From Faunimonas pinastri (GTDB lineage: Bacteria; Pseudomonadota; Alphaproteobacteria; Rhizobiales; Afifellaceae): a stretch of 64,000 bases of DNA. Of the stretch, positions 1 through 64,000 are shown piece by piece; positions within the stretch are counted from its first letter, which is position 1; the number at the start of each line of letters is the position of its first letter. Location of the stretch: positions 372,001-436,000 of the forward strand of contig NZ_FOFG01000001.1 of NCBI RefSeq assembly GCF_900110915.1. Reading direction: 5' to 3'. The notes beneath the pieces are model-generated. The model saw nothing but the letters and a program-made list of their open reading frames with translations. It was not told the origin of the DNA and ran no database searches. The position numbers and the translations under genes were made by a program.

Positions 1-110
1 CGACCGCGCTGGCCGTGCGCACGGCGGAAGCCGCAGGGATCACGCTTGTCGCGTCCGCCCGGGGCGGCAGCTTCGAGGTTTTCACGCACCCGGGCCGTCT
101 CTCGGCCTGA
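1..110 (+). CDS. fdhD: FdhD, formate dehydrogenase accessory sulfurtransferase (C-terminal fragment)
   Basis: Only the last 35 codons and a TGA stop are inside the window, read in frame from base 3. The end contains AGITLVASARG followed by FEVFTHPGRL, which matches the conserved C-terminus of FdhD. FdhD moves sulfur from the cysteine desulfurase IscS to the molybdenum bis-PGD cofactor of formate dehydrogenase in the cytoplasm, and the enzyme is inactive without it. Its place just upstream of a formate dehydrogenase operon on the same strand supports the call. The catalytic cysteine loop lies outside the window, so I cannot confirm that the gene is intact. Confidence 0.85.
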   Translation, partial: TALAVRTAEAAGITLVASARGGSFEVFTHPGRLSA

Positions 111-131
111 CCGGGCCTGCCCGCTCGCCGG

Positions 132-168
132 TCTGGTACGTTCTGCCGCATCTTTCGGCGGAACCAGA
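132..168 (+). other. imperfect hairpin between fdhD and the formate dehydrogenase operon
   Basis: An 8-bp stem (141-148 with 156-163, one G-U pair) carries a 7-base loop and is extended by TCTGG (132-136) pairing with CCAGA (164-168) across a small bulge. No run of T follows, so it is not a textbook terminator. It could be a weak terminator of fdhD or a leader structure. No function is proven. Confidence 0.3.
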
Positions 169-261
169 GCCCGCTGGCTGAATTGGCCATCGACCAGCTT
201 CGTTCCAGAAACGCGAACGCGCGCGGCGTCGCTGGCTGTCGAGGGAGGGTCGGACAGGCTC

Positions 262-513
262 ATGCGAGAGATGACGGGCATCATCACCGTGGTTCAGGAA
301 GGCCGCTTCCGGCTGGTGGCGGACGACGGCCGGTCCACGCTGTTCGTGCTGTCGCCGAGCGCCCGGCTCGAGCCGCAGGACCTTACCGGCCTCCAGCAGG
401 CAGAGCGGCGCGTCACCGTGCGCTACCGCGACGACCGGGGCCGCATCGCCGGTCTAGCCCACGACATCGTTCCTCCGAGATCCGGACCCACGAGATCACA
501 GGCCGCCGCCTGA
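262..513 (+). CDS. small protein of unknown function, formate dehydrogenase operon
   Basis: This is an 83-residue ORF starting MREMTGIITVVQEGRFR and ending 16 bases before the dehydrogenase alpha gene. I chose ATG at 262 because a purine-rich GAGGGAGG lies at 241-248; a second ATG at 271 is possible. The first 70 residues alternate hydrophobic and charged positions (IITVVQEGRFRLVADDG, then RRVTVRYRDDRGRIAGL), which suggests a small beta-barrel or OB-like fold. There is no signal peptide or membrane segment. I do not recognise the family. Its position between fdhD and the catalytic subunit suggests a role in maturing or regulating formate dehydrogenase, which is inference only. Confidence 0.6.
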   Translation: MREMTGIITVVQEGRFRLVADDGRSTLFVLSPSARLEPQDLTGLQQAERRVTVRYRDDRGRIAGLAHDIVPPRSGPTRSQAAA

Positions 514-529
514 TGGTCGGGAGAACCGC

Positions 530-3500
530 ATGACGATCAACCGCCGAACGCCCGGCAAACGCATCGCTTCCTTTGTCCGGGACTGGTCGCTGCCGCGGCA
601 GCTCGCCGGCGAGCCGTCCAAGTCGACGGCCGCGAAGAGCACGACATCCGAAAAGCTGCAGCCGCGCCTGAAGCTCGCCGACAAGGTCGGCACCTCGATC
701 TGCCCCTATTGCGCGGTCGGTTGCGCGCAGCTGATCTATGCCAGGAACGGCAAGGTCATCCACGTGGAAGGCGATCCGCGCTCTCCCGTGAATGGCGGCC
801 GGCTCTGCCCCAAGGGCGCGGCGACGATGGGCCTCCTCAACAATCCCGAGCGGCTGACGACGGTGAAGTATCGCCGCCCGCACGCGACGGACTGGGAAGA
901 GGTGCCGCTCGACTGGGCCATGGAGCGCATCGCCCGGCTCACCAAGCAGACCCGCGACGAGACCTTCGTGGAAAAGCTGGCGGACGGCACCGTTGTCAAT
1001 CACACGCTCGGCATCGGCGTGCTCGGCGGCGCGACCCTCGACAATGAGGAAAACTACCTCATGAAGAAGGTCTTCGGCGGCGGTCTCGGCGTCGTGGCGA
1101 TCGAGAACCAGGCCCGTCCCTGACATTCGTCGACAGTCCCAAGTTTGGGCGCGACAGTCGGGCGAGGGGCCGCCACCATGTCCCAGTGGGATCTCGTCAA
1201 TTCCGACGTGATCCTCGTCATGGGCTCCAACATGGCGGAGAACCATCCGATCGCCTTCCGCTTCGTCGTGGAAGCGAAGCAGCGCGGTGCCACGATCATT
1301 CACGTCGATCCGCGCTTCACGCGGACCTCGGCGCTGGCCGACATCTATGCGCCGATCCGCTCGGGCACGGACATCGCGTTCCTCGGCGGCATCGTTCGCT
1401 ATCTGCTGGAGAACGATCTCTGGTTCCGGGAATACGCGCTCCCCTACACCAACCTTTCCACGATCATCGAGGACGGGTTTCAGGCGCCGGAGGAATTCGA
1501 CGGCCTCTTCTCCGGCTGGGACGAGGAGAAGCACTCCTACAAGATGGACAGCTGGCAGTATGAAGGCATGGTGGTGCCGACCGCCAATGCCGATCATTCG
1601 GTCGAAGTCAGCGATCCCGAGAAGAAGCACGAGATGACGAAGCGGCCGCCGCGCCGCGACGAGACGCTGCAGGATCCGAACTGCGTCTACCAGATCATGC
1701 GCCGGCGCTTCGCCGCCTATACGCCGGAGATGGTGGAGCGCGTCACGGGCTGTCCGAAGGAAAGCTTCGTCAAGATCGCCGAAGCGATGGCGAAGAATTC
1801 CGGCCGCGAGCGCACGGGCGCTGTCTGCTATGCGCTCGGCTGGACGCATCACACGACCGGCTCGCAGATGATCCGCGCGGCGACGATCATGCAGGGGCTG
1901 CTCGGCAATATGGGCCGCCCCGGCGGCGGCGTGCTGGCGCTGCGCGGTCACTGCTCCATCCAGGGCTCGACGGATATCCCGACGCTCTACGAGATGCTGC
2001 CGACCTATCTGGCGCAGCCCAAGGCCGCCAAGCATCCGACGCTGGAGACGTACCTGGAGGAAGAGACGGTCCCGACCGGCTGGTGGACGAACCTGCCGAA
2101 ATACATGGTGAGCCTGCTGAAGGCCTGGTACGGCGAGCATGCCACGAAGGAGAACGAGTTCGGCTACCAATGGCTGCCGAAGATCGTCGGCGACCATTCC
2201 CAGTTCCCGATGACCTTCGCGATGACCGACGGCTTCATGCGCGGCATGTTCGTGATCGGCCAGAACACGGTGGTCGGCGGCATGAACGCCAAGCTGGTGC
2301 AGAAGGGCCTTGCCGGGCTCGACTGGCTGGTGGTGCGCGACAGCCACGAGGTGGAAACGGCGACCTTCTGGAAAAAGGGCACGCTGATCTCCGAAGGCGA
2401 GATGAAGCCGGAGGATATCGCGACCGAGATCTTCCTGATGCCGGCCTCGCTGCCGGGCGAGAAGGCCGGTACCTTCACCAACACGCAGCGCCTCGTCCAA
2501 TGGCACGACAAGGTGGTGGACGGGCCGGGCGACAGCCGCTCCGATTTGTCCTTCGTCTTCCATCTCGCCAGGCGGTTGAAGGAACTCTACGCCGAAAGCA
2601 CCGAAAAACGCGACGAGCCGATCCGAAAGCTGACCCTGGATTACCCCGTCATCGGCCCGCTGGAAGACCCGGATTCGGAAGCCGTGCTGCAGGAGATCAA
2701 CGGCTATACGACGGCGGACCGCAAGCTCGTCAGCGGCTTCAAGGCCCTGAAGGACGACGGCTCCACGGCCTGCGGTGGCTGGGCCTATTCCGGGCTTTTC
2801 CCGGAGGAGGGGAAGAACCTCACCCGCTCGCGCAAGGCCGATGGCCCCGATGGCAACGGCGCCCATCACGGCTGGGCCTTCGCCTGGCCCTCCAATCGCC
2901 GCACGCTCTACAACCGCGCCTCGGCCGATCCTGAGGGCAAACCCTGGTCGGAGCGCAAGAAGATGATCTGGTGGGACGAGGCCGAGGGCAAGTGGACCGG
3001 GCTCGACATTCCCGATTACGTCGAGGACAAGGCCCCGGGCTACCGGCCCGACTGGTCGAAGGAGCAGACCGGCATGGATGCCATTTCCGGTTCCGATCCC
3101 TTCATCATGATGCCGGACGGGCGCATGGCGCTGTTCACCCCGGCCGGGCTGAAGGACGGGCCGCTGCCGGCGCATTACGAGCCGGTGGAAACGCCGGCGA
3201 AGAACGCGTTCTACAAGGCGCAGTCAAACCCGGCTGCAAAGCGCTTCCACCGCAAGGGCAACGCCCTGCACGAGGTGGCCGACAAGCAATATCCCTACGC
3301 GCTGACGACCTATCGGCTCACCGAGCACCACACGGCCGGTGCGCCGACGCGCGGCGTTCCGACGACGGCGGAACTGCAGCCGGAAAGCTTTGCGGAGATC
3401 CCGCCGGAGCTCGCCGAAAAGCTGGGGGTGCGAACGCTGGACTGGGTGGTACTCTCCACCAAGCGCGGCGAGGTGGAGACGCGGGCCATGGTGACGGAAC

Positions 3501-3712
3501 GGCTCAGGCCGCTGACCATCGATGGTTCCACGGTTTACGAGATCGGCATGCCCTGGCATTTCGGCTGGGCGGGCTACGCCACCGGCGACATCGCCAATAT
3601 CCTGACCTCGATCGTCGCCGATCCCAATGTTTCCATGCACGAGGCCAAGGCGCTGACCTGCAACTTGCGAAAAGGGCGGCTCCGCCGCCATCATGAAGGG
3701 GTCGAGGCATGA
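530..3712 (+). CDS. fdoG: formate dehydrogenase alpha subunit, selenocysteine-containing (FdnG/FdoG type)
   Basis: This is one continuous frame of 1,060 residues interrupted only by TGA at 1121-1123, which is codon 198 and reads as selenocysteine. The flanks NQARP and HSSTVPSLG match the E. coli FdnG active-site stretch NQARV-Sec-HGPTV, where Sec is residue 196. The N-terminus carries a [4Fe-4S] motif at C58, C61, C65 and C93 (CPYCAVGC, then CPKG). Shared blocks DPRFTRT and DIYAPIRSGTDI belong to the Mo/W-bisPGD oxidoreductases. It oxidises formate to CO2 and passes electrons to the Fe-S subunit. Unlike FdnG, its N-terminus has RR at residues 5-6 but no hydrophobic segment after it, so a Tat signal is not evident. 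The stop overlaps the start of fdoH by 4 bases. Confidence 0.96.
1121..1155 (+). promoter_or_regulatory. UGA selenocysteine codon and bacterial SECIS element
   Basis: Counting the U of UGA (1121) as 1, a bulged U falls at position 17 (1137) and the apical loop has G23 and U24 (1143-1144), as in E. coli fdhF and fdnG. The upper stem is CCCA (1138-1141) with TGGG (1146-1149) around loop AGTT. G1136 pairs with C1150, and GTCG (1129-1132) with CGAC (1152-1155). This is the structure SelB binds to deliver Sec-tRNA. It shows that the TGA is a codon, not a stop or a mutation. Confidence 0.93.
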
Positions 3713-4662
3713 CCGAGGCCTGGGACACTGCCAAGCCGTGGATCTCGAAATCCGCCGGCATGATCGAGGGCTCGCTGCATCCGCGCGTCCTCGATTACAC
3801 CGACTCCTTTATCGACGAGGTGATCCCGAACGAGTCGGAACTCACCGCCGGCGTGACGATCGAGCCCGGCAAGAGCTACGGCTTCTTCACCGACACGACG
3901 CTCTGCATCGGCTGCAAGGCCTGCGAGGTCGCCTGCAAGGAATGGAACCAACTGCCCGCCGAAGAGCAGGGCATGTCGGGCATGAGCTACGACAATACCC
4001 GCGGGCTCTCTTCCTCCACCTGGCGGCACGTCACCTTCGTGGAGAAGGTCGATCGCGAGCACACCGACGACATGCAGCCGTTCCAGTCGAACTGGCTGAT
4101 GATGAGCGATGTCTGCAAGCACTGCGCCAATGCGCCGTGCCTGGAAGCCTGCCCGACGGGTGCGCTGTTTCGCACCGAGTTCGACACGGTCGTGGTGCAG
4201 CAGGACATCTGCAACGGCTGCGGCTATTGCGTGCCGGCCTGTCCATTCGGCGTGGTCGATCTCGATATGAGCGACGGCAAGGCGCACAAATGCACGCTCT
4301 GCTATGACCGCCTCAAGGGCGGGCTGGAGCCGGCCTGCGCCAAGTCCTGCCCGACGGATTCCATCCAGTTCGGCGAGTGGGACGACCTCTACGAGCGCGC
4401 GCAGGAGCGGGTGGAGGACCTGCACGAGCGGGGCGCCACCAACGCCTATCTCTACGGCACGCCCGGTGCTCCCGGCGCGACCGGTGGGCTGGAGCGGCTG
4501 CAGGCCTTCTTCCTGTTGTCCGACCGGCCGGAGGTCTACGGCCTTCCCGCCGCGCCCACCCGTCCCTCGCGGCGCGTCGCGCCGGCACTCGGCACGGGCC
4601 TCGCCACGGCGGCGAGCCTGGCGCTGGCGGCCATCTTCCTGTTCTCCGGCAAGCGGCGCTGA
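3709..4662 (+). CDS. fdoH: formate dehydrogenase beta subunit, four-cluster Fe-S protein
   Basis: This 317-residue protein matches FdnH/FdoH. Four cysteine groups are visible: CIGCKACEVACKEW, the group CKHCANAPC with its following CP, CNGCGYCVPACPFG, and CTLCYDRL with its following CAKSCP. Together they form four [4Fe-4S] clusters that carry electrons from the alpha subunit to the membrane. Near the end, about 20 hydrophobic residues (ALGTGLATAASLALAAIFLF) before KRR make a membrane anchor, as in FdnH. The start overlaps the stop of fdoG (ATGA), implying translational coupling. The membrane subunit begins 4 bases downstream. Confidence 0.95.
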   Translation: MTEAWDTAKPWISKSAGMIEGSLHPRVLDYTDSFIDEVIPNESELTAGVTIEPGKSYGFFTDTTLCIGCKACEVACKEWNQLPAEEQGMSGMSYDNTRGLSSSTWRHVTFVEKVDREHTDDMQPFQSNWLMMSDVCKHCANAPCLEACPTGALFRTEFDTVVVQQDICNGCGYCVPACPFGVVDLDMSDGKAHKCTLCYDRLKGGLEPACAKSCPTDSIQFGEWDDLYERAQERVEDLHERGATNAYLYGTPGAPGATGGLERLQAFFLLSDRPEVYGLPAAPTRPSRRVAPALGTGLATAASLALAAIFLFSGKRR

Positions 4663-4666
4663 TCCC

Positions 4667-5761
4667 ATGACCCTGGTAAACGACGTTCCCTTCGACCGGC
4701 GCGAGCGCGGCACCCGCAAGGCGGAGCGCCAGCCCGGTGGAGCGAAGGACACGCCCACCTATTACGGCCATCCCGCGCTGAAGGCCGCGCCCTGGGGCTG
4801 GCTCGTCTGGTCCTACATCTTCGTGGCGGGCACGGCGGGTGCGGCACAGGTCATCGGCACGGCGGCGCAGCTTTCCGGCCGGGAAGACCTGAAGCCTGTC
4901 CGCGACAACGGCCGGATCATCGGCATGCTCGGTGCGCTCGCCGGCGCGCCGCTGCTGATCGCCGACCTCCACACGCCGAAGCGCTTCTACAACATGTTGC
5001 GCATCTTCCGTTCGACCTCGCCGATGTCGATCGGAACCTTCACGCTGCTCTCCTTCAGCGGCTTCACGGGTCTGACCGTGCTGCCGCAAGCGTTGCGCCG
5101 GTTGTTTCCCTTCTGGCGGGGGAAGAAGGCCGTCGAGACGGTGGCCGACGTCGCGCAGTTTCCGGCCGCCGTCGCCGGACTGGGCATGACGAGCTATACG
5201 GCCGCGCTGCTGTCGGCCACGAGCAGTCCGCTCTGGGCCGCCGCGCCAAAGGAGCTGGGCGGGCGCTTCGCGGCGTCATCGGTCGCGTCCGGGGCGGCGG
5301 CGCTCGCGCTGGTGGAAGAACTCAACGACCGGCCGGCCAATGCGCGGCTGCTTGGCAAGCTCGCCCTCGTCGCGACGGCGGCGAACCTCGTCTTCTCCCG
5401 CCTTTCCCGGCTGAAATACCGCGAGCGCAAGGTGGAAGCCGCCATCGACGCCGATCCGGCGACCGCCACCGCCTATCGCGCGGCGACGGTGATCGGCGTC
5501 GGCGTCCCGCTCTTCTGCCTCGGCGTCAGCCTGCTGTCGGGCCGACATTCGCGACGCCTGTCGCTGACGGCCTCGCTGGCGACCCTCGCCGGCGGCCTCC
5601 TGATGCGCAAGGCCGTGATGCAGGCCGGCGAGAACTCCGCCAACAATTCCGCCATTTCGCTCACCTTTGCCCGCGAGGACGGGGGCAGGGGCGAGCTGCC
5701 GCCGGGCGCGCGTCCGCTCATCCCGGCCGAGGACGGCACTCGCCGTCGCCGGCTGCACTGA
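4667..5761 (+). CDS. NrfD/PsrC-type membrane subunit of formate dehydrogenase
   Basis: This is a 364-residue polytopic protein starting MTLVNDVPFDRR. The block TYYGHPALKAAPWGWLVWSYIFVAGTAGA and the later DLHTPKRFYNMLRIFRSTSPMSIG are typical of NrfD/PsrC quinone-interacting subunits, which bind no haem. About eight hydrophobic segments follow. It should pass electrons from the beta subunit to the quinone pool. Its place straight after fdoH, on the same strand, makes it the anchor of this dehydrogenase. E. coli and many relatives use cytochrome b556 (FdnI) here instead, so the complex is a mixed type. The ATG at 4667 comes 4 bases after the fdoH stop. Confidence 0.85.
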   Translation: MTLVNDVPFDRRERGTRKAERQPGGAKDTPTYYGHPALKAAPWGWLVWSYIFVAGTAGAAQVIGTAAQLSGREDLKPVRDNGRIIGMLGALAGAPLLIADLHTPKRFYNMLRIFRSTSPMSIGTFTLLSFSGFTGLTVLPQALRRLFPFWRGKKAVETVADVAQFPAAVAGLGMTSYTAALLSATSSPLWAAAPKELGGRFAASSVASGAAALALVEELNDRPANARLLGKLALVATAANLVFSRLSRLKYRERKVEAAIDADPATATAYRAATVIGVGVPLFCLGVSLLSGRHSRRLSLTASLATLAGGLLMRKAVMQAGENSANNSAISLTFAREDGGRGELPPGARPLIPAEDGTRRRRLH

Positions 5762-5770
5762 GGACGCGCC

Positions 5771-6124
5771 ATGGCCAAGCCCGTCTCCTCGCACGCCATC
5801 GCCGAGAAGGTCGTCACGGATCTCGATGCGATCATCCGCAATAAGCCCAAGGAGCTGCACGAGCCGCTGACGGACGCGATCCGCCCGCTGCTCCGGGTCC
5901 GCGAACGGATGATCTACGCCTTCCGCGAAGGTCCGACACCCGGGACGCGCGCGCAGCTCGACGATCTGAACGCGCTGGTGAGTCTCGCCTACGGCGCGGA
6001 ATATCCGCAGGTCGGCGTCGACTGGGAAAAGATCCAGGACACGCGGGACGAACTGCGGAAATTCCTGGAGAAATACCCGGTTCTCGCCGAAGCGGAAGAA
6101 AAGCGGTCGCTTCCAGAGTTCTAG
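5771..6124 (+). CDS. small soluble protein of unknown function ending the fdh operon
   Basis: This 117-residue protein starts 9 bases after the membrane subunit, so it is the last gene of the operon. It is mostly helical and charged (DAIIRNKPKELHEPL, then WEKIQDTRDELRKFLEKY), without cysteines, signal peptide or membrane segment. It is too short for, and unlike, the roughly 300-residue zinc protein FdhE that often ends fdh operons. I do not recognise the family. A chaperone or assembly role for the dehydrogenase is possible from context alone. Codon use and GC resemble its neighbours. Confidence 0.75.
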   Translation: MAKPVSSHAIAEKVVTDLDAIIRNKPKELHEPLTDAIRPLLRVRERMIYAFREGPTPGTRAQLDDLNALVSLAYGAEYPQVGVDWEKIQDTRDELRKFLEKYPVLAEAEEKRSLPEF

Positions 6125-6189
6125 GCCGCACGCGCCTGTTGCCCGGCCTTCCAGCCCGGCCCCCCTCCGGCTACCGGGTCCGACCCTGC

Positions 6190-6211
6190 CGTTCGGCACG
6201 CCTGCCGAACG
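6190..6211 (+). other. strong hairpin between fdh operon and metQ
   Basis: CGTTCGGCA (6190-6198) is a perfect inverted repeat of TGCCGAACG (6203-6211) around a 4-base loop. No T-run follows on the plus strand. It may end the fdh operon or sit in the metQ leader. The rest of this 204-base gap shows no riboswitch I can name. Confidence 0.4.
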
Positions 6212-6328
6212 ATATTCCGGGCTTTCGGCCAACAACGCAAAGCGCTTTCTCGGGATTGGCGCCAAGTCTGGTTAGACCGGAGAGAATGAACCGCAAGGCG
6301 CTCGATCGCGCCGCCGGAAAGGACTGCC

Positions 6329-7129
6329 ATGCCTCAACTTTCAAGCAAGATCCTGGGTCTCGTCGCCGGTACGGCGCTGGCTCTCGCTTCCTTCGTCCCT
6401 GCCTATGCGGCTGAAAAGCTGAAGCTCGGCGTGATGGGCGGCGAGGAAGAGGAAATCGCGGAGGTCGCCAAGCAGGTGGCGGCCAGGAACGGCCTCGATC
6501 TGCAACTCGTGACCTTCTCCGATTATACGATCCCCAACGAGGCGCTGGAGCATGGCGACCTCGACGCAAACGCCTTTCAGCACAAGCCCTATCTGGATGC
6601 TCAGATCCAGGCGCACGGCTACCATATCGTCCCGATCGGCTACACGATCGTGGAGCCGATCGGCCTTTATTCTTCCAGGCACAAGAGCTTCGACGACATT
6701 CCGCAGGGTGCGCAGATCGGCATCCCGAACGATCCCAGCAATGGTGGGCGCGCGTTGATCCTTCTGGCCGAACACGGCCTGATCAAGCTGAAGGACGGCA
6801 CCGGCCTGACGCCGTCGGTGCTCGATATCAGCGAGAACCCGAAGAAGGTGCAGATCCGCGAAGTGGACGCCGCGCAGATCTCCCGTTATCTGCCGGATCT
6901 CGATGGCGCGGTGATCAACACGACTTACGCGCTGGGGGCCGGGCTCGATCCGACGAAAACGCTGATTGCGGAGAAGCGGGTCGGTAATCCCTACGGCAAC
7001 CTCATCGCGGTGCGCGAGAGCGACCGCGACAAGCCGGTCTTCAAGACGCTGGTCGCCGCCTACCAGTCCAGGGAAGTGGCCGACTTCCTGAAGACGCGCT
7101 TCAAGGGTGCTATCCTGCCGGCCTGGTAA
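6329..7129 (+). CDS. metQ: MetQ/NlpA-family methionine-class ABC substrate-binding protein
   Basis: This 266-residue protein has a Sec signal peptide (hydrophobic LGLVAGTALALASFVPAYA, cleavage near residue 27) and the MetQ/NlpA body: KLGVMGGEEEEIAEVAKQVA, then GDLDANAFQHKPYLDAQ, then IPNDPSNGGRALILL. It should capture methionine or a related amino acid in the periplasm for a MetNI transporter. No lipobox cysteine follows the signal, so it is probably soluble rather than a lipoprotein. The metN and metI genes are not beside it or anywhere in the window. A stem-loop terminator follows at 7164. Confidence 0.85.
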   Translation: MPQLSSKILGLVAGTALALASFVPAYAAEKLKLGVMGGEEEEIAEVAKQVAARNGLDLQLVTFSDYTIPNEALEHGDLDANAFQHKPYLDAQIQAHGYHIVPIGYTIVEPIGLYSSRHKSFDDIPQGAQIGIPNDPSNGGRALILLAEHGLIKLKDGTGLTPSVLDISENPKKVQIREVDAAQISRYLPDLDGAVINTTYALGAGLDPTKTLIAEKRVGNPYGNLIAVRESDRDKPVFKTLVAAYQSREVADFLKTRFKGAILPAW

Positions 7130-7163
7130 GGCCCATTTCCGAGCGCAGGAACGTCAGCGACAG

Positions 7164-7193
7164 ATGAGGCGGGGCAATCCCGCCTCATTTGCA
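7164..7193 (+). terminator. rho-independent terminator after metQ
   Basis: ATGAGGCGGG (7164-7173) pairs perfectly with CCCGCCTCAT (7179-7188) around a 5-base loop, then TTGCA. It lies 35 bases past the metQ stop, and just beyond the 3' end of selC on the opposite strand. Confidence 0.75.
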
Positions 7194-7221
7194 TTTGGGG
7201 ATTGAAAACGGGGGGAGGGAT

Positions 7222-7314
7222 TGGCGGAGGCGGATGGGAATCGAACCCACCACACGCGTTTGGCGTGTCTCTGGTTTTGAAGACCAGGAGGGCCACCAGA
7301 CCCCTGTCGCCTCC
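7222..7314 (-). tRNA. selC: selenocysteine tRNA, anticodon UCA
   Basis: Read on the minus strand, the RNA starts GGAGGCGA and ends CGCCUCCGCCA, so CCA is encoded. The anticodon arm is CUGGU-CUUCAAA-ACCAG, giving anticodon UCA, which decodes UGA. At about 93 bases it has the long variable arm (GACACGC paired with GCGUGU) and extended acceptor of tRNA-Sec. The T loop is UUCGAUU. It supplies selenocysteine for the formate dehydrogenase 3.5 kb away, after serylation and conversion by SelA, whose gene is also close by. Confidence 0.96.
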
Positions 7315-7351
7315 GCAAGCAGGCCCGGACCATACGGGCCACCCGGCACGC

Positions 7352-7379
7352 ACTACACCGGTTCCGGCAGGCGGTTCAA
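7352..7379 (-). promoter_or_regulatory. possible selC promoter
   Basis: On the minus strand TTGAAC (7379-7374) is followed after 16 bases by TGTAGT (7357-7352), each 4 of 6 against the sigma-70 consensus. It would start transcription about 30 bases before the tRNA. Weak evidence. Confidence 0.3.
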
Positions 7380-7416
7380 GCCTCGCCGGAATACCGGATC
7401 GTGCAGGGCCGGATCG

Positions 7417-7746
7417 TCAGCTCTTGATGCCGAACCGGTTGAGACCGAGGGCGCTGCTCCGGGAACCCACCTTCAGCGGGTCGCCGGCACGCGCCCTGGA
7501 GCCGGAAGACGGCGCGGAGGCAGCCCGTTCGGCCGTGCTGGCGGGAATGATCCCCTCGGCCAGCAATTCGTTGCGGGCCTGCTTCCGGCACATGTCCTTG
7601 GACTGCGGCTCGGCGGCGGTTTCGTCCCGCTTGATGCTGATCTTGCTGCGGACTTCGGGAAGATCCCACTTGCCGCGGCCGTTTTCGCGTTCGAAGATCT
7701 GCTGGGCTCGACGTTCGACCAATTGGTCATAAGGAAAAACTGCCAT
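7417..7746 (-). CDS. small basic protein of unknown function
   Basis: This is a 109-residue ORF with a strong ribosome site (AAGGAG nine bases before ATG at 7746), which is the main reason I accept it. The N-terminal half, YDQLVERRAQQIFERENGRGKWDLPEV, is helical and resembles small rhizobial proteins of the DUF2934 kind, though the match is loose. The C-terminal half is Ala/Ser/Arg-rich and probably unstructured. No signal peptide or membrane segment is present. The stop comes about 100 bases before selC on the same strand, so transcription could run on into the tRNA. The function is unknown. Confidence 0.6.
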   Translation of the reverse strand: MAVFPYDQLVERRAQQIFERENGRGKWDLPEVRSKISIKRDETAAEPQSKDMCRKQARNELLAEGIIPASTAERAASAPSSGSRARAGDPLKVGSRSSALGLNRFGIKS

Positions 7747-7983
7747 CGTCGATGCTCCTTCTGCGATCCTCGCACCTTACGCTTTTGCGGGAGAGAAGCC
7801 CGTTTTTTCTACATCCGGACGGCCGGAGACTTGCGAAAAGCCGGGCTCTGACCGGAGCAAGAGTGAGATCCGGGGCAAATTTCCCGGCCACGAGCCCCGT
7901 GATTCCATCAACATGCCTGGATTTTCCCGGAACGATTCCGCCGCAGCCGCGTCATATTCGTTAACAAATGAGGGAATACGGAA

Positions 7984-8367
7984 ATGTTGCGGGTGCTGAT
8001 CGTCGAAGACGAGCCCATTATTGCCCTCGACCTCTCGACTATTCTCGAAGACGCCGGCTATGCGGTGGTGGGGATCGCATCCACCATGGCGAAGGCGCTG
8101 AAGCTGGCCGACGATCACGGGATCGATCTGGCGCTCCTCGACGTGAACCTTGCCGGCCGTCATGATGGCGTGGAGACCGCCAAGCACCTCTGCAAGGATT
8201 ACGGCGTTCGCTCGCTCTTCGTCACCGGTGCGCTCGACCAGAGGCTTGAGGCCTCCGTGGCCGACTGCAACCCGGTCGGCTTCATCGGTAAGCCCTACCG
8301 CGAAAAGCACATCCGCGAGGCGCTGGCCGGGGTGAACGACAACCTCGCATGCGTTCGCGCCGGCTGA
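7984..8367 (+). CDS. single-domain response regulator (receiver only)
   Basis: This 127-residue protein is one CheY-like receiver domain: acidic pocket E8-D9, phosphate-accepting D53 in LALLDVNL, the conserved Thr in FVTGA, and the Lys in GKPY. No output domain follows. Such proteins, common in rhizobia, act by protein contact or as phosphate shuttles or sinks in phosphorelays. No histidine kinase lies beside it, so its partner is unknown. GAGGGAA sits about seven bases before ATG. It converges on the selA operon. Confidence 0.9.
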   Translation: MLRVLIVEDEPIIALDLSTILEDAGYAVVGIASTMAKALKLADDHGIDLALLDVNLAGRHDGVETAKHLCKDYGVRSLFVTGALDQRLEASVADCNPVGFIGKPYREKHIREALAGVNDNLACVRAG

Positions 8368-8433
8368 GGGGCTGGTCCCGGCGGCCCCGTTAAAGCGGGC
8401 CGATCCCAGCGGCGCGATCTTGCCGGCGAACTC

Positions 8434-8682
8434 TCAGTCGTCGTCCCCCTGCAGCTCCTTCGGGAGCTCGCCGCCCTTGAACAGGATCACGGGATCCTCC
8501 CAGTTATCCACGTCGGGATTGCCAGTCACCGAGAAGGCGACGGCGCCTGCCTTGCGGTCGGATAACCGGCGCGCGGTGTCGATGGCCGCCTCCGGCGTCT
8601 TGTGCGACTGCTGCGGATCGGCGACGAGGCGCCTGCCTTCCTTCCGGAAAGCCTGGCTGATGAAGGCGGTAACGGTGCTCAT
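8434..8682 (-). CDS. 82-residue unknown protein coupled to selA
   Basis: The ATG at 8682 overlaps the selA stop (ATGA), and GGAAAG lies about seven bases upstream inside selA, so the two are translated together. The protein has an N-terminal helix ([15 protein letters not shown]), a middle VGN-type segment ([22 protein letters not shown]) and an acidic tail. It has no cysteine, membrane segment or signal. I do not recognise the family. Its fixed tie to selA could mean a link to selenium metabolism, or only convenience of position. In many genomes selB occupies this place; this protein is far too small to be SelB. Confidence 0.7.
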
Positions 8683-10091
8683 GCGGTCTTTCCAGTATCA
8701 AGGACATTTCGAAGCAGGGGCAACTGCTCGCTGAATCCTGCGGCATCGATAAGGCAGCGGAGATCGAGCAGCACCTGACCCGCCTGGATGCGGCCGATCA
8801 CCGGCTTCGGCAGCCGGCGGAGCGCCGCCGATAGCGCGTTGACGGAGCCGCCCGCTAGAGGCGTCAGGGCAAGGCCGGCGCTCGGCAGGAGGTCGGTCGG
8901 CAAGGCGCCGCTGCCGATCTGGCTGGCGCATTCCACCACCGCGACCTCGAACATGCCTGCCAGCGCCTCCGAAACGCGTGGCGCGATTCCGCCGGCCAGA
9001 AACGCGATCTCCTCGCGGGAACGGGTGAGGAGGCGCAGCGACGGCAGCCTTTCCCGCAGGCGCGGCACGTCGGCATAGAGGCGCAGGATCACGGAAAGGG
9101 CCGCGATCGTCATCTTGTCGCAGCGAAGCGCCCGTTTCATCGGGTTCTGCTTGATGCGCGCGATCAGGTCCTTGCGGCCGACGATGATGCCGGCCTGCGG
9201 GCCGCCGAGCAGCTTGTCGCCGGAAAAGGTCACGACGTCGGCCCCGGCGGCGATCGCCTCGCGCGGCGTCGGCTCGTGCGGCAGGCCGAACTGGCTCATG
9301 TCGATCAGGCTGCCGCTGCCGAGATCCTCGATGAAGGGCAGGCCGTGTTCATGGGCAAGAGCCGCGAGCTCGCGCTGCGGCACCTCCTTGGTGAAGCCCT
9401 CGATCTTGTAGTTGCTCTGGTGCACCTTCATCAGAAGTGCCGTTTCCGGACCGATCGCCACCGCGAAATCCTTGCGGTGCGTCCGGTTCGTGGTGCCGAT
9501 TTCGCGCAGCCGCACCCCGGCGCGCGCCATGATTTCCGGCACGCGGAAAGAGCCGCCGATCTCCACCAGTTCGCCACGCGAAACCGGTACCTCGCGCCCG
9601 GCGCCGAGGCTGTTCAGGGTGAGCAGGACAGCCGCCGCATTGTTGTTGACGACCGTCGCCGCTTCCGCGCCCGTCAGGCGGACGAGCCAGTCCTCCAGAT
9701 GATCGTCGCGGTCGCCGCGCTTGCCGGTCTCGAGGTCGAATTCTAGGTTCGACGCCCCGCGCGAGACGGCGACGACGGCCTCCAGCGCTTCCTCAGGCAG
9801 GGGCGCTCGGCCGAGATTGGTGTGCAGCACCGTGCCGGTTAGGTTGAAGACAGGCTTGAGGCTGTGGGCGTGGAGGGCGGCCAGCCACTCTCCGGCCGTC
9901 CGGACAAGCGCCTCCGTATCGGCCACCGCATCCTTGCCCGCCGCCAGCTCCGCCCGCGCGGCCGCCACGCTGCCGCGCAGCGCTTCCGTCGCCATGTCGC
10001 GGCCATGCCGCTCGATCAGCCGATGGGCGGCCGGGGTCTGCAGAAGCTGTTCGATGGCTGGAAGGCGCTGCCGGCGCGCATCGTCTTGCAT
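8679..10091 (-). CDS. selA: L-seryl-tRNA(Sec) selenium transferase
   Basis: This 470-residue protein is close to the 463 of E. coli SelA. The PLP enzyme turns Ser-tRNA(Sec) into Sec-tRNA(Sec) using selenophosphate. Visible family blocks include [38 protein letters not shown] and [13 protein letters not shown]. The PLP lysine of the last is residue 293 against 295 in E. coli. I took ATG at 10091 ([15 protein letters not shown]) rather than an upstream in-frame start because homology begins there and AGGGA precedes it. It works with selC and the UGA-containing fdoG in this window; selB and selD must be elsewhere. Confidence 0.96.
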
Positions 10092-10139
10092 GGGGCGGGA
10101 TCCCTGTTCCTGTCCTCTGGTAGAGCGGCGACCCGTTAC

Positions 10140-10175
10140 CCGCAACCACTCCCGCAACTACCCCCGCAGCCACCT
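10140..10175. repeat. three 12-bp imperfect tandem units upstream of selA
   Basis: Units CCGCAACCACTC (10140-10151), CCGCAACTACCC (10152-10163) and CCGCAGCCACCT (10164-10175) run head to tail about 50 bases before the selA start. They may be replication slippage in a C-rich tract or part of the leader. The rest of the 255-base gap shows nothing else clear. Confidence 0.5.
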
Positions 10176-10346
10176 CGCAGCGGCACCGGCAACCGCCACC
10201 GACAGGGGATGCATGCGAGAGGCCGGGGGCCAGCTCTGGGCTGGATCGCGCTCGTTTGTCGCTGAATGTCGGAAGCGATGCATCCTATCGGCGCGATCCG
10301 CGTTTCCGCAGTGCAATTCTGCGAGTGACCCCAGAGGGAGAGCATC

Positions 10347-10562
10347 ATGGCGAATACCGACGACGTGAAGTCCGGCATCCAGCAGGCCGCGAGCCGCGCA
10401 CAGGACGCGGTGAACAATGCCTCGGACTATTATGACAACGCCGCCGACATGACGCGCTCGGCGCTCGACAATTTGTCGGACCGCGTGCAGGAGCAGCCGA
10501 TGACCATGCTCCTCGTCGCCGCCGGCATCGGCTACATCGCCGGGCGGCTGCGCCTCCTCTAA
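10347..10562 (+). CDS. small C-tail membrane protein, YqjD/ElaB (DUF883)-like
   Basis: This is a 71-residue protein with a strong ribosome site (GAGGGAGAG) before ATG. Residues 1-50 form a charged amphipathic helix with spaced Ala (SGIQQAASRAQDAVNNASDYYDNAADM). The end, MTMLLVAAGIGYIAGRLRLL, is one membrane helix with the GYxxGRL signature of the YqjD/ElaB group. E. coli relatives sit in the inner membrane and bind ribosomes in stationary phase. Whether this one does so is inference from the fold. A good terminator follows directly, so it is a single-gene unit. Confidence 0.75.
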   Translation: MANTDDVKSGIQQAASRAQDAVNNASDYYDNAADMTRSALDNLSDRVQEQPMTMLLVAAGIGYIAGRLRLL

Positions 10563-10575
10563 GGCGAGCGCCGAC

Positions 10576-10610
10576 AAGACTGCCGCGTTTCCGCGCGGCA
10601 GTCTTGCTTT
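10576..10610 (+). terminator. rho-independent terminator after the YqjD-like gene
   Basis: AAGACTGCCGCG (10576-10587) pairs fully with CGCGGCAGTCTT (10594-10605) around a 6-base loop, then GCTTT. It is a 12-bp stem, 13 bases past the stop codon. Confidence 0.85.
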
Positions 10611-10681
10611 GTCCAAGCGGGCTTTGTCCGGGCGGGACTGCGCTGCCTGTCTAACCTGATCCTGCGGGAAGGCGCCCCGGT

Positions 10682-11617
10682 TTGTCTCTCGACCCCAGCA
10701 GCCGCATGATGCTGAAAGCCATCGGGCGGAACCTCGATCCCGATCTGCTTTCCGATATCCCGCGCCTTCGCGATCTCGCCAACCGGCAGATGACGCCGCG
10801 CTGGTTTTCGCGCCTGCAGGTTCGATCGGTGCGGGCCACGACCGTTCCCGGCGCGGACGGCCCGCTCCCGGCCCGCATCTATCGCCCGAGAACTTCCCGT
10901 CCCCTGGGCGTGATCGTCTATTTTCACGGCGGCGGCTTCGTCCATTGCGGGCTTGATTCCCACGACAACATCTGCTGCCGGCTGGCCCGGATTTCCCGCT
11001 CCGTCGTGGTGTCCGTCGATTACCGTCTGGCGCCCGAGCATCCGTTTCCCGCCGCGCCGGACGATGCCTATGCCGCGACCGTCTGGGTGGCGGAGCATGC
11101 GGCGGAACTGGCCGGGGAGGGCGCACCCATCGGGGTTGCCGGCGACAGCGCCGGCGGCAATCTCGCGGCCGTCGTCTCTCAGATGGCGCGTGATCGCGGC
11201 GGCCCGGAGATCGCGTTCCAGCTGCTCTACTACCCCACCACGCACGGGCTGGCGGACGTCCCCTCCCGCCGCGAGAACGCCGAGGGCTATCTTCTCACCG
11301 GCGAGATCATGCAATGGTATCTCGACCGCTACGTGCCGGATGAGAAGGACCGCCGCGATCCTCGTTTCGCGCCCTTTCTGGCCGAAAGCCTGGCCGGACT
11401 GCCGCCGGCGCTGGTCGTCGTCGCCGGCTACGATCCGCTCCGCGACGAGGGGATCGAATATGGCGAGCGCATGCGCCGCGCGGGCGTGGCGGTGCGTCTC
11501 GCGCGCTTTCCCGCCACCTTCCACGGCTTCGTGAACTTCTATCCCGTCATCCCCGCCGGGCGGCAGGCGATCTCGCAAGGCGCCATCGCGGTCCGCAAGG
11601 CGTTCCTGCGCCGCTGA
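10682..11617 (+). CDS. alpha/beta hydrolase, hormone-sensitive-lipase family esterase
   Basis: This 311-residue protein has the HSL-family oxyanion motif HGGGF (from H82) and the nucleophile elbow GDSAGG with Ser156. The usual Asp (DPLRDEG) and His (FHGF) of the triad come near the end. It should hydrolyse short-chain acyl esters in the cytoplasm. The true substrate is not predictable. I used TTG at 10682, which follows GGGAAGG by nine bases; the tandem ATG at 10706-10711 is the alternative. It has no signal peptide. It stands alone between a terminator and an ABC exporter gene on the same strand. Confidence 0.9.
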   Translation: MSLDPSSRMMLKAIGRNLDPDLLSDIPRLRDLANRQMTPRWFSRLQVRSVRATTVPGADGPLPARIYRPRTSRPLGVIVYFHGGGFVHCGLDSHDNICCRLARISRSVVVSVDYRLAPEHPFPAAPDDAYAATVWVAEHAAELAGEGAPIGVAGDSAGGNLAAVVSQMARDRGGPEIAFQLLYYPTTHGLADVPSRRENAEGYLLTGEIMQWYLDRYVPDEKDRRDPRFAPFLAESLAGLPPALVVVAGYDPLRDEGIEYGERMRRAGVAVRLARFPATFHGFVNFYPVIPAGRQAISQGAIAVRKAFLRR

Positions 11618-11772
11618 GGCGACCGCGAATCATACGGATGCCTTGTTTTTCCGGTTGCCATCGCGCCGCCCGGATTGAATGCTCCAAGCGTTGATCCGGC
11701 CCCGCCGGACCGATTCCAGATTTCCTGACGACCGAGATCCGCGGATCTCCCCCCTTTCCGGGCAGGACGGAC

Positions 11773-13623
<1,851 letters not shown>

Positions 13624-13639
13624 TGGATGGGACGAACGG

Positions 13640-14410
13640 ATGAGTGAGAACGACCGGGAAGAAAGCCCCGCCACCGGGGCCGGCGAAGCGGGGATCGTGG
13701 CGGGGGCGGAATCGTCCGCCTCGAAGAAGGCGCGCTGCGCCGTCAGCGGCAAGGAGCGCCCGCGAAAGGACATGGTGCGGCTGGAGCATCTGCGCCCGGC
13801 GCTGGCCGACCGCATCCGCCAGGCGCATCCCGATCTCGCCGACGACGCGATGATCAGCCGGACCGAGGTCAACCGCTTCCGCAACCTGTACGTCGAGGAC
13901 CTGCTGAAGGCGGAGCACGGCGAATTCTCCACGTTGGAGCGGGAGGTGGCCGAAAGCATCGCCAACGAGCAGCTGATCGCGGAAAACGTGGAGCAGCAGT
14001 TCGACGAGAAGCGCACCCTCGGCGACCGGCTGGCCGACGGCATCGCCACCTTCGGCGGCTCCTGGTATTTCCTGATTTCCTTCGGCGTGGTGCTGGCGGT
14101 CTGGATGGCGATCAACGTCATCGCCGGCGCGACCCGCGCCTTCGATCCCTATCCCTTTATCCTGCTGAACCTGGTCCTCTCCTGCCTCGCGGCGGTACAG
14201 GCGCCGATCATCATGATGAGCCAGCGGCGCCAGGAAGAAAAAGACCGCATGCGCTCGCTCAACGACTATCAGGTCAACCTCAAGGCCGAACTCGAAATCC
14301 GCCACCTCCACGAAAAGGTCGACCACCTCATCAACCGCCAATGGCAGCGCCTGGCGGAAATCCAGCAGATCCAGATGGAGATCATGCAGGAGGCGAGGCG
14401 GCGGAGGTGA
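13640..14410 (+). CDS. DUF1003 membrane protein
   Basis: This is a 256-residue protein. Residues 1-60 are variable; then come KGRTLGDR-like spacing (FDEKRTLGDRLADGIATFGGSW) and two membrane helices, FLISFGVVLAVWMAINVI and FILLNLVLSCLAAVQAPIIMMSQRRQ. These are the DUF1003 signature. A C-terminal coiled coil of about 60 residues (LKAELEIRHLHEKVDHLINRQW) follows. The ATG at 13640 is the first in frame past the exporter stop. The family function is not established. It is the last GC-rich gene before a low-GC patch. Confidence 0.88.
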   Translation: MSENDREESPATGAGEAGIVAGAESSASKKARCAVSGKERPRKDMVRLEHLRPALADRIRQAHPDLADDAMISRTEVNRFRNLYVEDLLKAEHGEFSTLEREVAESIANEQLIAENVEQQFDEKRTLGDRLADGIATFGGSWYFLISFGVVLAVWMAINVIAGATRAFDPYPFILLNLVLSCLAAVQAPIIMMSQRRQEEKDRMRSLNDYQVNLKAELEIRHLHEKVDHLINRQWQRLAEIQQIQMEIMQEARRRR

Positions 14411-14510
14411 GGGGTGTAGCTGTTAATGATGGAAGTGATTTGGCGTTCACGAAGGGCAAAGCGAAGTCCCAGTACGTTCAAATAGATTACTTTTCCTGAT
14501 CAAGAAGATG

Positions 14511-14538
14511 TTGCCGTACAAAATGTAAGCATTAACAT
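14511..14538 (+). promoter_or_regulatory. possible sigma-70 promoter of the DUF3644-like gene
   Basis: TTGCCG (14511-14516) and TAACAT (14533-14538) are spaced 16 bases in an AT-rich stretch 38 bases before the start codon. Each box matches 4 of 6 consensus bases. The AT-rich leader (14411-14575) contrasts with the rest of the window. Confidence 0.35.
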
Positions 14539-14575
14539 AGTCGATTAGAGCTCTTGAGGCGCTAGTGGGGCGAGG

Positions 14576-15769
14576 ATGGCACGTAGACCGGGCGGTAAGT
14601 TGGAGCGGTGGGAAGTAGCCATGATCAAGGTGATGCTCGAAACCAATCGCTACAACGATCAGGACATTCTTGCGCATTTTACACGCCCGACACGCTCCAT
14701 CAATCACCGCGAAGTTGGCGAGATCCGGAATGGAACCCGGCATCGATCAGTTCGAGCTGCCACGCCAGACCAGTTGACAGCTTTCCTTTCTTCTTGGCCG
14801 GACCACGATCCCGAGACCGGTTTACGAGTGCCGGGTGATGAACTGCTGATCAAAGCGCGAGAGGCGATGATAGCGGCAGTGCACACCTTCAATGGTGCGG
14901 GACTGACATTCCGGACAGAAATTTTCATCACAACAGCGATGATCGCATGGACATACTTGCTCCACGAATGGTTTCGCCGTGAGCAGATAGATTACAGATA
15001 TCGTCAGGGCGGTGAGATCAAGAAAACCAAGAACAACGCAGATATATATTGGGACCTAGGTAAGTGCTTGCGGCATGATCGATCGCCTCTGTCAGAAGGG
15101 ACACGCCATAATTTGGAATTCCTGCTGGAAATCCGACACGAGATTGAGCATCGCTTTACAAACAGGATTGATGAGGCGCTTGGGGCAAAGCTACAGGCAT
15201 GCTGCATCAACTTCAACTCGGCCATATGCGAGCTCTTTGGTGAAGGGTTCGGTCTAGAGAAGCGCCTTCCGCTTGCTCTGCAATTCGTCACATTTGATGT
15301 AAGGCATCAACTGGTTCTAAAGGCCGGACACGAACTGCCCCAGAATCTTGAGACTATGATTGATCACTTCCATGAACGTCTGACCGACGCACAACAGAGC
15401 GACCCTGCCTTCGCGTATCGCGTTGCCTTTGTTCCAAAAGTGGGAGGAAAGGCGAGCCGGTCTGATGCTGCTCTGAAGTTCGTTAAACCGGACACTGAAG
15501 AGGCTAAAGAGATCAGCCGTATCTTGCTGAAAGAAGTAGATAAGCGACGGTACACCGCCACAGAGATTGTCCGGGAGATGCAAGCAGACGGGTACGATCG
15601 TTTCAATCAAACAGCGCACACCAAGCTTTGGCAGGCGCTAGATGCTAAGCGGGCAGATAAGGGGTTTGGTCGGCCGGGGGACTACGATAGAACATGGGTA
15701 TGGTTTGACACATGGCTGGCCCGTGTACGTGCCCACTGCCAAGAGAACGCTGAGCGGTACGCTCCATGA
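14576..15769 (+). CDS. DUF3644-like protein with HEPN-type Rx4H motif, probably acquired
   Basis: This 397-residue protein resembles DUF3644 proteins. Residues 10-60 (NDQDILAHFTRPTRSINHREVGEIRNG) look like a DNA-binding head. Residues 85-240 are helical (TEIFITTAMIAWTYLLHEWF) and contain LEIRHEIEHRF, in which R187 and H192 form the Rx4H motif of HEPN ribonucleases. The last 75 residues look like a winged helix. GC is about 50% over 14641-14700 and 45% over 15481-15540, against 63% in the next gene, pointing to transfer. HEPN proteins often serve in toxin-antitoxin or anti-phage systems; no partner gene is seen. Its stop overlaps the ligase start (ATGA). ATG at 14576 keeps the whole N-terminal block. 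Confidence 0.8.
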   Translation: MARRPGGKLERWEVAMIKVMLETNRYNDQDILAHFTRPTRSINHREVGEIRNGTRHRSVRAATPDQLTAFLSSWPDHDPETGLRVPGDELLIKAREAMIAAVHTFNGAGLTFRTEIFITTAMIAWTYLLHEWFRREQIDYRYRQGGEIKKTKNNADIYWDLGKCLRHDRSPLSEGTRHNLEFLLEIRHEIEHRFTNRIDEALGAKLQACCINFNSAICELFGEGFGLEKRLPLALQFVTFDVRHQLVLKAGHELPQNLETMIDHFHERLTDAQQSDPAFAYRVAFVPKVGGKASRSDAALKFVKPDTEEAKEISRILLKEVDKRRYTATEIVREMQADGYDRFNQTAHTKLWQALDAKRADKGFGRPGDYDRTWVWFDTWLARVRAHCQENAERYAP

Positions 15770-16842
15770 TCCTCTCCACCCTCTCCGTCCTGACCTCCAC
15801 CCGCTCCATGGAAGCCAAGCTCGTGGATGGGTTGCCGGAGGGGAAGGGGTGGCAGTTCGAGCCGAAATGGGATGGCTTTCGCTGCCTGGCCTTCCGCGCG
15901 GGCGACGAGGTGGAGCTTCACGCCAAGTCCGGCAAGCCGCTTGGGCGTTACTTCCCGGAAATCGTCGCGCTGCTGAAGAGCCTGCCGCAGGAGCGCTTCG
16001 TGCTGGATGGCGAACTCTGCATTCCCGTGGGCGATACGCTCTCCTTCGACGCCTTGCAGATGCGGCTGCATCCGGCGGAAAGCCGCATCCGCAAGCTGTC
16101 GGTCGAGACGCCCGCCGTGCTCGTGCTCTTCGATTGCCTGATGGACCCGGCCGGCGAAAACCTGATGCCGCGTCCGTTCGCCGAGCGGCGCGAGGCGCTG
16201 GAGCAATTCTTCGCGGCCGCCGGCGGCATGGCCAAGGGCCTTCGCCTCTCGCCCTTCAGCCGCGACCGGGATGAGGCGCAGGGATGGCTCGACCGTGCGG
16301 GCGGCGCCATCGACGGGGTCGTGGCCAAGCGGCTCGCAGATCCCTATCAGCCGGAAGAGCGCGCCATGCTGAAGGTGAAGCGCATGCGCACGGCCGATTG
16401 CGTGGTCGGCGGCTTCCGCTACGAGACGAAGGGGCGGCAGGTCGGCTCGCTGCTGCTCGGGCTCTATAACGAGGCCGGCACCCTCGACCATGTCGGCTTT
16501 ACCTCAGGCTTTGCCGATCAGGATAAAGCGGAGCTGACGGCGCGGCTGGAAGCCATGCGGGGCGGCCCGGGCTTCACCGGCAACGCGCCGGGCGGGCCGA
16601 GCCGCTGGAGCACGGAGCGTTCGGCGGAATGGGTGCCGCTGCGGACGGAGCTCGTGGTGGAAGTGCGCTACGACCACATCACCGCCGACCGCTTCCGCCA
16701 CGGCACGAAGATCGTCCGCTGGCGGCCGGACAAGGCGCCGGAGCAATGCACGCTGCAGCAGCTGGAACGCGAGGCCCGCCCCTCCGAGGTCATTTCCCGG
16801 GTGGTTGGGGCGCCGGCGGTGGAGGCCGGCGGGCGGGGGTGA
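15766..16842 (+). CDS. ATP-dependent DNA ligase, LigC-like
   Basis: This 358-residue protein has the ligase nucleotidyl motif EPKWDGFR with adenylated Lys34. The later motifs are LDGELCIP, FDALQMRLH, DGVVAKRL and KVKRM. The OB-fold domain occupies roughly residues 220-350. It seals nicks in DNA with ATP, and in rhizobia such ligases are tied to end-joining or base-excision repair. It lacks the polymerase and nuclease domains of LigD, and no Ku gene is in the window. The annotated ATG overlaps the upstream stop; Met15 (15808) is an alternative that still keeps the catalytic part. Confidence 0.92.
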   Translation: MILSTLSVLTSTRSMEAKLVDGLPEGKGWQFEPKWDGFRCLAFRAGDEVELHAKSGKPLGRYFPEIVALLKSLPQERFVLDGELCIPVGDTLSFDALQMRLHPAESRIRKLSVETPAVLVLFDCLMDPAGENLMPRPFAERREALEQFFAAAGGMAKGLRLSPFSRDRDEAQGWLDRAGGAIDGVVAKRLADPYQPEERAMLKVKRMRTADCVVGGFRYETKGRQVGSLLLGLYNEAGTLDHVGFTSGFADQDKAELTARLEAMRGGPGFTGNAPGGPSRWSTERSAEWVPLRTELVVEVRYDHITADRFRHGTKIVRWRPDKAPEQCTLQQLEREARPSEVISRVVGAPAVEAGGRG

Positions 16843-16892
16843 CCGCCTCCGAACTCTCGGCCCCCGAAGTCTCGGCCCCCCGGACTGCCTGT

Positions 16893-17390
16893 TCAGTCCG
16901 GCACTTCTTCCGAATTGCACTCCACGTCGACCGTGCCCGGCGCGAACTTGCCATCTCGCACCTCATCGCGCCAGATGTCGTGCTTGTGGGCCCAGGCTCG
17001 CACGGCCTTCTTCGACTCGCCCGTGTTGAGCGCCAGCACCGTGCGGCGGCCGCGGCTCTCGCCGTGATCGAAGAATTCCGGGTGGAGATTGGCGATCAAC
17101 TCGTCGCGCTCCGCGCCGCAGATCGCCTTCACCGGCAGGCCCTCGACGCTGAGCGCGCCCTTGATCTGCCAGCAGGTCTCATGCTCCAGCTTCTTGCCCT
17201 CGGCGGGCACGATCAGGTTCTTCTTTTGCAGGAACTGCAGCACGGCTGTGGGGTGTGGATCCTCCCGGCAGCGCAGTGCGGAAAGGATGTGACGCTCCAG
17301 CGGCGACCGGTCAGCGGCCTCCGCCGCTCCGGTGAGGGCTACCCCGGTCAGGGAGATGAGGCAGCATAAAGCCAGGCTGGTCTTTCGCAT
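16893..17390 (-). CDS. exported protein of unknown function
   Basis: This 165-residue protein starts MRKTSLALCCLISLTGVALTGAAEAA, a clear Sec signal peptide cut near residue 26. I used this ATG rather than an in-frame one 66 bases upstream, because the longer form would bury the signal. The mature part holds two cysteines (C46 region LRCREDPHP and HETCWQIKG) plus ICGAER and VECNSEE, so disulfides are possible. It has no membrane segment. I do not recognise the family. It converges on the ligase and diverges from a peptide-class binding protein. Confidence 0.7.
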   Translation of the reverse strand: MRKTSLALCCLISLTGVALTGAAEAADRSPLERHILSALRCREDPHPTAVLQFLQKKNLIVPAEGKKLEHETCWQIKGALSVEGLPVKAICGAERDELIANLHPEFFDHGESRGRRTVLALNTGESKKAVRAWAHKHDIWRDEVRDGKFAPGTVDVECNSEEVPD

Positions 17391-17555
17391 CGAGGGCTCC
17401 GGGACGTTCCGGCCGCAAGCGCCGGCTGATTTGACCCTACCATTTCGGGCGTCCAAACATGTCTTTTTCTGGTCGGCGGCGCCCGAAGGCTTGCGTCAGA
17501 ATGTCTAAGTGACTACGCGCGGCACAGGTCGGTCCTGTTAAAACGTGGGAGAGAC

Positions 17556-19052
17556 ATGCTTTTTCGCATCGTAGCGCGTGCAGCCTTGGTCGCGGCGGCC
17601 TTTCTCGCGGCGAGCGCCATGGAACCGGCTTTCGCCGCCCGGACCGCCGTGGTCGTCGGCATCTCCAGCGAACCGCCGGGGTTGGACCCGACGGTCGCCG
17701 CCCCCGCCACGATCCGCGAGCTGACGCTCTGGAACGTCTATGAGGGCCTCGTCCGGCTGGACGAGAAGGGCGATGTGCAGCCGCTGCTGGCGCGCGACTG
17801 GACGATCTCGCCGGACGGGCTCACCTACACGTTCCACCTGCGGCCCAACGTGCATTTCCATAACGGCGTGGCGTTCGATTCCGGGGTCGTGAAGTTCACG
17901 CTGGACCGCGCGCGCGGCACCGATTCCACCAATGCGCAGAAGCAGTTCTTCGAACCGATCGACCGGATCGAGACGCCGGACCCGCTGACGGCGGTCATCG
18001 TCCTGAAGAAGCCGGCCGGCAACCTCCTGTACTGGCTGGCCTGGGGCGATTCCGTCATGGTGGAGCCGAAGAGCGCCGCCACGGACCGCACCGATCCCGT
18101 GGGCACCGGGCCTTTCCGCTTCAGGGACTGGGCGCGGGGCGATCATGTCGATCTCGTCGCCAACCCCGACTATTGGGGCGCGAAGCCGGAGCTGCAGACC
18201 GTGACCTTCCGCTTTATCAGCGACGCGCAGGCCCAGGCGGCCGCGCTGAAGGCCGGCGATATCCAGGTCTTCCCGGATTTCCTCGCGCCCGAACTCTTCG
18301 GCGATTTCCAGAAGGACAAGCGCTTCGGCGCGCAAGTCGGCACGACTTCGCGCAAGGTGGTGGCGGGAATGAACGCGGCGCGGAAGCCCTTCGACGACGT
18401 GCGCGTGCGTCAGGCGCTGATGCAGGCTGTCGACCGCAAGGCGGTGATCGAGGGCGCCTATTCCGGCTTCGGTACGCCGATCGGCAGCCATTACGCGCCG
18501 AGCGATCCCGGCTACGTCGACCTCACCGGCGTGCTGCCCTACGATCCGGCGAAGGCCAAGGCGCTGCTGGCCGAGGCGGGCTACCCGAACGGCTTCACGG
18601 CGACGATCAAGGTGCCGCAATGGTCGGAGACGACTCGCAGCGCCGAGATCCTGCAGGCGATGCTGGCGCAGATCGGCGTGACGCTCAACATCGTGTCCAG
18701 CGAGTTTCCGGCGCAATGGCTGCAGGACGTCTTCAAGGGCGGCAATTTCGAGATGACGATCATCGATCATGCCGAGCCGATGGACATCGGGATCTACGCG
18801 CGGCCGGACTACTATTTCCACTACCGCAACCCGGCTTTCGACGACGTGATCGGCAAGGCGGAAGCGACGGCGGATGCGGGTGCGCGCAACGCGCTCTACG
18901 GCGACGCGCAGACGATCCTCGCCCATGACGTGCCGGCGCTTTATCTCTTCGACCTGCCGCGGCTTTCCATCGCCGACGCCAGGCTGAAGGGCCTCTGGAA
19001 GAACGAGCCGATCCCCTCCATCAACCTTGCCGACCTGCGGTGGGAGGACTGA
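17556..19052 (+). CDS. peptide/nickel-class ABC substrate-binding protein
   Basis: This 498-residue protein has a signal peptide (LVAAAFLAASAMEPAFAA) and the SBP_bac_5 fold: EPPGLDPTVAAPATIRELTLWNVYEGLV, then LARDWTISPDGLTYTFHLRPNVHFHNG. It binds a peptide, nickel chelate or similar solute in the periplasm. GGGAGAG stands just before ATG. Two permease genes follow on the same strand. No DppD/DppF-type ATPase gene is present, so the importer must borrow ATPases or lack them. The substrate cannot be set from sequence. Confidence 0.9.
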   Translation: MLFRIVARAALVAAAFLAASAMEPAFAARTAVVVGISSEPPGLDPTVAAPATIRELTLWNVYEGLVRLDEKGDVQPLLARDWTISPDGLTYTFHLRPNVHFHNGVAFDSGVVKFTLDRARGTDSTNAQKQFFEPIDRIETPDPLTAVIVLKKPAGNLLYWLAWGDSVMVEPKSAATDRTDPVGTGPFRFRDWARGDHVDLVANPDYWGAKPELQTVTFRFISDAQAQAAALKAGDIQVFPDFLAPELFGDFQKDKRFGAQVGTTSRKVVAGMNAARKPFDDVRVRQALMQAVDRKAVIEGAYSGFGTPIGSHYAPSDPGYVDLTGVLPYDPAKAKALLAEAGYPNGFTATIKVPQWSETTRSAEILQAMLAQIGVTLNIVSSEFPAQWLQDVFKGGNFEMTIIDHAEPMDIGIYARPDYYFHYRNPAFDDVIGKAEATADAGARNALYGDAQTILAHDVPALYLFDLPRLSIADARLKGLWKNEPIPSINLADLRWED

Positions 19053-19107
19053 TGCGCGGGGGCGGGGGCCAAGGCGGCGACGGGCGCGCGCCGGGGGACG
19101 GACGGGC

Positions 19108-20058
19108 TTGATCCTCTCGCCCGTCCTGCGGCGGCTTCTCGTCTTCGCGGCAACCCTGCTTGCCGCCTCGCTGGCGATCTTCATCGTGATGGACGTGCTG
19201 CCGGGCGATCCGGCGGCGATCATGCTCGGCACCTCAGCCCGGCCGGATACACTTGCGGCGATGCACCATCAGCTCGGGCTCGACCGGCCCGCCACCGTCC
19301 GTTATCTCTCCTGGCTCGGCGGCATGCTGCGCGGCGATTTCGGCACGTCGATCACCTATGGGGTGCCGGTTTCGCGGCTCTTCGCCGACCGGCTCGCCCT
19401 GACGCTGCCGCTGGCGCTGCTGGCGGTCGTGGGCTCGACGCTGGTGGCGCTCGGGCTCGGCATGGCGGCGGTGGCGAGGCTTGGGCGCGCGACGGACCAC
19501 GCGGTCGCGGTCTTCTCGCAGCTCGGCATCGCCGTTCCGGATTTCTGGCTGGGGCTGATCCTGATCCTTTGCTTCGCCACCGGGCTGCACTGGTTTTCCG
19601 CGATCGGCTTTCCCGGCTGGTCGGGGGGCTTCTTCCCGGCGCTGAAGGCCCTGCTGCTTCCGGCTGTCGCGCTCGCGGTTCCGCAGGCTGCGGTGCTCTC
19701 GCGGGTCACGCGGGCGGCCCTGCTGGAGGTGACCCATCAGGATTTCGTGCGGACGGCTCGCGCCAAGGGCCTGCGAGGCTCGACGATCATGCTTCGCCAC
19801 GTCCTGCCGAACGGCCTTGTGCCGGTTCTCACCATCGTCGGGCTGCAGTTCTCGTTCCTGATCGCCGGGGCCGTGCTGGTGGAGAATGTCTTCGCCCTGC
19901 CCGGGCTCGGGCGGCTTGTGTATCAGGCGCTCGCGCAGCGCGATCTGGTGGTGATCCGCAGCGTGACCATGCTCTTCGCCGCTTTCGTGATGCTGGTGAA
20001 CCTTGCCGTGGATCTCGCCGGCCTGCTGCTGGATCCGCGCCTGAGGGCGGCCCGGTGA
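19108..20058 (+). CDS. peptide/nickel-class ABC permease, DppB-like
   Basis: This 316-residue permease begins ILSPVLRRLLVFAATLLAASLAIFIV after a TTG start at 19108. The 5' part of the longer frame is Arg/Gly-rich non-coding-like sequence, so I reject it. Family signatures include LPGDPA, the N-terminal TM, and the EAA loop VTHQDFVRTARAKGLRG. It is a DppB/NikB-type inner membrane subunit with about six helices. It lies 55 bases after the binding protein and shares a GTGA overlap with the next permease. Confidence 0.88.
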   Translation: MILSPVLRRLLVFAATLLAASLAIFIVMDVLPGDPAAIMLGTSARPDTLAAMHHQLGLDRPATVRYLSWLGGMLRGDFGTSITYGVPVSRLFADRLALTLPLALLAVVGSTLVALGLGMAAVARLGRATDHAVAVFSQLGIAVPDFWLGLILILCFATGLHWFSAIGFPGWSGGFFPALKALLLPAVALAVPQAAVLSRVTRAALLEVTHQDFVRTARAKGLRGSTIMLRHVLPNGLVPVLTIVGLQFSFLIAGAVLVENVFALPGLGRLVYQALAQRDLVVIRSVTMLFAAFVMLVNLAVDLAGLLLDPRLRAAR

Positions 20059-20906
20059 ATGTCGCCGCCCCGACTGGGGGGAGGGATGTTCCCAGGCGCC
20101 GCCGCTGGCCGCCGAGGCTGATCGCCGGCAGCGCCATCATCGCCATTGGGATTGTAACGGCGCTGCTCTCGCTCGCCTGGACGCCGGAGCCGCCGATCCA
20201 GATCCGTATCGCGCTTCGCCTGAAGCCGCCCCTCGTCGCGGGCCTGCTCGGCACAGATGCGCTTGGTCGCGATGTGCTGTCCCTGCTGATGCTGGGCGCG
20301 TGGAATTCACTGACGATCGCCTTCTCGGCGATCCTTCTCGGCTGCCTTTTCGGCACGGCGCTTGGACTACTGGCGGCGGCGCGACGCGGCTGGCTGGACG
20401 AGCCCATCATGCGCGTCGGTGACGTGATCTTCGCTTTTCCCGCGCTGATCTCGGCCATCGTCATCGGGGCGCTGATCGGGCCGGGAAGGCTTACGGCGAT
20501 CCTGGCGATCGGCATTTTCAGCATGCCCGTCTTCGCCCGCGTGGCCCGCAACGCTGCGCTGCAGATCTGGGCGCAGGGCTATGTGCTGGCGGCGCTTGCG
20601 CTCGGACGGAGCCGCGGAGGGGTGGCGCTTGGCCATGTGCTGCCGAACATCGCCGGTACGGTCGCGGTGCAGCTTTCCATCCAGCTCGGCCTCGCCATTC
20701 TGGTGGAGGCGGGGCTCAGTTTTCTCGGGCTGGGATTGCCGCCCCCGGCACCGAGCTGGGGGCGCATGCTCGCCGATGCGCAGACCTATTTCGGTCAGGC
20801 GCCCTGGCTGGCGCTGGCCCCGGGCGGGGCCATCGCCTTTGCGGTGCTCGGGTTCACGCTGCTTGGAGACGGACTGCGCGACCTTCTCGATCCGCGGTCG
20901 CGCTAG
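20055..20906 (+). CDS. peptide/nickel-class ABC permease, DppC-like
   Basis: This 283-residue permease uses GTG at 20055, overlapping the previous stop (GTGA). It contains the DppC landmarks LLGTDALGRDVLSLLMLGAWNSL, VFARVARNAALQIWAQGYVLAA (the EAA loop) and LSFLGLGLPPPAPSWGRMLADAQ. It pairs with the DppB-like subunit. The gene ends 6 bases before the converging TadG-like gene, so no ATPase gene can follow. It is an inner membrane protein. Confidence 0.9.
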   Translation: MNVAAPTGGRDVPRRRRWPPRLIAGSAIIAIGIVTALLSLAWTPEPPIQIRIALRLKPPLVAGLLGTDALGRDVLSLLMLGAWNSLTIAFSAILLGCLFGTALGLLAAARRGWLDEPIMRVGDVIFAFPALISAIVIGALIGPGRLTAILAIGIFSMPVFARVARNAALQIWAQGYVLAALALGRSRGGVALGHVLPNIAGTVAVQLSIQLGLAILVEAGLSFLGLGLPPPAPSWGRMLADAQTYFGQAPWLALAPGGAIAFAVLGFTLLGDGLRDLLDPRSR

Positions 20907-20912
20907 GCCGTT

Positions 20913-22205
20913 TCAGTTCGTCAGCCGCACGGTGCTGGTGTTCCGAGCGTCATCGGGGCAGCTGAAGCTGTAGCTCATGTCGTTGTAGTCGTTGTCGTCC
21001 GTGGCGCCGCCATTGTCGTCCCAGTACTGGGTGACGGTGCTGGAGACGCAGCTTGGGAAATCCTGCTTCACCGTGCATGAGAGATTCGCGGTGTATGTTG
21101 TCGTCGTGGTGCAGTTATTGTTTCTGCGTCCGGTGCAGGTTGTTGATGATGAGCTCGATGTCTTTGCCGCGCCGCAATTCGTGTGGCTGCTCGCGTAACT
21201 TGCGATCTTGCTGGCGGAAGTCTTGCTCAATCCACTCCCGGTACACGTCCATGTCTTGCTGCTGGCCGTATAGCTGCAGCTGACATAGGAGGAGATGCTC
21301 GACGAACTCCCTGCAGGGTTGCTGCCGTCGGGATCGCTGCTGACATTTTCGGGGTTGCTGAAGCCGCTCGCGGGATTCGTGACCGAGAAGAAGTAGCTGG
21401 TCGTTCCGGAGGTCGTCTTCGACTTCCCCGAACCCTTGGTATAGTTGCCCTGCACGTTGACGAAGAGCATCCCGACCTGGCCGTCGGCGTCGGTCGTGTT
21501 GAAGGGGATGGCCGTACCGTTCTTCAGCGCATCCACCGTCGAGTCATACTGCGAATCCGTGGTGCCGTTCCGGTCCGTCGAACTGGTCGTCAGCACTTCC
21601 TGATAATCGTCGGGATTGGGTATGCCCGAACCGTCCGTCGTCTTCTTGCCGTTCGCGTCATAGAGATACGGACGCTTGTTGGTGCTGTCGTAATCGGGAT
21701 AGCTGCCGTCCGACGTCAGATTGAAGCTGTAGATGCGGTTGGTGTCGGACGCATCCATGTTCACAGAGTTCAGGTCCATGCTGACCCGGCGCACGAGATC
21801 GCCGCGATAGGCCGTGGCGGTGACGGCGACCGGGAATTTCTGCCCGATGATCGAGGAAATGCCGCCGCTCATGGAATAGCTGGTGCTGACCGTGACGTAG
21901 TCGGATGAGGTATCCGCCTTGACGGTCGGCGTCGGCGTCGGGCTGAGAGACAGGCGGCCGATCGCCCCGTTGAAATAGTCCGTCGCCGCAGTTGCGCTGA
22001 GGGTGCTGTCGCGTGTGGCTCCCGCCAGCGCCGCCGCGTCCGCGATGCTTTGCAGCTGTGCGCGAACGCCGGAAGCCTGCGTGTAGTCGATCGCGAAGCC
22101 GGCCGCTCCGATGAGCGGGACCGCGGCAAGGGCGAAGATGAGGGCCGCGTTGCCTGCGGTGTCGAGGCCGAAGCGACGCAGTGATCGGAGGATGGCTGAG
22201 GTCAT
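20913..22205 (-). CDS. TadG-like pilus-associated protein with Ser/Thr/Cys-rich tail
   Basis: This 430-residue protein starts MTSAILRSLRRFGLDTAGNAALIFALAAVPLIGAAGFAIDY, a TadE/TadG-type membrane anchor with the GNAALIFALA processing-like motif. Residues 40-150 follow the Tad pilin-assembly pattern (VRAQLQSIADAAALAGA). The last 250 residues are a low-complexity Ser, Thr, Asn and Gly tail with about ten cysteines (CSYTASSKTWTC, CTGRRNNNCTTTT). A TTG start at 22226 is possible; I prefer ATG at 22205. No other tad or flp gene is nearby, so it may be an orphan adhesin-like protein. The codon mix in the tail is less GC-rich than its neighbours. Confidence 0.8.
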   Translation of the reverse strand: MTSAILRSLRRFGLDTAGNAALIFALAAVPLIGAAGFAIDYTQASGVRAQLQSIADAAALAGATRDSTLSATAATDYFNGAIGRLSLSPTPTPTVKADTSSDYVTVSTSYSMSGGISSIIGQKFPVAVTATAYRGDLVRRVSMDLNSVNMDASDTNRIYSFNLTSDGSYPDYDSTNKRPYLYDANGKKTTDGSGIPNPDDYQEVLTTSSTDRNGTTDSQYDSTVDALKNGTAIPFNTTDADGQVGMLFVNVQGNYTKGSGKSKTTSGTTSYFFSVTNPASGFSNPENVSSDPDGSNPAGSSSSISSYVSCSYTASSKTWTCTGSGLSKTSASKIASYASSHTNCGAAKTSSSSSTTCTGRRNNNCTTTTTYTANLSCTVKQDFPSCVSSTVTQYWDDNGGATDDNDYNDMSYSFSCPDDARNTSTVRLTN

Positions 22206-22435
22206 GGGATCTAAGGTGGAGATCAATTGTCACCAGTTCTAGATCAACAGCCATGCGACTGGGAATAATTGTTATGCATCAGCATGAAGATTTGTGAAGT
22301 ACTTAAAAATGTCCTCAAATTTGTGATCAATCGGAAGTGACTGGGCATTCCGGAAAAGCTGGCCGTCCGCAGGGAACGGCAGTGAATGGAGGGCGTTCGT
22401 CGGGTGGGGCAGGACAACAGCAGTGAGGAACTCTG

Positions 22436-23524
22436 ATGAAGAAAACGCTCATGCTGGGAGCGGCTTTCGCTCTCGCCAGCACCGCCGCCATGGCTCAGAC
22501 CACGCCTCAGACCCCTCCGCCCGCGCCGCCGGCCCCGGCGGCCAACGCTCCGGCGGCGGCACCTGCGACTTCCACGCCGCAGACCGCCCCCTCCGACAGT
22601 CAGGGAGCGAGCAACGCGGGTACCCCTTCCGACAACAAGGCGGCCAAGCCTGGCGATCACGCCCCGAAGCCTGACGATCAGGCCCAGAACGATGACGATG
22701 GCGCCGATGGCGGTCGGAACGCCGAGAACGACTACGCCGACGCGGACCAGGACGGCGGGTGGCATCACTTCCACCATCATTTCCATCGCTTCGGCGATGA
22801 AGGCGAGGGCGGCCACGGCTGGCAGGGCGGCTGGAACGGCAAGCATGGCGACTGGCAACAGGCGCAGGGCTGGGATGGCGACTGGAACAGCCAGGGCATG
22901 AACGGTCCCGGCTCGGCGGCGCAGGATAGCGACGAGGAAGACGAGGGAGATCGTCCCGGCGCCCCGTCGGAGGGTCGTGGCTTCGGTCCCGGCGGCCCGC
23001 ATGGCTTTGCTGGATACGGACAGGGCGGTCCCCGCAACCAGGGCGCAATGAACGCGGGCCCGATGAATGGAGGGACGATGGATGGTGGCCCGGAACTCGG
23101 GGACCAGGAACACGGTGGCCCGGAACACGGTGGCCCGGAACACGGAAAGCCCGGTCCCGGCGGTCCGGGGAATTGGGGCCCGATGCACAAGCCCGGCATG
23201 GGCGGTGCGCCCTTCGAGTGGCATCGCGCGATGATGGGTCCCCACGGCATGGGGCCTCACGGCATGGGTCCGCACGAGGGGATGGGCGCCAGGGGTGCGC
23301 ACTTCGTGATCGGCCATGGCGGCGGCTTCACGATCGACATCAAGTGCGCCGATGGCGATTCCACCAAGGACTGCGCCGAGGCGGTGACGCCGATGCTGGA
23401 CAAGATCCTGTCGGTGCACGAGCCCATGGGGCAACCCCCGGCGGGACAACCGCAGGCTGGCGCGCATCCGCACCCCGGCGATACCTCGGGCACCGGCACG
23501 CCGCCGACCCCCAGCGCTCCGTGA
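22436..23524 (+). CDS. exported His/Gly/Pro-rich low-complexity protein
   Basis: This 362-residue protein starts MKKTLMLGAAFALASTAAMAQ, a Sec signal peptide cut near residue 21. A Pro/Ala/Thr linker follows, then a His cluster (WHHFHHHFHRF), an acidic stretch, and tandem GPEHG and MGPHG repeats. Near the end is a folded-looking piece (HFVIGHGGGFTIDIKCADGDSTKDCAEAVTPMLDKIL) with two cysteines. The His clusters could bind metal such as nickel, zinc or copper. A cell-surface or stress role is possible. I do not recognise a family. It is divergent from the TadG-like gene over a 230-base AT-rich gap and is followed by a terminator. Confidence 0.75.
   Translation: MKKTLMLGAAFALASTAAMAQTTPQTPPPAPPAPAANAPAAAPATSTPQTAPSDSQGASNAGTPSDNKAAKPGDHAPKPDDQAQNDDDGADGGRNAENDYADADQDGGWHHFHHHFHRFGDEGEGGHGWQGGWNGKHGDWQQAQGWDGDWNSQGMNGPGSAAQDSDEEDEGDRPGAPSEGRGFGPGGPHGFAGYGQGGPRNQGAMNAGPMNGGTMDGGPELGDQEHGGPEHGGPEHGKPGPGGPGNWGPMHKPGMGGAPFEWHRAMMGPHGMGPHGMGPHEGMGARGAHFVIGHGGGFTIDIKCADGDSTKDCAEAVTPMLDKILSVHEPMGQPPAGQPQAGAHPHPGDTSGTGTPPTPSAP
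23111..23140. repeat. two perfect 15-bp repeats inside the His-rich gene
   Basis: CACGGTGGCCCGGAA occurs at 23111-23125 and again at 23126-23140, coding for HGGPE twice; a degenerate third unit follows. It is a slippage-prone coding repeat. Confidence 0.85.
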
Positions 23525-23551
23525 TCGCGATCGCGGCTTCTTGAAAGAACG

Positions 23552-23578
23552 ACGGGGCGGCCGAGGCCGCCCCGTTTG
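23552..23578 (+). terminator. rho-independent terminator after the His-rich gene
   Basis: ACGGGGCGGC (23552-23561) pairs with GCCGCCCCGT (23566-23575) around a 4-base loop, followed by TTG. It could serve the converging MBL gene as well. Confidence 0.75.
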
Positions 23579-23631
23579 CATCACGGCCGTACGGCCGTAA
23601 GCGAAACGGCCGACAGAAGGGGCTGTTTGCC

Positions 23632-24705
23632 TCAGAGGCTGAAGCGTGTTCCTTCCGGCACGCTGGCCGGTGCGAAGATGTTTCGCCATTGCCCCGCGAG
23701 TTCCGTTCCGCCGAATGCGGGGATGACCGTCCGGGCGCCCGTGCTCCTCCCAAGCTCCACGCGCTCGGCAAGCGGCGGATGCACCGACCAACGACACCAG
23801 CTGGCCCGGCCCGACTGCACCGCCGCCTTGGCGACGCCTTCCACATGGCCGGTGAAGACGATCGCCGGCTCCGGTTTCGCAGACCAGCGCCGCAGGAGGT
23901 CGGCGGCAACGCCGTGGGCGACGGAGGCCGGCGTCACCAGCATGACGCCGCTGGGCCGCTCAGGATCGATGTCGCGGATGCCAGGCAGGATACGGCGGAG
24001 TTCGTCCCGCACGCCGTCACGGAAGACGCCGGGGAAGTCCTCGATCAGATCCCGCATCGTCTCCCGCACGGCCGAGTCGGCCGACACGTCGAGTCCAAGA
24101 TCGCGAACGGCATGCAATGCGATGTCCAGCGCGCGCCCATCCGCCGGCACGGGCAGGATCGTCGGGCCGAGTTTCAGTCGATCGCCGAGCGCGGCTATCT
24201 CCGCGTCGAAGTCCGGCTCGTCCAGTTTGTACGAGGCGTCGAGGATCAGGATATCGGTCGGCGGTGGCGGATCGGCGGCGTAAACCGGCGAGCGCGCGAA
24301 ATGGTCGCCCATATAGGTGAGGCGCCGCGTGCCCTCGAACGCCATCCAGATGCCGCCCGGCGCATGGCCTGAGCGGCCGGTTTCCACGATAATTCCTTCG
24401 ACCGGGGTCCGGCCCCGCAGCGGCAAGGGACGGACCTCGACACTGGTGCGGAGCTTATGAGCGACGTATTCGGAGCCGTAGACGGGCGGGCTGCCGATCC
24501 GGTCCCGCAGCTTCAATCCATCGACATGGTCGCCATGGCCGTGGCTGATGAGGATCGCGTCGACGGGGCCGACGCCGCGCAGGTCCGGCAATTCGCCCGA
24601 GGCGCCTTCGCCGAGATCGAGAAGCAGGCGCTTGCTACCCGTCTCCAGAAGAAAGCAGGCCGGCGCCTTGTGCTCCAGCCCGGAAATGCAGGTGAGCCGC
24701 AGCAT
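23632..24705 (-). CDS. MBL-fold metallo-hydrolase linked to an ABC importer
   Basis: This 357-residue protein has the metallo-beta-lactamase motif HGHGDH (H55, H57, D59, H60), then GRSGHAPGG and MGDHFARS. Its C-terminal third (VFTGHVEGVAKAAV, VHPPLAERVELGR, VIPAFGG) recalls the beta-CASP nucleases, yet the length and context differ. The ATG shares one base with the ATPase stop (TGATG), so it is part of the importer operon. It may process an imported phosphodiester or organophosphate, or it may be a nuclease; substrate is unknown. It is cytoplasmic, with no signal peptide. Confidence 0.82.
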   Translation of the reverse strand: MLRLTCISGLEHKAPACFLLETGSKRLLLDLGEGASGELPDLRGVGPVDAILISHGHGDHVDGLKLRDRIGSPPVYGSEYVAHKLRTSVEVRPLPLRGRTPVEGIIVETGRSGHAPGGIWMAFEGTRRLTYMGDHFARSPVYAADPPPPTDILILDASYKLDEPDFDAEIAALGDRLKLGPTILPVPADGRALDIALHAVRDLGLDVSADSAVRETMRDLIEDFPGVFRDGVRDELRRILPGIRDIDPERPSGVMLVTPASVAHGVAADLLRRWSAKPEPAIVFTGHVEGVAKAAVQSGRASWCRWSVHPPLAERVELGRSTGARTVIPAFGGTELAGQWRNIFAPASVPEGTRFSL

Positions 24706-25790
24706 CAGATCGTATCGCCGTCTTCCGGCAGAAGCCAGCCGTCGTCGATCCTGAGCCCCACCAGCTGCCCGATTTCCGGCAGTTCGCCGGAGGCCACGGC
24801 CCGAAGTTCCGTCGTGTCGCCGGCCGGGCCCTCCGGCATCAGCGTGACGAGGGTGGTCGCGCCGCCGAACGAGAGATCGGTGACGCGGCAGCCGATGGTC
24901 CCCGGCGCGTCGGCAGCGACCACGGTCAGGTGCTCTGCGCGGAGAACCACGCCGCGCGTCGCGCCGATCGGGGCCGTGCCCCGCACGCAGAGGGGCGTGC
25001 CGAAGAGATCGACCATCACGCTGCCCGGACGCGGTGCCGGGGCCGTGACGCGGACGGGGACCACCATGCCGCGGCCAATGAAGCGCGCCACGCTGGCGCT
25101 GGTCGGCTCGCGATAGAGGGTCTGCGGCCGGGCGACTTGCCGGACGACGCCTGCTTCCATCACGGCTATCCTGTCGGCAAGCGCCATAGCCTCTGACTGG
25201 TCGTGGGTGACGTAGATGAAGGTGGTGGCCACCTGCCGGTGCAGGCGATGGAATTCGCGTTGCATCGCTTCGCGAAGATGCGCGTCGAGGTTGGCGAGCG
25301 GCTCGTCCAGAAGCAGCACGCCCGGCCGCGCCGCGAGTGCCCGCGCCAGCGCCACGCGCTGTCTCTGGCCGCCGGAAAGCTCGTGCGGGCGCCGTGCCCC
25401 GAGATGGCCGAGGCCCACGAGCTCCAGCATCTCCGCCACGCGACGATGCCGCTCCGGGCGGGGAACGTGCTTCAGCTTCAGGGCGAATCCGACATTGCCG
25501 GCGACGCTCATGTGCGGCCACAACGCATAGGACTGAAAAACCATGCCGATGTTGCGCCGCTCGGGCGGAACGGAAAAACCCGGCGCTCCGACGAGTTCGT
25601 CGCCGATGCGGATCTCGCCCCGGTCGGGGTACTCGAAGCCCGCGATCATGCGCAGCAGTGTGGTCTTGCCGCAGCCGGAAGGGCCGAGCAGGGCGACGAA
25701 CTCGCCTTCGCCCACCTGCAGCGATACGTCGGAAACGGCGTGGTGGCCGGCAAAGGCCTTGCCGACGCGGGCGAAGCTCACGCTTGCCAT
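24705..25790 (-). CDS. ABC importer ATPase, iron/phosphonate class
   Basis: This 361-residue ATPase has Walker A GPSGCGKTTLLRM, signature [15 protein letters not shown], Walker B VLLLDEPLANLDAHLRE and the H-loop VTHDQSEAMAL. The last 130 residues are a TOBE-like domain. It matches the FbpC/PotA/AfuC ATPases. It overlaps the permease gene by 13 bases and the MBL gene by 1, so the operon order is binding protein, permease, ATPase, MBL. It powers uptake at the inner membrane. Substrate class is inferred from the partner binding protein. Confidence 0.92.
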   Translation of the reverse strand: MASVSFARVGKAFAGHHAVSDVSLQVGEGEFVALLGPSGCGKTTLLRMIAGFEYPDRGEIRIGDELVGAPGFSVPPERRNIGMVFQSYALWPHMSVAGNVGFALKLKHVPRPERHRRVAEMLELVGLGHLGARRPHELSGGQRQRVALARALAARPGVLLLDEPLANLDAHLREAMQREFHRLHRQVATTFIYVTHDQSEAMALADRIAVMEAGVVRQVARPQTLYREPTSASVARFIGRGMVVPVRVTAPAPRPGSVMVDLFGTPLCVRGTAPIGATRGVVLRAEHLTVVAADAPGTIGCRVTDLSFGGATTLVTLMPEGPAGDTTELRAVASGELPEIGQLVGLRIDDGWLLPEDGDTI

Positions 25791-27523
25791 GGTACGATCC
25801 CCTGCGGAAGCCTGCGGCCGAAAAGCGCCAGCAACCCGGCAAGCGCTATGGTGACGAGGACGGCGGCAACGGCCAGAGCGGAGGCCGCCGGCGAATTGCC
25901 TTCATGCTGGAGCGAGAAGACCATGACACCCAGCGTCTCGTGCCCGGTCGACCAGAGCAGGGCGGATACGGTCAGCTCGTTCAACGCGCTCATGAAAATC
26001 AGGAGGGCTCCCGCCGCGGCCGCGGGGGTCGCCATGGGCAGGATGATGGAAAAGAGCCGCCGCATCGGTCCGGCTCCGGCCACCTGAGCCGCTTCGTCCA
26101 CCGCCTTTTCCATCACTTCCAGCCCCGCCATCGTCGGCCGCAAGGCCAGCGTGAGGAAACGGCCGAAATACGCGGCGAGCAGGATCCAGATCGTGCCGTA
26201 GATGGAGGCATGGAGGAAGGGCAGCGGGCGCAGGAAGGTCAGGATGACGCCCGTCGCCAGCACCGTGCCGGGAATGACATAGGGGGCATCGGCAATAAGG
26301 TCGATGATGCGAGCCAGCCGCGAGCGGCGGATCACCGCCAGATAGGCGAGGCCGACGCTGGCGAGGCCGCTGGCGACGGCAGTCGCGAAGGCGAGGAACA
26401 GGCTGTTGGCGAAGGCGCGCCGCGTCGCCTGCTCGGCGAACAGCGCGAAGCGATAATTGTCGAGCGTCAATGTCCGTCCGTTCAGGGGAACGCCGAGGGC
26501 GGGCGCGAGCGAACTCGTGACCAGCGCCACGAGCGGCAGGATGGCGATCAGGACCAGCAGGACCCACGTGGCCGCCTCGACGGGCAGGCGCCAGCGTCCA
26601 AGCTGGAATCTGGGCAGGATCGCGCTCGTTGCTTCCACCACCATGCGGGTGCGCCGGGCGGCGAAGGCCCGCACGGTCAGGCCTGCCGCGGCCAGCACCG
26701 ACAGGATCAGGGCCAGCGCCGCGACGCTGCCCAGAGCATCCGGTCCGAAGCCGCTCAGCCGCTGATAGATCAAGGTCGTGATCATGGGATAGCGCGCGGG
26801 GATGGCGAGCAGCGCAGGCACGCCGAAATTGCCGATGGAGGAGACGAAGGCCAGGGCAGCGCCGGCCAGCACGGCGGGCCCGGCCAGCGGCAGGACGACG
26901 GAAACCGTGCTGCGGAGCGGGCCGGCGCCAGCCAGCCGGCTCGCCTCGACGAGATCTCGCGGCACGCGCCTGAGCCCGGCCCGCACGGTCAGGAAAACCA
27001 GCGTCGCATGTTCCACGCCCATCACGGCGGAAATGCCTGCCATGGAGTAGATGGGGTTCTTCGTGCCGGGATCGGGTGCGGCGCCGAGGAGCAGCAGGAT
27101 CGGGCTCTGGGGCCCCGTCATCTCGATCCAGGCCAGCGCCGTGATCTGCGACGGGATCAGCATCGGCAGAAGCAGAACGAAGACGAGGGGCGAGCGCGCG
27201 CGAATGTCGGTGATGCCGACCAGCAGCGCCATGGCCGTGCCGATCACCAGCGAGATCAGCGTGGAAAGGGCGCCGGCCTTCAGCGTGTTCCAGAGCGCGC
27301 GCTGCACGGCGACGCTCTGCCACTGCTCGCGTATCATGCCGAGGAATTCGCCGGTCTCGCCTCGGCCGAATGCCTTGGCGAAAAGCAGGGCGAGCGGCGT
27401 CAGGGCGAACAGGCCGACATAGACGAGGAGAACGGCGAGAAGGATTTTCTCGCCGTCCACCTGCAGGCCGCGACGCCGTCCAGGGAGAGCCGGGACGGCG
27501 GAAAGCGAGGTATCAGCCACCAA
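25778..27523 (-). CDS. ABC importer permease, two fused transmembrane domains
   Basis: This 581-residue protein carries two permease domains in one chain, each with an EAA loop: DLVEASRLAGAGPLRSTVSVVLPLAG in the first half and KAVDEAAQVAGAGPMRRLFSIILP in the second. This double form is typical of FbpB/AfuB iron-type and aminoethylphosphonate importers. About twelve helices are visible. It overlaps the binding-protein gene by 11 bases and the ATPase gene by 13. It is the membrane channel of the operon. Confidence 0.92.
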   Translation of the reverse strand: MVADTSLSAVPALPGRRRGLQVDGEKILLAVLLVYVGLFALTPLALLFAKAFGRGETGEFLGMIREQWQSVAVQRALWNTLKAGALSTLISLVIGTAMALLVGITDIRARSPLVFVLLLPMLIPSQITALAWIEMTGPQSPILLLLGAAPDPGTKNPIYSMAGISAVMGVEHATLVFLTVRAGLRRVPRDLVEASRLAGAGPLRSTVSVVLPLAGPAVLAGAALAFVSSIGNFGVPALLAIPARYPMITTLIYQRLSGFGPDALGSVAALALILSVLAAAGLTVRAFAARRTRMVVEATSAILPRFQLGRWRLPVEAATWVLLVLIAILPLVALVTSSLAPALGVPLNGRTLTLDNYRFALFAEQATRRAFANSLFLAFATAVASGLASVGLAYLAVIRRSRLARIIDLIADAPYVIPGTVLATGVILTFLRPLPFLHASIYGTIWILLAAYFGRFLTLALRPTMAGLEVMEKAVDEAAQVAGAGPMRRLFSIILPMATPAAAAGALLIFMSALNELTVSALLWSTGHETLGVMVFSLQHEGNSPAASALAVAAVLVTIALAGLLALFGRRLPQGIVPWQA

Positions 27524-28496
27524 AGAGCTCGGTGAACTTTTCCTTCATCGCCTTGTCGTTCTTCAACATCTCGGAGGGATCGGCCTTCATGATCTTCACG
27601 TCGGAGACGGCGGGATAGCCGGCCGGCGACTTGATGTCGGAAAGGATCGGGAAATAGCCCTGGCCCACCGATTGTTCCTGTGCCGCGCGCGAGAGCTGCC
27701 AGTCGACGAAGGCCTTCGCGGCTTCGGCGTTCTTGGTCGTCTTCAGGATCGCGATGGGCTGGGTAACGTCCGAGATGCCTTCCTGCGGGAAGACGAAGTC
27801 CACCGGCGAGCCCTTGGCCTTGGCGTTGTAGGCCATGTACTCGACGATCATCCCATAGGCCTTCTCGCCGCGCGCAACGGCATCGAGCACCGAGCCGTTG
27901 CCCGTGCCGGCCACGGCGCCGTTCCTGGCCAGCGTCTCGAAGTATTTCCAGCCGAAATCCGGCTGCTGCAGCAGGGTGCCGACATGGATCACGGCCCCGC
28001 CGGAATAAAGCGGGCTCGGCATGATGGTTTGCGCCGCGTTCTCCGGCGCGAGCAGATCGTTCCAGGATTTCGGCGGGGTCTTCACCAGCCTGGTGTTGTA
28101 GACGATGCCGGTGGTGATCAGCTTGGTGCCGAAGAAAGTCTTGTCCGGATCGACCAGCGCCGCCGGAATGCCTTCGATCTTCGCCTCGGGATAGGGCAGG
28201 AGCTGGCCCGCCTTCTTGAGGCCGCTCATGGCCACGGCATCGGCGATCAGCAGCACATCCGCCTGCGGAGCGCCGGCGGTGAACTCGGCCTGCAGCTTGT
28301 TCATCACTTCCGTGGTGCCAGAGCGGAAGAGCTGCACGTCAACCTTGGGATAGTCCTTCTTGAAGGCCTCCACGACGGCCGCCATCTGGTCGCTCGGCTG
28401 CGAGGTGTAGACGGTGATCTTGCCGGCGGGCTCTGCCCGGGCGGTGCCGAAGGAGGCGAGCGCCAACGCGGCTGCCGCGAAAAGGGAAAATTTCAT
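27513..28496 (-). CDS. ABC substrate-binding protein, Fe(III)/organophosphate class (FbpA/AfuA/PhnS-like)
   Basis: This 327-residue protein has signal peptide FSLFAAAALALASFGTARA and a mature start KITVYTSQPSDQMAAVVEAFKKDYP, the FbpA/AfuA pattern. I took ATG at 28496, 18 codons inside the longer frame, because the signal peptide begins there. Members of this class bind ferric iron, hexose phosphates or 2-aminoethylphosphonate, so the ligand cannot be set. The paired Tyr residues that hold iron in FbpA are not obvious here. It begins the four-gene minus-strand operon. Confidence 0.88.
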   Translation of the reverse strand: MKFSLFAAAALALASFGTARAEPAGKITVYTSQPSDQMAAVVEAFKKDYPKVDVQLFRSGTTEVMNKLQAEFTAGAPQADVLLIADAVAMSGLKKAGQLLPYPEAKIEGIPAALVDPDKTFFGTKLITTGIVYNTRLVKTPPKSWNDLLAPENAAQTIMPSPLYSGGAVIHVGTLLQQPDFGWKYFETLARNGAVAGTGNGSVLDAVARGEKAYGMIVEYMAYNAKAKGSPVDFVFPQEGISDVTQPIAILKTTKNAEAAKAFVDWQLSRAAQEQSVGQGYFPILSDIKSPAGYPAVSDVKIMKADPSEMLKNDKAMKEKFTELFGG

Positions 28497-28614
28497 GGTC
28501 TGCTCTCTCGTCGGACGTTTCCACCGTGCGCTAGCAGTGCTGCATGACAAATCGTTGACGGCCGCCGCGCTTGATGCCTGAGAGGACTAAGGCAGGGCTC
28601 CGCGCTTGCCAAGG

Positions 28615-28632
28615 CTGTCATACAGGTGTCAC
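28615..28632 (+). promoter_or_regulatory. PHO-box-like element in the potD upstream region
   Basis: CTGTCAT-ACAG-GTGTCAC shows the PhoB half-site CTGTCAT exactly once and again with two changes, spaced 11 bases as in the PHO box. It points toward potD (GTG at 28700), though the importer operon diverges to the other side. A two-mismatch box could arise once in a window this size by chance, so this is a suggestion only. Confidence 0.35.
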
Positions 28633-28699
28633 ACATAGGGGCTTTCGATGGAGAGCCCGCATGGGATTGCGGCCGCCGTTGAACACCAGGGGGTGCCTT

Positions 28700-29869
28700 G
28701 TGAGCCAGTCTTCGAACCTTTCGGGGAGCGTGAGAACGCTTCTCGCCGCCCGCGACTTCAACCGCCGCTCCTTCCTGAAGAGCGCAGCCTCCGTCGGCGT
28801 CGCGGCTGCCGCCGGTCCGTTTGTGATGCGCAGCGCCTGGGCCGCCAGCGGCGAAGTCCGGATCTTCGCCTGGGCCGGCTATGTCAGCGACGAGATGCTG
28901 AAGGACTTCACCGACAAGACCGGCGTGAAGGCGACCCGTACCGAATACGGCACCAACGACGAGCTGCTGAACCAGCTTCGCGCCAACCAGGGCGGTGGCT
29001 TCGACATCATCTGGCCGACGGTCGACCGCGTGCCGAACTATGTCGAATTCGGGCTGATCCAGCCGCTGGACGAGAAGAAGGTGAACTGGGACGGCGCCAT
29101 CGCTTCCACGGTGGAAGGCTCCGCCGACATGGGCGGTGTCGTCAAGGGCGCACGCTATTTCGTGCCGTCCGACTGGGGCACCGAGGCCATAGCCTTCAGC
29201 ACCGCCGATGCTCCGCTCACCTTCGGGCAGGCGAGCTACGGCGATCTCTGGGACGACAAATATGCCGGCAAGGTAACGGTCCGGGCACAGTCCGCGCTGG
29301 TCGGCATCGGCCTCTGGCTCGACAGCCAGGGCAAGCTGCCGCATCCGATGCGCGACAGCTTCAAGGACGAAAAGACGATGACGGACAATTACGACGTCAT
29401 CATCAAGACCGCGATCGCCAACAAAGCCAAGGTCGGTCAGTTCTGGTCGAACGAAAACGAAGCGCAGGGCGCGTTCCGGCAGAATGGCTGCGTGATCGGC
29501 CAGACCTGGGACTCCACCGCCGCCGCGCTCGCCAAGGAAGGCCAGCCCGTCGGCTTCGTCGCCCCCAAGGAAGGCGCGCTCGCCTGGATGGAAGGCATGT
29601 GCATTCCCAAGGGCGCCGCCAATGTCGACAACGCCTATGCCTTCATCAACTGGTATCTGACGCCGCAGGCCGGCGCGATGCTGGCCAACAAGCTCGGCTA
29701 CAACACCACCGCGAAGGGCGCGGAGGCCTATCTCAGCGACTTCAACAAGAAGTTCTTCCAGGCCGCCTATCCGGGCGATGCGCTGCAGAAGCTCTGGTGG
29801 TGGCCGATCCAGGACACCTGGTTCGTGTCCAAGCGGAACGAGTACCAGGACAAGTTCCTCTCCGCCTGA
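28700..29869 (+). CDS. potD: polyamine-class ABC substrate-binding protein (PotD-like), Tat signal
   Basis: This 389-residue protein starts at GTG 28700, six bases past AGGGGGTG; longer frames upstream lack support. A Tat signal is visible, FNRRSFLKSAASVGVAAAAGPFVMRSAWA, and the mature part begins GEVRIFAWAGYVSDEMLKDFTDKTGVK, the PotD/PotF pattern. It should bind spermidine, putrescine or a similar compound in the periplasm. The genes for ATPase and two permeases follow on the same strand. The polyamine assignment rests on family only; relatives import other solutes. Its upstream region holds the PHO-box-like element. Confidence 0.85.
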   Translation: MSQSSNLSGSVRTLLAARDFNRRSFLKSAASVGVAAAAGPFVMRSAWAASGEVRIFAWAGYVSDEMLKDFTDKTGVKATRTEYGTNDELLNQLRANQGGGFDIIWPTVDRVPNYVEFGLIQPLDEKKVNWDGAIASTVEGSADMGGVVKGARYFVPSDWGTEAIAFSTADAPLTFGQASYGDLWDDKYAGKVTVRAQSALVGIGLWLDSQGKLPHPMRDSFKDEKTMTDNYDVIIKTAIANKAKVGQFWSNENEAQGAFRQNGCVIGQTWDSTAAALAKEGQPVGFVAPKEGALAWMEGMCIPKGAANVDNAYAFINWYLTPQAGAMLANKLGYNTTAKGAEAYLSDFNKKFFQAAYPGDALQKLWWWPIQDTWFVSKRNEYQDKFLSA

Positions 29870-29948
29870 TGACGGCAGGCGCGGGCGACCGCGCCATCCC
29901 TTCCCGCGAGATGGACGATGAGGATCAACCGCCGATGAGCCCCCCTCT

Positions 29949-31016
29949 ATGAGTCAGGGAGTCACGCTCGACCGCGTTTCCATGCGCTTCGGGTCTTTCA
30001 CGGCCGTGGACGACGTCAGCCTCGATATCCGGCCGGGTGAGTTCTTCAGCTTTCTCGGCCCGTCCGGCTGCGGCAAGACCACGATCCTGCGGCTGATCTC
30101 CGGCTTCAGCGAACCCACCTCGGGGCAGGTGCTGATCGGCGGCAAGGATATGCGCGGCGTCGGGGCGAACAAGCGCCCGACCGCGATGATCTTCCAGAAC
30201 CTCGCGCTCTTTCCGCTGATGAGCGTGGCCGAGAACATCGCCTTCGGGCTGGAGGTGCGCGGCCTCTCCAGGACGGAGCGCCGGCGCAAGGCGGATGAAC
30301 TCCTCGACCTGATCGCGCTGCCCGGAATCGGCGACCGGGCGGTGGCGGAACTCTCCGGCGGCCAGCGGCAGCGCGTGGCGATCGCCCGGGCGCTGGCCGT
30401 GGAGCCGACGGTGCTGCTGCTCGACGAGCCGCTTTCCGCGCTCGACCTCAAGCTGCGCCAGCACATGCGGACCGAACTTCGCGCCATCCAGAAGCGGACG
30501 GGCGTGACCTTCATCTACATCACCCACGACCAGGGCGAGGCGCTGACCATGTCGGACCGCGTCGCGGTGATGAGCCAGGGGCGGATCGAGCAGGTCGGCG
30601 CGCCGCAGGAGATCTACGAGAGCCCGGAAACGGCATTCGCCGCGGGCTTCGTCGGCGAGACGAACGCCTTTCCCGGCATCGTCCATGCCGCCGACAGCGA
30701 GATGGCGGTGATCGATACGAAGCTCGGTCAGCTCCGGGCGCGCAACTGCGCCGGGCTGTCCGGCGGGGAGGCGGCGGTCGTCTTCGTGCGGCCGGAGCGA
30801 CTGCTTCCGGCCGACGACGGCATCCTCGTCCGCGTGCGCGAGAAGACCTTCGAGGGCTCCTTCATCCGTGTCGTCGGCGAGGGGCAGGACGGCGTGCCTG
30901 TCGTGGCGCAGATCACCAATGCGGGAGACCTGCCGGATCTCCGGATCGGTTCCGAGACGCGGCTTCGCTTCCATCCTCGGCAGGCGGTTGCGCTGAGGCC
31001 CGCGCCCCATGGCTGA
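29949..31016 (+). CDS. potA: polyamine-class ABC ATPase
   Basis: This 355-residue ATPase has Walker A GPSGCGKTTILR, signature [15 protein letters not shown], Walker B VLLLDEPLSALDLKLR and H-loop ITHDQGEALTM. A TOBE domain fills the last 110 residues. The PotA-type regions and the gene order potD-A-B-C support the call. The gene lies 79 bases after potD and overlaps the permease start by 8 bases. It drives uptake from the cytoplasmic face of the inner membrane. Confidence 0.9.
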   Translation: MSQGVTLDRVSMRFGSFTAVDDVSLDIRPGEFFSFLGPSGCGKTTILRLISGFSEPTSGQVLIGGKDMRGVGANKRPTAMIFQNLALFPLMSVAENIAFGLEVRGLSRTERRRKADELLDLIALPGIGDRAVAELSGGQRQRVAIARALAVEPTVLLLDEPLSALDLKLRQHMRTELRAIQKRTGVTFIYITHDQGEALTMSDRVAVMSQGRIEQVGAPQEIYESPETAFAAGFVGETNAFPGIVHAADSEMAVIDTKLGQLRARNCAGLSGGEAAVVFVRPERLLPADDGILVRVREKTFEGSFIRVVGEGQDGVPVVAQITNAGDLPDLRIGSETRLRFHPRQAVALRPAPHG

Positions 31017-31890
31017 ACTCAGCCGTCGGCTTGGTGGCCCGATCGCGGCTCTTGCCGTCGCGGCGGTGGCGATCTGGCTGGTGCTGCTGGTGGCGCTGCC
31101 GGACCTCCTGATGATCGACTATTCGCTGCGGCCCAACCTGCCGCCGTCCGAGATCGGCGGACCGCAGGATGTGCACAGCCTTGCCAATTACGCGGTGCTC
31201 TGGTCCAACAAGATCCATCTCGGCATCTTCTTCCGCACCATCTGGGCAAGTTCTCTCGTCACGGTGATCACGCTGGTGGTCTGCTATCCCGTGGCCTTCT
31301 ATCTCGCCAAGGTGGCGAAGCCGTCCAATGCGGCGCTGCTGGTTCTGCTGCTGATCATCCCGTTCTGGATCAACGAGATCCTGCGCACCTTCGCCTGGTA
31401 CATCGTGCTCGCCTATAACGGACCGCTCAACCGCGTGCTCACCGGCCTGGGCATCATGGCGAGGCCGATCCGCTGGTATGGGACGGCGGGCGTGATGGTC
31501 GGCATGGTCTACGCCTACATCCTCTTCATGGTCTTCCCGCTGACCAACGCGATGGAAAGCCTCGACCGCAACCAGATCGACGCGGCGCGCGACCTTGGCG
31601 CCTCGCGCTGGCGCATTCATCGCCGCATCGTCATCCCGCATGCCAAGCCCGGCATCGCCACGGGTTGCGTCATGACCTTCATGCTCGCGGCGGGCTCCTA
31701 CGCCGTGCCTTCGCTGCTGGGCTCGCCCAGCAGCCGCTGGTTCACCGAGATCATCTACAACTGGTTCTTCGAGGGCGGGAACTGGAACCTCGGGGCGGCC
31801 TACGCCTTCCTGCTGCTCCTTCTCTGCATCGTCTTCATCGCGGTCATGATGCGGCTCTTCCGCGTCAGCCTCGCCGATATCGCCAGATGA
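31009..31890 (+). CDS. potB: polyamine-class ABC permease, PotB-like
   Basis: This 293-residue protein has about six membrane helices and the EAA loop QIDAARDLGASRWRIHRRIVIPHAKPG. FWINEILRTFAWYIVLAYNGPLNRVL is typical of PotB/PotH. It starts inside the ATPase gene end and is followed 7 bases later by the second permease. It forms half of the membrane channel. Confidence 0.9.
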   Translation: MAELSRRLGGPIAALAVAAVAIWLVLLVALPDLLMIDYSLRPNLPPSEIGGPQDVHSLANYAVLWSNKIHLGIFFRTIWASSLVTVITLVVCYPVAFYLAKVAKPSNAALLVLLLIIPFWINEILRTFAWYIVLAYNGPLNRVLTGLGIMARPIRWYGTAGVMVGMVYAYILFMVFPLTNAMESLDRNQIDAARDLGASRWRIHRRIVIPHAKPGIATGCVMTFMLAAGSYAVPSLLGSPSSRWFTEIIYNWFFEGGNWNLGAAYAFLLLLLCIVFIAVMMRLFRVSLADIAR

Positions 31891-31897
31891 GCGTGCG

Positions 31898-32833
31898 ATG
31901 ACCGGAAACCGCTTCTCCGCGATCCTGCTCAGGGCCTATCTGGTCCTGTTCTTCCTCTATCTCTTCGTGCCGCTCGCGATCATGGGCGCGGCGACCTTCA
32001 ACGACAGCCGTTTTCCCACCGTCATGCCTTGGCAGGGCACCACGCTGAAATGGTTCGACGCGCTCTGGGCCGATGGCCAGATGTGGAACGCGCTGGGCAT
32101 CACCGTCGTGATCGGCCTTCTCGTCGTCCTGATCTCGGTGCCGATCGGGCTCGCGGCGGCGCTGCTGCTCGGCTCGCTGCATGCGCGGGCACGGAGCTTT
32201 CTCTACGCGCTGATGATCTCGCCGTTGCTGACCCCCGGCGTGATCATCGGCATTTCCACGCTGGTCTTCTGGCGGCGCTTCGATGTGCCCGGCGGCATCG
32301 GCCTCAGCGTGCTCGCCCAGTCCAGCTACATCGCCGCCTATGTCATGCTGATGGTGACGGCCCGGCTGCAGCGCTTCGACCGCTCGCTGGAGGAGGCGGC
32401 GCTGGACCTGGGGGCCAGCCACATCCAGACATTCCGCCGGATCACGCTGCCCTATCTCCGGCCGGCGCTGATCGCGGCCGCCTTCATCGCCTTTCTGCAG
32501 AGCTTCGAGAACTACAACACGACGCTCTTCGTGCGCGGCATCCGGCAGACCCTGACGATCTATATCGCCACGAAGGTCCGCACCGGCGTGACACCGGCGG
32601 TGAATGCGCTGGGGCTCGTGCTGATCGCGGTCACGGTCGTGGGCGCCGCCGTCTACGAGATCCTGCGTCGTCGCCAGCTCCGCGTCGACGCCGCCCGGGC
32701 AAGCCGGGCGGCGGAGATGGAGGCCCAAATGCAGGCCGGGGGCATTCCCACCCGAACGGCCGCCGACGAGCTTGGCGCCGGGGCGGTTCCGGTCGCGCTG
32801 ATGGGCGCGACGGGTGCCCCGGAAGGGCGCTGA
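31898..32833 (+). CDS. potC: polyamine-class ABC permease, PotC-like, with a C-terminal tail
   Basis: This 311-residue permease has six helices and the EAA loop LEEAALDLGASHIQTFRRITLPYLRP, as in PotC/PotI. After the last helix, about 50 Ala/Gly-rich residues (RASRAAEMEAQMQAGGIPTR) extend into the cytoplasm; E. coli PotC is 264 residues long and has no such tail. It pairs with the PotB-like subunit. Only 3 bases separate its stop from the converging nagA stop. Confidence 0.9.
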   Translation: MTGNRFSAILLRAYLVLFFLYLFVPLAIMGAATFNDSRFPTVMPWQGTTLKWFDALWADGQMWNALGITVVIGLLVVLISVPIGLAAALLLGSLHARARSFLYALMISPLLTPGVIIGISTLVFWRRFDVPGGIGLSVLAQSSYIAAYVMLMVTARLQRFDRSLEEAALDLGASHIQTFRRITLPYLRPALIAAAFIAFLQSFENYNTTLFVRGIRQTLTIYIATKVRTGVTPAVNALGLVLIAVTVVGAAVYEILRRRQLRVDAARASRAAEMEAQMQAGGIPTRTAADELGAGAVPVALMGATGAPEGR

Positions 32834-32836
32834 CCC

Positions 32837-34006
32837 TTAGAAGCGCTGTTCTTCGCCGCCGATCCAGACCTTGCCGACATCGCGCGCATCCGTGATGTGG
32901 ACGATATCGGCGCGGCTGCCCGGCCGCAGGCAGCCATGATCGCCGTCGATGCCCAGGAATTCGGCGGGATAGAGCGAGGCCATGCGGATCGCTTCCTCGA
33001 AGGACTGGCCGAGCCGGTCGGCGGTGAAGCGGACTGCGCTCATCATGTCGAGGTCGGAGCCCGCAAGCGTGCCGTTGTCCAGCGTCAGCCGTCCGTCCTT
33101 GCGATAGACCGTGCGGCCGTTCAGCTCGAAAGTCTGCGCCTCGGAGCCGACCGTCGACATTGCGTCGGTGACGAGGAAGAGCTTGCCCGGCCCCTTCTTG
33201 GCGCGGATCGCGACTTCCAGCGCGACGGGGTCGACGTGGAAGCCGTCGGCGATGATGCCGCCCCAGAGCTCGCCGGAATTCAGCGCCGCGCCGACCACGC
33301 CGGGCGCGCGATGGCCGAGCTGGCTCATGGCGTTGAAGAGGTGCGTGACGCTGCGGGCACCGGCTTTCTGCGCTTCCAGCACGGTCGCGCAATCGGCATC
33401 CGTGTGACCGATGCTGACGATCACGCCATCCGCCGTGAGCCGACGGATCGCTTCCGGCGGCACGGTTTCCGCCGCCACCGTCAGGAGCACGATGCCGATG
33501 CCGGTCTTGCCGACGAGGTCGAAATCGCCGGGTCCCATCGGGCGGATCAGGTCCTCGCGATGCGTGCCCTTGCGGGCGCGGGCGAGGAACGGGCCTTCGA
33601 TATGAATGCCCAGGCAGCCGGCCACGTTGGCGGCGATCGCCTCGCGCACGGCGCGGACCGCGTCGGCGGTCACTTCCGGCACGTCGGTGATCACGGTCGG
33701 CAGCAGCGCCGTCGTGCCGAAGCGGGCATGCGCGTGGCAGAGGGTGCGTACGCCTTCCACGCTGCGGTCGGCGTTCAGGAGCGCGCCGCCGCCGCCATTC
33801 ACCTGCAGGTCGATGAAGCCGGGCGCGATCAGCCCGCCGGAAAGCGCGATGCGCTCCGCCCCGGCTGGAATGCCGCTCGCCGGGACGATGGAGGCGACGC
33901 GGCCGTTCTCCACCAGCAGGGCGGAACCGGAATGCCGCGTCTCTCCGTCGAAGATATCGGCACCGGTCAGGGCGAAGGAAGGGGGCAGGGACGAGGGCGT
34001 GCTCAT
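32837..34006 (-). CDS. nagA: N-acetylglucosamine-6-phosphate deacetylase
   Basis: This 389-residue amidohydrolase shows the NagA landmarks GLIAPGFIDLQVNGGGG, HIEGPFLARARKG, VSIGHTDAD, VTHLFNAMS and VTDAMSTVG. It removes the acetyl group from GlcNAc-6-P to give glucosamine-6-P in the cytoplasm. The start overlaps the SIS gene stop (ATGA), so it is the last gene of the minus-strand nag operon. Its own metal ligands (the EGP Glu and two His) are in place. Confidence 0.95.
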   Translation of the reverse strand: MSTPSSLPPSFALTGADIFDGETRHSGSALLVENGRVASIVPASGIPAGAERIALSGGLIAPGFIDLQVNGGGGALLNADRSVEGVRTLCHAHARFGTTALLPTVITDVPEVTADAVRAVREAIAANVAGCLGIHIEGPFLARARKGTHREDLIRPMGPGDFDLVGKTGIGIVLLTVAAETVPPEAIRRLTADGVIVSIGHTDADCATVLEAQKAGARSVTHLFNAMSQLGHRAPGVVGAALNSGELWGGIIADGFHVDPVALEVAIRAKKGPGKLFLVTDAMSTVGSEAQTFELNGRTVYRKDGRLTLDNGTLAGSDLDMMSAVRFTADRLGQSFEEAIRMASLYPAEFLGIDGDHGCLRPGSRADIVHITDARDVGKVWIGGEEQRF

Positions 34007-35037
34007 AGAGTCTCCGTCACCTTCTTGAGGTGGCGCGGCTTGTCGGGATTGAAGCCGCGCTGCACGGCGACCTGCTCGACGAAGCGGTAGAAGGAGAGGA
34101 TCGTCGCCAGCGGATCGGTGAGCGGATGGCCGGTGCTGGCCACTGGCAGGCGGATGCCGGCACCCGGCCTGGCGGAAGCGGCGAAGACCTTCGCGCCGCG
34201 CGCCGCGAGTTCCGCCACGACCTTTTCCATGCCCTCGCTTGCGGCGTCCTGCGGGATCAGCGCCAGCACGGGGAAGGAACCGTCGACCAGCGAAACCGGG
34301 CCGTGCTGCACTTCCGCGCCGCTATAGGCTTCGGCGTGGAGGATCGCGGTCTCCTTGAACTTCAGCGCCGCTTCCGATGCCATGGCAAAGCTCGGGCCGC
34401 GACCGAGCACGTAGAGGGATTCTGCGGCCACGAAGGTTTCCAGCGCGCCCGACCAGTCGCAGCTCAGCGCCTCGTCCAGCGCGTCCGGCAGGTGCTGCAG
34501 CGCCGCCTTCAGCACCTCGTCCTCGTTCCAGGCGGCCAGCACGGCGAGCGCGGCAACGGCGGAGGTGATGAAGCTCTTGGTCGCGGCGACGCTGAGTTCC
34601 GGCCCGGCGCGAAGCGGCACCACCTGCGAGCAGGACGTGGCGAGCGGCGAATCCTCGACATTCACCAGCGCCACCGTATCCGCCCCGCCGGCGGCGGCGC
34701 GCGCCACCAGCGACAGGAGGTCCGGGCTCTTGCCCGACTGCGAGATCGCCAGCGCGGCGGCGCCGGCGAGCCGGAGCGGCGCGTCGTAGACGGAGGCGAC
34801 GGACGGGCCGATGGAGGCGACCGGCGTGCCCCGGCTGATCTCGCAGACATATTTGAAGAACGTCGCGGCATGGTCGGAAGAGCCGCGCGCCACCGTGATA
34901 ACCACCGGCGGATCGAGCCGGCGCAGCGCCGCGCCCGTTGCCTCGATAGCCTCGGTCGACTGGCTGAGCAGGCGGCGGACCGCCTCCGGAGCCTCGTCGA
35001 TCTCAAGGCGCATGCGCGTCGTCTCTGGGGCGCTCAT
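34003..35037 (-). CDS. SIS-domain aminosugar isomerase/deaminase (GlmS C-terminal-like, NagB-II/AgaS class)
   Basis: This 344-residue protein has two SIS domains: ITVARGSSDHAATF and ISQSGKSPDLLSLV in the first, LGRGPSFAMASEAALKFKETA and AEAYSGAEVQHGPVSLV in the second. It lacks the N-terminal glutaminase of GlmS, so it is likely a glucosamine-6-phosphate deaminase making fructose-6-P plus ammonia. No NagB gene is present, so this would close the pathway. It sits between the GntR gene and nagA with ATGA overlaps on both sides. Isomerase and deaminase cannot be told apart by sequence. Confidence 0.88.
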   Translation of the reverse strand: MSAPETTRMRLEIDEAPEAVRRLLSQSTEAIEATGAALRRLDPPVVITVARGSSDHAATFFKYVCEISRGTPVASIGPSVASVYDAPLRLAGAAALAISQSGKSPDLLSLVARAAAGGADTVALVNVEDSPLATSCSQVVPLRAGPELSVAATKSFITSAVAALAVLAAWNEDEVLKAALQHLPDALDEALSCDWSGALETFVAAESLYVLGRGPSFAMASEAALKFKETAILHAEAYSGAEVQHGPVSLVDGSFPVLALIPQDAASEGMEKVVAELAARGAKVFAASARPGAGIRLPVASTGHPLTDPLATILSFYRFVEQVAVQRGFNPDKPRHLKKVTETL

Positions 35038-35816
35038 TCTGCGTTCAACTCCTCGGAAAGCGTGAGTTCGGCGACGAAATCATAGGCGTCGCCACGATAG
35101 CTGGATCGGGTGAATTCCACGATGGCCCCGTCCTGAAGATAGGCTACGCGCTCGATGCTGAGCGCGGCGGAGCCGGCCGGCACGCCAAGAAGCGCCGCAT
35201 CGTCGGCGCTCAAATTCTCTGCCCTGAGCCTCTGCAAGGCGCGCACGGGGCGAAAGCCGCGCTGCTGCAGCGTCTCGTAGAGCGAAGCGCCGATGGATTC
35301 CGGGTCGGGCAGCACGCGTGCGGGCAGGGTGGCTCGCTCCACCGCCATGGGCAGGCCGTCCGCCAGGCGCAGGCGATGAATGCGCGTCACCTGTTCCTTG
35401 GGGGAAATGCCGAGCACCAGCATCTCGTTCGGCGTCGGCGGGGCGACGGAGCGTTCCAGCCATTCCGTCGTCGGGCGGCGGCCGCGGATCTGCATGTCGC
35501 GGGAAAAGGAGGTGAGGCGGGACAAGGGCTGCTGAACCCGCTCTGTCCGGGGGGTGACGAAGGTGCCGGAGCCGTGCCGCTGTTGCAGCAGGCCTTCGGC
35601 TACCAGACCCTCCAGCGCCCGCCGGATGGTCACGCGGGAAACGCCGAGCTGGACCGCCATTTCCCGTTCCGGCGGCAACGCGTCCTCGGCCTTCAGCCGG
35701 CCGTCCTCGACGGCGCGCCGGATACGACCACGCAGCCGCAGGTAAAGCGGCCCGTTTTCCCCGCCGATGGCATGGATTTCGTCGGGGTGGATCCAGTGCG
35801 GGCCGGGCCGGTTCAC
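35034..35816 (-). CDS. GntR-family regulator, HutC/NagR subfamily
   Basis: This 260-residue protein uses GTG at 35816, overlapping the nagK stop (GTGA); longer frames upstream run into nagK and are rejected. Residues 20-90 are a winged-helix domain (GNGPLYLRL-type start GENGPLYLRLRGRIRRAV, then LPPEREMAVQLGVSRVTIRRALEGL and GSGTFV). Residues 105-250 are the UTRA sugar-phosphate binding domain. It should repress the nag genes until an aminosugar phosphate binds. The 17-bp repeats at 36713 and 36891 are the likely targets. Confidence 0.92.
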   Translation of the reverse strand: MNRPGPHWIHPDEIHAIGGENGPLYLRLRGRIRRAVEDGRLKAEDALPPEREMAVQLGVSRVTIRRALEGLVAEGLLQQRHGSGTFVTPRTERVQQPLSRLTSFSRDMQIRGRRPTTEWLERSVAPPTPNEMLVLGISPKEQVTRIHRLRLADGLPMAVERATLPARVLPDPESIGASLYETLQQRGFRPVRALQRLRAENLSADDAALLGVPAGSAALSIERVAYLQDGAIVEFTRSSYRGDAYDFVAELTLSEELNAE

Positions 35817-36697
35817 GGGGTGAAATCCTCCCGAAGCGCGGTACGGGCGAGTTCGATCGCGCCCTCCATAGCATCGGCGACCGGCTCGCTCACCCGCTCC
35901 AGCAGGTCGGGACGGAGGAAGCGTCGGTAATGGGGCGCAAGGCCGCCCATCAGCGCGACGCGGGGCGCGCCGAGGGCGAAGACGCGGTCCAGCGTAAGCT
36001 CGATCGTCGCGAGGCCCTCCCGCAGGATCGCCAGCGCGGCGGGGTCGCACGCTTCGATATGCTCCACGAGGAGCGGGCCGAACGTGCCGTAGTCGCGCGG
36101 CAAAGCGGAAGCGGCAAAGCGCACCATACGTTCGGGGTCACCCTCGAAGCGGTCCAGCAGGGCGCGGAGGAACGGCGTCGCGGGAACGATGGCGTCGAGT
36201 GCGAGCAGGGCATCGGCCATGGCGCGGCGACCGAGCCATGCTCCGCTGCCGTGATCGGAAATCTGCGAGCCCCAGCCGCCGAGCGAGGTGAAGCGGTCGC
36301 CCGTCTTGACGACATAGGCCGTCCCGGTGCCGAGGATCGCGATCGCCCCGTCCGCACCGGCATGGGCGCCACGGCAGGCGACGAAGGCGTCGCTCTCGAT
36401 TGCCACGGCGCGAAAGGGAAAGTCGAGGCTGCGGAAACTTTCGGCAAACCCGGGCACGTTGGCGCCGGCGAGACCCAGGCCGACGACGCAGGCGGCAAGA
36501 TCGTCGGCCCTCCGCCCGCCAGCCGCGAGCGCCCGGGTGACGGCCGCCAGCACGCTGTCGCGCGCCAGTTCCTGTCCGGCCAGGATGTTCGCCGTGCCGG
36601 AGGAGGCTTCACCGACAAGGGGGCCGTCGGCCAGGCGCACGCGCGCCCGGCAGTTCGTGCCGCCCCCATCCACACCGACCAGGAAAACAGGTCCCAT
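35813..36697 (-). CDS. nagK: N-acetylglucosamine kinase, BadF/BadG ATPase family
   Basis: This 294-residue kinase has phosphate loops VGVDGGGTNCRA at the start and GAIAILGTGTAYV, with GGWGSQISDHGSG in between. Members phosphorylate GlcNAc or glucosamine. The start is ATG at 36697, because the kinase motif follows at once; a longer in-frame version adds 22 non-homologous residues. It heads the minus-strand operon with the regulator, SIS and nagA genes. An operator-like site lies 16 bases upstream. Confidence 0.88.
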   Translation of the reverse strand: MGPVFLVGVDGGGTNCRARVRLADGPLVGEASSGTANILAGQELARDSVLAAVTRALAAGGRRADDLAACVVGLGLAGANVPGFAESFRSLDFPFRAVAIESDAFVACRGAHAGADGAIAILGTGTAYVVKTGDRFTSLGGWGSQISDHGSGAWLGRRAMADALLALDAIVPATPFLRALLDRFEGDPERMVRFAASALPRDYGTFGPLLVEHIEACDPAALAILREGLATIELTLDRVFALGAPRVALMGGLAPHYRRFLRPDLLERVSEPVADAMEGAIELARTALREDFTP

Positions 36698-36712
36698 GCG
36701 CCTCACCGGATT

Positions 36713-36729
36713 AATACCAATACAATACC
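36713..36729 (+). promoter_or_regulatory. probable GntR operator, site 1 (nagK side)
   Basis: AATACCAATACAATACC lies 16 bases before the nagK start. It is built from repeats of AATAC and matches site 2, read on the other strand, at 14 of 17 bases. Confidence 0.6.
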
Positions 36730-36890
36730 GCTTTGATGAGGAGACGGCAACCGCATCTCCCAAGGGATTGAGAAACAGTTGGAAGGTCGGCTTCTGGCAA
36801 GGTGTATTTCAGCCTCAGGGTGATTTGACCACGATTTCTGCGCGGAAAAGTGCATTGCTGTCCACGTGGGCACCGAGGCCTTGACGATTT

Positions 36891-36907
36891 GGTATTGTGT
36901 TGGCATC
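36891..36907 (-). promoter_or_regulatory. probable GntR operator, site 2 (importer side)
   Basis: Read on the minus strand this is GATGCCAACACAATACC, matching site 1 at 14 of 17 bases. It is about 190 bases before the importer start, so a promoter may lie between. Confidence 0.55.
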
Positions 36908-37098
36908 GTTCGCTTCGAAGCCCGATCAGAGCGGGCTCGGGATGCCGCTCACGAGTGGCCGACGGATGCGGGCAGGGAGAGCGCGCAGGCTGGCGGTGCC
37001 GGCATCTGGTGGGGATGTTCGCGCCATGTGTGCGGGCAGGGGCATCGCGCCCCGTGAGACTTGGAGAGGGCCCCGCGAGGGGATCAGGAGGATCACTG

Positions 37099-38373
37099 AT
37101 GACGAAGACTTATCTGAAAGCGTCGCTGGCGAGCGTCGCCGTTCTCGCCTCGCTGGCGAGCTTCGCCTCCGCCGGGGCGGAAACGGTCACGCTGAACATC
37201 GAGAGCTGGCGCAACGACGACCTGCAGATCTGGAACGAGAAGATCATCCCGGCCTTCGAGAAGGCCAATCCGGACATCCACCTCGTCTTCCAGCCGACGG
37301 CGCCGACCGAGTACAACGCCGCGTTGAACGCCAAGCTTTCTGCCGGCACCGCCGGCGACATCATCACCTGCCGCCCGTTCGACGCCTCGCTGGACCTCTT
37401 CAAGAAGAACCAGCTGACCTCGCTGAACGACCTGTCGGGCATCGACAAGAACTTCAGCGAAATCGCCAAGGCGGCCTGGAGCACCGACGACGGCAAGACG
37501 ACCTTCTGCGTGCCGGTCGCGTCCGTGCTGCACGGCTTCATCTACAACAAGGACGCCTTCGACAAGCTGAAGCTCACCCCGCCCAAGACGGTGGCGGAGT
37601 TCTACCAGGTGCTCGACAAGATCAAGGCCGACGGCACCTACATCCCGATGGCCATGGGCACCAAGGACCAGTGGGAAGCCGCGACCATGGGCTACCAGAA
37701 TATCGGTCCGACCTACTGGAAGGGCGAAGAGGGCCGCAAGGCGCTGGTCGCCGGCAAGGAAAAGCTGACGGATCCGGAGTGGGTGAAGCCGCTTCAGGAA
37801 CTGGCGAAGTGGAAGGACTATCTGGGCGACGGCTATCAGGCGCAGGCCTATCCGGACAGCCAGAACCTCTTCACCCTCGGCCGCGCCGCGATCTATCCCG
37901 CCGGCTCGTGGGAGATCTCGCAGTTCAAGTCGCAGGCTGATTTCAAGATGGGCGCGTTCCCGCCGCCGGTCGAGAAGGAAGGCGACACCTGCTACATCTC
38001 CGACCATCCCGATCTCGGCATGGGCATGAACGCCAAGACGGCGCACCCGGACGCGGTGAAGAAGTTCCTGGCCTGGCTCGCCACGCCTGACTTCGCCACC
38101 ATCTATTCCAACGCGCTGCCGGGCTTCTTCTCGCTGCAGAGCGCGAAGATCGACGTGAAGGACCCGCTTGCCCAAGAGTTCCTTTCCTGGCGCGGCAAGT
38201 GCAAGTCGACGATCCGGTCCACGTACCAGATCCTGTCGCGCGGCACGCCGAACCTTGAAAACGAGACCTGGGTCGCCACGGCCAACGTGATCAACGGCAC
38301 GCAGACCCCCGAGGAAGCCGCCAAGCACCTGCAGGACGGTCTCGACAGCTGGTACAAGCCCGACCAGAAGTAA
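37099..38373 (+). CDS. sugar ABC substrate-binding protein (GlcNAc/chitooligosaccharide class)
   Basis: This 424-residue protein starts with a signal peptide (LASVAVLASLASFASAGAE) and has the CUT1 binding-protein fold: LNIESWRNDDLQIWNEKIIPAFEKANPDI, then SAGTAGDIITC. It follows AGGAGG at eight bases. Linked nag genes point to GlcNAc or chitooligosaccharides as ligand. The order of this locus matches, as I remember it, the Sinorhizobium GlcNAc importer locus. Ligand is inferred from neighbours rather than from the pocket. It is periplasmic. Confidence 0.9.
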   Translation: MTKTYLKASLASVAVLASLASFASAGAETVTLNIESWRNDDLQIWNEKIIPAFEKANPDIHLVFQPTAPTEYNAALNAKLSAGTAGDIITCRPFDASLDLFKKNQLTSLNDLSGIDKNFSEIAKAAWSTDDGKTTFCVPVASVLHGFIYNKDAFDKLKLTPPKTVAEFYQVLDKIKADGTYIPMAMGTKDQWEAATMGYQNIGPTYWKGEEGRKALVAGKEKLTDPEWVKPLQELAKWKDYLGDGYQAQAYPDSQNLFTLGRAAIYPAGSWEISQFKSQADFKMGAFPPPVEKEGDTCYISDHPDLGMGMNAKTAHPDAVKKFLAWLATPDFATIYSNALPGFFSLQSAKIDVKDPLAQEFLSWRGKCKSTIRSTYQILSRGTPNLENETWVATANVINGTQTPEEAAKHLQDGLDSWYKPDQK

Positions 38374-38498
38374 CGTCGCGTCTCCGGTGCCGGGTCGCCT
38401 CGCGTGGCCCGGCATCTTTCTTGCAGCGGGTCCGGCAATCGCCCGGCCCGGCATCATGCGCCCGGAACGGGCGCGGGAAGCGAACCCGGGAACCAGTC

Positions 38499-39431
38499 AT
38501 GTCCGACATCCAGGTGGCGCGCAGGCAGCGACGCTGGCACATCGCCGTTTTCCTGTTGCCGGCGCTGATCGTCTACACCGCGATCATGATCGTCCCGCTG
38601 GCGCAGACGCTGAACCTGTCGCTCTTCCATAACGATGCGCAAAATGCGGTTCATTTCGTCGGTATCGAGAATTTCCGCACGCTCTTCGTCGAGCCGCGCT
38701 GGGCGGCGCAGTTCTGGAATGCGCTGCGCAACAATTTCGTCTTCTTCCTGATCCACATGGTCGTGCAGAACCCGATCGGCATCGCGCTGGCGGCGCTCCT
38801 GTCTATCCCGAGGCTGCCGGGCCGGGCCTTCTATCGCACTGCCTTCTTCGTCCCCACCATGCTGTCCTTCGTTATCGTCGGCTTTGCCTGGAAGCTGATC
38901 CTGTCGCCGATCTGGGGCGTCACGCCGTCGATCCTGGGTGCGGTGCATCTCAAGTGGCTCTTCGCACCGTGGCTGGGCAAGGAGAGCTCGGCCTTGATCA
39001 CGGTCGCGCTGATCTCCGTCTGGCAGTTCGTCGGCATTCCGATGATGCTGATCTACGCGGCCCTGCTCGGCATCCCCGACGAGGTGATCGAGGCGGCGGA
39101 GATGGACGGCGTCGTCGGCCCGTCGCAGTTCTGGAAAATCAAGCTGCCGCTGATCCTGCCGACGATCGGCATCGTCTCGGTGCTGACCTTCGTCGGCAAT
39201 TTCAACGCCTTCGACCTGATCTATTCGGCGCAGGGCGCGCTGGCCGGCCCGAACTTCTCCACCGACATTCTGGGCACGTTCCTCTACCGGACGTTCTTCG
39301 GCTTCCAGCTGCAGCTCGGCGACCATTATATGGGCGCCACCATCGCCACGGTGATGTTCTTCATCATCCTCGCCGGTGTCTGCGCCTATCTATTCCTGAT
39401 CCAGAAGCGCATGCGGCGCTACCAGTTCTGA
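38499..39431 (+). CDS. sugar ABC permease, first CUT1 subunit
   Basis: This 310-residue protein has six helices and the EAA loop VIEAAEMDGVVGPSQFWKIKLPLILP. ATG at 38499 is the first sensible start; the longer frame would fuse non-coding sequence. It pairs with the next permease, which starts 7 bases after it. It is an inner membrane protein like UgpA/MalF. Confidence 0.92.
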   Translation: MSDIQVARRQRRWHIAVFLLPALIVYTAIMIVPLAQTLNLSLFHNDAQNAVHFVGIENFRTLFVEPRWAAQFWNALRNNFVFFLIHMVVQNPIGIALAALLSIPRLPGRAFYRTAFFVPTMLSFVIVGFAWKLILSPIWGVTPSILGAVHLKWLFAPWLGKESSALITVALISVWQFVGIPMMLIYAALLGIPDEVIEAAEMDGVVGPSQFWKIKLPLILPTIGIVSVLTFVGNFNAFDLIYSAQGALAGPNFSTDILGTFLYRTFFGFQLQLGDHYMGATIATVMFFIILAGVCAYLFLIQKRMRRYQF

Positions 39432-39438
39432 GGGCGCG

Positions 39439-40278
39439 ATGAGACCTGCACGTTCCTCCCCCGCCCGCACCGGCCTCGTCCATCTCGCGTTGATCGTCTG
39501 GACGATCGTCGCGCTCTCGCCGGTCATCCTGATCCTGATGAATTCGTTCAAGAGCCGGGCCGGGATCTTCCGCGAGCCGCTGATGCCTCCCACCGGCAGC
39601 ACCTTCAGCATGATCGGCTACCAGACCGTGCTCGGAGAGGGGCACTTCATCCGCTATTTCGGCAACAGCCTGATCGTGACGCTGGTGTCGATCTTCTTCG
39701 TGCTGCTGTTCGGGGCGATGGCGGCCTTCGCGCTGTCGGAATACCGCTTCCGACTCAACACGGCGCTCGGCCTCTTCCTGGCGCTCGGCATCATGATCCC
39801 GATCCGGCTTGGCACCATCGGCATCCTGCAGATGATGGCGGCGAGCGGTCTCGTCGACACGCATCTGGCGCTGATCCTGGTCTATACGGCGCAGGGCATT
39901 CCGCTTGCCGTCTTCATCCTCGCGGAGTTCATGCAGCAGGTTTCCGCCGACCTGAAGAACGCCGCGCGCATCGACGGGCTTTCGGAATACACGATCTTCT
40001 TCCGGCTGGTGCTGCCGCTCGTTCGCCCGGCCATGGCGACGGTGGCCGTGTTCACCATGATCCCGATCTGGAACGACCTCTGGTTCCCGCTGATCCTCGC
40101 GCCCGGCGAATCCACCCGCACGGTCACCCTCGGCGCCCAGCTCTTCCTCGGCCAGTTCGTGACCAACTGGAACGCCGTCCTGTCGGCGCTTTCGCTGGCG
40201 ATCCTGCCGGTGCTGATCCTCTACTTCATCTTCTCGCGGCAACTGATCCGCGGCATCACCGCCGGAGCTGTCAAATGA
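39439..40278 (+). CDS. sugar ABC permease, second CUT1 subunit
   Basis: This 279-residue protein has six helices and the EAA loop DLKNAARIDGLSEYTIFFRLVLPLVRP. ATG at 39439 is 7 bases past the first permease, and its stop overlaps the oxidoreductase start (ATGA). It corresponds to UgpE/MalG-type subunits, the second half of the channel. Confidence 0.92.
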   Translation: MRPARSSPARTGLVHLALIVWTIVALSPVILILMNSFKSRAGIFREPLMPPTGSTFSMIGYQTVLGEGHFIRYFGNSLIVTLVSIFFVLLFGAMAAFALSEYRFRLNTALGLFLALGIMIPIRLGTIGILQMMAASGLVDTHLALILVYTAQGIPLAVFILAEFMQQVSADLKNAARIDGLSEYTIFFRLVLPLVRPAMATVAVFTMIPIWNDLWFPLILAPGESTRTVTLGAQLFLGQFVTNWNAVLSALSLAILPVLILYFIFSRQLIRGITAGAVK

Positions 40279-41342
40279 GCGGGGACGCGCCGGAGGCGCC
40301 GCTCCGGGTCGGGATCATCGGCCTCGGCCAGATGGGCAGGTCGCACGCGCTGGCCTACCACGCCAATCCGGGCTTCGAGATCGTGGCCATGGCGAACCGG
40401 TCGGCGCCGGATCTGCCGGGGGATCTGCGAGCCTATCCGCTCTCCACCGACGTGGACGCCGTTTTCGCGGCGAAACCGGACCTCGTTTCCGTCAATACCT
40501 ACTCCGACGCCCATGCCGATCTCGCGATCCGCGCGATGGAGCAGGGGGCGCATGTCTTCGTGGAAAAGCCGTTGGCGCCCAATGTCGCCGATGCGCGCCG
40601 CGTCGTGGATTGCGCCAGGGCGACCGGGCGCAAGCTCGTGATCGGCTATATCCTGCGCCACCATCCGTCGTGGATCGAGTTCATCGCCCGCGCGCGGGCG
40701 CTCGGTGGCCCCTATGTTTTCCGCATGAATCTGAACCAGCAATCGTCCGGCCCCGCCTGGGAGATCCACAAGCGGCTGATGGAGGCGACCTCGCCCGTCG
40801 TGGATTGCGGGGTGCATTATCTCGACGTCATGTGCCAGATTACCGATGCGCGGCCGGTCCAGGTGCGCGGCATGGGCGTGCGGCTTTCCGACGAGATCGG
40901 GCCGGACATGGTGAATTACGGCCATCTGCAGGTGCTCTTCGACGATGGCTCCGTCGGCTGGTACGAGGCGGGATGGGGGCCGATGATCTCGGAAACCGCC
41001 TTCTTCGTGAAGGACGTGATGAGCCCGGCCGGCTGCGTGTCCATCGTCATGGACGAGGGCGCGGCATCCGCCGATATCGACACGCATACCAGGACGGCGC
41101 GCATCCGTATCCATTCCGCCGAGCGGGGCGCCGATGGCCGCTTCGCCGAGGCGGACCGTTTCGTGTCCATGGAAGGCGAACCCGGCCATCAGGATCTCTG
41201 CGACCGCGAGCAGGCTTTCGTGCTGAAGGCGATCCGCGAGGACATGGACCTGACGCGCCACATGGAAGACGCCGTACGTTCGCTGGAAATCGCCCTCGCC
41301 GCCGACCGCGGCATGCGCGAAAACCGCGCTATCGACCTTTAG
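40275..41342 (+). CDS. Gfo/Idh/MocA-family NAD(P)-dependent oxidoreductase
   Basis: This 355-residue protein starts with a Rossmann fold, [18 protein letters not shown], and has the family catalytic motif [13 protein letters not shown]. It likely oxidises or reduces a sugar or aminosugar, using NAD(P). Its place inside the importer operon, coupled by an ATGA overlap, implies action on the imported sugar. The exact substrate is unknown; it is not needed in the standard GlcNAc pathway. It is cytoplasmic. Confidence 0.9.
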
Positions 41343-41367
41343 ACATGAGACCACCCGGAGACGCATA

Positions 41368-42375
<1,008 letters not shown>

Positions 42376-42436
42376 TCCCGGCAGTCGGAGAGGTAGCCTC
42401 ACCGGGAAACCTCAGGGGGGCAGCGACATGCGACAA

Positions 42437-42463
42437 AAAAGGCCGCCCCGGGGGCGGCCTTTT
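42437..42463. terminator. bidirectional terminator between the importer and opgH
   Basis: AAAAGGCCGCCCC (42437-42449) pairs perfectly with GGGGCGGCCTTTT (42451-42463). Flanking A and T runs allow use from both strands. It lies between two converging genes. Confidence 0.93.
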
Positions 42464-42468
42464 CTCAT

Positions 42469-44685
42469 TCAGGCTTGCGCCGCGGTGACGACCGAACTCG
42501 GGCCGATTTCCGCGGAAGGGGCCGGGGAAACCGGGTGCGGCAACGCTTCGCCCGCGGTCGCATTGTGGCTCCTGCCGTCGCGGGGCAATGCGGAAAGCTG
42601 CTCCACGAGGATGCGGCTCGAAGCGATATGCAGCCGCTCCTTGCGATGCAGCCAGCCAAGCACCTCTTCCAGATCGTTGCCCTCGCGGATTTTTTCCGCC
42701 GCTGTCAGGTAGTCGGCTTCCGGTTCTCCGCGCTTGCGGGGCGGGGCGGGGGTGCTGCGTTCGAAGTGCAGGTTGCGGGAGGTTTCGTCCGTCGCGATCG
42801 CCGCGATGGCGTCCACCGGCAGGGGAGGGGCCTCCGCCTCCAGTTCCTCGCGCCGCGCGAAGATCGCGTCGGGAAACGCTTCCTCGGGAATACGCAGCAG
42901 CGTCAGGCGCCGCATCGCGCCGCCGAGGCGGGAACTGCCGCTGATCAGCGAAAGCGGGATGGAGAAGATCAACCCGAGCAGCACGGGGGAGAGCCAGGCC
43001 AGGATCGCGGGCGTCAGGAGCACGCAGACCAGCATCAGGAACACGCCGAACAGCGTGTGCCAGCGATGGTGGAACCAGGCTTCGCCCCAGCCGGTCTGCG
43101 CGTTTCGGCGCTGCGCCGACCAGCCGGAATCCCGCCCGGCGAGAATATCGATCACGTGGCGCGTATGGACCAGCATCATCACGGGCGCGTAGAGCGCGGA
43201 CAGGATGATCTCGACGAGCACGCTGACGACAAGCCCGATGGGGCCGCCGGCGGCCCGGCGCAGGTCTCGGTGGAACATGGCCCGGACCATGCCGAAGATC
43301 TTCGGCAGGAAGAGCACCAGCATGGTCAGCATGAACAGCCGGATCATTCGCGCGGAATCGAAGCTCGGCCAGGTCGGGAAGAGCTGGAAGTTCGAGCTGA
43401 AATATTCCGGGCGGATGAACTGCGCCTGCGCCGACAGCGAGAGGCCGGCGATGATCAGCGCCAGCCAGAGCGGCGAGGCGAGATAGCTCATGATACCGGT
43501 GATGAAATGCATCCGGCTCGCCCACACGAAGCCGCGCGTCGGGATCACGCTGGCATGCTGCAGGTTGCCCTGCGCCCAGCGGCGGTCGCGGACCGCGACG
43601 TCGATCAGAGACGGGGGGCTTTCTTCCCAGGAGCCGAACAGGTCGTTCGCCATCTCCACGCGCCACCCGGCGCGCCGCATCAGCGCCGCCTCGACGAAAT
43701 CGTGCGACATGATGGGGCCGCCGAAGGGCTTGCGTCCCGGCAGTTCCGGCAGGCCGCAGCAGGCAGCGAAGGCGGCGGTGCGGATGATCGCGTTATGGCC
43801 CCAGTAATTGCCGTCCGAGCCCGACCAGGACGCGAGCCCGCGCGCCACGATGGGCCCGTGGATGCGCCCAGCGAACTGCTGCATGCGGGCAAAGACGGAG
43901 GTGCCGCCGGCCAGCGCCGGAACGGTCTGGAGGATACCCAGCCGGGGGTCGGCTTCCATGCCGGCGGCCAGCGCGATCAGCGTTTCCGCCGTCATCAGGC
44001 TGTCGGCGTCGAGCACCAGCATATGGTCGTAGCGACCGCCCCACTGCTCGACGAAATCCTTGATGTTGCCGGCCTTTTTGGCCGTGTTGAACCAGCGGCG
44101 GCGGTACCAGACGGGCATGACGCCGGAAAGTTGTTCGGCCAGCCGGCCGACGGCGATGGTTTCGCGGATCCAGGAATCGGGATCGGTGGAATCGGACAGG
44201 ATGACGATTTCGAAGGCATGGGCCACGCCCTTGGCCGCGATATCCTCCGCCATCGTGCGGAGCGTCGCTGTCGTGCGGATCGGGTCCTCATGGTAGACCG
44301 GCATGACCAGCGCGGTGCGGCTCTTCAGCCCTTCCGGCGGAAGTTCGCGCGACACGCGGCGCGGCGGCATCAAGGCTCCCGCCAGCGCGGTCGTGGCTGC
44401 CATCGCGATCCAGCCGAAGGTGATCGCGAAGAGGCCGGTCATGATCCATTCCAGGATCGTGATGCCGCCGGGCGAGACGACCTCGATCATCTCCTCGATG
44501 CCGTAGCCAAGGAGCAGGATCGCGCCGACGAAGGTGATCAGGCGGGCGATGGCGACGCGGCTGTCGATCGCGTCGAAGCGGACGCCCGCCGGAGCCTTTC
44601 GCAGCCTCTGGACAGGCATGTCCAGAGGTTCCCGTGCGGGCATCGCCATTCCTGGGCGGAATGTCAGCCCGGCGTCCTTGGTCAT
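42469..44685 (-). CDS. opgH: glucans biosynthesis glucosyltransferase
   Basis: This 738-residue inner membrane protein is an OpgH/MdoH glycosyltransferase. The catalytic region has LVMPVYHEDP, LVLDADSLM, MSHDFVEAALMRRAGW and RDRRWAQGN, giving the D, DxD and RxxRW-type signature of processive family-2 enzymes. Two helices precede it and about five follow. It builds the beta-1,2-glucan backbone of osmoregulated periplasmic glucans from UDP-glucose. The start overlaps the opgG stop (ATGA), giving an opgGH operon. The alpha part is a little shorter than E. coli OpgH (847 residues). Confidence 0.95.
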   Translation of the reverse strand: MTKDAGLTFRPGMAMPAREPLDMPVQRLRKAPAGVRFDAIDSRVAIARLITFVGAILLLGYGIEEMIEVVSPGGITILEWIMTGLFAITFGWIAMAATTALAGALMPPRRVSRELPPEGLKSRTALVMPVYHEDPIRTTATLRTMAEDIAAKGVAHAFEIVILSDSTDPDSWIRETIAVGRLAEQLSGVMPVWYRRRWFNTAKKAGNIKDFVEQWGGRYDHMLVLDADSLMTAETLIALAAGMEADPRLGILQTVPALAGGTSVFARMQQFAGRIHGPIVARGLASWSGSDGNYWGHNAIIRTAAFAACCGLPELPGRKPFGGPIMSHDFVEAALMRRAGWRVEMANDLFGSWEESPPSLIDVAVRDRRWAQGNLQHASVIPTRGFVWASRMHFITGIMSYLASPLWLALIIAGLSLSAQAQFIRPEYFSSNFQLFPTWPSFDSARMIRLFMLTMLVLFLPKIFGMVRAMFHRDLRRAAGGPIGLVVSVLVEIILSALYAPVMMLVHTRHVIDILAGRDSGWSAQRRNAQTGWGEAWFHHRWHTLFGVFLMLVCVLLTPAILAWLSPVLLGLIFSIPLSLISGSSRLGGAMRRLTLLRIPEEAFPDAIFARREELEAEAPPLPVDAIAAIATDETSRNLHFERSTPAPPRKRGEPEADYLTAAEKIREGNDLEEVLGWLHRKERLHIASSRILVEQLSALPRDGRSHNATAGEALPHPVSPAPSAEIGPSSVVTAAQA

Positions 44686-46241
44686 CTTTTGGTCCAGCGG
44701 TAGAGCCAGGTTTCGCTGATGGCCTTGTTGTCCGCCATCAGGCGAACGCGAAGCTCGGCAAGCGGCTTGTTGTCGTTGTCCAGTTCGAACGAGACCCTCA
44801 GCGTCTGGTCGTATGGATTGCTCTGCAGGACGGGGTTCAGGATCTTGCCGACCGAGGTCGTGACGTCGATCGAAACGCCCTGCGGGGACGCCGCATTCTT
44901 GCCGGCGAAATCGATCTGGAAAATCCGTCGCTTTCCGTCGATGGTCAGGCCGGCGCGGGTGGCGGCCACGGTCATGAGCTCCGGCGGCGGGTTAACCGTG
45001 TTCAGCCAGCGCGTGCGGTAGGAGAAGGTGAACGGACCGCCGGCGCCTACCGGATTGTTGGGCCGCCAGTAGGCCACAATGTTGTCGTGGATCTCCATCT
45101 GCGTGGGGATCTCGACGAGTTCCACGCGACCTTCCGCCCAGTCGCCGATCGGCTCGACCCAGAGGCTCGGTCGACGCTCGTAGCGGGCTTCGAGATCCTC
45201 GTAGTCCTGGAAGCGGCGGCTGCGCTGCATCAGGCCGAAACCGCGCGGGGATACGTCCTGGAAGGCGGAGATCTGAAGTTCCGCCGGGTTGGCCAGGGGC
45301 CGCCACAGCCACTCGCCCGCGCCGGTCTGCATTTGCAGGCCGTCGGAATCATGCACGGCGGTGCGGTAATCGTCGAAGCTGGCGCGGTAGGTGTCGTCGA
45401 ACAGGAACATCGACGTCAGCGGCGCCATGCCGAAGCTGTTCAGCGCGCTGCGCGGATAGATGGCGGCTTCCACGTCCACGTTGGTTTCGTCGCCCGGGCG
45501 CACGGAGAAGCGGTAGGCGCCGGTCGTGGACGGGCTGTCCAGCAATGCATGGATGACCAGCACCGGCGAGTTGCCGGCCGGGCGCTCGATCCAGAAATGC
45601 GTGAAGGCCGGGAATTCCTCGCCCTCGGGCTCCGCCGTCTTGAGGGCGAGGCCGCGCGAGGAAAGTCCGTAGGTCTGGTTCTTGCCGACGGCGCGCATGT
45701 AGCTGGCGCCCTGGAACACCAGGAATTCGTCCCAGACATTCGGGTTGTTGATCTGGCTGCGCACCCGGAAGCCGGAAAAGGCAAGGTTCTGCGTGTCCGT
45801 CGGCTGCTTTACCGACGGGCCGAAGGTGAAGAGATTCGGCGAATACTGGATCGTCTGGGCCATGCCCTTCTCGACCAGCGAGATCTCGACCCGGTTCTTG
45901 AACATGAACCCTTCATGGAAGAGGTCGAGCTCGAAGGGGAGATTGTCACCGGCCCAGATGCGGGCTTCCGGCTTGAAGCGGATATCGCGATACTGGTCGT
46001 AGGAGAGATCGCCCAGGGCGTCCGGCAGCGTGCTGGCCGGGTCCTTGTAGGGCTGGGTGGAAAGTTGCTGGGCCTGCCGCAGCAACCACGCATGGTCGAA
46101 CGGAACCGCCTGCCCGAGACCCACCTGGACCGGCGAGGGGGTCTGGGCGCGAGCCGATGTCACAGTCGCAAGCGTTCCGGCCGCGGCCAGACTCGCAACG
46201 CCCTGGACAAAGGTACGGCGATCCATCTGTCCGTCAGGCAT
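44682..46241 (-). CDS. opgG: periplasmic glucans biosynthesis protein
   Basis: This 519-residue protein starts with a Tat-like signal (MDRRTFVQGVASLAAAGTLATVTSARA, from residue 6) and continues with FDHAWLLRQAQQLSTQPYKDP, the OpgG pattern. OpgG helps build or branch the periplasmic glucan backbone. I took ATG at 46241, 15 codons inside a longer frame whose first codon is GTG; ATG 46226 is also possible. It is joined to opgH by an ATGA overlap. A perfect inverted repeat lies in its leader. Confidence 0.93.
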   Translation of the reverse strand: MPDGQMDRRTFVQGVASLAAAGTLATVTSARAQTPSPVQVGLGQAVPFDHAWLLRQAQQLSTQPYKDPASTLPDALGDLSYDQYRDIRFKPEARIWAGDNLPFELDLFHEGFMFKNRVEISLVEKGMAQTIQYSPNLFTFGPSVKQPTDTQNLAFSGFRVRSQINNPNVWDEFLVFQGASYMRAVGKNQTYGLSSRGLALKTAEPEGEEFPAFTHFWIERPAGNSPVLVIHALLDSPSTTGAYRFSVRPGDETNVDVEAAIYPRSALNSFGMAPLTSMFLFDDTYRASFDDYRTAVHDSDGLQMQTGAGEWLWRPLANPAELQISAFQDVSPRGFGLMQRSRRFQDYEDLEARYERRPSLWVEPIGDWAEGRVELVEIPTQMEIHDNIVAYWRPNNPVGAGGPFTFSYRTRWLNTVNPPPELMTVAATRAGLTIDGKRRIFQIDFAGKNAASPQGVSIDVTTSVGKILNPVLQSNPYDQTLRVSFELDNDNKPLAELRVRLMADNKAISETWLYRWTKR

Positions 46242-46286
46242 CTTCGAGATTTCATCGCTCACGATCAGCTTACCCAATACAAGCAC

Positions 46287-46704
46287 GTTACCCGGCTTCG
46301 CATGAATCGGTTCATGCGAACAGATTGCAATAGCCGTATGTATCCGAAAGTCATCAATCCTGGACTGAGACCGATCCGATACGCACAGCGTGTGTCTGGC
46401 TGGAAACGGTTAATTCTCCATGTCCAGGTCGCCCCCGCGGCTGGATCGTCGTGCCGAAACGTATATGGATGAATGGAGTTCCTGCCCCGCTCGACCTTCT
46501 TTGCTCTGGACGCTCTTTCTGGCCTCCAATTATGGCTGCGCGAGGACGCCCGCGTCCGCATCATTGTGTCGCAGCGGAATCTTCGCTCCCGCCCTTCGCC
46601 GTTTACCATAACGTCACGAAGGCACCCTTTCCGACGGATTGGCGCGTGAGCTCTGGTTAGCGAATTGCTAAGACATTGGCGGCAGCGCAACCGGTGGGAC
46701 AGAC
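46287..46704. other. divergent gap upstream of opgG
   Basis: This 418-base region between opgG (-) and the coiled-coil gene (+) contains no convincing ORF. It carries the perfect inverted repeat at 46297-46320 and AT-richer stretches typical of promoters. Nothing else stands out. Confidence 0.6.
46297..46320. promoter_or_regulatory. perfect inverted repeat upstream of opgG
   Basis: TTCGCATGAA (46297-46306) is an exact inverted repeat of TTCATGCGAA (46311-46320) around a 4-base spacer, 56 bases before the opgG start. It could be an operator for a dimeric regulator or an RNA hairpin. It is too good for chance but has no known partner. Confidence 0.6.
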
Positions 46705-47271
46705 GTGAGCGAGGGAGACGGCAAGACGGTCCGGGACCTTCATTCGGCGATCCGAGAGATCCGCATCGCCCAGGCGGAGCGTACCGACGCCGCCGTGGAA
46801 CTGCGCGACGCCGAGCAGGCGCGGCTGGACCTCCTGGCCGAGGCGTTGCAATCCGTCGCCGACGACATTCCCGAAAACCTCGATCAGTTTTCCCTCGCGG
46901 TGCTGCCCGGCAACCCGCCACGCTTCTGGGTGGACGCCACGAGCTTCGTCATGCTGGCCCGCGACCGGCGTACCTATCGCTTCCTCCGCGACACCCGCCT
47001 TGGCCGTTCCATCCTGGTCGAAAGCCCCCAGATCGACGTGATCGCCGACGCCGTGACGGCCTACGTGGCCGAGCGGATCGTGGAGGGCGAGCAGGCGATC
47101 GCTGCCGGCTGGACGCCCTCCTTGCGAAAGGACGCTGTCGCCGCGCCCATCGTTGCTCCGGCAAAGCCGCAGGACATGCGCAGCGTCCTCTGGGGCTTCC
47201 TCGGCTTCGCGCTCGGTATCGTCGGCGGCATCCTGCTGCTGCTGGCTTTCGCCTGGATCACCGCGAGCTAG
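46705..47271 (+). CDS. coiled-coil protein with C-terminal membrane helix, unknown function
   Basis: This 188-residue protein uses GTG at 46705. Residues 1-50 form a coiled coil (TVRDLHSAIREIRIAQAERTDAAVELRDAEQARLDLL). Residues 55-100 look globular (FSLAVLPGNPPRFWVDATSFVMLARDRRTYRF). The last 30 residues are one membrane helix, SVLWGFLGFALGIVGGILLLLAFAWI. This arrangement is a C-tail anchor, with most of the protein in the cytoplasm. I do not recognise the family. It diverges from opgG and converges on a phosphoesterase gene. Confidence 0.75.
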   Translation: MSEGDGKTVRDLHSAIREIRIAQAERTDAAVELRDAEQARLDLLAEALQSVADDIPENLDQFSLAVLPGNPPRFWVDATSFVMLARDRRTYRFLRDTRLGRSILVESPQIDVIADAVTAYVAERIVEGEQAIAAGWTPSLRKDAVAAPIVAPAKPQDMRSVLWGFLGFALGIVGGILLLLAFAWITAS

Positions 47272-47307
47272 TTCTTCACGCCTCAGCGCACCGCTCGTCG
47301 CGCAGTT

Positions 47308-48213
47308 TCATCGGGCAATCGTGTAGCTCGATCGCACCGTTTCCTCGATCTCGCCCGCGCTGTTGTAGCCGCGATGGATCACGGTCACCTCGCAACCCCG
47401 CTTGCAACCGCCGATCTCATGAATGGCGTAGCCCCCCGCGCGCGGGCCGCCGATGGCCGGGCCGCTGCCGGCCGGCACGCCCACCACCGGGATAGGGCCG
47501 CGCGGGCCGGGAATCGCCGTCATGGAGCGGATATGCTCGTGCCCGTGGACGATCAGCTCGGCGCCGGTTTCCTCGATCATGGCGCGGAAGCGCTTGCCGT
47601 CGGTCAGCCGCCGCCAGGTGCTGCGGGGATCGATCAGCTTGGGCGGATGATGGATCAGCACGACGCGGAAAAGATCTTCCTCGCGCGCCTGCTCCAGCAG
47701 GATCCTGAGGCGATCCGTCTGCCCGCTTCCCACGCGGCCCGTCGCCATGAAGGGGGCGGAGGCCACGGCGGAAGACACGCCGATGATCGCGACGTCGCCC
47801 TTGCGGCGCATGAAGGGAAAGAGCGCCTCGTCGACGCGCACCGCGTCGTCTCCCAGCATGTAGGGCGCCCACAGGCGGCGGAAGCGGCGGCCGGCATTGG
47901 GAACATAGGCGTCATGGTTGCCGGGAATGACGGTGACGCGGTCGGGTTCGCCCAATTCGTCCAGCCAGCGACGCGCGGCGACGAATTCCTTGAGGAGCGC
48001 GATGTTGGTGAGATCGCCGGTGACGGCGATATGGTCCGGCGCCTGCGCCTCCATGTCGTCGACCAGCCGGTTCAGCGTTTCCGCCGTCATCGCGCGGGCC
48101 CGATTGCGGCGCCAGTTGGTATAGCCGATCGCGCGCTTCGACATCAGCTGCCGCCAGGTCGGCTTCGGGATCGGGCCAAGGTGAATGTCGGAAATCTGTG
48201 CAAGGCGAAACAT
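47308..48213 (-). CDS. metallophosphoesterase, calcineurin-like
   Basis: This 301-residue protein has the full metallophosphatase set: AQISDIHLG, VTGDLTN, IPGNHDAY, IHHPP and HGHEH. It uses two metals and may cleave cyclic nucleotides or other phosphodiesters; the CpdA-like layout fits. I took ATG at 48213 (MFRLAQISD), 12 codons inside a longer frame. The substrate is not settled. It diverges from a Nudix gene over 97 bases. Confidence 0.92.
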   Translation of the reverse strand: MFRLAQISDIHLGPIPKPTWRQLMSKRAIGYTNWRRNRARAMTAETLNRLVDDMEAQAPDHIAVTGDLTNIALLKEFVAARRWLDELGEPDRVTVIPGNHDAYVPNAGRRFRRLWAPYMLGDDAVRVDEALFPFMRRKGDVAIIGVSSAVASAPFMATGRVGSGQTDRLRILLEQAREEDLFRVVLIHHPPKLIDPRSTWRRLTDGKRFRAMIEETGAELIVHGHEHIRSMTAIPGPRGPIPVVGVPAGSGPAIGGPRAGGYAIHEIGGCKRGCEVTVIHRGYNSAGEIEETVRSSYTIAR

Positions 48214-48310
48214 GGCTGCCGGGTTAGAACGGGCTGGTCCCTGCCGCAACGTTTCGGTGGCATAGTTTGTTCATGTCGCCCTTCGGGTGCCAGGAGATCC
48301 GTTCCGTCCG

Positions 48311-48790
48311 ATGCCCGTGGTTAGCCTCCCCTTTCTCCGTTCCGTGCTGAAACCGGGCCTCTTCGCCTATTGGCAGATGGTGCGCGGCATGACGCTGGGC
48401 GTGCGCGTGATGCTGATCGAGGAGGGGCAGGTCCTTCTGGTGAAGCATTCCTACATGCCGGGCTGGTATCTGCCGGGCGGCGGCGTGGAGCGCGGCGAGA
48501 CCATCCACGATGCGGCGGCCCGCGAGATTCACGAGGAGGCGGGGGCGGTGCTGGGCGCGCCGCCGGCGCTTTTCGGCTTCTACTATAATGGCCGCATGCA
48601 TCCACGCGACCACGTGGCGCTGCTGGTTGCCCGCGAGTGGACGCAGCCAGTGACGCCGAAGGTGCCGAACCGCGAGATCATCGCGCTGGATCGATTTCCG
48701 CTCGACGCGCTGCCGGCGGATGCGACGCCGGCCACCCGGCGCCGCATCGATGAGGTGCTGAACGGCAAGCCGCCCAGCCCGCTCTGGTAG
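48311..48790 (+). CDS. Nudix hydrolase
   Basis: This 159-residue protein carries the Nudix box GGVERGETIHDAAAREIHEEAG, with catalytic Glu in the REIHEEAG part. The family hydrolyses nucleoside diphosphate derivatives such as ADP-ribose or (d)NTPs. A GTG start at 48287 would add eight residues; AGGAG lies just past that GTG, so I prefer ATG at 48311. Substrate is unknown. It converges on the glutathione transferase gene. Confidence 0.9.
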   Translation: MPVVSLPFLRSVLKPGLFAYWQMVRGMTLGVRVMLIEEGQVLLVKHSYMPGWYLPGGGVERGETIHDAAAREIHEEAGAVLGAPPALFGFYYNGRMHPRDHVALLVAREWTQPVTPKVPNREIIALDRFPLDALPADATPATRRRIDEVLNGKPPSPLW

Positions 48791-48845
48791 AACCGCTCCG
48801 GCAGGCGCCCCCGGCAGAGGCCCCCGGCAGGCATCTGGGCCGAAC

Positions 48846-49847
48846 TCAGGCCGCGATGGGACGGGGAATGCCTTCACCACGGAAGCGGTCGCGGTCGTGC
48901 GGCGCGTCCAGATGCATCTCCGGGCCGAGCGGCACGATCCGCGTCGGGTTGATGGTGGCGTGGCTGTAATAATAGTGCTGCTTGATGTGCTCGATACTCA
49001 CCGTCTCCGCCACGCCCGGCACCTGATAGAGGTCGCGGAGATAGTTGGAGAGGTTCGGGAAGTCGGCGATCTGCTGCCGGTTGCACTTGAAGTGACCGAA
49101 ATAGACGGGATCGAAGCGAAGCAGCGTGGTGAAGAGCCGCCAATCCGCCTCCGTCAGCCGCTCGCCCATCAGGAACCGGCCCTTTGAAAGCCGCTGCTCA
49201 AGCATGTCGAGCGTGCTGAACAGGCCGCGATAGGCCTCCTCATAGGCCTCCTGCGTGGTGGCGAACCCGGCCTTGTAGACCCCGTTATTGACGGTATCGT
49301 AGATGACCAGGTTGATCTCCTCGATGCCGGTCCGAAGCTCTTCCGGGTAGAAATCGAGCGACGCGTCGCCGAAAGCGTCGAACGCGGAATTCAGCATCCG
49401 GATGATCTCGGAGGATTCGTTGCTGACGATCGTCCCCCGCTCCTTGTCCCAGAGCACCGGAACGGTGACACGGCCCGTCATGTCGGGCAACGCGCGGAGA
49501 TAGACGTCGTAGAGGTGGGGCGACCCGAAGAGGTGGTCGGGATGGCGCTCGCTGAACTCCCAGCCGTTTTCCAGCATGTGCGGCTCGACGACGGAAACGC
49601 CGATCGCGTCCTCCAGCTTCTTCAGGCTGCGGAAGATCAGGGTGCGATGCGCCCAGGGACAGGCCAGCGAAACGTAAAGATGGTAGCGGCCGGGCTCGGC
49701 CTTGAAGCCGCCCTCGCCGGAAGGGCCGGGCGAACCGTCGGCCGTCACCCAGTTGCGGAATTTCGCCGTGCTGCGCACGAAGCGGCCGCCCGACGCGGAG
49801 GTGTCGTACCATTGGTCGTGCCATACGCCGTCGACGAGCAGGCCCAT
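48846..49847 (-). CDS. S-glutathionyl-hydroquinone reductase (YqjG-type)
   Basis: This 333-residue omega-type glutathione transferase has catalytic Cys63 in SLACPWAHRT, at the same number as in E. coli YqjG. The C-terminal helical domain carries WRLFTTLLRFDPVYFGHFKCN. It reduces glutathionyl-hydroquinones formed during quinone stress. It has no signal peptide. The upstream gap to the acetyltransferase gene is 314 bases. Confidence 0.94.
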   Translation of the reverse strand: MGLLVDGVWHDQWYDTSASGGRFVRSTAKFRNWVTADGSPGPSGEGGFKAEPGRYHLYVSLACPWAHRTLIFRSLKKLEDAIGVSVVEPHMLENGWEFSERHPDHLFGSPHLYDVYLRALPDMTGRVTVPVLWDKERGTIVSNESSEIIRMLNSAFDAFGDASLDFYPEELRTGIEEINLVIYDTVNNGVYKAGFATTQEAYEEAYRGLFSTLDMLEQRLSKGRFLMGERLTEADWRLFTTLLRFDPVYFGHFKCNRQQIADFPNLSNYLRDLYQVPGVAETVSIEHIKQHYYYSHATINPTRIVPLGPEMHLDAPHDRDRFRGEGIPRPIAA

Positions 49848-50161
49848 TGTCTTCTCCGATGATCCGGCGCCCCTGCGCCCTCCCGCTGACCCTTAAGGAT
49901 CTGCCGCACGCCCGCAACGGCGTGAAGGAAGTGTTCCGCTTTGCTGAACGATGGCCCGCTCGCGCTTGTTCCGCTTGCGGCTGTCCCGCGCGCATGCTAG
50001 GCGCCCCGGCATGGTTCTTACCCCCTGCCCAGTTCCGCAGCTTCCAGTCTGGCTGCGACGAGGAGAGCGACGCTCTCGCGCCTTGCGCGCGCCTATCCTC
50101 TAGCGGGCCGGACGGATCTTCTCTGGCGCCCGCCTGTTACCCCCGAGCCTCGCGGGACGCC
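49848..50161. other. 314-base gap between two divergent genes
   Basis: No supported gene, RNA or hairpin. It must hold the promoters of the divergent reductase and acetyltransferase genes, but I could not pick out convincing boxes. Confidence 0.6.
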
Positions 50162-50677
50162 ATGACTGACCAGACGCAATTCATCCGGCCTGAGCGGGCC
50201 TCCGACATCCCGGCCGTGGAAGCCCTGCAGGCGGCGGCCTTCGGGCCCGGCGCCTACACCCGCGCGGCCTTCCGCGTGCGCGAGCAGGCGGATCACGATC
50301 CCGGCCTCTCCTTCGTCGTGGAGCATGACGGCGCCCTCATCGCCTCGGTCTGGCTGACGCCGGTGCGGGTGGGCGCGGACCGCGGCACGCTGCTGGGTCC
50401 GCTCGTGGTCCAGCCGGAATACAAGAGCATGGGTTTCGGCCGGGCGCTGATGCACCATTGCCTCGCGGCGGCGAAGCACGCCGGTTGCCCCTTCGTGGTG
50501 CTGGTCGGCGACGCGCCCTATTACGGCCAGTTCGGCTTCGTGCCGCTGTCGATCCAGCGGGTGCAGATGCCCGGACCGGTTGATCCCGCCCGCCTGCTGG
50601 TCGCGGAGCTGGAGCCGGGCGTGGCCGCGCGGCTCCAGGGAATGGTGGTGGGGGACGCCGAAGGGCGGCCCCGCTGA
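50162..50677 (+). CDS. GNAT-family N-acetyltransferase
   Basis: This 171-residue protein has a GNAT core: LGPLVVQPEYKSMGFGRALMHHCL (the acetyl-CoA pyrophosphate loop), then VVLVGDAPYYGQFGF. It moves an acetyl group from acetyl-CoA to a small amine or protein. The YYGQFGF part recalls the YhbS type. ATG at 50162 is chosen over longer frames that start in the unlikely upstream sequence. Substrate is unknown. It converges on the transporter gene, 13 bases away. Confidence 0.9.
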   Translation: MTDQTQFIRPERASDIPAVEALQAAAFGPGAYTRAAFRVREQADHDPGLSFVVEHDGALIASVWLTPVRVGADRGTLLGPLVVQPEYKSMGFGRALMHHCLAAAKHAGCPFVVLVGDAPYYGQFGFVPLSIQRVQMPGPVDPARLLVAELEPGVAARLQGMVVGDAEGRPR

Positions 50678-50690
50678 GGGCGACCCCGAT

Positions 50691-52343
50691 CTAGTCCGTC
50701 AGCCGGTTGCGCCGGGTTTCCCGCACGAAGAAGAGGCCGATCACGAAGGTCAGCGCCGCCACGATCACGGGATACCAGAGGCCGGAGTAGATGTTGCCGT
50801 TGGCCGCCACGATGGCGAAGGCGACCGGCGGAAGGAACCCGCCGAACCAGCCGAAGCCGATATGGTAGGGCAGCGACATGGACGAATAGCGGATTCGCGT
50901 CGGGAACATCTCCACCAGCATCGCCGCCAGCGGCCCGTAGACGATAGTCACGTAGAGCACCAGCACCCAGAGGATGATCGTGGTCATCACCTTGTTCATC
51001 TGCGCCGGGTCGGCCTTGGCGGGGTAACCGGCCTTTGTCAAAGCCGCCGTGAGGGTTTGGGTGAAGGCTGCCCCTGTCGCCTTGGAGTCGGGCGCGGTCG
51101 CGTCGTAGCTCGGGATCGTCTGGCCGCCGATGTGTATTTCCGCCGCGCCGGCGGGGCCGGACTGGTTGGAATAGGGAATGCCGCTCTTCACCAGCGCCGC
51201 CTTGGCGACATCGCAGGGACTGGTGAATTTCGACGTGCCGACGGGATTAAACTGCACGGAACAATCGGAGCGATTGGCGACGATGGTGACCGGCGAGGCC
51301 GCTTCGGCGGCGGCGAGCGCCGGGTTGGCCGCGTTGGTCAATGCATGGAAGAGCGGGAAATAGGTCAGCGCGGCCAGGAGGCAGCCCGCCAGGATGATCG
51401 GCTTGCGGCCGATCTTGTCGGAGAGCCAGCCGAAGAACAGGAAGAAGGGCGTGGCGAAGAGCAGCGCGATTGCAAGCATCACGTTGGCGCTGACCGCGTC
51501 CACCTTCAGCGTCTGCGTCAGGAAGAACAGCGTGTAGAACTGCCCGGCGTACCAGACGACTGCCGAACCGGCGGTCAGGCCCAGGAGGGCGATGATCACC
51601 ACCTTGAGGTTGCCCCATTCGGCGAAGGATTCCGTCAGCGGCGCCTTCGACTGCTTGCCCTCGGCTTTCAGCTGCCGGAACAGCGGCGATTCATGCAGTT
51701 GCATGCGGATCCAGACGGATACGGCGACCAGGATGATGGAAACGAGGAAGGGTATGCGCCAGCCCCAGGTGTCGAAGGCGGCACCGGTCGCGGAGCGGCA
51801 GAGCAGGATCACGATCAGCGACAGGAACAGGCCGAAAGTCGCCGTGGTCTGGATCCAGCTCGTCATCAGCCCGCGCTTGTCGCTGCGGGCATGCTCGGCC
51901 ACGTAGGTTGCCGCGCCACCATACTCGCCGCCGAGCGCCAGCCCCTGAAGGAGGCGCAGCAGCACGAGGATGATCGGGGCGGCCATCCCGATGGAGGCGT
52001 AACTTGGGAGAAGGCCGACCAGGAAGGTCGAGAAGCCCATGATCAGGATGGTGACGAGGAAGGTATATTTGCGCCCGACGATGTCGCCGAGCCGGCCGAA
52101 GACCAGCGCCCCGAAAGGGCGGACCGCGAAGCCGGCGGCGAAGGCCATCAGCGCGAAGATGAATCCGGCCGTGGGATTGACGCCGGAGAAGAACTGCTTG
52201 GAAATCGTCGCCGCAAGCGACCCGTAGAGATAGAAATCGTACCATTCGAACACGGTGCCGAGCGAGGATCCGAAGATCACGCGCCGTGTTTCGCTGGATG
52301 TGAGTGTCTTGACCGTGTACCGGTCCGCAGCAAAGTCAGTCAT
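50691..52343 (-). CDS. MFS transporter, metabolite:H+ symporter (MHS) family, with large insertion
   Basis: This 550-residue protein shows MHS landmarks: GTVFEWYDFYLYG, VRPFGALVFGRLGDIVGRKYTF, GLALGGEYGGAATYVAEH and GWLSDKIGRKP. Such transporters move dicarboxylates, shikimate, citrate or osmolytes with protons. About 118 residues (roughly 334-452) separate two helices in the C-terminal half, including two cysteines (NRSDCSV and SPCDV); E. coli relatives such as KgtP and ProP lack this stretch. Substrate is unknown. It converges on the acetyltransferase gene. Confidence 0.92.
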   Translation of the reverse strand: MTDFAADRYTVKTLTSSETRRVIFGSSLGTVFEWYDFYLYGSLAATISKQFFSGVNPTAGFIFALMAFAAGFAVRPFGALVFGRLGDIVGRKYTFLVTILIMGFSTFLVGLLPSYASIGMAAPIILVLLRLLQGLALGGEYGGAATYVAEHARSDKRGLMTSWIQTTATFGLFLSLIVILLCRSATGAAFDTWGWRIPFLVSIILVAVSVWIRMQLHESPLFRQLKAEGKQSKAPLTESFAEWGNLKVVIIALLGLTAGSAVVWYAGQFYTLFFLTQTLKVDAVSANVMLAIALLFATPFFLFFGWLSDKIGRKPIILAGCLLAALTYFPLFHALTNAANPALAAAEAASPVTIVANRSDCSVQFNPVGTSKFTSPCDVAKAALVKSGIPYSNQSGPAGAAEIHIGGQTIPSYDATAPDSKATGAAFTQTLTAALTKAGYPAKADPAQMNKVMTTIILWVLVLYVTIVYGPLAAMLVEMFPTRIRYSSMSLPYHIGFGWFGGFLPPVAFAIVAANGNIYSGLWYPVIVAALTFVIGLFFVRETRRNRLTD

Positions 52344-52585
52344 GGCAACCCTCAGGGCATGACCGGCCGTCGCGAGAAATCTCTCGCCCCCTCCGATCGG
52401 CGTTTCCTCTTGCGCGTCGCTTCTCGTTATTTCCCGGGCAGGCGGGATGGAAGTCGATCACGCAGCTTCAGCGGCTAAAGCGAGCCGAAGCAGGAGCGCA
52501 GGCTAGCATTGCGCCGCCGATTTAAAAGCGAAAATCTTCATCATTACGGGAAGACCCGGATAGCCTCGTCCGGAAAGCTTTGCCC

Positions 52586-54655
52586 TCAGCGGGATTCGCG
52601 GAACCAGAGAGCGGCGAAGGCGCCGAGCAGGATGGCGAGCCCGAGAAGGCCGCTGAAGAGCGGCAGGCGGTCGACACCCTTCAGAACCGAGGCGGCGGAG
52701 CGGCGTAGGCCGATCCAGCCGCTGCCGGCGGCCGGCGCATCGGCGGAGACGGTTGAAATGCGGGGCAGGGTCAGCCGACCGTCCTCGGACACGCGGGACA
52801 CGGAGCCTCCGGTCGCATTGGCGATCGGCCCCAGCTTCGCCGTGTCGCTCAGCACGTCCTGGAATTCGATGGGGTTGGCGGGGCCGACATGGGCGAGTGC
52901 GGTCAGCGACCCGTCCTCGGCTCGGTGCAGGCCCAGCGGCGCATTGGGGATGGTGCCGCGCCAGAGGCCGGGTTCCGCCTGTTTCAGCGTTACGGCTTCC
53001 GGCTTGCCGGAGGGGTCGGTGACCTTCACCGTTGGGGCTGTGTCGGACAGCGTCTGCCGCTCCACGATAAGGGTGCGGCCGTCGGCCCGGGCCCGCAGCG
53101 CTTCCTCTTCGAGGTCCGGCTCCTTCATGAGCCAGTGCAGCACGCGGCGGAGCAGAGCGGCATGGGGCCCGCCGCCTTCGAAGCCGCGCGCCCAGAGCCA
53201 TTCGTGGTCGGAGAGCAGCATGGCCGCGCGCCCTTCGCCTTCATGCGCGAGCTGAAGCAGCGGCAGATCGTTCGGCCCGGTCATCACGGTCTGGCCGCCG
53301 GTCGCCTCGCTGTCGATCAGGCGGAACCAGTGGCTCCATTTTGGCGGATTGGTATCCGAGCCCGGCAGGTCGCGCGTCACCGGATGGCGCCGGCCGATGT
53401 CGCTGACCATCGGATAGAAGGGCTGCTCGGTCGTCTCCCCCGTCGGCACGGCCGGCAGCACCGAGCCCAGCGGTGAATTGTAGAGGCTGCCTTCGCCCGC
53501 ATATTCCGGCCCGGAGGCGACGAGAACGGCTCCGCCCTGGCGCACGTAATTGGCGATGTTGTCGTAATAGCTGACCGGCAGCACGCCGCGTTGCTCGTAC
53601 CGGTCGAAGACGATCAGGTCGAACTGATCGATCTTCTGGTCGAAGAGCTCGCGGGTGGGGAAGGCGATCAGCGAGAGTTCGTTGATCGGCGTGCCGTCCT
53701 GCTTCTCCGGCGGGCGCAGGATTGTGAAGTGGACGAGATCGACGGCCGCATCGGATTTCAGCGCGTTGCGCCACGTCCGCTCGCCCGCATGCGGCTCGCC
53801 GGAAACCAGCAGCACGCGGAGATGCTCGCGCACCACGTCCATCTCCGCCACGGCGACATTGTTCTGCGCGGTCAGTTCGCCCGCTTCCGGCTCAACCTCA
53901 AGCTCCACGATGGTGTGGCCGGCATGGCGGAGCGGCAGGTCGATGGTCCTGACCTCGCCGACTTCCGCGCGGTCGGTGGCGACCTCAACCCCGTCGACCC
54001 GCATCTTCACGGTGAGCGGGGTGCCATCCGGCAGCGCGGAATCGAGCACGGTGTAGTCGATGGATTGCGGCTCGCCGAGGATCGCGAAGCGCGGCGCGCG
54101 GCGCAGCACGATGCGGCGGTCCTTGTCGGTCCGTTCGCCCGTTACCAGCGCATGGACCGGCGCGCGGAAGCCGAGCTGGCCGGCATTGGCGGGAATGTCG
54201 TGGACCTGCCCGTCCGTGACGAAGATCGCGCCGGATATCTGCTCGGGCGGCACATCGTCCAGCGAGCGCGTCAGCGCGGAAAAGAGCTGCGTGCCTCCGC
54301 CGGACTGGCTGTCGCCGACATGGATCTCGCGGAGATTGAAGCCGCCGAGCGCCGCGATGCGCTGCTTGATGCCGGCGACCGCGTCCTGCGTCTGCTTCGT
54401 GCGATTGCCGAGCGTCTGGCTGCCACTGTCGTCGACCACGAGCGCGACGACGCCGGGCAGCATGTCACGCTGCTCGCGCTGCGCCACGGGATTGGTGAGC
54501 GCCAGCACCAGCAGCGCGCAGGCGAGCCCGCGCAGCCACGCGCCGCGCATCCGCCGCCAGAAGAGCAGCGCGGTGACAACGGCCAGCAGCACGGCCAGAA
54601 CCGCAATGACCGGCCACGGCAGGACCGGCTCGAAGGAGAGGCTGTAGCCGTTCAC
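52586..54655 (-). CDS. membrane protein with glutamine-amidotransferase-like region
   Basis: This 689-residue protein has two N-terminal helices, a VWA-like stretch (ALVVDDSGSQTLGNRTKQTQ), a GATase-like middle part (LIVFDRYEQRGVLPVSYYDNIANYVRQGGAVLVASG) and a C-terminal helix (LFSGLLGLAILLGAFAALWF). The ATG overlaps the DUF4159 gene stop. It is the last gene of a MoxR-DUF58-DUF4159 operon conserved in alphaproteobacteria. It has no obvious enzyme site, so a structural or regulatory role in the envelope is inferred. Confidence 0.85.
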   Translation of the reverse strand: MNGYSLSFEPVLPWPVIAVLAVLLAVVTALLFWRRMRGAWLRGLACALLVLALTNPVAQREQRDMLPGVVALVVDDSGSQTLGNRTKQTQDAVAGIKQRIAALGGFNLREIHVGDSQSGGGTQLFSALTRSLDDVPPEQISGAIFVTDGQVHDIPANAGQLGFRAPVHALVTGERTDKDRRIVLRRAPRFAILGEPQSIDYTVLDSALPDGTPLTVKMRVDGVEVATDRAEVGEVRTIDLPLRHAGHTIVELEVEPEAGELTAQNNVAVAEMDVVREHLRVLLVSGEPHAGERTWRNALKSDAAVDLVHFTILRPPEKQDGTPINELSLIAFPTRELFDQKIDQFDLIVFDRYEQRGVLPVSYYDNIANYVRQGGAVLVASGPEYAGEGSLYNSPLGSVLPAVPTGETTEQPFYPMVSDIGRRHPVTRDLPGSDTNPPKWSHWFRLIDSEATGGQTVMTGPNDLPLLQLAHEGEGRAAMLLSDHEWLWARGFEGGGPHAALLRRVLHWLMKEPDLEEEALRARADGRTLIVERQTLSDTAPTVKVTDPSGKPEAVTLKQAEPGLWRGTIPNAPLGLHRAEDGSLTALAHVGPANPIEFQDVLSDTAKLGPIANATGGSVSRVSEDGRLTLPRISTVSADAPAAGSGWIGLRRSAASVLKGVDRLPLFSGLLGLAILLGAFAALWFRESR

Positions 54656-57483
54656 TGCCCGAGCCTTTCAAGCAAGGCCGGCACGTGGACCTGGTCGGCC
54701 TTGTAGTTGCCCGTCAGAGTGTACATCACGATGTTGACGCCGGCGCGGAATGCCATTTCCCGCTGCCGGGGATCGGCGGGCACGGTCGGATAAAGGAACG
54801 TCCCGTCAGCAGAGACGGCCCAGGCGGCCGCCATGTCATTGCCGGTGATAAGGATGGGCGAGACGCCGTCCCCGCCGCGCGCGGGCCGGTTCCGCTGCTG
54901 CGGATCGGCGGCAAGAGCCTCCACCCAGAGCGGGGAGGTGTCCCAGCGGCCCGGAAAATCCTGCAGGAGGAAAAAGGTCTTGGTCAGCACGTGGTCGGCG
55001 GGCACCGGCTGCAGTGGCGGCACGTTGACGAATTTCAGGATGTCGCGAAGCTTCTGCGTTTCCGGGCTGACCCCGGTCGGCGAGAAGCTGCCGCCATCGC
55101 GCGTATCGAAGAGAATGGTGCCGCCGTTCTGCATGAAGGCGTCGATGCGGGCCATGGTTTCCGGCGGCGGCACGGGCGCGTTCGGGTCGATCGGCCAGTA
55201 AAGCAGGGAATAAAAGGCGAGTTCGTCGTGCGCGATATCGACTTCGGCGGGTTCGCCCGGCTCCAGCGACGTGCGCTCGCCGAGCACGGTCGTCAGGCCC
55301 TGAAGTCCGGCCTTGCTGGTATCGTCGATCTCGGAATTGCCGGTGCGGACATAGGCGAGCCGGGTGGAGAGCGCCGATTGAGGCGCGCCCCCCGGATTGT
55401 CCTGCGCCAGCGCCGGGCGACCGGGCGCCAGGGTGAAGAGGCCGGCCAGCAGGAAGAGGGCCACCGCAGCGGCCGCACGCGCCGCGACGGGGCGGCGAAG
55501 CCGGCCGGAAAGCAGCAGCACGGCGAGGCCATCGAGGACGGCGAGCACCGCCGCGCCGGCCAGGAGCCACGGCCAGATCGGCTTGTTCTGCTGCGGTTGC
55601 AACGTCGCCGTCGCGCCCTGCCATCCCAGCGAGGCGGGCGTCAGCAGCTTCAGCGCAGCGGCATTCTCCACCGTGTTCAGCGCGCGGATCGTACCGGCCT
55701 GATCGTAGATGCCGGGCGGGGTTTCCGCCGAGGGCCGCGTGCGGGCGATGTCCGCGACCAGGGTCGCGCCGGGATCGGGCGGGGTGAGGTGGCCGAAGCC
55801 GTCCAGCACCTGCACCGGCTTCCACGGTGCGGCCTTGCCCGAGGTGTCGGGCTGCGCGCCGGGGGAAGCGGGTGCGTTGCCCTTGGTCGGCGCGTTGACC
55901 TTGCTCATGTCGACCAGCCCGGCTGTATCCACGACCGTGTCGAGCATCTGCACGAAGGAGCCGGAGATCGGCAGGTTGGACCAGCGGGGATCGGCGGTGA
56001 CGTGGAACAGCACGATGCGGCCGGCGCCGGCACGGCGTGCGGTCACCAGCGGCGTCCCGTCCTTCAGCTCAGCCCAGACCGCCGCGCCCTGCAGCGATTC
56101 CGGATCGGCGAGGATCTGGCGCTCGACGCGAACGTCCTGTGGCACGGCGAGGCCGGCGAAAGCGCCGCTGGCCGGGAAGGAGCCGATCGCCTGCGGCTGT
56201 TCCCAGGACAGCGAGCCCCCGAAATCGCGCTCGCCTTCGCGCAGGCGGACCGGCAGCAACCTTGCGTCGCTGGCCGAGAGGCGGGGGCTGGCGAAGCGGA
56301 CGAGCGTGCCGCCGGCCTCGATCCATCGCAGCAGCCTGTCGGTGACCTCAGGCGCGAGATTGCCGATATCGGTCAGCACCAGAATGGAAGCTCCGCGCCC
56401 GATCAGCCCATCGACCTCTGCCCCGATATCGTTGCCGGTGGGGTCGAGGATATCGACGTTGGGCGCCAGCGCGCGGCGGACATAGGTGAGCGGGGAAAGC
56501 AACGGCTGCGCGTCGTTGTCGCCGGTGCCTTCGACGAGCCCCACGCTCTTGCGCCGCCAGCGATTGTCGAGGAGCTGCACGGCTCCCGCGCTGTCCTCAC
56601 CGAGGATCGCGAAGCGGGTCACCTCGTTGCGCAGTTCGGCCGGCAGGCGGATCTCGGCTTCGCCATGCAGTCCATCCGTGAAGCGAACAGGCCCATCGAG
56701 AATGCGCCGGCCCTCCTTGTCGAAGCCCGCGACCTGCATCGTCTCGCCGCTGGGGGGCAGGGGGACCGTGCGCACGAGCGGCACGCGGATCGCGTCGGCG
56801 GCGTTCCGAGGCGGCAGCAGCGCCGTCAGCGGGCGGGAGGATTGAAGGAGCTTCGCGTCGGTGGCGATGCGGTCCAGCGCATCGTGCAGCGCACCCGAGC
56901 CCGGCGTGTCCAGCGTGCCGGCGATCCAGAGCAGGCTCGCGGAATGCTCGCCGAATGCCCCGGCGAGCCGTTTCGCCAGAGCGGCGCGATCCGGCAGGAA
57001 AGGGCGGGGGCGGAGCGCGGAAAGGCGTCGTTCGGCTTCCGTCGCGGCACCCGGCGTGATGCCCTCGGCACTAGGTTCGGCGCTCGCGACAAGCGCCACC
57101 GGGCGGCTGTCGCGCTCGGCTTCCTGGATCGCGGCGCGGGCCGCGTCGAGCCGTTGCTGAAAATCGGGCGCGGCGTCCCAGCCGTTGTCGAGGAGAACGA
57201 GAAGCGGCTGCTTGCCGCCCGTGGTAAGCCGCGCTTCGGGCCGGAGCACCGGCTCGGCCAGCGCCGCGATGATCAGTCCGGCCAGCAGCAGGCGCAACGC
57301 CGTCAGCCACCAGGGCGTGCGCGCCGGCGTCTGCTCGCGGTCGTCAAGGCCGAGCAGGATGCGGGTCGGCGGAAAGTCGACGCGCCGCGCTTTAGGCGGG
57401 GTGACGCGAAGCAGCAACCACAGGAGCGGCAGCGCCGCGAGCGCCGCGAGGATCCAGGGCGACAGGAAGCCGAAGCCCATCAT
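54652..57483 (-). CDS. DUF4159 membrane protein with BatA-like N-terminus
   Basis: This 943-residue protein starts with two helices around PPKARRVDFPPTRILLGLDDREQTPARTPWW, the BatA-type aerotolerance N-terminus. A long periplasmic middle follows with two more helices near residues 645-720, and then the DUF4159 domain (LDRTSKAGLQGL-type TSKAGLQGLTTVLGERT, AFYSLLYWPID, GGTILFDTRDGG). ATG at 57483 overlaps the DUF58 stop; the longer frame runs back inside DUF58. It probably forms one envelope complex with the DUF58 and GATase-like proteins. Function unproven. Confidence 0.88.
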   Translation of the reverse strand: MMGFGFLSPWILAALAALPLLWLLLRVTPPKARRVDFPPTRILLGLDDREQTPARTPWWLTALRLLLAGLIIAALAEPVLRPEARLTTGGKQPLLVLLDNGWDAAPDFQQRLDAARAAIQEAERDSRPVALVASAEPSAEGITPGAATEAERRLSALRPRPFLPDRAALAKRLAGAFGEHSASLLWIAGTLDTPGSGALHDALDRIATDAKLLQSSRPLTALLPPRNAADAIRVPLVRTVPLPPSGETMQVAGFDKEGRRILDGPVRFTDGLHGEAEIRLPAELRNEVTRFAILGEDSAGAVQLLDNRWRRKSVGLVEGTGDNDAQPLLSPLTYVRRALAPNVDILDPTGNDIGAEVDGLIGRGASILVLTDIGNLAPEVTDRLLRWIEAGGTLVRFASPRLSASDARLLPVRLREGERDFGGSLSWEQPQAIGSFPASGAFAGLAVPQDVRVERQILADPESLQGAAVWAELKDGTPLVTARRAGAGRIVLFHVTADPRWSNLPISGSFVQMLDTVVDTAGLVDMSKVNAPTKGNAPASPGAQPDTSGKAAPWKPVQVLDGFGHLTPPDPGATLVADIARTRPSAETPPGIYDQAGTIRALNTVENAAALKLLTPASLGWQGATATLQPQQNKPIWPWLLAGAAVLAVLDGLAVLLLSGRLRRPVAARAAAAVALFLLAGLFTLAPGRPALAQDNPGGAPQSALSTRLAYVRTGNSEIDDTSKAGLQGLTTVLGERTSLEPGEPAEVDIAHDELAFYSLLYWPIDPNAPVPPPETMARIDAFMQNGGTILFDTRDGGSFSPTGVSPETQKLRDILKFVNVPPLQPVPADHVLTKTFFLLQDFPGRWDTSPLWVEALAADPQQRNRPARGGDGVSPILITGNDMAAAWAVSADGTFLYPTVPADPRQREMAFRAGVNIVMYTLTGNYKADQVHVPALLERLGQ

Positions 57484-58418
57484 GCGCGGTTCGCCGGGGC
57501 TGCACCGGAGCGCGTCAACGGCGTGCCGGACAGGCTGGAATGCAGGAAGAGCAGGCCCTCGGAAGCGGGCCGATCGGTGTGGTGGACGCCGAAGGTGGAG
57601 CCGGCCTTGCGGGCGGAAAGCGCGATTTCCCCCCGGTGCGCGGCAAGGCGGGCGATGTAGCGTTCGCGCAGCGATCCCGCGCTTTCCGAAAGCCACAACG
57701 CACCGCTTTCCGGATCGCGGAACTCGAAGCGCCCGTCATAGGGGAAGCTTTCCTCCGCCGGATCGGTCACTTGCAGCAGGTGCATGGTCGCGCCGATATC
57801 GGCGACGGCCCGGCAACGATTGCGGATCGTGTCGATCTCGGAAAGGCAGTCGCTGACGATCACGAGCTCGGAAAACCGCTTCACCCCACGGATATCGGGC
57901 CAGTCGGGCAGGTTTTCCGCGCGCGCGAGTGCGGCCGCGAAACGGTCGGCGGCGTTGCGGCCGAGCTGCGGCTCGACGAGGCCGGGCAGCCCCACTCGCT
58001 CGCCGCCGCGCGCCAGCATTTCGGCGGTGGCCAGCATCAGGACCACGGCGCGATCGAGCTTGCTGACGGGAGAGAGGTCGGAGCGGAAATCCATGGAGGG
58101 CGACAGATCCGCCCAGAGCCAGACCGTCTGCGAGGCCTCCCATTCGCGCTCGCGCACATAAAGGTGCTGGTCGCGGGCCGAGCGTCGCCAGTCGATGCGG
58201 CGGGCGGGCTCGCCCGGCATGTAGGGACGGAACTGCCAGAAGGTCTCGCCCGAGCCTGCGCGGCGGCGGCCATGCACGCCGAGAAGCACGTTGGCCGCCA
58301 CCCGCCGCGCCGCCACCAGCAGGTCCGGCAGGCGTGCGGCAAGGCTGCGGGCGTCGTCGGCGCGCGCGGTCGTCGGGGAATGTCGGCTGGGGGAGGTGGA
58401 CAGGCCGGTTGCCGCCAT
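57480..58418 (-). CDS. DUF58 protein
   Basis: This 312-residue protein has the DUF58 signature FRPYMPGEPARRIDWRRSARDQHLYVREREWE near residue 70-100. It continues with a VWA-like fold (VWLWADLSPSMDFRSD). DUF58 proteins pair with MoxR ATPases, which are thought to act as chaperones for metal or protein insertion. It lies 14 bases after moxR and its stop overlaps the DUF4159 gene. No membrane helix is visible. Confidence 0.92.
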   Translation of the reverse strand: MAATGLSTSPSRHSPTTARADDARSLAARLPDLLVAARRVAANVLLGVHGRRRAGSGETFWQFRPYMPGEPARRIDWRRSARDQHLYVREREWEASQTVWLWADLSPSMDFRSDLSPVSKLDRAVVLMLATAEMLARGGERVGLPGLVEPQLGRNAADRFAAALARAENLPDWPDIRGVKRFSELVIVSDCLSEIDTIRNRCRAVADIGATMHLLQVTDPAEESFPYDGRFEFRDPESGALWLSESAGSLRERYIARLAAHRGEIALSARKAGSTFGVHHTDRPASEGLLFLHSSLSGTPLTRSGAAPANRA

Positions 58419-58432
58419 GCGTGTGGGCGTGC

Positions 58433-59437
58433 CTAGAGGCAGCGCGCCGTGGCGCGGCCGATCAGGTCGCGAACGGTGATCCCCTCGGCGCGCGCGCCGA
58501 ACGTCACGGCCATGCGATGCTGCAGCACGGGAACGGCGAGGGCCGACACATCGTCCAGCGAGGGGGCGAGACGGCCACCCAGCAACGCGCGGGCGCGGAC
58601 CGTGAGCATCAGCGCCTGGCTGGCGCGTGGGCCGGGCCCCCAGGCAAGTTCGCTGGCGACCTCCGGTAGCGCCTCGCCCGGACGCAGCGCGCGCACGAGG
58701 CGGAGGATCGCTTCCACCACCTGCTCGCCCGCCGGCATCCGACGCACGAAATTCTGGATGCCCAGAAGCTCGGCGCCGTCGAGCGCCTGTTGCGGACGGC
58801 TTTCCTCCGCGCCGGTCGTGTCGAAGAGCATGCGGCGTTCGGCGTCGAGATCGGGATAGAGCACGTCGATCTGCATCAGGAAACGATCGAGCTGTGCTTC
58901 AGGCAGGGGATAGGTGCCTTCCTGCTCCAGCGGGTTCTGCGTCGCCAGCACGTGGAAGGGCGCGGGCAGATCGTGGCGCGCCCCGGCGACCGTCACATGC
59001 CGCTCCTGCATCGCCTGCAGGAGGGCGGACTGGGTGCGCGGGCTGGCGCGGTTGATCTCGTCGGCCATCAGCAGCTGTGCGAAGATCGGGCCGCGCACGA
59101 AACGGAAGGAACGCCCGCCGCCCGGCGCTTCCTCGAGGATCTCGGAACCCAGGATGTCGGACGGCATCAGATCCGGCGTGAACTGGACGCGGCCGGTATC
59201 GAGGCCGAGCACGATGCCGAGCGTTTCCACCAGCTTGGTCTTGGCAAGGCCGGGCAGGCCGACCAGCAGGCCGTGGCCGCCGGCCAGCACGGTCGTCATC
59301 GCGCGCTCGATCACCACATCCTGGCCGTAGATGACCTGGCCGATGGCGGCGCGCGCCGCCTTCAGGGTCGTGGTGATCCGGTCCGCATGCTCGACTGCGG
59401 CGTCCGCCGCGGTGATGCTGGGCTCGAATGCGCTCAT
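58433..59437 (-). CDS. MoxR-family AAA+ ATPase
   Basis: This 334-residue ATPase has Walker A GLPGLAKTKLVE, Walker B LLMADEINRASPRTQSALLQAMQE, sensor 1 ATQNPLEQEGTYPLPEAQLDRFL, all typical of MoxR/RavA-type proteins. It likely remodels or activates the DUF58 and downstream partners. It is the first gene of the four-gene minus-strand operon. The ATG at 59437 is the natural start (MSAFEPS). It is cytoplasmic. Confidence 0.94.
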   Translation of the reverse strand: MSAFEPSITAADAAVEHADRITTTLKAARAAIGQVIYGQDVVIERAMTTVLAGGHGLLVGLPGLAKTKLVETLGIVLGLDTGRVQFTPDLMPSDILGSEILEEAPGGGRSFRFVRGPIFAQLLMADEINRASPRTQSALLQAMQERHVTVAGARHDLPAPFHVLATQNPLEQEGTYPLPEAQLDRFLMQIDVLYPDLDAERRMLFDTTGAEESRPQQALDGAELLGIQNFVRRMPAGEQVVEAILRLVRALRPGEALPEVASELAWGPGPRASQALMLTVRARALLGGRLAPSLDDVSALAVPVLQHRMAVTFGARAEGITVRDLIGRATARCL

Positions 59438-59585
59438 GAAGTACCCTATTTCCCGGTCGTGCCGTCAGGTGTAGCGCCGATGGCAACTGAGTGCGACCGT
59501 TTCATTGTCGTGGCCGATTGTGTCAGCGCGCGGGCAGGGTGAAAAGCGGCAGGCGAGCGAAGGTGCAGGTTTGGAAGCCGGTGAC

Positions 59586-60305
59586 GTGAACGCAAAGGAG
59601 GCCGTGCGGCGGGAAGCGGGGATCGCGCGCGCCGCGAAGGCCGGGGAACGACCGCAGGCATCGAGCCCGCAAGACTTTTCGGCCGCCGACTTCCGCCGCC
59701 GCGTCGCCGACAGGCTCGCGGATCGCGGCGAGGCGGTGGGCGACCATTCCTTCAATCCCGGCTGGGACGCGGTGTTCCGCGAGATGAAACGTCGGCCTGC
59801 CGCCGTGCTGGTGCCGGTGGTGGATCGCGGCGCGGAGGCGACGATCCTGCTGACCCGCCGCACCGCGACCCTGCGCTCCCATGCCGGGCAGATCGCCTTC
59901 CCCGGCGGCGGCATCGACGCGACGGACGAGGGGCCGGAGGCGGCGGCGCTGCGCGAGGCGCAGGAGGAGATCGGCCTGTCGCCGGAGTTCGTTGAGCCGC
60001 TCGGTCTCGCCGCGGATTATCTCACCGGCTCCGGCTACCGCATCGCTCCGGTGCTGGCGGTGGTGCGGCCGGGCTTCACGCTGACGCTCAACCCGGACGA
60101 GGTGGCCGACGTCTTCGAAGTGCCGCTTTCCTTCCTGATGAACCCCGCCAACCATCGCCGCAACAGCCGGGAATGGCAGGGCATGACGCGGTTCTTCTTT
60201 GAAATGCCCTATCGGGACTGGCACATCTGGGGCATCACGGCCGGCATCCTGCGCATTCTCTACGAGCGCCTTTATCTCGATCCAGAAGCGGAAAGTTCTT
60301 CATGA
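59586..60305 (+). CDS. Nudix hydrolase, CoA-pyrophosphatase-like
   Basis: This 239-residue protein has the Nudix box GGGIDATDEGPEAAALREAQEEIG and the NudL-type pattern LLTRRTATLRSHAGQIAFPGG, seen in CoA pyrophosphatases. It may cleave CoA to phosphopantetheine and 3',5'-ADP. The start is uncertain: I chose GTG at 59586 after GGAAG, while a TTG at 59505 would add 27 residues. Its stop overlaps the CCA-adding enzyme start (ATGA). It diverges from moxR. Confidence 0.85.
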   Translation: MNAKEAVRREAGIARAAKAGERPQASSPQDFSAADFRRRVADRLADRGEAVGDHSFNPGWDAVFREMKRRPAAVLVPVVDRGAEATILLTRRTATLRSHAGQIAFPGGGIDATDEGPEAAALREAQEEIGLSPEFVEPLGLAADYLTGSGYRIAPVLAVVRPGFTLTLNPDEVADVFEVPLSFLMNPANHRRNSREWQGMTRFFFEMPYRDWHIWGITAGILRILYERLYLDPEAESSS

Positions 60306-61534
60306 CTGCGCAAACACGCACGGTGCGATCGCTCGCTGATGCCGAGTTCCTGGGCTGGCGCTCCACCCAGGCCGTCTTCTTCGCGCTGGGCACGACCGGC
60401 ATCGTCCGCGTGGTCGGCGGCTCCGTCCGCAACGCGCTCCTGGGCGAGCCGGTGACCGATATCGACCTCGCAACCGTGCTGCCGCCACAGGAAGTGATCA
60501 AGCGCGCCGAGGCCGCAGGGCTGAAGGCGGTGCCCACCGGCCTCGACCATGGCACGGTGACGGTCGTGGCCTTCGGCCGTCCATTCGAGGTGACGACCTT
60601 GCGCGCCGACGTGGAAACCGACGGCCGCCATGCGGTGGTGCGCTTCACCACCGACTGGGCGGAGGACGCGGCGCGGCGGGACTTCACCATGAACGCGCTC
60701 TACTGCGATCACGACGGTGAACTGTTCGATCCGCTCGGCGGCTACGACGACCTCGTCGCCCGGCAGATCCGCTTCATCGGCGATGCCGAGGATCGCATCC
60801 GCGAGGATTACCTGCGCATTCTCCGGTTCTTCCGCTTCTTCGCCTGGTACGGTCACGGCCGGCCTGATGCGGAGGGCCTGAAGGCTTCCGCGCGGCTGAA
60901 GGGCGGCATCGCGACGCTTTCCGCCGAGCGCATCTGGGCGGAGATGAAGCGCCTCATGGGGGCGCCCGATCCGACGCGCGCCATGCTGTGGATGCGCACC
61001 ACCGAGGTGCTGCAGCGCGCTCTGCCGGAAAGCTGGGGCATCGACGCACTGCACGGGATGGTCGAGGCGGAAAAGGCGGAAGGCTGGATCGCCGATCCGC
61101 TGCTTCGGCTGGAATCGATCCTGCCGCCGCATCGCGCCCGGATCGATGCACTGGCGCAGCGCCTGCGGCTTTCCCGGGGCGAGCAGGAGCGGCTGCTCGA
61201 CTGGGCCGACGCGGAGACGGCCGCCCCCGATCTCTCCGAAGCCGAGCTTGCCCGCCAGCTCTACGGCACGAGCCGCAACGGCGTGGTCGATCGCCTGAAG
61301 CTGGCGCTCGCTTCGGAGCGGGCGAAGGGTAACGAGGCTTCCGTGGAAGGATTTCGCCGGCAATTGAACACGGCGGAGGACTGGCAGAAGCCGGTGTTTC
61401 CCGTCACGGGCAAGGACCTGCTGGCGCGAGGCGTGAAGCCCGGCCCGGAGATGGGGGAGCGTCTCAGGGAGATGGAGCGGCGCTGGATCGACAGCGAGTT
61501 CACACTTGACCGGGATACGCTGCTCGGAGCCTGA
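60302..61534 (+). CDS. cca: CCA tRNA nucleotidyltransferase / poly(A) polymerase family
   Basis: This 410-residue protein has the nucleotidyltransferase core: VVGGSVRNALLGEPVTDIDLATVLPP with the DxD metal pair, and RRDFTMNALYCD. A helical RNA-binding part fills the C-terminus. In alphaproteobacteria this family adds CCA to tRNA 3' ends, though poly(A) polymerases look similar. It overlaps the Nudix gene by 4 bases, and the GH1 gene starts 9 bases after its stop. It is cytoplasmic. Confidence 0.92.
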   Translation: MTAQTRTVRSLADAEFLGWRSTQAVFFALGTTGIVRVVGGSVRNALLGEPVTDIDLATVLPPQEVIKRAEAAGLKAVPTGLDHGTVTVVAFGRPFEVTTLRADVETDGRHAVVRFTTDWAEDAARRDFTMNALYCDHDGELFDPLGGYDDLVARQIRFIGDAEDRIREDYLRILRFFRFFAWYGHGRPDAEGLKASARLKGGIATLSAERIWAEMKRLMGAPDPTRAMLWMRTTEVLQRALPESWGIDALHGMVEAEKAEGWIADPLLRLESILPPHRARIDALAQRLRLSRGEQERLLDWADAETAAPDLSEAELARQLYGTSRNGVVDRLKLALASERAKGNEASVEGFRRQLNTAEDWQKPVFPVTGKDLLARGVKPGPEMGERLREMERRWIDSEFTLDRDTLLGA

Positions 61535-61543
61535 GGACACGGG

Positions 61544-63001
61544 ATGCTGCGTTCTTCCATTCTTTCGGTCGCCGCCGCCTTCGCCACTCTTCTGATTTCC
61601 CCGTCCGCCCGCGCCGAAACACCATTCCTCTGGGGCACGTCGACGGCCGCCTATCAGGTGGAAGGCGGCTGGCAGGCGGACGGCAAGGGCCTGTCGAACT
61701 GGGACGTCTACACCAACCAGGTGAAGGTCGTGCAATCCGTCTCGGGCCGCCCCGAGACGGGCAATGTCGCCGACGATTTCTACGACCGCCCGCGCTATCT
61801 CGGCGATATCCAGCTGATGAAGAAGCTCGGCACCAATGCCTTCCGCTTCTCCATCGCCTGGTCGCGCATCTTCCCTCACGGCACCGGCACGCCAGACGAA
61901 GCGGGGCTGAAGCATTACAGCCAGTTCATCGACGATCTCCGCGCCAATGGAATCGAGCCGGTCGTCACGATCTACCATTGGGACATGCCGCAGGCGCTGG
62001 CCGACAAAGGCGGCTGGGCCAACCCGGATTCGGTGCGCTGGTACGCGCTCTACGCCGACACGTTGTTCCGGGAATTCGGCTCGCGGGTGAAGACCTTCAT
62101 CACCGTCAACGAGCCCTTCGTGGATCTCTTCATGATCCAGCCGGCGGTGCAGAGCGTCGTCAAACGCGACCCGAGCGTCGGCCTCCTGACCACGCGGAAC
62201 TACAGCCGGCAGGCGATCGCCGCGCATCACATCCTGCTCGCCAGCGCCACGGCGATCCGCGACTATCATGCCCAGAAGCTCGACGGCCGCGTCGGCATCA
62301 CGCTGAATTTCACGCCGACGATCCCGGAACAAGGGGACGATCCGGCCGACCGGAAGGCGGCGGCGATGGAGGACGAGGCGCAGAACCGCTGGTTCCTCGA
62401 CGCGATCTACAAGGGGCGTTATCCGCCCGACGTGCTGCAGGCCTATCAGGCGGCCAATCCGGAATTTCAGCCCTCAGCGGCGGACATGAAGCTGATCTCC
62501 GACAATCCGCCCGATTTTCTCGGCGCGAACTATTATTCGCCGGCCTATGTGCGAGCCGATCCGAATGCCGCGCTCGGCGCCAATTGGCTCTCGACGAACC
62601 CGGACAAGGTGCCGTCCTTCAACGGGCCGGTGCGGCCGGAATACCTGACGGAACTGCTACTTCGGTTTCGCGACCAGTACGGGAATCCGCCGGTGCTGGT
62701 GACGGAGAACGGTGCCGGGTTCGGCGAGCGGGACGAGCAGGTGGCGGGCGATATCGTCCGGGATCCGCTGCGCGCCGACTACATTCGCCGCCATGTCGAG
62801 GCCATGCTGAAGGCGCGGCAGGAAGGCGCGAACGTGCAGGGCTACTTCCTCTGGAGCCTCCTGGACAATTTCGAGTGGACGGCTGGCTACGGCAAGCGCT
62901 TCGGCATCGTCCGCGTGGATTTCGACACGCAGAAGCGCACTCTCAAGGAGAGCTTCTTCGGGTATCGGAAGCTCATCGCCGACCATCCGGACGGGCGCTA
63001 G
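61544..63001 (+). CDS. exported GH1 beta-glucosidase
   Basis: This 485-residue protein has a Sec signal peptide (SILSVAAAFATLLISPSARA) and a complete glycoside hydrolase family 1 domain. The acid/base Glu190 sits in TVNEP and the nucleophile Glu388 in VTENG. WGTSTAAYQVEG and FRFSIAWSRIFP mark the start of the barrel. GH1 enzymes cut beta-glucosides and are usually cytoplasmic in bacteria; export is uncommon. It may act on beta-glucosides in the periplasm, possibly including glucans. It lies 9 bases past the CCA gene. Confidence 0.94.
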   Translation: MLRSSILSVAAAFATLLISPSARAETPFLWGTSTAAYQVEGGWQADGKGLSNWDVYTNQVKVVQSVSGRPETGNVADDFYDRPRYLGDIQLMKKLGTNAFRFSIAWSRIFPHGTGTPDEAGLKHYSQFIDDLRANGIEPVVTIYHWDMPQALADKGGWANPDSVRWYALYADTLFREFGSRVKTFITVNEPFVDLFMIQPAVQSVVKRDPSVGLLTTRNYSRQAIAAHHILLASATAIRDYHAQKLDGRVGITLNFTPTIPEQGDDPADRKAAAMEDEAQNRWFLDAIYKGRYPPDVLQAYQAANPEFQPSAADMKLISDNPPDFLGANYYSPAYVRADPNAALGANWLSTNPDKVPSFNGPVRPEYLTELLLRFRDQYGNPPVLVTENGAGFGERDEQVAGDIVRDPLRADYIRRHVEAMLKARQEGANVQGYFLWSLLDNFEWTAGYGKRFGIVRVDFDTQKRTLKESFFGYRKLIADHPDGR

Positions 63002-63007
63002 ACCGCG

Positions 63008-63943
63008 TCATGGCCACTTCACCAAAGGCGGCATGGACGACAGGATGGAGTTGACGTTGCCGCCGGTCCGCAGCCCGAAGATCGTGCCGCGGTCGTAGAG
63101 CAGGTTGAACTCAACGTAGCGGCCCCGGCGGATCAGCTGCTCGTCGCGCTCGGCCTCCGTCCAGGGCTGGCCGAAGTTCCGCCGCACCAGTTCCGGATAC
63201 ACGCGGAGGAAGGCCTCGCCGACATCGCGGGTGAAGGCGAAGTCCGCGTCCCAGTCGCGGGAATGCAGGTAATCGAAGAAGATGCCGCCGATGCCGCGTG
63301 GCTCGTTGCGGTGCGCCAGCCAGAAATAATCGTCGCACCAGTCCTTGTAGCGGTCGTAGTCGACCTGCCCGTGCGGCTCGCATGCCGCCTGCATCGCCCG
63401 GTGGAAGGTCATGGAATCCGGGTCATCCTGCGTGCGCCGCCGGTCGAGAACCGGGGTGAGGTCCGCGCCGCCGCCGAACCATTGGCGCGTCGTCACCACC
63501 ATGCGCGTGTTCATGTGGACGGCGGGAACATGCGGGTTCCAGGGATGCGCGATCAGCGAAATGCCGGAGGCCCAGAAGCGCGGATCTTCTACCGCGCCCG
63601 GCATCTGCGCGCGAAACTCCGGCGCGAACTCGCCATGGACCGTGGAGACGTGAACGCCGACCTTTTCGAAGACGCGGCCCTTCATCACCGACATGACGCC
63701 GCCACCGCCCGGCGTGCCCGCGTGATCGACGCGATCCCACGGCGTGCGCACGAAGCGGCCGGCGGGCTGATCCGAAAGCGCCTGCCCGGGCGGCAGGTCG
63801 TCCTCCGCCGCTTCGAATGCCGCGCACATCCTGTCGCGCAGGCTTTCGAACCACGCCCGTGCGGTCGCCTTCTTCTCTTCCACGCCTTCGGGCAGCCCCA
63901 TCGCGGAAAGATCGGGGCGGTAGGCGCTCTGATTTTTGCTCAT
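63008..63943 (-). CDS. hemF: oxygen-dependent coproporphyrinogen III oxidase
   Basis: This 311-residue enzyme has the HemF blocks [24 protein letters not shown] and [22 protein letters not shown]. It converts coproporphyrinogen III to protoporphyrinogen IX with O2 in haem synthesis. It converges on the GH1 gene, 6 bases apart. The ATG at 63943 is the natural start, and its upstream region runs past the window end. Confidence 0.97.
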
Positions 63944-64000
63944 GCTGGCGCTTAACTCATCCTGTTCCCTTGCGAAAGTCGCGGCTCACGCAAGGTGTTG

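Follow-up and report, generated by a model that had tools for sequence, protein, structure and literature searches.

A horizontally acquired DUF3644/PDC-S19 gene of Faunimonas pinastri as a candidate single-gene HEPN abortive-infection effector

The window analysed here, a 64,000-nt stretch of Faunimonas pinastri DNA (contig NZ_FOFG01000001.1, positions 372,001 to 436,000), carries a gene of the DUF3644/PDC-S19 family, which we read, with a probability of about 62%, as a horizontally acquired single-gene HEPN RNase that serves as an abortive-infection effector. The encoded protein is most likely a self-contained abortive-infection RNase, whose activity and trigger we infer. The family assignment and the HEPN nature are prior knowledge, confirmed here for this gene, and the gene is a good example of a kind already catalogued, and does not define a new one. 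The features discussed below are as follows (window coordinates).

14411..14575, + strand: AT-rich leader of 165 bp, from the DUF1003 stop to the DUF3644 start (GC, Rfam, fold and promoter scans)
14576..15769, + strand, stop included: DUF3644/PDC-S19 gene, 397 aa (ORF, Pfam and PADLOC matches)
14576..14809, + strand: N-terminal head, about aa 1–78, helix-turn-helix-like (model, weak structural matches)
14840..15238, + strand: HEPN core, aa 89–221 (AlphaFold helices, structural matches)
15134..15151, + strand: predicted Rx4H catalytic motif, R187-H-E-I-E-H192 (homologue alignment)
15548..15757, + strand: C-terminal tail, aa 325–394, winged-helix-like (model, structural match)
15766..15769, + strand: ATGA overlap of the DUF3644 stop with the predicted start of a ligase gene (15766–16842)

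Family membership and predicted domains

PADLOC places the protein in the PDC-S19 profile (E 1.5e-104, aa 88–394, profile positions 13–323 of 325), as a single gene and with a match that omits the head (aa 1–87). PDC-S19 is a single-gene phage-defence candidate in PADLOC. The one Pfam domain above cut-off is DUF3644 (PF12358), which matches aa 89–268 over profile positions 1–182 of 183 (E 7.4e-56), and the score of 189.1 bits against a curated cut-off of 27.6 makes the protein a member of this family. A search of NCBIfam gave no match and PHROGs gave a weak one (phrog_9605, function not assigned there, 2.7e-6), while no relative of solved structure was found by sequence. DUF3644 has been named among the HEPN families (Anantharaman et al. 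2013, PMC3710099), and the window protein resembles that family in its full-length domain match, HEPN core and Rx4H motif, differing by an additional helix-turn-helix-like head at the N-terminus. Our literature searches found neither a functional study of any DUF3644 protein nor a publication on anti-phage activity of PDC-S19.

The original prediction placed an HEPN core with an Rx4H motif in this protein, and both parts stood up to modelling and alignment. In the AlphaFold2 model (pLDDT 82, falling below 50 at residues 237–245, 287–292 and 318–321), the predicted fold is that of an HEPN four-helix core, with helices at residues 89–106, 114–135, 174–192 and 203–221, the third of which ends in R187-HEIE-H192. 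HEPN proteins take the top ranks in VIA-align, namely Csm6 (Z 10.1), AF_0298 (10.0) and HepT (9.9), and make up most of the leading matches, with Z values of about 8–10 and an rmsd of about 2.5–3.6 Å over 113–136 residues. Foldseek returned no significant E-value, the rows of better probability being HEPN proteins, and comparison with a viral fold library gave no useful match. For a helical bundle a Z of about 10 is a moderate value, and the HEPN assignment therefore draws jointly on fold, profile and motif. Loss of the Rx4H pair was looked for in close homologues, which retain it: across 75 full-length homologues, R187 is present in all 75, and E191 and H192 in 74 each, the lone H192 exception being an H192P substitution at locus L070. 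In an alignment of 48 diverse members, R187 and E191 fall among 18 invariant columns and H192 is nearly invariant. This near-absolute conservation points to catalysis as the probable role of these residues.

The head and tail had been described as DNA-binding-like and winged-helix-like, respectively, and both shapes are weakly supported by the models. Folded alone, the head reaches a pLDDT of 77 and has four helices (11–23, 28–35, 44–52 and 64–73), with weak matches to the helix-turn-helix domains of CENP-B (Z 5.0) and to phage small-terminase DNA-binding domains (Z 4.4–4.6); Bacteroidota relatives (L119, a Flavobacterium plasmid) align without it. The tail superposes on the winged helix of a MerR-type regulator over 57 residues (2.2 Å, Z 4.9). 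With Z values near 5, these matches are leads towards nucleic-acid binding by the head and tail, not proof of it.

Foreign origin and insertion site

A foreign origin of the gene is well supported by its third-position composition, the patchy distribution of the family, its nearest relatives in Sphingomonadales, and the copies on plasmids and viral contigs. Compared within the window, GC3 is 55.4% against 86.1 ± 3.2% in the 31 other genes (z = −9.5), and the GC of the gene region is the lowest of all gene-sized stretches. The overall values are 52.7% for the gene, 45.5% for the leader and 66.7% for the rest of the window. The 45–50% given in the original prediction is corrected accordingly, 45% being reached by the leader alone. 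GC also lies below that of the flanks at 76 of 80 sampled homologue loci, a sample that includes a few repeats of one locus, with a mean difference of −7 points. This is the picture of a mobile family, and the window gene is not adapted to its host.

Presence of the gene in all relatives was looked for and the gene proved absent from most: counting the window's own genome, the family occurs in 8 of the 101 nearest, and it occurs in 17 of 385 genomes of the class (4%). The 66 loci found in species genomes lie nearly all in Alphaproteobacteria, with identities of about 37–71%. On a quick tree, the window gene falls in a Sphingomonadales group, where it pairs with Sphingomonas L056 (support 99), whereas its host is, like Methylopila, a member of Hyphomicrobiales, and the order labels on this tree require 17 changes against a least possible 7. 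DUF3644 copies were found on 30 plasmid records and two viral contigs, and a search of phage records gave one distant match alone (24% identity). Of the recent acquisition originally proposed, the acquired nature of the gene is borne out.

The leader had been credited with a promoter of its own, for which we found no counterpart in a sigma-70 consensus scan of the + strand, although promoters of this organism may depart from so simple a consensus. A search of Rfam with the leader gave no match, its predicted folding shows no excess RNA structure (z = +0.85), and it has no similarity to the leaders of homologues; on these three grounds an RNA antitoxin in the leader was rejected.

The gene lies between a DUF1003 gene and a gene for a stand-alone ATP-dependent DNA ligase, neither of which is the core gene that had been supposed. 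In a search of the 21 nearest genomes, counting that of the window itself, a DUF1003 homologue occurs in 6 and a strong ligase match in 3, and none of 21 ligase orthologues elsewhere in the order (397 genomes) adjoins a DUF1003, ABC or DUF3644 gene; the flanking genes are not syntenic across the order. Since the stop codon of DUF3644 and the ATG of the ligase overlap, the two genes may be translationally coupled, probably by an accident of insertion. The N-termini of the ligase orthologues in genomes G001 and G014 differ, and the window ligase may therefore no longer have a leader of its own. Elsewhere in the window, tRNA-Sec (7222–7314) and selA (8679–10157) indicate a selenocysteine system in the host.

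Genomic company and alternative explanations

The absence of a partner, which the original prediction had noted, holds at the window locus and in its clade (L056, L057, L060, L062 and L114), whose members share no neighbour; it does not extend to other clades, which adjoin type I, IIG and IV restriction, AbiEii and HicB-like genes. No restriction-modification gene was found beside the window copy, and PADLOC detected no other clear defence gene in the window, only generic mad3/mad8 ATPase matches. A conserved protein partner was rejected, as the top neighbour family is common to no more than 7 of 73 loci. The protein shares with HepT of HepT/MntA the HEPN fold with an Rx4H motif, and differs from it in being a long multi-domain protein with no adjacent MNT nucleotidyltransferase antitoxin gene.

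Among sister clades, the immediate neighbours include type IIG methylase-nucleases, HsdS, HsdR and a type IV methyl-directed nuclease (mREase), with further NaeI, type ISP, AbiEii and TOTE genes. For comparison, 130 genes were sampled at 20 arbitrary positions across 14 genomes of this class; their 25 commonest families, which give a comparison and not a full count, hold no restriction nuclease and comprise ordinary metabolism and orphan (CcrM-like) methyltransferases. Smaller groups have company of their own. In L072 and L074, DUF3644 is preceded, 17 bp upstream, by a gene for a HicB-like antitoxin (5666–5983 in L074, where it lies behind a relaxase-like gene), a possible antidote confined to this one small clade. 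In a related clade (L097, L099 and L107, from different orders), a co-oriented gene of about 312–338 aa lies about 40 bp upstream of DUF3644, and the leaders of L098 and L106 are similar as well. On three related Phaeobacter plasmids (L124, L128 and L129), DUF3644 stands beside DUF3768 and a ParB-type partition gene, near VapBC.

A bolder form of the immune reading has a low probability: a one-protein immune RNase with DNA sensors of its own, whose head and tail would directly recognise a feature of DNA that is invading or damaged and would thereby free the HEPN core, with no need of an antitoxin, a guide or a second messenger. Such a protein would have been joined time and again to various restriction systems, as a suicide module open to exchange. 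Also of low probability is an RNase module of restriction systems that would kill the cell if restriction fails, with the window copy separated from its partner and now idle or eroding. This reading draws on sister clades, where HsdS, HsdR, type IV and IIG restriction genes precede the DUF3644 copy by 2–150 bp, and on the EC042_2821 family, which overlaps DUF3644, has a conserved active site and is linked to restriction-modification operons (PMC3710099). The window protein resembles this family in its HEPN core and, through its tail, in the winged-helix-like C-terminal region (Z 4.9); EC042_2821-type proteins carry in addition restriction-endonuclease and zinc-ribbon parts, neither of which Pfam recognised in the window protein, and their operon setting recurs in the sister clades but not at the window copy. 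The host genome also has no clear type I methylase (one weak N6_Mtase match alone), and elsewhere insertion sequences have disrupted the gene, as in L004 of genome G088, where it is split by an IS5-type insertion (about 2320–3145), or a copy is shortened, as on pRL12, where an IS66 element follows. Against this reading, the window ORF is intact and retains every near-invariant residue, its clade has no common restriction partner, and the family also occurs alone on plasmids.

It is improbable that the gene is a selfish addiction toxin left behind on the chromosome by a plasmid, conjugative element or prophage: the copies on viral contigs and those on plasmids and mobile elements near partition, relaxase and toxin-antitoxin genes would suit such an origin, but addiction requires a labile antidote, and a conserved adjacent antitoxin is absent across the 73 loci. 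A host regulator that binds DNA through its two helix-turn-helix-like domains and keeps the HEPN core as a mere scaffold, as in MtlR, which is among the fold matches, is very improbable given the near-absolute conservation of R187, E191 and H192 and the patchy, mobile nature of the gene.

A probable self-contained abortive-infection RNase

We return to the abortive-infection effector as the main reading. By analogy with HEPN enzymology, the protein would act as a dimer, and its two Rx4H motifs, brought together, would cleave RNA (tRNA or mRNA) without a metal. The head and tail, as their weak fold matches suggest, may bind nucleic acid and hold the RNase off, either by keeping it on its own operator in a form of self-repression or by sensing invading or damaged DNA. 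Infection would release the RNase, with abortive infection as the outcome suggested by the genomic context, and no protein or RNA antitoxin would be needed at the window locus. As the trigger, we favour two readings: that DNA is sensed directly, or that self-repression is relieved.

The role in defence that the original prediction proposed is argued from the genomic company and the listing of the family, and its partner-less locus is borne out. Counted against an abortive-infection effector are the restriction linkage, which is concentrated in one clade of 14 that lacks the window gene, the window without another clear PADLOC defence gene in a host with one weak N6_Mtase match, the H192P exception, the Z values near 5 behind the DNA-binding assignments, and the low-pLDDT stretches. 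DUF3644 proteins occur widely, are mobile and figure among listed defence candidates. With an intact stand-alone member whose head, core and tail can be told apart, and with relatives of which some have restriction partners and others do not, the trigger of a partner-less HEPN RNase becomes directly testable.
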